Below are positions 1 through 26,547 of a stretch of 26,547 nucleotides of DNA, piece by piece. Source of the DNA: a virus; IMG/VR virus record IMGVR_UViG_3300024346_004212, positions 1 to 26,547 of that record. The stretch is one strand, 5' to 3'. The notes under the pieces are model-generated. The model was given only the letters and a program-made list of their open reading frames with translations, searched no databases and was not told where the DNA came from. A program made the translations under genes and the position numbers. Numbering within the stretch: the first letter of the stretch is position 1; every line of letters starts with the position of its first letter.

Positions 1-2
1 AG

Positions 3-1235
3 GACACTTATGGCTGTATTCTTTACCAGGAACAAGTTATGCAAGCATGCGTACACCTTGGCGGTATGTCCATGTCGGAAGCAGATAAAGTTAGAAAGAT
101 CATTGGAAAGAAAAAAGATGCTAAAGAATTTGATCAGTTTAAAGAGAAGTTCGTAGAGGGAGCATCTAAGTATATTTCTCCACATGCTGCTTTAGATCTA
201 TGGCATGACTTTGAGGCCCACGCAGGGTACTCATTTAATAAGTCACACGCAGTAGCATACTCAACGCTATCATATTGGACAGCATGGTTAAAATATTATT
301 ACCCACTTGAGTTTATGTACTCAGTGCTAAAGAACGAAAAGGATAAAGATGCGAGAACTGAATACCTTATTGAAGCAAAAAGAATGGGCATTAGCATTAA
401 GTTACCTCACATTAACGATTCGGATATCGATTTTAAAATTGAGGGTAAAGGTATTCGGTTTGGACTCAGTGCTATCAAGTTCATATCTGACAAAATTGGT
501 GAGAGATACATATCTGCACGACCATTCGGTTCGTATAAAGAACTTGAAGAATTTACATTTACCAAAGGCAACGGAGTAAATAGCCGTGCATTGCAAGCAT
601 TAAAAGCAATCGGTGCAGCAACTTTCAATGATAACCCTAGAAATGATCAGGAGATTAAAGAGAATCTGTATGAGTATTTAAACCTCCCAGAGTTTAATAT
701 CACTATTCCTTCTCATTACTACGCATTTATTCAGGACATTGTTGACTTTGAAGAAAAAGGATCATACATATTTATGGGTATGGTAAAATCAATTAAGCGA
801 GGAACAGGATGGTCACGAGTTGAAATTTTGGACAAAACTGGTAGTGTCGGCATATTTGATGATGAAAATACGACCATTGAGACTGGTCGCTCTTACTTGG
901 TTCTTTGTAATGACAACAGGATTGTATCTTTCGTACCTTCTGATGAAATAAAAGAGTCGTCTCATGCACTTGTTAAGTTCTTAAGTTACAAGCAGTTGCC
1001 TTATAAGGATGATGAGATGTTCGTAGTTTCTTTTAAGCCAAGAATTACTAAGACTGGAAAAAAGATGGCTTCTCTAACACTAGCAGATACAAGCAGAGAT
1101 CTTCATTCTATTACAGTATTCCCAGCATCTTTTGCAAAAGCATATATGCATATTGAAGAAGGAAAGTCATACAAGTTTGATTTTGGAAAGACAAAAGACG
1201 GAACAGTAACATTGGAGGATGTACATGTCAGTTAG
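3..1235 (+). CDS. dnaE: DNA polymerase III alpha subunit (DnaE-type), C-terminal part, 5' end outside the window
   Basis: The frame is open from the first bases of the window, so this is the 3' part of a longer gene and the first ATG at 39 is internal. The start of the visible protein carries the DnaE signature YQEQVM (bases 30-47). It is followed by a motif-rich stretch including GYSFNKSHAVAY, typical of the C-family polymerase fingers region. A helix-hairpin-helix-like part follows, then an OB-fold-like segment (about residues 245-305 counted from base 39). The enzyme would be the phage replicative polymerase. Its last bases overlap the start of the recA-like gene, which suggests translational coupling in a replication operon. 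Family call is strong; only the upstream catalytic aspartates cannot be seen here. Confidence 0.9.
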   Translation, partial: DTYGCILYQEQVMQACVHLGGMSMSEADKVRKIIGKKKDAKEFDQFKEKFVEGASKYISPHAALDLWHDFEAHAGYSFNKSHAVAYSTLSYWTAWLKYYYPLEFMYSVLKNEKDKDARTEYLIEAKRMGISIKLPHINDSDIDFKIEGKGIRFGLSAIKFISDKIGERYISARPFGSYKELEEFTFTKGNGVNSRALQALKAIGAATFNDNPRNDQEIKENLYEYLNLPEFNITIPSHYYAFIQDIVDFEEKGSYIFMGMVKSIKRGTGWSRVEILDKTGSVGIFDDENTTIETGRSYLVLCNDNRIVSFVPSDEIKESSHALVKFLSYKQLPYKDDEMFVVSFKPRITKTGKKMASLTLADTSRDLHSITVFPASFAKAYMHIEEGKSYKFDFGKTKDGTVTLEDVHVS

Positions 1236-2235
1236 TATAGAAGAAGCATTAGCACAACTTGATCCTAAGTTGAGAAAGAGATTGGGTAGTGGTGTTGGAG
1301 TTAACTATGAATACCAGCCAACTCCTAGTTTTGGTTTAAACCGTGCACTAGGTGGCGGATTGCCGTACGGCAGACAAGTATTGATTTGGGGTTCAAAGTC
1401 TTCTGCAAAGTCTTCTATGTGTCTTCAGATGATTGCTCTAGCACAAGCAGAAGGAAAACTATGTGCTTGGATTGATTCTGAGATGTCATACTCTGAAGAT
1501 TGGGCAAGATCTCTTGGTGTAGATCCAGAAAAATTAATCTACTCACAAGCAAGAACCATCAGTGACATGGTAGATGTTGGTGTTGGTCTTATGAATGCTG
1601 GAGTTGATTTGATTGTGGTAGACTCTATTACATCAATGCTTCCAGCAATTTATTTTGAAAAAGACACAGACGAAATGAAGGCTTTGGAAAACACAAAGCA
1701 GATTGGAGCAGAATCTCGTGACTTTAGTAACGCATGGAAAATGCTTAACTATGCAAACAATAAAGTTAAGCCAACTTTGCTTGTTCTTATTTCTCAGTCT
1801 CGTAACAATATTAATGCTATGTATACTAGCCAGCAGCCTTCTGGTGGTCAGGCTACTAAGTTTTATTCCTCATGTATTATTAAACTCTTTTCTTCAGAGT
1901 CAGATAATCAAGCGATTAAGGGCAAGATCAAGGTAGGAGACAAGTTAATTGAAGAAAAAATTGGTAGAACTATTAAGTGGGAACTCCAGTTCTCCAAAAC
2001 CTCTCCAGGGTTCCAGTCTGGTGAGTATGATTTTTATTTTAGAGGTGACGATATTGGTCTTGATACCATTGGTGATTTGGTTACTACCGCAGAACTAAAT
2101 GGTATTGTAGAGCGCACAGGAGCCTGGTATATACTTCCTGACGGCACAAAGGTTCAGGGTAAAGAAGCATTTGTTAATCGTGTTAGAGAGGATCTTGACT
2201 TGCAAGAATCAATCAAGGCGAAACTAAATGGCTAG
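1225..2235 (+). CDS. recA: RecA-like recombinase
   Basis: The 336-residue protein has the RecA core: a Walker A-like loop G-S-K-S-S-A-K-S at about residues 56-63, a Walker B segment (LIVVDSITSMLP) and an L2-like region with SGGQATKF. It would form filaments on single-stranded DNA for recombination and repair. The usual second Gly of Walker A (GPESSGKT) is replaced by Ala, which is unusual but keeps the Lys and Ser. An ATG at 1219 directly abuts GGAGG (1214-1218) and is too close; the ATG at 1225 lies six bases from it, so I chose that. It overlaps the end of dnaE and the next small gene starts inside its stop, so the three are likely co-translated. Confidence 0.92.
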   Translation: MSVSIEEALAQLDPKLRKRLGSGVGVNYEYQPTPSFGLNRALGGGLPYGRQVLIWGSKSSAKSSMCLQMIALAQAEGKLCAWIDSEMSYSEDWARSLGVDPEKLIYSQARTISDMVDVGVGLMNAGVDLIVVDSITSMLPAIYFEKDTDEMKALENTKQIGAESRDFSNAWKMLNYANNKVKPTLLVLISQSRNNINAMYTSQQPSGGQATKFYSSCIIKLFSSESDNQAIKGKIKVGDKLIEEKIGRTIKWELQFSKTSPGFQSGEYDFYFRGDDIGLDTIGDLVTTAELNGIVERTGAWYILPDGTKVQGKEAFVNRVREDLDLQESIKAKLNG

Positions 2236-2404
2236 TTTTACTGTATATAACGGAAAATTTATTTGTCACGAGTGCAAGACAACTGTCAATACGGCAAGAC
2301 TTTATGCAGACACAAAGACACTGACTTGGATGTGCAAAGAAAAGCACCTAAGTACAGTTAAGTTTGGCAAGCAGAAATGGAAAGGTAATGACAGAGAAGA
2401 GTGA
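2228..2404 (+). CDS. Small zinc-ribbon-like protein (58 aa)
   Basis: ATG overlaps the recA stop codon region, and the frame runs 58 codons to TGA. It holds a CHEC pair (C13, C16) and a later C36 and H40 in CKEKH, a CxxC...CxxxH arrangement suited to one zinc ion. Charged and Lys-rich at the end. Function unknown; its place between recA and a putative resolvase suggests a DNA-related role. No family recognised. Confidence 0.6.
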   Translation: MASFTVYNGKFICHECKTTVNTARLYADTKTLTWMCKEKHLSTVKFGKQKWKGNDREE

Positions 2405-2669
2405 GTCAAAACGCATAGGTGCTAAACAGCACAAGAACTCTGGTCGCAATACCCAAAAGGGGGATGCATCTTGGAAAAACTTTGTTGTAGACTTCAAAGA
2501 GGTGGGCAAGTCCTTCACACTCAATAAGGATGTGTGGGCTAAAGCAACAACTGATGCCATGAAGAATGGAAAGGATCCAGCCATAGTTGTGGTAATAGGC
2601 GAGGGTAACTCTAAGGTCAGACTTGCTATAATTGAGATGAGTATTCTAGAAGACATGGTGGAGGAATAA
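2388..2669 (+). CDS. Putative Holliday-junction-resolvase-like PD-(D/E)XK protein (93 aa)
   Basis: I start this at ATG 2388, preceded by GGAAAGG, rather than at an upstream TTG at 2364. The pattern NSGR...KGDAS...FVVDFKE followed by a helix with W and then a strand IVVVIGEG resembles the compact Hjc/PD-(D/E)XK arrangement: GD, then D-x-K in a strand, then a later strand. This would cut branched DNA. It overlaps the preceding small gene and its TAATGG junction overlaps the next start at 2669. Similar short proteins occur in phages near recombination genes as far as I recall. The nuclease assignment is inferred from motif order only. Confidence 0.5.
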   Translation: MTEKSESKRIGAKQHKNSGRNTQKGDASWKNFVVDFKEVGKSFTLNKDVWAKATTDAMKNGKDPAIVVVIGEGNSKVRLAIIEMSILEDMVEE

Positions 2670-2974
2670 TGGAACAACAACAAACAACAATAGATATGGT
2701 AAATGGTTTGTCAGAAATTGCAGACTATATGGAAGACGAGGAACTTACTACAGCCCTTACCTTCATTGCTAAGATAATTATTAAACCAGATATACCCCTG
2801 AATGTGGCTACTGTAGAGATCGTAAGACTACAGGCTATTGCTGCAAAGATGGCATTTAAGGCTACCTGGATGGCCAATGTTGACAAGTCAGATCGTGGGA
2901 AGAAGAACCTTTATTATACGGCAGCAGAGTCTATCAATAATTTAGTGTCTGCATTGAAATACATAACTCGATAG
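2669..2974 (+). CDS. Hypothetical helical phage protein (101 aa)
   Basis: Start ATG overlaps the previous TAA. The protein appears all-helical, with an acidic N-terminal helix (about residues 10-30) and a conserved-looking core LQAIAAKMAFKATWMANV (about 55-75) followed by a helix rich in Asn and Tyr. No catalytic motif or membrane segment is visible. It sits inside the replication/recombination operon, so it may serve DNA metabolism or be a binding partner. I do not recognise the family. Confidence 0.75.
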   Translation: MEQQQTTIDMVNGLSEIADYMEDEELTTALTFIAKIIIKPDIPLNVATVEIVRLQAIAAKMAFKATWMANVDKSDRGKKNLYYTAAESINNLVSALKYITR

Positions 2975-2976
2975 TC

Positions 2977-2985
2977 TGCTATACT
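2977..2985 (+). promoter_or_regulatory. Extended -10 promoter TGCTATACT
   Basis: TGC followed by TATACT lies just after the stop at 2974 and 26 bases before the ATG at 3011. No good -35 at 16-18 bases (TTGAAA at 2954 is 20 away), as is common for extended -10 promoters. It would drive the Cas4-like nuclease gene. Confidence 0.5.
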
Positions 2986-3010
2986 TATACTAATAGAAAC
3001 GAGAAAACTA

Positions 3011-3826
3011 ATGACGAAAAATTTACTACACACGGTTATGATTAAGCCAGAAGAGAAGCCAATCCATCCTATGGATATTGCAGCACTTGAGGCAAAGATT
3101 AAAGAAGGATACACAATTACTCGTGTAGACAAGCACACAACAAAGAAGACTTTTGCACCATCTACTATTGCTTACGGCCATGGTGAATGTGCAAGATATT
3201 GGTACCTTGCTTTTGATGGGCAAATGTTTGAAGATAATGCAGATGCATACGCAGCAGCAAACATGACTGCTGGAACACTGTCACATGCAAGAATTCAAAA
3301 TGCAATGATGAACTCTGGTGTTGCAAAGATATATCGTGATGAAGACAATGAGCCAACAACAGAGTTTAAGATTAAGCATGATGACCCACCTATCTTTGGA
3401 TACGGTGACGTTATGCTTGATTGGCAGGGAGAAGAACTCATTGGTGAAATTAAAACAATGATGAATGAAGGATTTGAGTATAGAAAAGCATCAGGCAAGG
3501 CTAAGAATGGCCACCTAATGCAGTTACTTATTTATATGAAGATTCTAAAGAGACCAAAGGGTGTCATGATTTATGAAAATAAAAATAATCATGAACTTCT
3601 TTTGATCCCTGTAGATGTAAACGATCATTACCGTCGGTGGGTAGACCAGGCATTTGATTGGATGAGATCAGTTCGAAAGGCATGGGTTGATAGAAATCTG
3701 CCAACCAAAAACTATAGATCAAATTCCAAGATATGCAAGTCATGCCCAATTAAAAAAGCATGTGAGTCTGCAGGTACAGGCGTATTAAAAATAGCGCCTC
3801 TGGAGATTCTCGGTGAAGAATTGTAA
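3011..3826 (+). CDS. Cas4/RecB-like PD-(D/E)XK exonuclease with Fe-S cysteines (271 aa)
   Basis: All nuclease residues are visible: H92 (GTLSHARI), D133 (YGDVMLDW), E146 and K148 (IGEIK), and Q171 (LMQLLIYM). Four cysteines frame the domain: C60 (GECARYW) and C242, C245, C251 (CKSCPIKKAC). This one-plus-three layout is that of the 4Fe-4S cluster in Cas4/AddB-like exonucleases. The product would process DNA ends during phage replication or recombination. There is no CRISPR array in the window, so a phage Cas4-type nuclease is more likely than an adaptation protein. It is followed with a 14-base overlap by a zinc-finger gene and then a RuvC-like resolvase. Confidence 0.85.
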   Translation: MTKNLLHTVMIKPEEKPIHPMDIAALEAKIKEGYTITRVDKHTTKKTFAPSTIAYGHGECARYWYLAFDGQMFEDNADAYAAANMTAGTLSHARIQNAMMNSGVAKIYRDEDNEPTTEFKIKHDDPPIFGYGDVMLDWQGEELIGEIKTMMNEGFEYRKASGKAKNGHLMQLLIYMKILKRPKGVMIYENKNNHELLLIPVDVNDHYRRWVDQAFDWMRSVRKAWVDRNLPTKNYRSNSKICKSCPIKKACESAGTGVLKIAPLEILGEEL

Positions 3827-4097
3827 ATTTTGTGATAAAAACTTTATGCAGTCAGTATCTTATCAAATATACTGCTCTGTTGAATGTAGAGATCTAGCAA
3901 CAAAAGAAAAAATTGCTGAAAGATACCTACACTCAAAAAGACAAAAGAGAAGGGGAAAGACAAGGCTATGCAAGTCTTGTTCTTCTCCACTCTCGATATA
4001 TAACGATGAGGCAATCTGCTCTTCTTGTGCCGTAAATCCAGACGCAGTAACAAAGGCAATAAAAGAAATAAAAGGAAAAACAAATGGTAAAGAATAA
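3813..4097 (+). CDS. Double zinc-finger protein (94 aa)
   Basis: Starts at GTG 3813, seven bases after GGAG, overlapping the nuclease gene. Two treble-clef or ribbon-like modules are seen: C4/C7 with C21/C25, and C53/C56 with C69/C72, separated by a basic linker (about residues 40-52, Lys/Arg rich). The layout suggests nucleic-acid binding. Its stop overlaps the next gene's start, placing it in the recombination operon. Exact role unknown. Confidence 0.7.
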   Translation: MKNCKFCDKNFMQSVSYQIYCSVECRDLATKEKIAERYLHSKRQKRRGKTRLCKSCSSPLSIYNDEAICSSCAVNPDAVTKAIKEIKGKTNGKE

Positions 4098-4680
4098 GTG
4101 GGGCATAGAGTTAAAGCCACAAACTATTTGCTCTATTGATGCCAGCACTAACAGCCTTGCTTTTGCTTTGTTTGACACCAAACAGGAGTCATTGGGAGTT
4201 GTAGGAAAGATTAATTTTGAAGGAAACAATACATACGAAAAGGTTATGGATGCTGGACAAAAGGTCAAGGCATTCTTTGATTACTATGGTGGGTTTGAAG
4301 CAATAGTAATTGAGCACACTGTTTTCATGAATAGCCCTAAAACTGCTGCTGATCTTGCTTTAGTTCAAGGGGCTATTCTTGGAGCAGCGGGACAATCTGG
4401 AACTAAACAAATAGGAAAAGTTTCACCAATAACTTGGCAAAATTATATTGGAAACAAAAAAATATCAAAGGATGAGCAACTATATATAAGGTCGCAGAAC
4501 CCAGGTAAGTCAGTATCTTGGTATAAAACCTATGAAAGAAATCTTCGCAAGGAAAGAACAATTAAGTTTATCAATACTATTTATGATAGATCTATTACTG
4601 ACAACGATGTTGCAGATGCTTGCGGAATTGGTCACTGGGCATTAAAGAATTGGGGAAAAGCAATTGGAGTTGACAACTAG
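4084..4680 (+). CDS. RuvC-like Holliday junction resolvase (198 aa)
   Basis: The protein shows the RNase H/RuvC fold motifs: a first strand CSIDASTNSLAFAL with D19, a second acidic residue E77 in IVIEHTVFMNSP, and a C-terminal pair D175 and D178 in DNDVADACGIGHWA. These match the metal-binding residues of RuvC. It would resolve four-way junctions before packaging. It overlaps the zinc-finger gene by 14 bases. The Asp-Ala-x-Gly helix near the end is characteristic, so the family call is firm; substrate preference is inferred. Confidence 0.85.
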   Translation: MVKNKWGIELKPQTICSIDASTNSLAFALFDTKQESLGVVGKINFEGNNTYEKVMDAGQKVKAFFDYYGGFEAIVIEHTVFMNSPKTAADLALVQGAILGAAGQSGTKQIGKVSPITWQNYIGNKKISKDEQLYIRSQNPGKSVSWYKTYERNLRKERTIKFINTIYDRSITDNDVADACGIGHWALKNWGKAIGVDN

Positions 4681-4684
4681 TATC

Positions 4685-4840
4685 ATGGCTGCTAAACTAT
4701 ATACAAGTGAAACCTTTATGCGTAAGAGATATCTTATGGATAAGAAGACACCAGAAGAGATTGCAAAGGAATGTGGATGCTCACTAGAGACGATCTATGT
4801 TTACCTTGCTAAGTTTGGATTAAGGAAATCAAAACGATGA
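4685..4840 (+). CDS. Small helix-turn-helix protein (51 aa)
   Basis: ATG 4685 follows the resolvase stop by four bases. Residues about 22-46 (TPEEIAKECGCSLETIYVYLAKFGL) read as a homeodomain-like HTH of the resolvase/Hin type. Its TGA overlaps the next ATG (ATGA at 4837). It may be a small DNA-binding regulator or recombination accessory. No weak or missing parts are seen, but its short length limits the assignment. Confidence 0.65.
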   Translation: MAAKLYTSETFMRKRYLMDKKTPEEIAKECGCSLETIYVYLAKFGLRKSKR

Positions 4841-4971
4841 ATAAATTTGAAAAAGCATTGGTAGCACTTGCTGTTGCAGGTAGCGTTGGGTTTGCCTTTG
4901 CGTTTGCTGCGCTAAAGGGTATTCCAGAAACATTTGATTGGGAGTCTGACGAAGAGGAATCTTATGAGTGA
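4837..4971 (+). CDS. Small single-pass membrane protein (44 aa)
   Basis: ATGA overlap with the previous gene. A short basic N-terminus precedes one hydrophobic segment (about residues 7-26, Val/Ala/Phe rich) and an acidic tail (WESDEEESYE). Likely an inner-membrane protein with one helix. No function can be assigned. Confidence 0.55.
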   Translation: MNKFEKALVALAVAGSVGFAFAFAALKGIPETFDWESDEEESYE

Positions 4972-5206
4972 TAAACTAAATATAACCGTTGACCAAGTAA
5001 ACAATCCATTACACTACACATCAGATCCATCTGGCATTGAGTGTATTCAGATAACTCGTCATCGTAACTTTAATATTGGAAATGCATTCAAGTATCTTTG
5101 GAGAGCAGGACTTAAAGATGAAGCAAAGACCATACAAGATTTAGAGAAAGCAATCTTTTACATTAAGGATGAGATTAATAGACTAGAGGGAAAGTATGTC
5201 AACTGA
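4964..5206 (+). CDS. DUF3310 family protein (80 aa)
   Basis: The ATG at 4964 follows GAGGAA and overlaps the preceding gene; an upstream TTG at 4934 is less likely. The protein matches the DUF3310 pattern: HY near the N-terminus, GIECIQITRHRNFNIGNAFKYLWRAG-type core (split by the His-Arg pair), then KDEAKTIQDLEKA with a C-terminal helix. DUF3310 proteins are common in phages and have been loosely linked to nucleotide metabolism, but their function is not established. Stop overlaps the next ATG at 5196. Confidence 0.85.
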   Translation: MSDKLNITVDQVNNPLHYTSDPSGIECIQITRHRNFNIGNAFKYLWRAGLKDEAKTIQDLEKAIFYIKDEINRLEGKYVN

Positions 5207-5732
5207 AGACGATCTAGTTAAACACCTTGATCAGGTAAATCAGGTAGTAGAAGAATACCTAAAAGGCAATGACCCAACAGTTATATCTAAGCAACTATCA
5301 ATACCAAGACAAAAAGTTGTAACACTTATCAACGAATGGAAAGTGATGGCATCTGCTAACGATGCTATTCGTGCTCGTGCTAAAGAGGCATTGGCAGCAG
5401 CAGATACTCACTACAGCAAGTTAGTGTCTCGCACATACGAAGTTATTGATGAGGCATCTATGACTAATAACCTTAGCGCAAAGACCGCTGCAATTAAACT
5501 TGTTATGGATATCGAATCAAAGCGTATCGACATGTTACAGAAGGCTGGCTTGCTTGAGAATAAAGAACTTGCCGAAGAGATGATGGAAATCGAAAAGCGT
5601 CAAGAGATTCTTGTTCTTATTTTAAAAGACATTGCTTCTGAATATCCACAAGTTCGTGATGAGATTATGCGTAGACTTTCTTCCTTTGCAAAAGATAATG
5701 AGGTGATTACAGTTGTCCACGATGTTCAATGA
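5196..5732 (+). CDS. terS: Probable terminase small subunit (178 aa)
   Basis: A predicted HTH occupies about residues 24-50 (GNDPTVISKQLSIPRQKVVTL), followed by long helices suitable for oligomerisation, an arrangement seen in terminase small subunits that bind the packaging site. It directly precedes and overlaps the large terminase gene. SD AGAGGG lies upstream of the ATG. Assignment rests on position and fold pattern rather than on a signature motif. Confidence 0.7.
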   Translation: MSTEDDLVKHLDQVNQVVEEYLKGNDPTVISKQLSIPRQKVVTLINEWKVMASANDAIRARAKEALAAADTHYSKLVSRTYEVIDEASMTNNLSAKTAAIKLVMDIESKRIDMLQKAGLLENKELAEEMMEIEKRQEILVLILKDIASEYPQVRDEIMRRLSSFAKDNEVITVVHDVQ

Positions 5733-7509
5733 GTTTCTTGAGGCACTCCAAGATGATCATTTTGAAGAGACTCCAGTAGATGCAAGAACATTTGTTGAGG
5801 GCGAAGCATACCTAGGACAGCCACCACTATCTGACATTCAATATGATATTGTTGAGGCAATGAGTCAGATTTATAGAAAAGAAGACCTAGTTAATATTAT
5901 GGGTGAGGAAAAAGGAACCCAGTATTACAACAAGTATACAAAGAATGAAATCATACTGCAACTTGGCAAGGGATCTGGAAAAGACTTTACCTCAACCGTA
6001 GCATGCTCATACATTGTATATAAACTCCTATGTTTAAAAGACCCAGCAAAGTATTTCGGTAAGCCCTCTGGAGATGCGATTGATCTAATTAACGTTGCTA
6101 TTAACGCTCAGCAGGCCAAGAACGTTTTCTTTAAAGGTTTTAAGTCAAAGATTGAAAGATCACCTTGGTTTGCAGGAAAGTATTATGCAAAGGCTGATTC
6201 AATTGAGTTTGATAAATCAATTACCGTTTACTCTGGCCACTCAGAGCGTGAATCGCATGAGGGTTTGAACTTGTTGCTTGCAGTACTTGATGAGATTTCT
6301 GGTTTTGCATCTGAAGTAGGAACAGGAAATGAACAAGGAAAGACTGCTGACAATATCTACAAGGCTTTCCGTGGATCAGTAGATTCTCGTTTCCCTGACC
6401 TTGGCAAGGTAGTACTTCTATCCTTCCCAAGATATCCAGGTGACTTTATTTCAGAAAGATATGATGATGTTGTTGCTGAAAAAGAAGTTATAGAAAGAAC
6501 ACATAAGTTTATAATTAATCCTTTACTTCCAGAGGATAACGCAGACAACACCTTTGAAATTTCGTGGGATGAAGATCAAATCACATCATATAAGTATCCA
6601 GGAGTGTTTGCACTAAAGAGACCGACATGGGAAGTAAACCCTACACGCAAGATCGATGACTTTATGATTGCATTCATGACTGACCTTGGAGATGCAATGA
6701 TGCGTTTTGCATGTGTGCCAACCTTTGCTTCTGATGCATTCTTTAAGCAGGCAGACAAGGTGAGATCATGTATGACGTTAAGAAACCCAGTAGACAACTT
6801 TAGAAGGTTTGATGAATCATTTAAGCCAGATCCAACAAAGAAGTATTATGTTCATGCTGACCTTGCACAAAAGCATGATAAGTGTGCCGTAGCAATTGCC
6901 CATGTAGATAAGTGGGTGAATATACAAGTCATTAATAATTATGAACAGGTTGCTCCAATTGTAGTTGTAGATGCAGTAGCATGGTGGGAACCAAAGGTTG
7001 AGGGCCCAGTAAATTTGTCAGAAGTTAAGCAGTGGATTCAAAACCTTAGAAGATTAGGGTTTGATATTGGCATGGTTTCCTTTGACCGCTGGCAGTCGTT
7101 TGATATTCAAAATGAATTAAAGCAAGTAGGAATGAGAACTGATACTGTTTCTGTTGCTAAAAAGCACTACGAGGACATGGCTATGCTTGTATACGAGGAA
7201 AGACTTGCTATGCCAGCAATTGATTTATTGTTTGATGAATTAACACAGTTAAAGATTATGAAAAATGATAGAGTTGATCACCCACGCAAAAAGTCAAAGG
7301 ACTTGGCTGATGCTGTGTGTGGTGCAATTTTTGGGGCAATATCACATACTCCAAAAAATATAGACACTGAAGTAGAGGTTCACACCTTTAGAGACAGGCC
7401 AAAGACTCCAGAAGAGCAATTTGACCTGGAAAGTCGCAATGTGATACAATATAAACCTAGCCAAATAGAAGAGATAAAAGACTACTTGGATAGACTAAAA
7501 ACACTATAA
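5713..7509 (+). CDS. terL: Terminase large subunit (ATPase and nuclease)
   Basis: The N-terminal ATPase has a Walker A loop G-K-G-S-G-K-D at about residues 85-91 and a Walker B strand LLLAVLDEIS. The C-terminal RNase H-like nuclease shows acidic motifs in YYVHADLAQKHDKCAVAIA, VSFDRWQSFD and DLADAVCGAIFGA. It would cut and translocate phage DNA into proheads. Start choice is uncertain: TTG at 5713 is seven bases from GAGGTGA (5699-5705), while ATG at 5722 is 16 bases away, so the TTG fits the ribosome site better. Its length of about 595-598 residues is normal for the family. Portal and capsid genes do not follow, which is atypical. Confidence 0.93.
   Translation: MSTMFNEFLEALQDDHFEETPVDARTFVEGEAYLGQPPLSDIQYDIVEAMSQIYRKEDLVNIMGEEKGTQYYNKYTKNEIILQLGKGSGKDFTSTVACSYIVYKLLCLKDPAKYFGKPSGDAIDLINVAINAQQAKNVFFKGFKSKIERSPWFAGKYYAKADSIEFDKSITVYSGHSERESHEGLNLLLAVLDEISGFASEVGTGNEQGKTADNIYKAFRGSVDSRFPDLGKVVLLSFPRYPGDFISERYDDVVAEKEVIERTHKFIINPLLPEDNADNTFEISWDEDQITSYKYPGVFALKRPTWEVNPTRKIDDFMIAFMTDLGDAMMRFACVPTFASDAFFKQADKVRSCMTLRNPVDNFRRFDESFKPDPTKKYYVHADLAQKHDKCAVAIAHVDKWVNIQVINNYEQVAPIVVVDAVAWWEPKVEGPVNLSEVKQWIQNLRRLGFDIGMVSFDRWQSFDIQNELKQVGMRTDTVSVAKKHYEDMAMLVYEERLAMPAIDLLFDELTQLKIMKNDRVDHPRKKSKDLADAVCGAIFGAISHTPKNIDTEVEVHTFRDRPKTPEEQFDLESRNVIQYKPSQIEEIKDYLDRLKTL
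7421..7450 (+). promoter_or_regulatory. Promoter inside the end of terL: TTGACC - 18 bases - TGA TACAAT
   Basis: TTGACC at 7421-7426 and an extended -10 (TG at 7442, TACAAT at 7445-7450) point to a start near 7457, about 70 bases before the ATG at 7527. It could give the exported-protein gene its own expression level. Confidence 0.5.
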
Positions 7510-7526
7510 ATAAGGAGAAATACCGA

Positions 7527-8678
7527 ATGAATTCATTCAAGAAAATCGCACTAGCCGTGGTTGCAGCCATGACTTTGGGCATGGTCGCTGTAGCACCTGC
7601 AAATGCTACAGTAATGACAGTGGCAGTATCGCTAAATGGAACAGCAAATACTACTAACGGTGTTCTTGCTACACCTGCTACACTGCCAGTCCCAGAAGAT
7701 AACGTAATTGATGCAACAGATGCACTACGCTTTGTAGCAACAGTAGCAGCAGGAACATCAGTAACTGCAGTAGCAACTAATGCAACAATCGTATCTGCAC
7801 TACATACATCAGCAGCACCAGTCGGAGCATCGTCAGGATCATCATCTTTGACAATTGCAACAGGCACTGGAACAACTGCAACATTCTTTGTCTATACAAA
7901 GACAACAGCAATTGGTACCGTTGTAATTAACAATGGTGGAACTACTCTTACATATTATGTACAGGGAACTGCTGGCAAGATCAATGCTCTTACAGTATCA
8001 GCACCTGCAACAGGCGCTGCTGGAACAAAGCAAGATATCACAGTAACTGCAACAGATACATTTGGAAACAAGGTATCGGGTAAGTCAATTACTGCAACAG
8101 TATTTGCTTCAACAGCAGTACTAGACACAGCAACAGCAACAACTGGCGCTACACTTTCAGACTTTGGAGTTGCTACATTTAAGGCAACACTTCCATCAAC
8201 TGGAACACGCTCACTAATCACATTTGCACCAACAACTTCATCAGATGCTACATCTGCAGATGTAGTTGGTCTTCCTGCTCGTGCACTTGCACCATTTGCA
8301 GAAATTGCAGTTCGTGATCTAGTATCAGAACTTGCTGCTCAGACTGCTGCAAAGACTGCTGCTGAGAATGCACTTGCAAATGCTGTAGCAAAGGCTGCAA
8401 CTGATGCTGCTGCTGCTAAGGCTGCTTCAGATGTTGCTATTGCAGCAGAAAAGGCTGCTTCAGCAAAGGCACTAGCAGATGCAAAGGTTGCTTCAGATAA
8501 GGCACTTGCTGATGCAAAGACTGCACATGATGCAGTTGTAGTTGCAAAGGATGCAGCAATTGCTAAGTTGACAGCAGATAACGCTGCAGCAATCAAGTCA
8601 CTCAAGGATGCTTTCAACAAGTTGGCTCGCCAATGGAATGCAAAGAATCCAAAGGCACGAGTTACTCTAGTTAAGTAA
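7527..8678 (+). CDS. Exported Ala/Thr-rich surface-like protein with C-terminal coiled coil (383 aa)
   Basis: SD AAGGAG precedes the ATG. A signal peptide is clear: K5-K6, a hydrophobic core, and cleavage after APANA at about residue 27. The mature part is Ala/Thr/Val rich with beta-sandwich-like blocks (an Ig-like region around 160-225, with TDTFGNKVSGKSITATV). Residues about 255-345 form a long Ala/Lys/Asp helical coil. The tail ends with LARQWNAKNPKARV. It resembles exported surface proteins of actinobacteria more than known virion parts. It may be a virion decoration, adhesin, or host-derived moron gene. A strong terminator follows directly. Confidence 0.75.
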   Translation: MNSFKKIALAVVAAMTLGMVAVAPANATVMTVAVSLNGTANTTNGVLATPATLPVPEDNVIDATDALRFVATVAAGTSVTAVATNATIVSALHTSAAPVGASSGSSSLTIATGTGTTATFFVYTKTTAIGTVVINNGGTTLTYYVQGTAGKINALTVSAPATGAAGTKQDITVTATDTFGNKVSGKSITATVFASTAVLDTATATTGATLSDFGVATFKATLPSTGTRSLITFAPTTSSDATSADVVGLPARALAPFAEIAVRDLVSELAAQTAAKTAAENALANAVAKAATDAAAAKAASDVAIAAEKAASAKALADAKVASDKALADAKTAHDAVVVAKDAAIAKLTADNAAAIKSLKDAFNKLARQWNAKNPKARVTLVK

Positions 8679-8692
8679 TTAGTCCAACACTA

Positions 8693-8724
8693 AAGGGGTT
8701 GCCAATTGCGGTAGCCCCTTTTTT
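8693..8724 (+). terminator. Rho-independent terminator
   Basis: An 11-bp stem (AAGGGGTTGCC with GGTAGCCCCTT, two G-T wobbles) with loop AATTGC is followed by a run of Ts. It ends the transcript of the exported protein gene and isolates the next unit. Confidence 0.85.
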
Positions 8725-8735
8725 GTGCAATAAAA

Positions 8736-8744
8736 TGGTATAAT
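8736..8744 (+). promoter_or_regulatory. Extended -10 promoter TGGTATAAT
   Basis: TGG followed by a perfect TATAAT lies just after the terminator, giving a predicted start near 8751 and a leader of about 32 bases to the ATT start at 8783. Confidence 0.6.
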
Positions 8745-8782
8745 CATCCTATCAGACATCAGTCTGCAAGGGGGAAAGGTAA

Positions 8783-10957
8783 ATTAAACGACTACTAAGA
8801 ATAGTAACAGCCACAACCTTAGCATTTGGCTGGCTACTTATTGCCCCCCAAGAAGCCCATTCTGATGATCCATTAACTGTTGCAGCAGGACAGATTCAAA
8901 ACCTCAACAGCGCAGTAGAGAAATTAGACTACAAAGATGGTCTAATAAGCCTAATTGACATAGCAGAAAACAAGTTCATGTACGCTAAAAATCTGCGGGA
9001 TGTCAGAGATGTCTCAATTAAAGCCTATGAAGATGCAGTAGAGGCAGAACAATTAGCCTTAGAAGAAGTAGAACTTGCCCAGTCAAATGTAGATGGTCAG
9101 ACAGCCACAGTAGCCTTAGCGCTTGAGAATAGGGATAATGCATTTCAAGAAAAGAACGATGCACAAGATGCCCTAAACATAGCCAATATAAATGTTCAAA
9201 CAACGCAGTCTAACATGCAATCTGCTGGTGGCACAGGACTTCAGTATACTGTTTATAATCTAACCAGAACATGGCCAAGCATAGCAACTCCAAGTGGTGT
9301 GATTTGTTCTGGCACTTGGAATTCAAGTTCTATGAATCTCCCAGTTTGCGGAAACAGATATGAAAATATAATTGTTAAATTTACTGGACAAATCACAGTC
9401 CCGTCATGGTTTACAACAGTAGCATTTGCAGGATACACAGATGATGGTTTTAGAATGTTTATTAATGGAAACCTTGCAGTTAATAACTGGGTAGAGCAGG
9501 GAGCAAGGTGGAGTGCTTGGTCTCCAACATATGATGTGAGCGAAGATAAGACTTTAGATGTAGAGATATGGTGGTATAACGGAGGAGGCCCAGGATCGTA
9601 CCATCTTGGCTGGACAATTCCTGGTGGAATGACTGGTGCAGGATGTGACTATGCTGGAAATCCAAGAGTATGGGGACAAAATTTTAGTTGTAATTTAAAT
9701 ACATTCTCATCTGGGTCAGGACCAACACAGGCACAAATAGATGCCTACAACCAAGCACTTGAAACAAGAAATGCAGCACAGCAAGACTATAATAATGCCT
9801 CAGCAGAATATAATGATAAACTAAATGTATATAATCAACAGGTTGCAGTACTAGACTCATTAAATCAAACATTAACTAATAAAGAGTCTGAGTATGATAA
9901 CGCAGTAAATGATACAGCAAATGCTTTGTCTGAAAAGAATAGTGCCATAAATGATTTTAATAATGCAGTCAATGATGTCAATGGTGCAATTGATGAAGCA
10001 TGGCGTTACTATGATGAGCAATCACAAAGAGAAATTCAAAGAGCAATTGCTCAAGCAGCAGCCAATGCTGCAGCAAACCAACCTAAGCCAGAGCCAAAAC
10101 CAACTGTTGAACCAGACAAGCCAAAGCCTTCTTCACCACCAACAGAGAAGCCAGAGCCAAAGCCAACTAACAATACTGCTACAGAAGAGCCAGGACCAAA
10201 GCCAACGCAACCAGGTCCAAAGCCTACAGAACCTGGTCCTAAACCAGATCCAACAGAGAACCCAAAGCCTGAGCCTACAAAGCCAGAGGAGCCTAAGCCA
10301 GAGCCTACAGAAGAGTCTAAGCCAAAGCCAGAACCCACTCCAGAGCCTTCTGCTGAGCCTTCCCCAGAACCTAAGCCATTGCCAAGACCAGACTTTAAGC
10401 CAGCAGAAAACATTGATCCAGTTATCAAGGATGCAGAGTTAGCAGCACTTATACCAGAAAAAGGAACTGGTACAGCAGAAGATTTATCTGGAGTTATTGC
10501 AAACCTTACAAGCAAGGATAACAAGTTAGTTAAACTTTCTCCAGAGCAAACAGCAGCAGTAAGCCAGACTCTTAAGTCTTTGACTCAAGAAGCAAAGAAA
10601 GAACTTGCATCAGACCTTGGTATCTCAGCAGGAGAAGTTGCAAAGGTAGCAGAGGCGATTAAATCAGATCCTGCAGTTGCATCAGCATTTGTTGAGTTCG
10701 CAGAAAGAGCAGGGGATGCGGGAGATGCCCCAATGCCATTTACATTAGCAGATGCAGTAACAGAAGTACAAACAGAAGCATTCTTAGCAGACCCACTTGG
10801 AGCAGTATTTGAAGTGGACCCACTAGAACTCCTATCCAATTTCTCTGAGTTGGGTATGGATATGACAGATGATCAGAGAGAGAAGGCCCAGGAAGTCATT
10901 ATCCCAGTAATCATTGTTTCACAGATTGCAAATGTAATGATTGGGATGAGGAGGTAA
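8783..10957 (+). CDS. Exported PA14-domain, coiled-coil and Pro-rich protein, probable ATT start (724 aa)
   Basis: The first ATG (8978) lies inside the open frame; upstream codons encode a perfect signal peptide from ATT 8783: KRLLR, a hydrophobic run, and a probable cleavage near EAHS (about residue 27). AAGGGGGAAAGG lies just before it. Residues about 66-150 are helical; about 152-290 form a PA14-like beta-domain (FTGQITVP, GYTDDGFRMFINGN, VEIWWYNGGG), often sugar-binding. A second helical region (310-415) is followed by a Pro/Lys/Glu repeat tract (about 433-540) and a helical C-terminus with a hydrophobic end. It probably reaches through or binds the cell envelope. It sits in an operon with membrane proteins. 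Confidence 0.75.
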   Translation: MKRLLRIVTATTLAFGWLLIAPQEAHSDDPLTVAAGQIQNLNSAVEKLDYKDGLISLIDIAENKFMYAKNLRDVRDVSIKAYEDAVEAEQLALEEVELAQSNVDGQTATVALALENRDNAFQEKNDAQDALNIANINVQTTQSNMQSAGGTGLQYTVYNLTRTWPSIATPSGVICSGTWNSSSMNLPVCGNRYENIIVKFTGQITVPSWFTTVAFAGYTDDGFRMFINGNLAVNNWVEQGARWSAWSPTYDVSEDKTLDVEIWWYNGGGPGSYHLGWTIPGGMTGAGCDYAGNPRVWGQNFSCNLNTFSSGSGPTQAQIDAYNQALETRNAAQQDYNNASAEYNDKLNVYNQQVAVLDSLNQTLTNKESEYDNAVNDTANALSEKNSAINDFNNAVNDVNGAIDEAWRYYDEQSQREIQRAIAQAAANAAANQPKPEPKPTVEPDKPKPSSPPTEKPEPKPTNNTATEEPGPKPTQPGPKPTEPGPKPDPTENPKPEPTKPEEPKPEPTEESKPKPEPTPEPSAEPSPEPKPLPRPDFKPAENIDPVIKDAELAALIPEKGTGTAEDLSGVIANLTSKDNKLVKLSPEQTAAVSQTLKSLTQEAKKELASDLGISAGEVAKVAEAIKSDPAVASAFVEFAERAGDAGDAPMPFTLADAVTEVQTEAFLADPLGAVFEVDPLELLSNFSELGMDMTDDQREKAQEVIIPVIIVSQIANVMIGMRR
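10084..10400 (+). repeat. Low-complexity PKPEPTKP-type coding repeat
   Basis: Tandem degenerate copies of CCAAAGCCAGAGCCT-like units encode the Pro/Lys/Glu/Thr tract of the PA14 protein. Such tracts are typical wall-spanning or stalk linkers. The same composition creates long spurious frames on both strands. Confidence 0.85.
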
Positions 10958-10958
10958 T

Positions 10959-11165
10959 ATGAAAATAATAACAAAGGTTGTGAAGGGATTCTTCACATGG
11001 CTAAAAGATGCAGGGGTGGAAATAATCGCACAAGCCTTTACCCTCCTTGGCTTCTTCATAGCATGGTTAACTTTGACGGGATCAGCAAGAGACATTGTTG
11101 GCATTGCAGTACTTGCAACCACAGTGATCTGGCTAATTACAATCCCACTAAGAAAGGAGGACTAA
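10959..11165 (+). CDS. Small two-helix membrane protein (68 aa)
   Basis: SD GAGGAGG precedes the ATG, one base after the previous stop. The N-terminus is an amphipathic basic helix, followed by two hydrophobic segments (about residues 22-40 and 44-61) and a charged end (RKED). The layout is compatible with a small holin or accessory membrane protein. It forms an operon with the PA14 protein and the next membrane gene. No family recognised. Confidence 0.7.
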   Translation: MKIITKVVKGFFTWLKDAGVEIIAQAFTLLGFFIAWLTLTGSARDIVGIAVLATTVIWLITIPLRKED

Positions 11166-11166
11166 A

Positions 11167-11454
11167 ATGGCGACAAGAAAAAAGGTAGTAGAGGCCCCTA
11201 AGAAGGAGCACCCACAAAAGGCTTTGACAAATGTTTTGATGCGTATCGTAGCAGTGTTTGCTGCTTCTGGCCTATCAGTACTTGGTGCTGGAGCAGTAGT
11301 AGGAATTGACACAATTCAGGCAGTTATGCTTGCAGGTCTATTAGGCGTAGCAACAGTCATTGAAAGACTGGCAAGGGCTTTTTTGGACGATGGAAAACTC
11401 ACATTGGCAGAGATCAATGATGCGTTTAAGACGGTAGACAAAAAGGCTAATTAG
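11167..11454 (+). CDS. Holin-like membrane protein (95 aa)
   Basis: SD AAGGAGG precedes the ATG by seven bases. A basic N-terminus (about residues 1-20) is followed by two hydrophobic segments (about 27-45 and 50-65) and a charged C-terminal helix. Size and topology fit phage holins. It shares the hydrophobic two-helix plan with the protein at 21609. The endolysin lies 2.4 kb downstream, so a lysis role is plausible but unproven. Confidence 0.6.
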   Translation: MATRKKVVEAPKKEHPQKALTNVLMRIVAVFAASGLSVLGAGAVVGIDTIQAVMLAGLLGVATVIERLARAFLDDGKLTLAEINDAFKTVDKKAN

Positions 11455-11470
11455 TCATTATTGACCTTGG

Positions 11471-11500
11471 TTGACAGCCCTCTCTAGGCAGTGGTATACT
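11471..11500 (+). promoter_or_regulatory. Sigma70-type promoter TTGACA - 18 bases - TATACT
   Basis: A consensus -35 (11471-11476) and an extended -10 (TGG TATACT, 11492-11500) point to a start near 11507, 25 bases before the ATG at 11532. Confidence 0.75.
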
Positions 11501-11526
11501 TAAGTATCACCTATCTGGAGAGGGCT
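11476..11526 (+). repeat. Inverted repeat AGCCCTCTC / GAGAGGGCT bracketing the promoter core
   Basis: Perfect 9-bp arms at 11476-11484 and 11518-11526. The left arm abuts the -35 and the right arm contains the ribosome site of the downstream gene. Only the right arm is transcribed, so this is a DNA symmetry, perhaps an operator. Confidence 0.55.
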
Positions 11527-11531
11527 TTGCC

Positions 11532-12056
11532 ATGACCTGTATTGCCGTAGTAAAACATGAAGATAAAGTCTACATGGCTGGAGATCGTGGTGCCTCAGAT
11601 GATGGAACAATTTTAGCACTTGATGCACCAAAGGTTTGGAAGATTGGTCCATATCTTATTGGATATGCAGGTGCCATGGACGGAGAAAGAATCCGTTATA
11701 ATTTTAAACCAACTGCACCAAACATTAAAGATACAGACAAGTTTATGCAAACTAAATTTGTTAAAGAACTTCGTGAATTTTACAACGAGTTCTGGGTTGA
11801 TACATCTAAAGATGGAGATCTAGGTTTGATCATTGCTATTCGTGGAGAAATCTATGAACACAGTTCTGCAGATATGTCTTTGTCTAAGTATACACTTCCT
11901 TACCTTGCTATGGGTTCAGGAGCAGAGTATGCATATGGAGTTCTGTATGCTACAGACAAGCAAAAGAATGCTAGGAATCGTGTAGTTTCTGCTGTATCCG
12001 CAGCAATTAAGTTTAGCCCGTCGTGCATGGGTCCAGTAGATGTTGTAACTGCTTAA
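11532..12056 (+). CDS. Proteasome beta/HslV-type Ntn-hydrolase (174 aa)
   Basis: The protein begins MTCIAVV and continues VYMAGDRGAS, PKVWKIGPYLIGYAGAMDG and, later, AMGSGAEYAYGVLYAT, the signature of the T1 peptidase fold. After Met removal, Thr1, Asp17 and Lys33 fall exactly at the canonical proteasome numbering. It should be an N-terminal-Thr protease, acting in the cytoplasm as a ring. No ATPase partner gene is visible, so it may use a host one or act alone. It has its own strong promoter and is followed closely by an oxygenase gene. HslV/proteasome-like single genes are known in some phages but remain poorly studied. Confidence 0.82.
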   Translation: MTCIAVVKHEDKVYMAGDRGASDDGTILALDAPKVWKIGPYLIGYAGAMDGERIRYNFKPTAPNIKDTDKFMQTKFVKELREFYNEFWVDTSKDGDLGLIIAIRGEIYEHSSADMSLSKYTLPYLAMGSGAEYAYGVLYATDKQKNARNRVVSAVSAAIKFSPSCMGPVDVVTA

Positions 12057-12075
12057 AATATTTTAGGAGAAAAAA

Positions 12076-12576
12076 ATTAAAATTTTTGATAATTATTTAG
12101 ATCAAAATGATTTTAAAACTATTCAGAATGCAATACTAAATGAGGGCTTTCCATGGTTTTATAGCCCAATCGTAGTGTCTGAAGATGAAAATCCTGAGTT
12201 AGATAAGTTTCAGTTTTATAATACACTATGTGTTAAAAATGAAGTTAAATCAAGTTTTTATAATTTGCTAGATCCATTAATTAAAAAAATAAGTCCTTCA
12301 TATATATATAGAGTAAAGGTAAATCTTGGAACAAGAACTTCCACACCTATAGTAGGAGGATTTCATTCAGACACTGACTTTAACAATACAACAGCAATAT
12401 TCTATCTAAATAATAATAATGGGTACACAATTTTTGAAGACGGATCAAAAATTGATAGCGTAGAAAACAGGCTTGTTGTCTTTGATTCAAACATACAGCA
12501 TTCGGGTGTCTCGCAAACAGACTCCAACATTAGATGTGTTATTAATTTAAATTACATTGATAAGTTGACAGACTAA
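12076..12576 (+). CDS. 2-oxoglutarate/Fe(II) oxygenase-like protein, probable ATT start (166 aa)
   Basis: AGGAG (12065-12069) is six bases from ATT 12076, which opens a natural N-terminus reading (I/M)KIFDNYLDQNDFKTIQ. The only later start is a GTG at 12175, which would delete 33 conserved-looking residues. The double-stranded beta-helix residues are H97 and D99 (GFHSDTD), H142 (NIQHSG) and R153 (DSNIRCVINL), the HxD...H...R layout of phage oxygenases that bind iron and 2-oxoglutarate. Substrate unknown. It follows the proteasome-like gene by 19 bases, so they are likely co-transcribed. Confidence 0.72.
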   Translation: MKIFDNYLDQNDFKTIQNAILNEGFPWFYSPIVVSEDENPELDKFQFYNTLCVKNEVKSSFYNLLDPLIKKISPSYIYRVKVNLGTRTSTPIVGGFHSDTDFNNTTAIFYLNNNNGYTIFEDGSKIDSVENRLVVFDSNIQHSGVSQTDSNIRCVINLNYIDKLTD

Positions 12577-12593
12577 AGGCTATCGGATATACT
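12565..12593 (+). promoter_or_regulatory. Consensus promoter TTGACA - 17 bases - TATACT, leaderless output
   Basis: -35 at 12565-12570 overlaps the end of the oxygenase gene and -10 is at 12588-12593. The expected start at about 12600 coincides with the A of the next ATG, and no SD is possible. Confidence 0.8.
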
Positions 12594-12599
12594 TATAAT

Positions 12600-12818
12600 A
12601 TGAACGAAGAATTTGAAGAGATCCTAAAGGACATTCAGAATATAGAGTCAGACTTTGACGAGTTTGAAATCTGGCTTGACAATGGAATTCAGCGTGGATG
12701 GATAACAGAACCATTCTGCAACACTCATGAAGGAGATCCTTACATGACAGAAGAAGAGCAACAAGAGTGGGAAGATGGTGGAGACCCATGCCAATTAGTT
12801 TTAAAAATCAAACAATAA
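12600..12818 (+). CDS. Acidic hypothetical protein, probably leaderless (72 aa)
   Basis: The ATG is at the predicted transcription start. The protein is strongly acidic with an N-terminal helix (residues 1-28) and a motif-like stretch PFCNTHEGDPYMTEEE (about 38-53) and a later EDGGDPC. One Cys-x-x-His and a distant Cys might bind metal. I know no function. It overlaps nothing essential and is followed by a subtilisin-like gene with its own ribosome site. Confidence 0.75.
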   Translation: MNEEFEEILKDIQNIESDFDEFEIWLDNGIQRGWITEPFCNTHEGDPYMTEEEQQEWEDGGDPCQLVLKIKQ

Positions 12819-12835
12819 AAAACAAGGAGAACATA

Positions 12836-13732
12836 ATGAAGAAAACACTACTAGCAATACTATCAATTGCAATTGCATTTACAGCAATGCAGCCATCTCA
12901 GGCACAAGATCAAAAGGTATTGGCAATTATTGATACCGCAATTAATGCAAAGAATTTTCCATCAATTATTCATGAAGTTTGCTTTACAACTGTAAAGTCA
13001 TCAATTCCTACTCAGAACATGTCTTGCCCTAATGGTGAGTTGTTTATGGAAGGACCTGGTGCTGCTGCTGCGCCATGGCCAGCATCAATCAATAACGGAA
13101 CATACCATGGTGATTCTATGGTAAAGGCTGCACTTGTAACTAACCCAGATGTTAAGATTGTATTTGTTCGCTTTGCAGATGTTACAAGTCTTGGAAACCA
13201 TAGAGGAGACCCAAATGCACTTATTGCAGCAATAGACTGGGTATCAAAGAATGCTTCAAAGTATAGTATTGATGCACTTTCAATTAGCCAGTCTGGAGTC
13301 TCTACTGACCTTAAGACAAGAGATAGAGTCCTTCACCCAGCATGCTCTGATGCACGAACAGCAACTGCCGTAGCACAACTAAAGAACATTAATGTTCCAA
13401 CATTTGCTGCTACAGGCAATGATGGACTAAGCAACCTTGTTGGATTCCCAGCATGCATCACTGATGTTATTGGTGTTGGAGCAATGGGTTCTCCTACACA
13501 ACTTGAAAAGGCAACAAACAGAGGCCCTGGTCTTGACATGGTTGCACTTGGCAAAGTAACAGTTACCAAGTACAATGGTTCTGTAACAGATATTTCAGGA
13601 TCTTCTGCAGCCACTGTTGTTTCAGCATCTTCTTATATTAATAAGAACACAGGTAGAACTTTTACAGACTACATTAATTCTTTAGTAAAGATTAACATAT
13701 CTGGAGTGTCTTACCCTTACTCATCTAAGTAA
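12836..13732 (+). CDS. Secreted subtilisin-like serine protease (298 aa)
   Basis: SD AAGGAG lies before ATG 12836. A signal peptide (residues 1-23: KK, hydrophobic core, cleavage after QPSQA) precedes a compact S8 domain. The triad is complete: D33 in AIIDTAIN, H91 in GTYHGDSM and S257 in ISGSSAATV, with oxyanion N195 in FAATGNDG. At under 300 residues with no propeptide visible, it is small for the family. It should act outside the cytoplasm, perhaps trimming envelope or virion proteins, or competitor factors. Secreted proteases are unusual phage cargo. Confidence 0.85.
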   Translation: MKKTLLAILSIAIAFTAMQPSQAQDQKVLAIIDTAINAKNFPSIIHEVCFTTVKSSIPTQNMSCPNGELFMEGPGAAAAPWPASINNGTYHGDSMVKAALVTNPDVKIVFVRFADVTSLGNHRGDPNALIAAIDWVSKNASKYSIDALSISQSGVSTDLKTRDRVLHPACSDARTATAVAQLKNINVPTFAATGNDGLSNLVGFPACITDVIGVGAMGSPTQLEKATNRGPGLDMVALGKVTVTKYNGSVTDISGSSAATVVSASSYINKNTGRTFTDYINSLVKINISGVSYPYSSK

Positions 13733-13767
13733 AACAAAGTCCTGGGTATGACTAAAACTGCCTGCAT

Positions 13768-13840
13768 TGCCCTATAACTCAGTTGGTAGAGTGCCGAACT
13801 GTTAATTCGGATGTCCCTGGATCGAGGCCAGGTGGGGCAG
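13768..13840 (+). tRNA. tRNA-Asn (anticodon GTT)
   Basis: A 7-bp acceptor (TGCCCTA with TGGGGCA), anticodon stem CCGAA/TTCGG with loop CTGTTAA, and a T stem CCTGG/CCAGG. The T loop reads ATCGAGG, an A where T54 is usual. The 3' CCA is not encoded. Confidence 0.9.
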
Positions 13841-13842
13841 CG

Positions 13843-13851
13843 TGATATAAT
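13843..13851 (+). promoter_or_regulatory. Extended -10 promoter TGATATAAT
   Basis: Lies two bases beyond the tRNA-Asn 3' end; start near 13858, then SD AAGGAGG (13869-13875) and the endolysin ATG at 13882. Confidence 0.65.
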
Positions 13852-13881
13852 TGTATTGTCATACCTACAAGGAGGAATAGC

Positions 13882-14520
13882 ATGGCAGCAAAAGGTAGTC
13901 TAGAAGCAATCATTGAGATTGCAAAGAAAGAAGTGGGCACAATTGAAGGCCCTAAAGATAACGAAACAAAGTACGGTGCATGGATTAAGGTAAACTTCCA
14001 GCCATGGTGCCAGTCATTCGTTTCGTGGTGTGCATTTACAGCGGGAGTTAAGTCATTCCCTAAGTCTGCATCAACAGTAGCAGCAGCAGATTGGTTTAAG
14101 AAGGCTGAGCGTTGGTCAGATGCTCGCAACGATGATCCACAAGCAGGAGACTGGATCTATTTTGATTTCCCAGAAGATGGTGTAAATCGTATTTCACATG
14201 TTGGTCTTTGCATTAAGAACAATGGTGATGGAACTATCCAAGTTATTGAAGGAAACACTTCAGGAACTGCCAAGGGAGATCAGCGCAATGGCGGAATGTG
14301 TGTAGAAAAGACTCGTGGTTATGTAAAGAATAACAAGAAGAAGTTAGTTAACGCTGTAGTTGGTTGGGGTCGTCCAGTTTATACTGGTGAAGAAAATGCT
14401 CCACTACTAAACAAGGTGGTAGCATCTGCAACAACATCAACACCAGCACCAAAGAAGGCTGCAAAGCCTGCTGCAAAGAAATCATCTGGTGGCGGAGGAA
14501 AGGCTCAGGTAGCACTATAA
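13882..14520 (+). CDS. CHAP-domain endolysin (212 aa)
   Basis: The N-terminal domain carries the CHAP amidase/endopeptidase residues: C43 (QPWCQSFVSW), H106 (ISHVGLC) and E123/N125 (VIEGNTS). It would cut peptidoglycan at lysis. There is no signal peptide, so it needs a holin or other exit route. Residues about 145-160 are Lys rich. The end (about 180-212) is an Ala/Lys/Pro tail finishing with KKSSGGGGKAQVAL, which matches the tail of the holin-like protein at 21609 (KKSSGGGKATNQVK). It has a strong SD and its own extended -10 promoter. TAA overlaps the next ATG. Confidence 0.9.
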   Translation: MAAKGSLEAIIEIAKKEVGTIEGPKDNETKYGAWIKVNFQPWCQSFVSWCAFTAGVKSFPKSASTVAAADWFKKAERWSDARNDDPQAGDWIYFDFPEDGVNRISHVGLCIKNNGDGTIQVIEGNTSGTAKGDQRNGGMCVEKTRGYVKNNKKKLVNAVVGWGRPVYTGEENAPLLNKVVASATTSTPAPKKAAKPAAKKSSGGGGKAQVAL

Positions 14521-14738
14521 TGGAGTCAAAAAGAAAGTCATTACTAAAGACTATAAGTTGGCCATTTGTACATTTTACTTTTGTGTCTGGAATAATTTAT
14601 TTCGTACTAAAGTATTATACTGGAGAAGCAGAGTGGGAGTATGTTGGTCTATATGGACTTTCATATCTAACACTAGAAATGACTTTCTTTTATCTTCATG
14701 AAAGACTATGGGCTAGATTTGGTAAGAAGGTAAAGTAA
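14520..14738 (+). CDS. DUF2061-like membrane protein (72 aa)
   Basis: TAATG overlap with the endolysin. Residues SLLKTISWPFVHF, two hydrophobic segments (about 16-33 and 38-56) and a terminal YLHERLWARFG match the DUF2061 plan (basic SxxK, W, two helices, HER-x-W). It lies next to the lysin, and a second copy occurs at 16944. Role unknown; a lysis-linked membrane function is possible. Confidence 0.72.
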   Translation: MESKRKSLLKTISWPFVHFTFVSGIIYFVLKYYTGEAEWEYVGLYGLSYLTLEMTFFYLHERLWARFGKKVK

Positions 14739-14848
14739 TGAGAATTAATATTATTAAGTTTGTAGTAAAGGCTCTAGGTTATGAATGGTCTGGAGACGAA
14801 CTAAAACTTCCAGTTTGGTATGTAAAAGAAAAGAAAAAGAAGAAGTAG
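14738..14848 (+). CDS. Small Lys-rich peptide (36 aa)
   Basis: TAATG overlap with the DUF2061 gene. Sequence begins MRINIIKFVVKALGYEW and ends with a run of Lys residues. Likely real because of the coupled start, but no function can be assigned; the ORF is short and Lys-rich by composition. Confidence 0.45.
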   Translation: MRINIIKFVVKALGYEWSGDELKLPVWYVKEKKKKK

Positions 14849-14850
14849 TA

Positions 14851-15471
14851 GTGAGTGTTAACTTATTGTCAATTAGTCCTACATATATTTATGGAGGCAC
14901 TATCGCTGTGTATGAAGATGCATGGCAAGACTATAAGAAAACAATTGAAGATGCCTTATCTATTGACTCAGATCAATCAATAGATGTAAAATTTCGTCCT
15001 TCTCAAACAGATGAGGACTATGAAACTGGAGATCCATTACGGCAGTCAGTAAGAACAAGTTATGGACTGTCTTTGGGCAAGGCTTCTGTTGTTAGCCAAA
15101 CTGCAAAAGAAATTTATGACTCTTGTGATAAAGTCGTAGGCTCTGCAATTTCTGAATACAGAAAAATTTTTAAAATAAATGAAGAAATAAAAACTGCAGA
15201 GTCGTACGGACTTCTTCGGTATAGGGCTAATGAGAAGTATAATTTACACTATGATGGAGGAACAGAATCTTCTAGAGCAGTGTCTGTATTAATTTATCTT
15301 AACGATGATTATGAGGGTGGAGAACTAGAGTTCCCAAACTTTGACATAAAGATAAAGCCAAAAGCAGGGACATTGGTATTGTTCCCATCAAATTATGCAT
15401 ACGCACATATTGCTCACCCAGTAAAAAGTGGAACAAAATACGTAATAGCAACATGGTTAAAGGATAGGTAA
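14851..15471 (+). CDS. Prolyl 4-hydroxylase-like 2-oxoglutarate/Fe(II) dioxygenase (206 aa)
   Basis: I start at GTG 14851, two bases after the previous stop; an upstream ATG at 14785 overlaps the neighbour and gives an odd Lys/Arg start. The iron ligands are H133 and D135 (NLHYDGG) and H186 (YAHIAHPV); K196 (GTKYVIATW) would bind 2-oxoglutarate. Between them lies YEGGELEFPNF and the loop PKAGTLVLFPSN, both typical of the P4H superfamily. It likely hydroxylates a protein or DNA substrate that is not known. It differs from the oxygenase at 12076, which has an Arg instead of the Lys. Confidence 0.82.
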   Translation: MSVNLLSISPTYIYGGTIAVYEDAWQDYKKTIEDALSIDSDQSIDVKFRPSQTDEDYETGDPLRQSVRTSYGLSLGKASVVSQTAKEIYDSCDKVVGSAISEYRKIFKINEEIKTAESYGLLRYRANEKYNLHYDGGTESSRAVSVLIYLNDDYEGGELEFPNFDIKIKPKAGTLVLFPSNYAYAHIAHPVKSGTKYVIATWLKDR

Positions 15472-15472
15472 A

Positions 15473-15658
15473 ATGGCACTGTACGAATATGACTGTATGC
15501 CTTGCTCACAGAGGTATACAAAAGAAAGATCTATAAAGGATGAAGATCCAGGATATAAATGTGATACTTGCAATAAGCCCTTAGTTCGTGTATACTCTAA
15601 TGTAGGAGCAGTATTCAACGGTAGTGGATTTTATTCCACTGATAACAGAAAGCGGTAG
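15473..15658 (+). CDS. FmdB-type zinc ribbon protein (61 aa)
   Basis: The N-terminus reads MALYEYDCMPC, with C8, C11, C30 and C33 forming one CxxC...CxxC ribbon and a Ser/Gly-rich C-terminal tail with NGSGFYSTD. This matches the FmdB family, named for a putative regulator but with unclear function. Starts two bases after the oxygenase stop. Confidence 0.82.
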   Translation: MALYEYDCMPCSQRYTKERSIKDEDPGYKCDTCNKPLVRVYSNVGAVFNGSGFYSTDNRKR

Positions 15659-15662
15659 TATA

Positions 15663-15914
15663 ATGTTTACAATGATTAAAGATGAAGTCAAGCAAGAATG
15701 GCAACTATCCCCTCTGGATCGATGTGACAGGTGTAGTGCAGAAGCCCTAGTTAAGGTTACTGGCATTAGCGGAGACCTTATGTTCTGTGGACACCACTAC
15801 AATAAGATTATGGACAATCCAGAAGGATACAAAAAGATGATGTCTTTTGCTTTGACAGTCCTTGATGAAAGAGAAAAACTTATTGAGAATAGGGCAAAAG
15901 GCGATTCCTACTAA
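15663..15914 (+). CDS. DUF7455-like zinc-binding protein (83 aa)
   Basis: ATG 15663 was chosen over an upstream TTG at 15624 that overlaps the FmdB gene. The core LSPLDRCDRCSAEALVKV followed by DLMFCGHH matches a short actinobacterial family, with C21, C24, C42 and H45 as likely zinc ligands. A helical tail follows. Function is unknown. Its presence supports an actinobacterial host. TAATG overlap with the next gene. Confidence 0.72.
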   Translation: MFTMIKDEVKQEWQLSPLDRCDRCSAEALVKVTGISGDLMFCGHHYNKIMDNPEGYKKMMSFALTVLDEREKLIENRAKGDSY

Positions 15915-16675
15915 TGATTATTCAGATTATAGGTCTTCCAGGTTCTGGTAAAACAGAATTAGCGAAGGCATTAAAAGAGCGTATAAATGCTATTCATCTT
16001 AATGCTGATGAAGTTCGTGCAACAGTCAATTCAGATTTAGGGTTTGCACCAGAAGATAGAATTGAGCAGGCTCGTCGCATGGGGGAAATGGCTCGCCTTA
16101 TTGCAAAGCAGGGCGTTGCTCCAGTTGTTGTTGACTTTATATGTCCTACGGACTTAACTCGTGCAGCATTTGGCAAACCAGATATCCTTGTATTTATGGA
16201 TACGCTTGCCGAAGGTCGTTTTGAAGATACAAACAAGATGTTTGAAAGACCAACAAATTTCGATGTAGCATTCATCAGTCATAATTTAAACGCTGATGCA
16301 AAGGCATCGCATATTATTCAAAAGTTTAAACTTCATGATTGGTCTGCACCAACAACATTGATGCTTGGAAGATACCAGCCTTGGCATGAAGGACATCACG
16401 CCCTTTATAAAGAAGCAGGCAAGAGAACAGAGCAAGTCCTACTAGGAGTCCGTAACACATACAATACAAGTGAAAAGGATCCTCTTAAGTTTGATCAGGT
16501 AAAAGAGTACATTGCCGAGGATGAATTTATGGACGGAGCATTAGTATTAAGATTACCTAACATTACCAACATTGTATATGGTCGTGATGTAGGCTATAAG
16601 ATTGAGCAAGTAGACTTAGGGGCAGATATTCATGCTATTTCTGCTACGCAAAAGCGTAAGGAAATGGGCATATGA
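15914..16675 (+). CDS. APS-kinase-like domain fused to an HxGH nucleotidyltransferase (253 aa)
   Basis: Residues 1-140: P-loop GLPGSGKT (7-14), then NADEVRATVNSDLGF and DRIEQARRMGEMARLIAKQG, closely following APS kinase, though its usual DGD is NAD here. Residues 145-253: GRYQPWHEGHH (152-162; HxGH 158-161) and near the end ISATQKRKE, which match NMN adenylyltransferase-like enzymes. The order (kinase first, transferase second) is the reverse of NadR. It could act on an adenylylated or phosphorylated small molecule, or in NAD salvage; substrate unknown. Overlaps the genes on both sides. Confidence 0.8.
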   Translation: MIIQIIGLPGSGKTELAKALKERINAIHLNADEVRATVNSDLGFAPEDRIEQARRMGEMARLIAKQGVAPVVVDFICPTDLTRAAFGKPDILVFMDTLAEGRFEDTNKMFERPTNFDVAFISHNLNADAKASHIIQKFKLHDWSAPTTLMLGRYQPWHEGHHALYKEAGKRTEQVLLGVRNTYNTSEKDPLKFDQVKEYIAEDEFMDGALVLRLPNITNIVYGRDVGYKIEQVDLGADIHAISATQKRKEMGI

Positions 16676-16947
16676 TAGACAAGTTTAAGCAATGGTTTTT
16701 TAAACCAACACAACACTTTCAGGTAAGATACAATACAAAAAATAATGGCGGACCTTTGAAGTGGAGAATTATTGCTGATGGTGAAGAAATGCTTGCTAGT
16801 CATATTGAGATACGAGGCTATATCTATGGAGAAGCAAGCGTTGTAGATGATGATCAAAAAATGAATATGGCCTGCGATGGAAAAATTTATTGGCACGGAA
16901 CTCGTGCTGAAATCATTACCTCAAAGGCACCAGACCTACTGCCATGA
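16672..16947 (+). CDS. Hypothetical protein with compact beta-rich region (91 aa)
   Basis: ATGA overlap with the fusion gene. Likely beta-rich: GGPLKWRIIADGEEMLASH, then a strand IEIRGYIYGEASVV and ACDGKIYWHGTRAEI. No metal motif or membrane segment. I recall similar short proteins in phages but cannot name a function. Confidence 0.7.
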   Translation: MIDKFKQWFFKPTQHFQVRYNTKNNGGPLKWRIIADGEEMLASHIEIRGYIYGEASVVDDDQKMNMACDGKIYWHGTRAEIITSKAPDLLP

Positions 16948-17147
16948 TAGTTTCTAAGTCAAGATCATTAATCAAGTCTTTAACTTGGAGAGTAGTTGCA
17001 TTAGTTACAACTTTTGTGTCTGCTTATTGGATTACTGGTGAAGAGATTGAGGCGCTACAAGTCACTGTATTGACAAATACTGTTAACTTTATTCTATACT
17101 ACGCACATGAGCGTGGATGGAATTATATACAATGGGGGAGAAAATAA
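16944..17147 (+). CDS. DUF2061-like membrane protein, second copy (67 aa)
   Basis: ATGA overlap. SRSLIKSLTWRVVALVTTF, two hydrophobic segments (about 14-30 and 38-55) and a terminal YYAHERGWNYIQWG fit DUF2061 better than the copy at 14520, as the SxxKxxxWR start is complete. Two members in one phage region suggest paralogy. TAATG overlap with the nuclease gene. Confidence 0.82.
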   Translation: MIVSKSRSLIKSLTWRVVALVTTFVSAYWITGEEIEALQVTVLTNTVNFILYYAHERGWNYIQWGRK

Positions 17148-17554
17148 TGTACCAATACTATGTAAGAAAAGTAGAGAATGTTGTAGATGGAGATACCATC
17201 GATGTTCTTATTGATTTAGGGTTTGATATCCTATTTGCATCTCGTGTTAGATTGGCTGGGATTGATACACCTGAGTCTCGCACAAAAGACCTTAAAGAAA
17301 AGGCTTTAGGTCTTGAAGCCAAGGAATATCTTAAGAAGTCTTTAAAGGATGCTAAGTCTGTTGTAATTAAAACTGAGAAGATGGACTCGTCTGAAAAGTA
17401 TGGTCGAATTCTTGGTTGGATATATGTTGATGATAACACTGTATCGTTAAATGACATGATGATCAATGATGGCTATGCCTGGGGATACCTAGGAGATACC
17501 AAGGTCAAGGATTTTGATGCACTTGCTAAGGCTAGAAAGAAGTCTGGCAAGTGA
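17147..17554 (+). CDS. Thermonuclease (SNase) domain protein (135 aa)
   Basis: SD GGGGAG precedes ATG 17147. Catalytic residues are visible: D14-G-D16 (VVDGDTIDV), R35 (SRVRLAGID), D40, E43 (DTPES) and R87 (KYGRILGWIY). The fold would bind calcium and cut single-stranded or double-stranded DNA and RNA. No signal peptide is present, so the protein seems cytoplasmic; it may help host-DNA breakdown or nucleotide recycling. It overlaps the next gene by four bases. Length fits the family. Confidence 0.88.
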   Translation: MYQYYVRKVENVVDGDTIDVLIDLGFDILFASRVRLAGIDTPESRTKDLKEKALGLEAKEYLKKSLKDAKSVVIKTEKMDSSEKYGRILGWIYVDDNTVSLNDMMINDGYAWGYLGDTKVKDFDALAKARKKSGK

Positions 17555-17883
17555 AAGATCCAGACGAAATTATAGATGACCTAATTGCAAAAGGTGGTCT
17601 AGAATTTGTTGGTGTAGATTCTGAATCTGGAGAAGCATTATATAGGCCAACGGATATACTAAAAAGTATTGATCCAAAACTAAGTAAAGAGATGTCTATT
17701 TATTTTTCAGAGTCCACCATGAGGTTGTGGCAAAAGGGGTTTATTGATATGGATGTAACTATCGAAGATCCTTTGGTGACTCTTGCTGAAAAAGCATTTG
17801 ACTTAAAGGCTATAGATTCTTTAGATAAAGAAGAAAAAATAATAATACAAGAAATCATAAGAGTTCTTTCAGAAAAAAAGTGA
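17551..17883 (+). CDS. Hypothetical acidic protein (110 aa)
   Basis: GTG start overlapping the SNase stop. Acidic, mostly helical protein with a short beta start (GGLEFVGVDSESGEALYRPT). Residues about 35-60 and 75-108 look like helices. The family is not recognised, and no motifs are seen. Confidence 0.7.
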   Translation: MKDPDEIIDDLIAKGGLEFVGVDSESGEALYRPTDILKSIDPKLSKEMSIYFSESTMRLWQKGFIDMDVTIEDPLVTLAEKAFDLKAIDSLDKEEKIIIQEIIRVLSEKK

Positions 17884-17889
17884 TACAAT
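17881..17889 (+). promoter_or_regulatory. Extended -10 promoter TGATACAAT
   Basis: Overlaps the stop of the preceding gene. Start near 17896, followed by AGGGG and the ATG at 17907. Confidence 0.5.
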
Positions 17890-17906
17890 GAATATTAGGG
17901 GTACCT

Positions 17907-18320
17907 ATGAATAACTGGTATGGCGCTGTTGGATTAACTGTGACTATCCTTTTAGTCTTATTCACTTATGTTTTTGCGTCAAGGTCTGCCAAAAGCCCAC
18001 AAATCGTAAGCCAGTCTATGCTTTTGTACAGGTACAATAGTGCCAAAAAGTATTCAAGAAAACTTGTTACAAAAACACAGTCAACAAAACACTACGACAA
18101 GACCAATGTCAAAGTTATAATCCTTGACAATCAGGCATACTGGATCAAAGATAATATTTTTTATAGGGCACCTTTAGTTGGTCAGTCAATAGATAAGGAC
18201 TTGGCAGAAGAAGTTGACACAATAAGCATGGATAGGGTACAATTAGATAAGATGCTTTTTATCATGGATAAACTAAGAGAAGGGATTAACGATGATAGTA
18301 GGGGTTCAGGGGACAAGTAG
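17907..18320 (+). CDS. Single-pass membrane protein (137 aa)
   Basis: AGGGG lies before the ATG. One N-terminal hydrophobic segment (about residues 5-24) followed by a soluble basic region (about 45-70) and a beta-like segment VKVIILDNQAYWIKDNIFY. Cytoplasmic or external placement of the tail cannot be told. No family recognised. The next gene begins inside its end. Confidence 0.7.
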   Translation: MNNWYGAVGLTVTILLVLFTYVFASRSAKSPQIVSQSMLLYRYNSAKKYSRKLVTKTQSTKHYDKTNVKVIILDNQAYWIKDNIFYRAPLVGQSIDKDLAEEVDTISMDRVQLDKMLFIMDKLREGINDDSRGSGDK

Positions 18321-18642
18321 TTTTAATAACTATAATATTTTCCTAAGATCAATGGCTGTTGCCCTTTCTGAGTTAGAGGAACAAGATAGAGAGTTTCTAA
18401 TATACTCTGCAGGGCCAAACAATATTAACATGATGGCTATGGAGTTTGTAAATCTATCTGAAAGAGGAATGAAGGCAAGAGGAAAGTCTATAAAGTTTTT
18501 TAAGGTCACTCCTGAGTGGCTAGAGCAAAATGTAAAAAATATAAATCATTTTGCATTTCTTTCTAATCCAAAAGAGCCTGTCTCAAAGATAGTTCACTCA
18601 TCAAAACTAAACAATATAAACACAAACGTATATACATTTTAA
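18292..18642 (+). CDS. SLOG/DUF2493-like Rossmann protein (116 aa)
   Basis: The start IVGVQGTSSFNNYNIFLRSM and the later LIYSAGPNNINMMAMEFVN resemble SLOG-fold proteins, with a first beta-strand and Gly-rich loop followed by a second strand and an A-G-P turn. They bind nucleotides or nucleotide-like ligands. The likeness is at pattern level only. It overlaps the preceding membrane gene by 29 bases, and the next reading frame starts a few bases after its stop. Confidence 0.55.
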   Translation: MIVGVQGTSSFNNYNIFLRSMAVALSELEEQDREFLIYSAGPNNINMMAMEFVNLSERGMKARGKSIKFFKVTPEWLEQNVKNINHFAFLSNPKEPVSKIVHSSKLNNINTNVYTF

Positions 18643-18646
18643 GTTT

Positions 18647-18901
18647 GTGACAAAACAATCCAAAAGAAACGGAATAAAAATGAAGTTGATTAATTCTCTA
18701 GATGTAATGGAGTCAATCGTAAACGACAACAAGCAGTTGTCTTGGGATGGATGGACAGTTGTTGAAACATTCCCATCAGAAAAAGCATATTTTTCTAAGT
18801 TTGGTATTTATAAAAATAATAAGTGGCAGATGAAAAAAGAGTTTGTTCCTTCAAATAATGGATGGGAAATACCAGATAAGTATGTAAAAACTCATGGTTA
18901 A
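18647..18901 (+). CDS. Hypothetical protein (84 aa; 73 aa from ATG 18680)
   Basis: Two possible starts: GTG 18647 without an SD, and ATG 18680 with a weak purine stretch. The core has aromatic and Lys residues with WDGWTVVETF and later NKWQMKKEF. No motif or family is visible. The stop overlaps the next start. Confidence 0.5.
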   Translation: MTKQSKRNGIKMKLINSLDVMESIVNDNKQLSWDGWTVVETFPSEKAYFSKFGIYKNNKWQMKKEFVPSNNGWEIPDKYVKTHG

Positions 18902-19658
18902 AAATATGGATCGTGAATTTTTGAGAGATGTTATTCAAGAGTATAATGAAGTTAACATGCTTTTAGGTAACACTGGTGTTAACTTTATGAATCATGGATA
19001 CTCTCCTTCTTCTGAAATAATTTCTGAAGATGATTTTATTTTTAAGAATCAAATTTCTCTATACCTAAATATGTTTGAAGGAATTGACTCTAAAGGCAAA
19101 AAGGTCCTAGAGGTTGGGTGTGGCAGAGGTGGTGGGATCTCTGCAATAAAAAAATATCTAGACACAGATAAACTTTTTGCCTGCGATATTAATAAATTAA
19201 ATATAGAATATTGCAAAAATAATCATGATGATTCTATTGAGTTCAAAGTTTCTGATGCACATAAACTAGACTATCCAGATAGTTTTTTTGATATAGTGCT
19301 TAGTGTAGAGTCTTCTCATTGCTACCATCTGCCAAAGTTATTTTTTAGTGAGGTTAGTCGTGTACTAAAGCCTGGAGGTATATTCTTATACACTGACTGT
19401 GGTAGAAATATAAAAAGATTTAGTTCAGAAGTATCAGAGTTTATAGACATTAAAGAAGAAAACATAACAGAAAATGTAAAGCAGTCTTGTTTAGAAGACT
19501 ATGAAAAATGGCAAAGTTTAATTTTAGATGAAGATATAAGAAAAAAGTTTACGACAATAGCACGGTTAAAGTCAGAAGAATATGCAACAGGATCAGACAT
19601 GTATTTAAAATACATTGCAATAAATAAAAATTTAGGGGACATAGATGAACAAACATAA
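18894..19658 (+). CDS. SAM-dependent class I methyltransferase (254 aa)
   Basis: Motif I VLEVGCGRGGG is at residues 71-81, a following acidic turn ACDIN at 96-100, a central FKVSDAHKL, and FFDIVLSVES with LKPGGIFLYTD after it. These are the class I methyltransferase order. The substrate is unknown; metabolic or cell-wall lipid types are as likely as DNA. An ATG at 18906 is an alternative start and neither has a clear SD. The tail is Lys and Glu rich. Confidence 0.85.
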   Translation: MVKNMDREFLRDVIQEYNEVNMLLGNTGVNFMNHGYSPSSEIISEDDFIFKNQISLYLNMFEGIDSKGKKVLEVGCGRGGGISAIKKYLDTDKLFACDINKLNIEYCKNNHDDSIEFKVSDAHKLDYPDSFFDIVLSVESSHCYHLPKLFFSEVSRVLKPGGIFLYTDCGRNIKRFSSEVSEFIDIKEENITENVKQSCLEDYEKWQSLILDEDIRKKFTTIARLKSEEYATGSDMYLKYIAINKNLGDIDEQT

Positions 19659-19926
19659 ATGGAAAGATGAGGCTGTGTGCTTAGACTATGACACAAACTT
19701 ATTCTTTGACAAATACGAAGAAGATGAACTACTTAGACCAGCCATAGATGCTTTGTGCTCTTCATGCTCAGTCAGAAAAGAATGCTTTTCTGTTGGCATA
19801 TCTGGAAAAGAGTGGGGCGTATGGGGTGGAGTATACTTAGAAAATGGAGAAGTCTCTAAAGAGTTCTCTAGCCATAAGAGCAAGGTTGACTGGGGTAAAA
19901 CTTGGCAATCACTAACGATGGAGTAA
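19645..19926 (+). CDS. WhiB-like Fe-S transcription factor (93 aa)
   Basis: Four cysteines C12, C38, C41 and C47 (C...CxxCxxxxxC) hold the 4Fe-4S cluster, and the turn GVWGG (58-62) with a following basic region complete the WhiB pattern. These regulators work with sigma factors and are essentially confined to actinobacteria and their phages. In phages they may repress or take over host WhiB targets. The gene overlaps the methyltransferase. It is strong evidence for an actinobacterial host. Confidence 0.9.
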   Translation: MNKHKWKDEAVCLDYDTNLFFDKYEEDELLRPAIDALCSSCSVRKECFSVGISGKEWGVWGGVYLENGEVSKEFSSHKSKVDWGKTWQSLTME

Positions 19927-19927
19927 T

Positions 19928-20167
19928 ATGTACACAGATGAAATGAAAAGGGCTTTTAGATCTCTTCACGCTCCTAAAAATTTTTCTTTGCAGATTATTG
20001 ACAATGATCATTTTTTAACTGTAAAGGCTAAAGAGAAAGACTTTATGTCTTTATCAACAGTTGAAATGAAAAGAGAGGCAATAGAGTATATGATTCGTGT
20101 GAAGAAAGCATTAGAAGACAATGGGGCAATTGTTCTGTTGGTTAGAGAGGGAGGAAAAGAGTTATGA
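19928..20167 (+). CDS. Hypothetical protein (79 aa)
   Basis: SD TGGAG overlapping the WhiB stop. Small alpha/beta protein: FSLQIIDNDHFLTVKAKEKDF followed by a helix MKREAIEYMIRVKKALEDN and a last strand AIVLLVREG. It may be a small fold domain. Not recognised. The stop overlaps the next ATG. Confidence 0.65.
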   Translation: MYTDEMKRAFRSLHAPKNFSLQIIDNDHFLTVKAKEKDFMSLSTVEMKREAIEYMIRVKKALEDNGAIVLLVREGGKEL

Positions 20168-20568
20168 TTGAATCAATCTTGGTTGGAACTTTTGTATTTT
20201 TTACACTTCTATTTTTATCTTTGTACTTAGCACAAGTTAAAAAGAATCGTGCAATTCTTGCAAACACATTAAACCTTTTGTTGATGCAGCAGTCAATGAA
20301 TGATGAATCTAAAACAGATGAAGAAAAATCAAATGAGGCATTTTTAAAATTTGTTTCAGATTCTCGTGACTGGGCATACCAGTACATAGACAGTGTTCAG
20401 GAATCATTAAATAAATTTATTAGTGATATTGAGCCAGAGATTGCATACTTTGATGAGTATGGAGAGGTTGGCTCTGCATATCCACACTATCACTCTATGA
20501 AAAAAATTTCAGGGGCATACAAAGAATTAAAGAAATTGCTTCCAGAAGACTATGATAGAATAGAGTAA
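20164..20568 (+). CDS. Membrane-anchored coiled-coil protein (134 aa)
   Basis: GAGGAAAAGAG before ATG. One N-terminal hydrophobic segment (about residues 2-22, valine and phenylalanine rich) then a helical soluble part with charged and polar residues. C-terminal region has ISDIEPEIAYFDEYGE. Function unknown. TAATG overlap with the next small gene. Confidence 0.6.
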   Translation: MIESILVGTFVFFTLLFLSLYLAQVKKNRAILANTLNLLLMQQSMNDESKTDEEKSNEAFLKFVSDSRDWAYQYIDSVQESLNKFISDIEPEIAYFDEYGEVGSAYPHYHSMKKISGAYKELKKLLPEDYDRIE

Positions 20569-20714
20569 TGATAGTATTGAAACACACAAAAAATCTTAAC
20601 TTATTTATTTGTGAAGAAGAATTGTGCCAAGAAGAAAGCACACATGTGTGGGCAAATTCTGAAAGCAGGATCGTTGACTTGTGTGACCTACACTATAGCA
20701 AGGCAATAGAATGA
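20568..20714 (+). CDS. Small zinc-finger-like protein (48 aa)
   Basis: Coupled by TAATG at its start and ATGA at its end to both neighbours. C15 and C20 (ICEEELC) with C39 and H42 (LCDLH) form a possible CxxxxC...CxxH metal site, similar in plan to the DUF7455-like protein. Function unknown. Confidence 0.55.
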   Translation: MIVLKHTKNLNLFICEEELCQEESTHVWANSESRIVDLCDLHYSKAIE

Positions 20715-21625
20715 AATTTTACTATTTTGGTGGAGTTTTTGAAACAAATCATGATGAAAGTCTAGAGACTCCATACGCATTAGAAAAACATAATTTTGAT
20801 GGTGTTATGTTTACTTATGATGCAACGCAAGGAGATATGTTTGTTAGAACTGCTAGAGATATTAAGTTAGACAAAAAGATTAAGTACCTTATTGCTGTTA
20901 GACCCTACACAATATCACCACAATACCTACAAACCATCAGCGACTCTATTAATGAGATAGATCCAGGTAGGCTTCAACTAAACTTTATAGCAGGATACAT
21001 AAAAGATCATGAGAGCCACATTGGTGGCATTGTGGGAGATGTTGATGATAACTCAAACTCAGTAGAAAAGTCAAACTATATAATCAAGTTTCTTGATACA
21101 TTAAGCAATATGACTGTAAACAAAAAACCATTAGACTTCTATGTTTCAACAACAAACAGTTATGTATTTAAAGAAACAAGAAAGCATAAAAATAAAATCA
21201 TATTGCCATACCATATATATAAGCGTGGGTTTTGGTCTGATGTTTATAGAGATCCCTCATTAAAAATACCTCTCGACACAAAAGATGTAGAGATAATGCT
21301 AACCATGACACCAATTATAAGAGAAACAGAAGAAGAGTTAAAATCATTAAATGACTATGCATTAAGGCCTGTATGGAAAAAGGGAGAGGTTTCAAAAGTT
21401 TTAGATGACGTTGAATACTTTACTCATGATAGTTTTAATGATTTTGTAAAGATGCTTGAAGAAAATGGCATTAACCACTTACTAATAAATGCCGTTCCAA
21501 GACAAGAGCATTCAGTTATAATTCCATTTATAAAAAAATATGTGGAATCACAAAAAGAATTTGTTAGTAAGACAACTAACAAAGAAACAAATATCCTAGG
21601 AGGAAAAAATGACACATCACAATGA
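20711..21625 (+). CDS. Luciferase-like flavin monooxygenase family protein (304 aa)
   Basis: The segment YLIAVRPYTISPQYLQTIS (59-77) followed by DPGRLQLNFIAG (84-95) matches the alkanesulfonate monooxygenase (SsuD) and luciferase family, where these strands line the FMN site (AlRP...P...GRL.lN.v.G). Length is at the low end of the family. The fold would be a TIM barrel. It may oxidise a small organosulfur or aldehyde compound, with a separate flavin reductase from the host, but no partner gene is seen. It is an unusual auxiliary gene for a phage. Stop lies inside the next gene. Confidence 0.75.
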   Translation: MKFYYFGGVFETNHDESLETPYALEKHNFDGVMFTYDATQGDMFVRTARDIKLDKKIKYLIAVRPYTISPQYLQTISDSINEIDPGRLQLNFIAGYIKDHESHIGGIVGDVDDNSNSVEKSNYIIKFLDTLSNMTVNKKPLDFYVSTTNSYVFKETRKHKNKIILPYHIYKRGFWSDVYRDPSLKIPLDTKDVEIMLTMTPIIRETEEELKSLNDYALRPVWKKGEVSKVLDDVEYFTHDSFNDFVKMLEENGINHLLINAVPRQEHSVIIPFIKKYVESQKEFVSKTTNKETNILGGKNDTSQ

Positions 21626-21926
21626 AAAGAAGTCACAGATTAATGCAGTACTAGCATCTTATGGACGCTCAGTCCTTGGTGCTGCTGTAGCACTCTATGC
21701 TTCAGGCGTTACTGATCCAAAGACACTTGCATATGCACTACTTGGTGCTATTGTTCCAGTAGCATTGAGAGCAGTTAACCCTAATGATACTGCGTTTGGC
21801 CGTTTGCCAGATGTAGAAGAAGTAGAAGCAGCAGCAAAGTCTGCTAAGGTTATCAAGAAGGCTGCTAAAAAGGCTCCTGTAAAGAAGTCGTCTGGCGGAG
21901 GCAAGGCTACTAACCAAGTAAAGTAA
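21609..21926 (+). CDS. Holin-like protein with Lys/Gly tail (105 aa)
   Basis: TAGGAGG before ATG 21609. A hydrophobic region with two helices (about 14-32 and 38-54) is followed by an Ala/Lys-rich C-terminus ending KKSSGGGKATNQVK, like the endolysin tail. Size and topology fit a phage holin, but only a basic tail supports function. It shares the plan of the protein at 11167. Confidence 0.6.
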   Translation: MTHHNEKKSQINAVLASYGRSVLGAAVALYASGVTDPKTLAYALLGAIVPVALRAVNPNDTAFGRLPDVEEVEAAAKSAKVIKKAAKKAPVKKSSGGGKATNQVK

Positions 21927-21940
21927 TCTCACTATAGACT

Positions 21941-21972
21941 AGCAGGCTTGTTACTTGACAGGCCTGCTTTTC
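21941..21972 (+). terminator. Rho-independent terminator
   Basis: AGCAGGCTTG pairs with CAGGCCTGCT (one G-T wobble), loop TTACTTGA, followed by TTTTC. It ends the long accessory operon. Its right arm overlaps a promoter -35 element. Confidence 0.8.
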
Positions 21973-21983
21973 TATGTTATAAT
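21955..21983 (+). promoter_or_regulatory. Consensus promoter TTGACA - 17 bases - TATAAT with TG extension
   Basis: TTGACA is 21955-21960, TATAAT 21978-21983, and TGT precedes it. The -35 lies in the terminator hairpin. Start near 21990, giving a leader of about 51 bases to the hsp20 ATG. Confidence 0.85.
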
Positions 21984-22040
21984 ATTGTTGCCTGCCCAAA
22001 TGGGGGGTAAATTAACTTATTCGCTTGAAAGGGGAATAAC

Positions 22041-22445
22041 ATGGTAAAAACAGCACTGGATCTTTTTAATGATCCATTTTTTAATACCTTCTCAAACCTA
22101 CAGAAGGTAACAACAACAACAAACTATCCACCTTATAATCAAATCAAACTAAATGATAAAGAGTATATTCTTTCATTTGCTTTGGCTGGGTTCTCTAAGG
22201 ATGATGTCTCAGTATCGCTAGACAATCGCAAACTTACAATCAAGGGCGAGAAGCAGGATGCTGAGTTACCAGAGGGTGCAGAGTATCTACACAAGGGAAT
22301 TGCTGCTCGCAAATTCACTGATATCTTTACTCTTCCTGAGTTTGTGGAAGTTGTTGGGGCTGAATTCAAGGACGGTATCTTAGATATCAGACTTGAAAAG
22401 CAGATCCCAGAAGATAAACTACCAAAAACTATTGAAATCCAGTAG
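22041..22445 (+). CDS. hsp20: Hsp20 family small heat shock protein (134 aa)
   Basis: SD AAAGGGG is six bases from the ATG. The alpha-crystallin domain is complete: KEYILSFALAGFSKDDVSVS, LTIKGEK, then IAARKFTDIFTLPEFV and FKDGILDIRLEK. N-terminal arm is short (DLFNDPFFNTF). It should act as an ATP-independent holdase, probably aiding virion or host protein folding during infection. Small heat shock proteins occur in some large phages. Its promoter is the strongest in the window, and its stop abuts the noncoding region. Confidence 0.93.
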   Translation: MVKTALDLFNDPFFNTFSNLQKVTTTTNYPPYNQIKLNDKEYILSFALAGFSKDDVSVSLDNRKLTIKGEKQDAELPEGAEYLHKGIAARKFTDIFTLPEFVEVVGAEFKDGILDIRLEKQIPEDKLPKTIEIQ

Positions 22446-22451
22446 TATAAT
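22446..22451 (+). promoter_or_regulatory. Possible -10 TATAAT for noncoding RNA 1
   Basis: A perfect TATAAT begins at the base after the hsp20 stop. There is no clear -35 or TG extension, so it is weak. It would start transcription near 22458. Confidence 0.35.
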
Positions 22452-22457
22452 AGTAAA

Positions 22458-22575
22458 CATTCCGCTATGAAACTTTAAAAGGTTTTACAACGGATGCTCC
22501 TATGAGTGGAGAGTTGGCAGGAGTTGAATCTTCGTGGCTGATAGACCTGAGCAGTCGTCTATAAACTGCTCATTT
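22458..22575 (+). ncRNA. Candidate structured RNA 1 with overlapping stems
   Basis: No coding frame is credible here. Paired elements: TCCG (22461-22464) with CGGA (22491-22494), enclosing AAACTT-TAAA-AGGTTT; CTCC/GGAG in 22497-22510 or CTCCT/AGGAG; and a 3' pair of perfect stems, ATAGAC (22541-22546) with GTCTAT (22557-22562) and TGAGCAGT (22548-22555) with ACTGCTCA (22565-22572). The last two interlock. It could be an untranslated small RNA, the hsp20 3' end, or a leader. Confidence 0.4.
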
Positions 22576-22579
22576 CCTA

Positions 22580-22588
22580 TGCTACAAT
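22580..22588 (+). promoter_or_regulatory. Extended -10 promoter TGCTACAAT for noncoding RNA 2
   Basis: TGC followed by TACAAT. Predicted start is at about 22595, the first base of the stem of RNA 2. Confidence 0.5.
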
Positions 22589-22594
22589 ATAACT

Positions 22595-22678
22595 GTCCCA
22601 CACAGGACCTTAGTGATGGATTAGTTACCCATTGGATAGAGACCGTGGCGCAAGTCAGGTGAATTACTTGTGTGGGAC
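22595..22678 (+). ncRNA. Candidate structured RNA 2 closed by a 12-bp stem
   Basis: GTCCCACACAGG (22595-22606) pairs with CTTGTGTGGGAC (22667-22678), one G-T wobble. Inside, GATGG (22615-22619) pairs with CCATT (22629-22633), and ACCT (22607-22610) can pair with AGGT (22657-22660). It may be a three-way junction. About 84 bases. I recognise no known RNA family. Confidence 0.45.
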
Positions 22679-22692
22679 CTAACATTTGGCGG

Positions 22693-22698
22693 TATAAT
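22693..22698 (+). promoter_or_regulatory. -10 TATAAT for the HNH gene, leaderless output
   Basis: Seven bases separate TATAAT from the ATG at 22706; a weak TTGTGT lies 19 bases upstream. No SD is present before the ATG. Confidence 0.55.
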
Positions 22699-22705
22699 AA
22701 TATCA

Positions 22706-22978
22706 ATGACTGACAAAGAGTTGGACCATTATAATAAGCAGCAGTATAAGAAGATGCTGGCTAAGATAAAAGAGGATTCTGGCTGTGCAGACTGTGGAAT
22801 AAATAATCATATTATCTTAGATTTTGACCACATAAGAGACAAGAAGTACAATGTATCAAGGATGATCCATGATGGTTTTTCATGGAAGGCTATTAAGAAA
22901 GAGATAGAAAAGTGTGAGGTGGTTTGTGCCAACTGCCACAGAATAAGGACCCACAACAGGCTAAACGGCATGCTATAA
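22706..22978 (+). CDS. HNH endonuclease (90 aa)
   Basis: ATG 22706 is at the predicted transcription start. Zinc pairs C27/C30 (CADC) and C74/C77 (CANC), with the nuclease core DFDH (H42) and final CHR (H78), then RTHNRL. This is the compact HNH fold. It may be a homing-type or free-standing nuclease and acts on DNA. Its immediate upstream DNA holds the structured RNAs, but the protein is too short for HEARO/IsrB nucleases, so a guide-RNA link is unlikely. TAA overlaps the next promoter. Confidence 0.85.
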   Translation: MTDKELDHYNKQQYKKMLAKIKEDSGCADCGINNHIILDFDHIRDKKYNVSRMIHDGFSWKAIKKEIEKCEVVCANCHRIRTHNRLNGML

Positions 22979-22979
22979 T
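22971..22979 (+). promoter_or_regulatory. Extended -10 promoter TGCTATAAT, leaderless output
   Basis: TGC plus TATAAT overlapping the end of the HNH gene. The ATG at 22986 begins six bases after TATAAT, at the expected start site. Confidence 0.7.
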
Positions 22980-22985
22980 AGTTAT

Positions 22986-23939
22986 ATGATAAAAGAAGGC
23001 GATTTCGCAATGACAGCCCATGGATCTGATGAAGAGGTCCATGTTGGTCAAGTAGTCCATGTAATGACAGAAGGAATGCTTGGTGTTCCAGGAGGAGAAT
23101 ATTCTCTTGAGGCAACACCAGAAAATCCTGCGGTCTTGATTCAGTTATTTGAACAAGAAGAAAATGGATACTGGGAAGCAACTAATTTATATACAGGATG
23201 CATGATGTCACTAATGGTTGCGATTGATCCACTTCTACAAGAACCAGAAGATTCAGAAGTTGCTATGGCAATGTATGATTCATCAATTGGTAAAGCGTAT
23301 GAAGGTTGCGGATGTCCAATGTGTAAAGAACTAAATGTTACATGCAAAGAATGTCCACAGTGTCAGTCTGGAGAAATGAAATCAGATTGCTGTGCTAATG
23401 TAAATAAGCAAGCACCTTGCTGGGATGGATATGTACAGCGTGGGATGAAGCCAGGTACAAATGGTAAGCCAGTTCCTAACTGTGTACCTGCTGCAAAGGC
23501 AGATGACCTATGGGAAGATGATGACACAGTTGAATACGAAACAGATTCAGTTTCAAAGGCAGAAGGATACTCACCACCAGCAGGAGCAAGATCTGCTGCT
23601 CGCAGAGCAATTAAGTTTAAAGAAGATGGAAAGGCCAATGGTGCAGGAACTGCAGTTGGCTGGACTCGTGCAGGGCAGTTAGCAAGAGGTGAATCTTTAT
23701 CTCTTAGTACTGTTAAGAGAATGTATTCATACTTCTCACGCCATGAGGTAGACAAAAAGGGTAAAGACTGGGGCAACTCAGCAAACCCATCTAACGGATA
23801 CATCATGTGGTTAGCATGGGGCGGAGACGCTGGTTTCTCATGGTCAAGAGGAATTGTTAATCGTGAAAAAGACAAGGCTTTGTTTGCTGATTTCGGCAAG
23901 GATTATACAAAGTCACAAAGAGAAAGACACACAATATAA
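22986..23939 (+). CDS. Phage Cys-rich protein with a WGGDAG domain, probably leaderless (317 aa)
   Basis: N-terminus (about 1-85) is a beta-rich domain. A Cys-rich stretch (about 108-167) includes CGCPMCKE, CKECPQC and CCANVN, then CWDGYVQRGMK and VPNCVP. The C-terminal domain (about 195-300) carries GARSAARRAIKFKEDG, LSTVKRMYSYFSRHEVDKKG and IMWLAWGGDAGFSW. Similar C-terminal modules occur in proteins of phage head and maturation regions as I recall, but a catalytic role is not shown. It may be a structural or capsid-associated protein. A short basic gene follows by TAATG overlap. Confidence 0.7.
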   Translation: MIKEGDFAMTAHGSDEEVHVGQVVHVMTEGMLGVPGGEYSLEATPENPAVLIQLFEQEENGYWEATNLYTGCMMSLMVAIDPLLQEPEDSEVAMAMYDSSIGKAYEGCGCPMCKELNVTCKECPQCQSGEMKSDCCANVNKQAPCWDGYVQRGMKPGTNGKPVPNCVPAAKADDLWEDDDTVEYETDSVSKAEGYSPPAGARSAARRAIKFKEDGKANGAGTAVGWTRAGQLARGESLSLSTVKRMYSYFSRHEVDKKGKDWGNSANPSNGYIMWLAWGGDAGFSWSRGIVNREKDKALFADFGKDYTKSQRERHTI

Positions 23940-24067
23940 TGCCAAAGAAAAAAGCAGCAGCGTTTAATCCTATTCAGATTAAAGATGGATGGATTGTTAG
24001 ACTATATAAAGATGGTCGTATTAAGTCTAAGATCGCACCCTATGAAGTAAAGCATCCTAAAAAGTAA
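23939..24067 (+). CDS. Small Lys-rich protein (42 aa)
   Basis: TAATG overlap with the previous gene. Basic N-terminus (KKKAAA), then IKDGWIVRLYKDGRIKSKI, which reads as two short strands. Last plus-strand gene; the next genes converge on it. Function unknown. Confidence 0.5.
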   Translation: MPKKKAAAFNPIQIKDGWIVRLYKDGRIKSKIAPYEVKHPKK

Positions 24068-24103
24068 TATTGGGTAGTTTTAAGTCATGCCCAGGACTAT
24101 TAA

Positions 24104-24238
24104 TTACTTGCGCTTGGTAAATCCAAACATCTTTTCTTTTGCATTGCTTGCTGCTTGCTTAAACCCATATGCATATGAGCCAATCATTAAACCAACAATT
24201 GCTGTAGAGTGTAGTAGATAAAACATTGCACTTCTCAT
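24104..24238 (-). CDS. Small membrane protein coupled to katG (44 aa)
   Basis: Its ATG directly abuts the katG stop (TAAATG), with GGAG in the end of katG as ribosome site. It has one hydrophobic segment (about residues 4-22, with STAIVGLMIGSYAYG) followed by a basic cytoplasmic tail (KEKMFGFTKRK). Translational coupling suggests a role with KatG or its membrane site. No family recognised. Confidence 0.6.
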   Translation of the reverse strand: MRSAMFYLLHSTAIVGLMIGSYAYGFKQAASNAKEKMFGFTKRK

Positions 24239-26302
24239 TTACTTGTTCTCCTTAATAAATAGATCTGCATTCATTACCTTTGTCCATGCTGAAACAAAAT
24301 CATGAACAAACTTTTCATTAGCATCACTAGATGCATATACTTCTGCAATTGCTCTAAGTTCTGAATTAGAAGGGATGATAAGATCTACACGAGGAAGGTT
24401 AATTGCTTCTTCCGCATTAGTAAATGAAAGTAGTCGAGATAAGTAGGTATTATCTAACTTATTATACTTTAACATTCTCATACCAGAAAGTAGTAGTACC
24501 ATTTCTACAGGTGTTAGTCCAAGAAGGTTAGCCTTTTCTACTAGCAATACTTCTTCTGGAGCAGTAATGCTTGGATGAACATAGTTTCGAAATGCATCAA
24601 ACTTTGGTTCAAGAACTGAAAAAGATTCAATATCTGTCTGCTCTTGAGTTGCATCACCACGACTAAACTTTGCACCAATTACGATACCAATACCGCTATT
24701 AACTGCAGCAACTTGAACACCAACTAGTCCAGCAAAAACAATTAAGTCTGCTAGAGATACATCAAACTCATTCTTGATTTCATTAAGAACTGATACTACT
24801 CTGTTGATAGCCTCATGATCATTTACTTCCCATGTGTTCTGAGGAGCAAGCACAAGGCGAGCACCGTTGGCACCACCACGCTTGTCTGTCTTGCGGAATG
24901 TTGATGCAGATGCCCAGGCAGTTGTAACTAAGTCAGAAACAGATAGACCAGATGACATAATTCTTTCTTTAATTAGATCAACATCTTCCTGTGTTAAACT
25001 ATCTCTGGTTACATTGCCAACTGGATCTTGCCAAATAAGTTGCTCTGATGGAACTTCCTTGCCAAGATATCTTGCGATTGGGCCCATATCTCTATGGGTT
25101 AACTTAAACCACGCACGAGCAAATTGATCTGAGAAGTAGTCAAAGTCTTCAAGGAATCGTCTTGAAATCTTTTCATACTCTGGATCAAACCTCAATGCAA
25201 GGTCTGCTGTTGTCATAACTGGAGCATGGAACTTGCCCTCAACATGTGCATCTGGAACTAAATTAGCAGCAGACTCATCTGTTGGAATCCATTGTGTTGC
25301 ACCAGCAGGTGACTTTGTTTGTGTCCAATCATACTTAAATAATAACTTAAGGTATGAGTTGTCCCACTTAGTAGGAGTTGCAGTCCAAGCACCTTCAATA
25401 CCACTTGTGATAGTATCTTCTGCATTACCCTTGCCAAATGAGTTCTTCCATCCAAGACCAAGGTCTTCTAGTGGAGCAGCCTCTGGATTAGGGCCAACAT
25501 GTGAAGGATCTCCAGCACCATGTGCCTTACCAAATGCGTGTCCACCAGCAATTAGTGCAACTGTCTCTTCATCGTTCATTGCCATGCGAGCAAAGGTTTC
25601 ACGAATGTCTCGTGCAGAAAGAACTGGATCAGGATTTCCATTAGGACCTTCAGGGTTTACATAAATCAAACCCATCTGTACTGCAGCAAGAGGATTTTCT
25701 AATTCACGATCTCCGCTATAGCGATTGTCTGCAAGCCATTCCTTTTCTGTACCCCAGTATGTATCATCTGATTCCCAAACATCTGCACGACCACCAGCAA
25801 AACCAAATGTCCTAAAGCCCATGTTTTCAAGTGCAACGTTGCCTGCAAGAATCATTAGGTCTGCCCATGAAATCTTCTTGCCGTACTTTTGCTTAATTGG
25901 CCATAAAAGTCTGCGAGCCTTATCAAGATTGCCGTTATCTGGCCATGAGTTTTGTGGAGCAAATCTGTGTAGACCTTCACCTGCACCACCACGACCATCA
26001 GTTACTCTGTATGTGCCAGCACTGTGCCATGCCATACGAATAAAGAATGGACCATAGTTACCATAGTCTGCAGGCCACCAATCTTGCGAGGTAGTTAGAA
26101 GAGTATTGATGTCATACTTAATAGCATCAAGATCTAAACTGTTAAACTCGTTAGCATAGTCAAACTCGTTTCCCATAGGATCGGACTTTTCTGAATGCTT
26201 TCTCAATGGAGACAAGTCTAGTTGGTTAGGCCACCAGTCTTTGTTTGTTCTAGCCTCTGTTGTATATGTCTTACCAGTGTATGGACACTTTGCTTCACTC
26301 AT
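24239..26302 (-). CDS. katG: Catalase-peroxidase KatG (687 aa)
   Basis: All key residues align to M. tuberculosis KatG with an offset of 15: R89, W92 and H93 (distal), Y214 and M240 (Met-Tyr-Trp cross-link with W92), H255 (proximal haem ligand) and S300 (S315). It would destroy H2O2 in the cytoplasm. At 687 residues it is short for the family; the C-terminal domain appears to lack about 30-35 residues between LLSGMRML and [13 protein letters not shown]. The catalytic domain seems intact. It lies opposite to the phage operons, after a structured leader, with a small membrane gene coupled behind it. An ATG at 26362 would add 20 unneeded residues overlapping the leader stem. Confidence 0.95.
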
Positions 26303-26342
26303 GAGTTTCTCTTTCTGTTTGTTATGTATTACAAAAGTTAGG

Positions 26343-26405
26343 AGGGTGTGGTGTTGCAACATAGGCTATAAATGTTTCCCGACACATATAGGCTAACCAC
26401 ACCCT
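26343..26405 (-). promoter_or_regulatory. Structured katG mRNA leader: 10-bp stem starting at the predicted transcription start
   Basis: On the transcript, AGGGTGTGGT (26405-26396) pairs with ACCACACCCT (26352-26343). Inside are a smaller ATGT/ACAT hairpin and two direct copies of TAGCCTAT. A 10-bp palindrome TGTTGCAACA lies at 26352-26361. It could stabilise the mRNA, respond to a signal, or act as a protein site. Confidence 0.55.
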
Positions 26406-26412
26406 TACTACT

Positions 26413-26421
26413 ATTATAGCA
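26413..26421 (-). promoter_or_regulatory. Extended -10 promoter TGCTATAAT for katG
   Basis: Read on the minus strand, TGC TATAAT lies at the 3' end of tRNA-Arg; start near 26406, about 104 bases before the katG ATG. Confidence 0.65.
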
Positions 26422-26492
26422 CCCCTGGCAGGAATCGAACCTGCGACGCTTGGCTTAGAAGTCCAACGTTCTGTCCACTGAACTACAGAGGT
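26420..26492 (-). tRNA. tRNA-Arg (anticodon TCT)
   Basis: Minus strand: acceptor ACCTCTG with CAGGGGT (one wobble), D arm with AGTTCAGTGGACAGA, anticodon loop CTTCTAA closed by TTGG/CCAA, T arm GCAGG-TTCGATT-CCTGC. No encoded CCA. The A-G mismatch at the base of the anticodon loop is slightly unusual. Confidence 0.87.
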
Positions 26493-26496
26493 ATTG

Positions 26497-26547
26497 CATC
26501 TCCAACGGAATTCGAATCCGTGTTGCTGCCGTGAAAGGGCAGAGTCC
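26497..26547 (-). tRNA. tRNA-Glu (anticodon TTC), 5' part outside the window
   Basis: Minus strand: anticodon stem CTGCC/GGCAG with loop CTTTCAC, then T arm ACGGA-TTCGAAT-TCCGT and 3' acceptor TGGAGAT. The D arm and 5' acceptor lie beyond the window end. Confidence 0.82.

Follow-up and report, generated by a model that had tools for sequence, protein, structure and literature searches.

A proteasome-family Ntn hydrolase is almost certainly encoded as a phage gene at positions 11532–12056 (+ strand) of a virus record of 26.5 kb (GC 38.6%), which was analysed over its whole length and is called the window here. We consider it rather probable that the gene is best explained as encoding a stand-alone threonine protease, transcribed from its own promoter and insulated by a hairpin. 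Phage proteasome homologues have already been published, with the AAH subfamily described by Fuchs, Alva & Lupas 2021 (PMC8665760), and homologues are carried by T5-like phages, the isolated Planktophila phage LanE43-AprE7, Arthrobacter phage Hum25 and the lake phage DSL-LC01 (PMC10611076). Therefore, the kind is already known and the abundant freshwater-actinophage branch is a new addition to it; what looks new is this freshwater lineage together with the RNA hairpin that spans its start site.

The window also encodes WhiB, DnaE, RecA, a terminase large subunit and a CHAP endolysin. Given that its terminase and DnaE have their nearest relatives (55–58%) in the Yaboi-type Streptomyces phages of 120–134 kb (Stanwilliamsviridae), and that related viral contigs reach 116 kb among the best 80 of at least 592 relatives, the window is regarded as a fragment of a large actinophage. 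The at least 592 relatives came from a first scan of viral contigs, of which the best 80 were kept, the window being the 81st sequence. WhiB and the Yaboi-type relatives point to an actinobacterial host, and the low GC content together with KatG and other genes common to freshwater-type phages suggests the freshwater order Nanopelagicales. No direct link to a host was found.

The Ntn gene starts with ATG and encodes 174 residues without an internal stop. Its assignment to the proteasome beta-type hydrolases in the original prediction agrees with three lines of evidence, namely Pfam family PF00227 (25.3 bits, the gathering cut-off being 22.4), PHROG 1040 'peptidase HslV family' (E=7e-22, residues 1–173) and the predicted fold. 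The AlphaFold2 model, built from an input of 25 window/locus sequences (pLDDT 92.4, pTM 0.89), has the alpha-beta-beta-alpha sandwich, and Foldseek placed BPH 5ovs first (TM 0.80, E=2e-12), followed by HslV and 20S beta subunits, while phage 'HslV' models were matched in a viral library. A profile search of the PDB returned HslV 1m4y (E=9e-16) and BPH 5ovu (E=1e-14). The predicted catalytic residues are present at their proteasome positions when counted from residue 2, so that Thr1, Asp17 and Lys33 correspond to residues 2, 18 and 34, and Gly43/Gly46 and a GSG motif are found as well. The protein missed all the curated equivalog cut-offs, namely those for HslV (TIGR03692; 21.4 of 157.75 bits), bacterial 20S beta (TIGR03690; 16.6 of 191.9 bits) and archaeal 20S beta (TIGR03634; 27.5 of 224 bits). 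These scores separate it both from genuine HslV and from the beta subunits of the 20S proteasome.

The original prediction had proposed a phylogeny with HslV and 20S beta subunits. A tree that took in 19 actinobacterial chromosomal homologues, and to which long-branch warnings apply, sets the window group apart from HslV, BPH and PrcB, within a 36-row clade of T5/Vibrio-type phage and actinobacterial proteins (support 100/99), where it forms its own deep branch with L094/L095. The chromosomal homologues had been recovered by searching 247 genomes of the class with a profile; a pattern scan of genome contigs with the window protein gave no close cellular relatives. We infer that this chromosomal set is the AAH subfamily. 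Within the proteasome family, the window protein is placed in 'group I', together with HslV and BPH, and nearest to AAH-like phage and actinobacterial homologues. AAH proteins are abundant in Actinobacteria, and the 2021 study came upon no Actinobacteria-specific phage with AAH (PMC8665760). Membership in PPH, the proteasome homologue of phages and their hosts with about 140 residues and no helix H2 (PMC8665760), was rejected, as the window protein has 174 residues and both helices of the first pair in its model (H51–57, H68–86).

With the AAH-type homologues, the T5-like PHROG 1040 proteins included, the window protein has in common the clade, the triad, the fold type, the occurrence in phages and the lack of a co-occurring AAA+ gene. 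The window group differs from them in that the window protein is only 24–35% identical to the isolated-phage members, in its occurrence in large freshwater actinophages, and in having its own promoter and a hairpin at the ribosome-binding site (RBS). HslV (ClpQ) resembles the window protein in fold, triad, a possible lack of an alpha subunit and the position of Thr1 right after the initiator Met, but differs by its partner HslU, none of which was found in the phage records searched. The best solved-structure match is BPH (5ovs, 5ovt, 5ovu; TM 0.74–0.80), which is chromosomal, longer and only 17–24% identical to the window protein; it is a Thr1 enzyme that apparently works without an unfoldase (PMC8665760). 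The phage LanE43-AprE7 (OX376640.1; isolation paper PMC10202952) encodes a 31%-identical homologue at record positions 7500–8033. This homologue also has Thr1/Asp17/Lys33 and also belongs to a phage of a freshwater actinobacterium; it differs by its tree subclade and by its carrier, a 39-kb phage of a different type. The OX376640.1 record itself is unannotated, its Ntn gene notwithstanding.

Thr1, Asp17 and Lys33 are intact in all 81 near relatives (the window and the best 80 of at least 592), and the distant phage homologues, from T5-like Salmonella, Vibrio, Psychrobacter and Aeromonas phages, Arthrobacter phage Hum25 and DSL-LC01, have kept the triad in every case aligned. Relatives without Thr1, named beforehand as the observation that would speak against an Ntn hydrolase, were thus found neither among the near sequences nor among the aligned distant homologues. 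In the same 81 sequences 126 of 173 columns are invariant, and the median dN/dS of the best 80 of at least 592 relatives against the window is 0.034 at a dS of about 1; the 80 were picked by similarity to the window protein, which inflates the conservation and lowers dN/dS. The Ntn gene is under strong purifying selection, a result obtained computationally, as are family, triad and fold. When homologues of other phages served as single queries, few or no viral loci were obtained, except for the Planktophila-phage protein, which has 144 confirmed relatives in viral contigs (80 loci).

The dedicated promoter of the original prediction was confirmed as a sigma-70-type promoter at 11471–11500 (+), with TTGACA at 11471–11476, an 18-nt spacer and TATACT at 11495–11500 (11 of 12 consensus positions). 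The strict promoter pattern occurs three times in the window against 0.09 expected, and the Ntn promoter is kept in 79 of the 81 sequences (the window and the best 80 of at least 592). The perfect 9-bp inverted repeat said to flank the promoter (11476–11484 and 11518–11526) is likewise present and can be extended to 12 bp at 92%, its description as flanking being the part that did not hold. The left arm, AGCCCTCTCTAG (11476–11487, +), shares its first base with the end of the −35 box and precedes the expected transcription start, and the right arm, CTGGAGAGGGCT (11515–11526, +), contains the Shine-Dalgarno sequence GGAGAGGG (11517–11524), 7 nt before the ATG. A hairpin over the RBS, or a terminator, fits this arrangement better than a plain promoter-flanking repeat. 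Repeats of 9 bp within 60 nt are unremarkable alone, as the window has 47 pairs with a length of 9 nt or more, and it is the conservation and covariation in relatives that mark this one as real. In an 18-sequence alignment, 93% of the stem cells pair compared to 35–75% with the partner slid, both partners have changed in 7 of the 13 stem pairs, and G-U pairs make up 51 of the 67 non-Watson-Crick cells.

For read-through RNA that has both arms, a fold of −31 kcal/mol (z −3.4) is predicted in which the Shine-Dalgarno sequence is paired, while RNA from the expected start site folds no better than shuffles (z +0.5). The hairpin probably insulates the expression of the Ntn gene, and if it does so, an RBS gate is somewhat favoured over a terminator. 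On transcripts reading through from the upstream lysis-type genes, the hairpin would bury the Shine-Dalgarno sequence in the manner of T4 gene e, or terminate them. Transcripts initiated at the embedded promoter, in contrast, would have no left arm and be translatable. In T4 genes e, soc, 49 and I-TevI, the early read-through RNA goes untranslated, and translation proceeds on RNA that starts at the late promoter inside the hairpin (PMC3014915, PMC2988022). The putative gate, which draws on predicted folds, covariation and this precedent, is similar in that the promoter lies within the hairpin region and the Shine-Dalgarno sequence is predicted to be buried only in transcripts starting upstream. 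It is different in that T4 uses a late promoter and the embedded promoter of the window is of the host sigma-70 type, the gate being predicted from sequence. A hairpin with an embedded promoter would extend this T4 regulatory principle to actinophages.

The Shine-Dalgarno sequence is predicted to be buried in read-through RNA in 15 of 29 divergent leaders with the promoter. Since about half of the divergent upstream regions have no RBS-covering stem, the gate would not be essential to the gene. It is a possible, less favoured explanation that the inverted repeat acts as a repressor-bound DNA operator or as a terminator of the upstream genes. The operator is consistent with a dyad symmetry centred on the −10 box that persists in the clade without an RBS-covering arm, but one-sided changes often keep a G-U pair, which is tolerated by RNA and unrewarded in a DNA dyad. 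A terminator role is possible because CUUU(U) adjoins the stem, and it would also fit the finding that the hairpin occurs in all 40 loci with the holin-like gene directly upstream compared to 3 of 38 without it, a link in which clade and gene content are confounded; two of these three exceptional loci have no recognisable promoter. Against termination stand the tract of only 3–4 U and the absence of the repeat from the terminator-like hits of the window, and the coincidence of the Shine-Dalgarno sequence with the right arm argues against both the operator and the terminator.

For the stand-alone protease, we infer catalytic activity that would begin with the removal of Met1 by the host methionine aminopeptidase, leaving Thr1 exposed. 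Exactly one Ntn gene was found with the group's own profile in each of 12 related records (44–117 kb), and because a single such gene is present, identical subunits would be expected to self-assemble into a ring or barrel. Having no unfoldase of its own, the enzyme would most likely act on unfolded or damaged host or phage proteins during infection, and the phage Hsp20, often encoded nearby, may hold unfolded clients. The small heat-shock protein Hsp20 is encoded at 22041–22445 (+), 10.5 kb from the Ntn gene in the window; the proximity is taken from relatives, since of the 61 with enough sequence, 34 have Hsp20 on the downstream side of the Ntn gene at a distance of no more than 3.5 kb. This neighbourhood suggests a role in protein quality or protein turnover, and we tentatively name proteostasis or host-protein turnover as the role. 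It would be an unlikely, more far-reaching version that freshwater actinophages supply their proteasome-less streamlined hosts with a one-gene, unfoldase-free degradation together with phage Hsp20, restricted to its own promoter because read-through RNA hides the RBS.

As predicted, no partner ATPase was found nearby. An AAA+ unfoldase was detected neither among the scanned genes of the window nor in 12 longer related records (44–117 kb), in which AAA_2 gave no match and AAA gave nothing above the cut-off, with weak matches below it. A P-loop gene in the window was rejected as an unfoldase, its product being a kinase/nucleotidyltransferase-like protein. The main rival for the mechanism is that the Ntn protein borrows a host unfoldase, docking on ClpX or ClpC, redirecting it and supplying the peptidase half of an ATP-dependent machine with two components. 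AAA_2 proteins of ClpC length (about 840 aa) and ClpX length (about 440 aa) are present in all 61 host-order genomes searched, and the structural neighbour HslV works with HslU. We nevertheless consider such a machine unlikely, given that no phage AAA+ partner was found in the records searched and that HslU and the proteasomal ATPases dock through specific tails. Moreover, Fuchs et al. found no AAA+ genes co-occurring with any of the new homologues and suggested unfoldase-free action (PMC8665760). The proposal that the phage copies host proteasome functions was not supported, as the presumed host order mostly has neither a proteasome nor HslV, with PF00227 proteins absent from 147 of the 151 genomes searched. 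If the host belongs to that order, the stand-alone protease would be an enzyme class brought by the phage and mostly missing from the host.

The gene order in the relatives is terminase (47/47), tail-like proteins, a small membrane protein, a holin-like protein and the Ntn hydrolase, followed by a 72-aa acidic protein, a secreted protease-like protein and the CHAP endolysin. In the window, the upstream membrane proteins are the small one recognised from its sequence (10959–11165, +; 76 of 77 relatives) and the holin-like one directly before the Ntn gene (11167–11454, +; 44 of 78 relatives long enough). The gene for the 72-aa acidic protein (12600–12818, +) is near the Ntn gene in 77 of 77 relatives and directly after it in most. 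It has its own promoter (12565–12593), the −10 box of which lies 6 nt before the ATG, so that a leaderless mRNA is possible, and its product carries the conserved motifs CNTHDG and GGDPC, belongs to no Pfam family and has no hit at E<=1e-3 among the annotated phages. This small acidic protein was rejected as a Pup-like tag, because its C-terminus is variable instead of GGE/GGQ and Pfam gave no match. The secreted protease-like protein (12767–13732, +; PHROG 3677 'protease'; 57 of 73 relatives) shows subtilisin-like Asp/His/Ser motifs by eye, is encoded near the endolysin in most relatives and evolves fast (median identity 34%). The CHAP-domain endolysin (13882–14520, +) is present in 57 of 65 relatives.

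This conserved block between terminase/tail-like and lysis genes would also suit a protease that processes one particular protein of the phage or virion (head, tail or lysis) instead of a degradative one, an enzyme of the kind that phages commonly need. We regard this as improbable. Among the long relatives, 7 of 9 carry a separate protease for head maturation, with about 42% identity to the one of Yaboi, which speaks against the earlier idea of virion-protein degradation insofar as head maturation is meant. In addition, related phage genes lie in unrelated neighbourhoods, and no Ntn homologue was found in the Yaboi-type Streptomyces phages, which have the same terminase and DnaE types, indicating that the gene is dispensable for a virion of this type. 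In the accessory region of Streptomyces phage Yaboi, genes annotated as 'ClpP-like protease' and 'SprT-like protease' were observed (record 87108–87272).

The fold and the triad could also fit non-degradative functions, as the proteasome-family relative connectase is a protein ligase (PMC8665760). An enzyme that modifies a protein of the host or the phage, be it a connectase-like ligase or an amidohydrolase, would be in line with the unusual invariance (126/173 columns) expected for a specific partner. We hold this to be a shade less probable still than a processing protease, since the helical insertion that connectase has between strands 3 and 4 is not seen in the model (E20–23, E26–29, E35–38) and the nearest folds of the model are degradative barrels. 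That the gene is a degenerate or non-functional passenger is highly improbable in view of a dN/dS of about 0.03, a triad in 81/81 and a promoter in 79/81 sequences (best 80 of at least 592 and the window), even if no phenotype is known for any phage member and many related phages do not have the gene.

Proteasome homologues are known from phages, but no job has been assigned to any of them. In abundant lake phages the Ntn gene hardly varies over hundreds of contigs, most of the presumed hosts are free of proteasomes that would confuse the picture, and the cultured Planktophila pair E7/LanE-43 encodes a distant homologue. Due to this invariance, the mostly proteasome-free presumed hosts and the cultured pair, the use of a proteasome subunit by a phage becomes directly testable. 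The finding stands above routine annotation because the gene is so abundant and invariant in lake actinophages, because a proteasome is mostly missing from the presumed hosts, because the RBS hairpin covaries and because there is a cultured system.

Several further features of the window were observed. A 2OG-oxygenase-like open reading frame (12076–12576, +) lies between the Ntn gene and that of the 72-aa protein and was not found in the best 80 of at least 592 relatives; as its frame has no ATG there, it likely starts with ATT, 6 nt upstream of which is the Shine-Dalgarno sequence AGGAG. The gene at 15914–16675 (+) fuses an APS_kinase-like kinase to a cytidylyltransferase-like domain with the motif GRYQPWHEGH, possibly a NadR-like bifunctional enzyme of NAD metabolism. 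Upstream of Hsp20, a 12-pair terminator-like hairpin (21941–21983, +) overlaps the −35 box of a promoter with perfect consensus (TTGACA-17-TATAAT), a further case of a terminator-like stem and a promoter packed into one short stretch. At the right end (26419–26547, −), a tRNA-Arg(tct) is followed by a tRNA-Glu-like gene, recognised by eye and cut by the contig end. An integration site at the tRNA-Arg was rejected, the longest host tRNA matches being at most 82% identical, and the adjoining second tRNA points to a phage tRNA array. A full-length, phage-borne catalase-peroxidase KatG is encoded at 24239–26362 (−). It has relatives in 149 viral contigs, with 98% to 70% identity for the 80 viral copies kept, compared to at most about 65% for cellular relatives, so that the right end was rejected as a piece of host genome. 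A viral katG has been reported as an auxiliary gene in an estuary (PMC13390420). A katG group in Planktophila is reported to lie near tRNAs and to be a likely horizontal acquisition (PMC7527133); the katG of the window also lies near tRNAs, and phages could be a vehicle.
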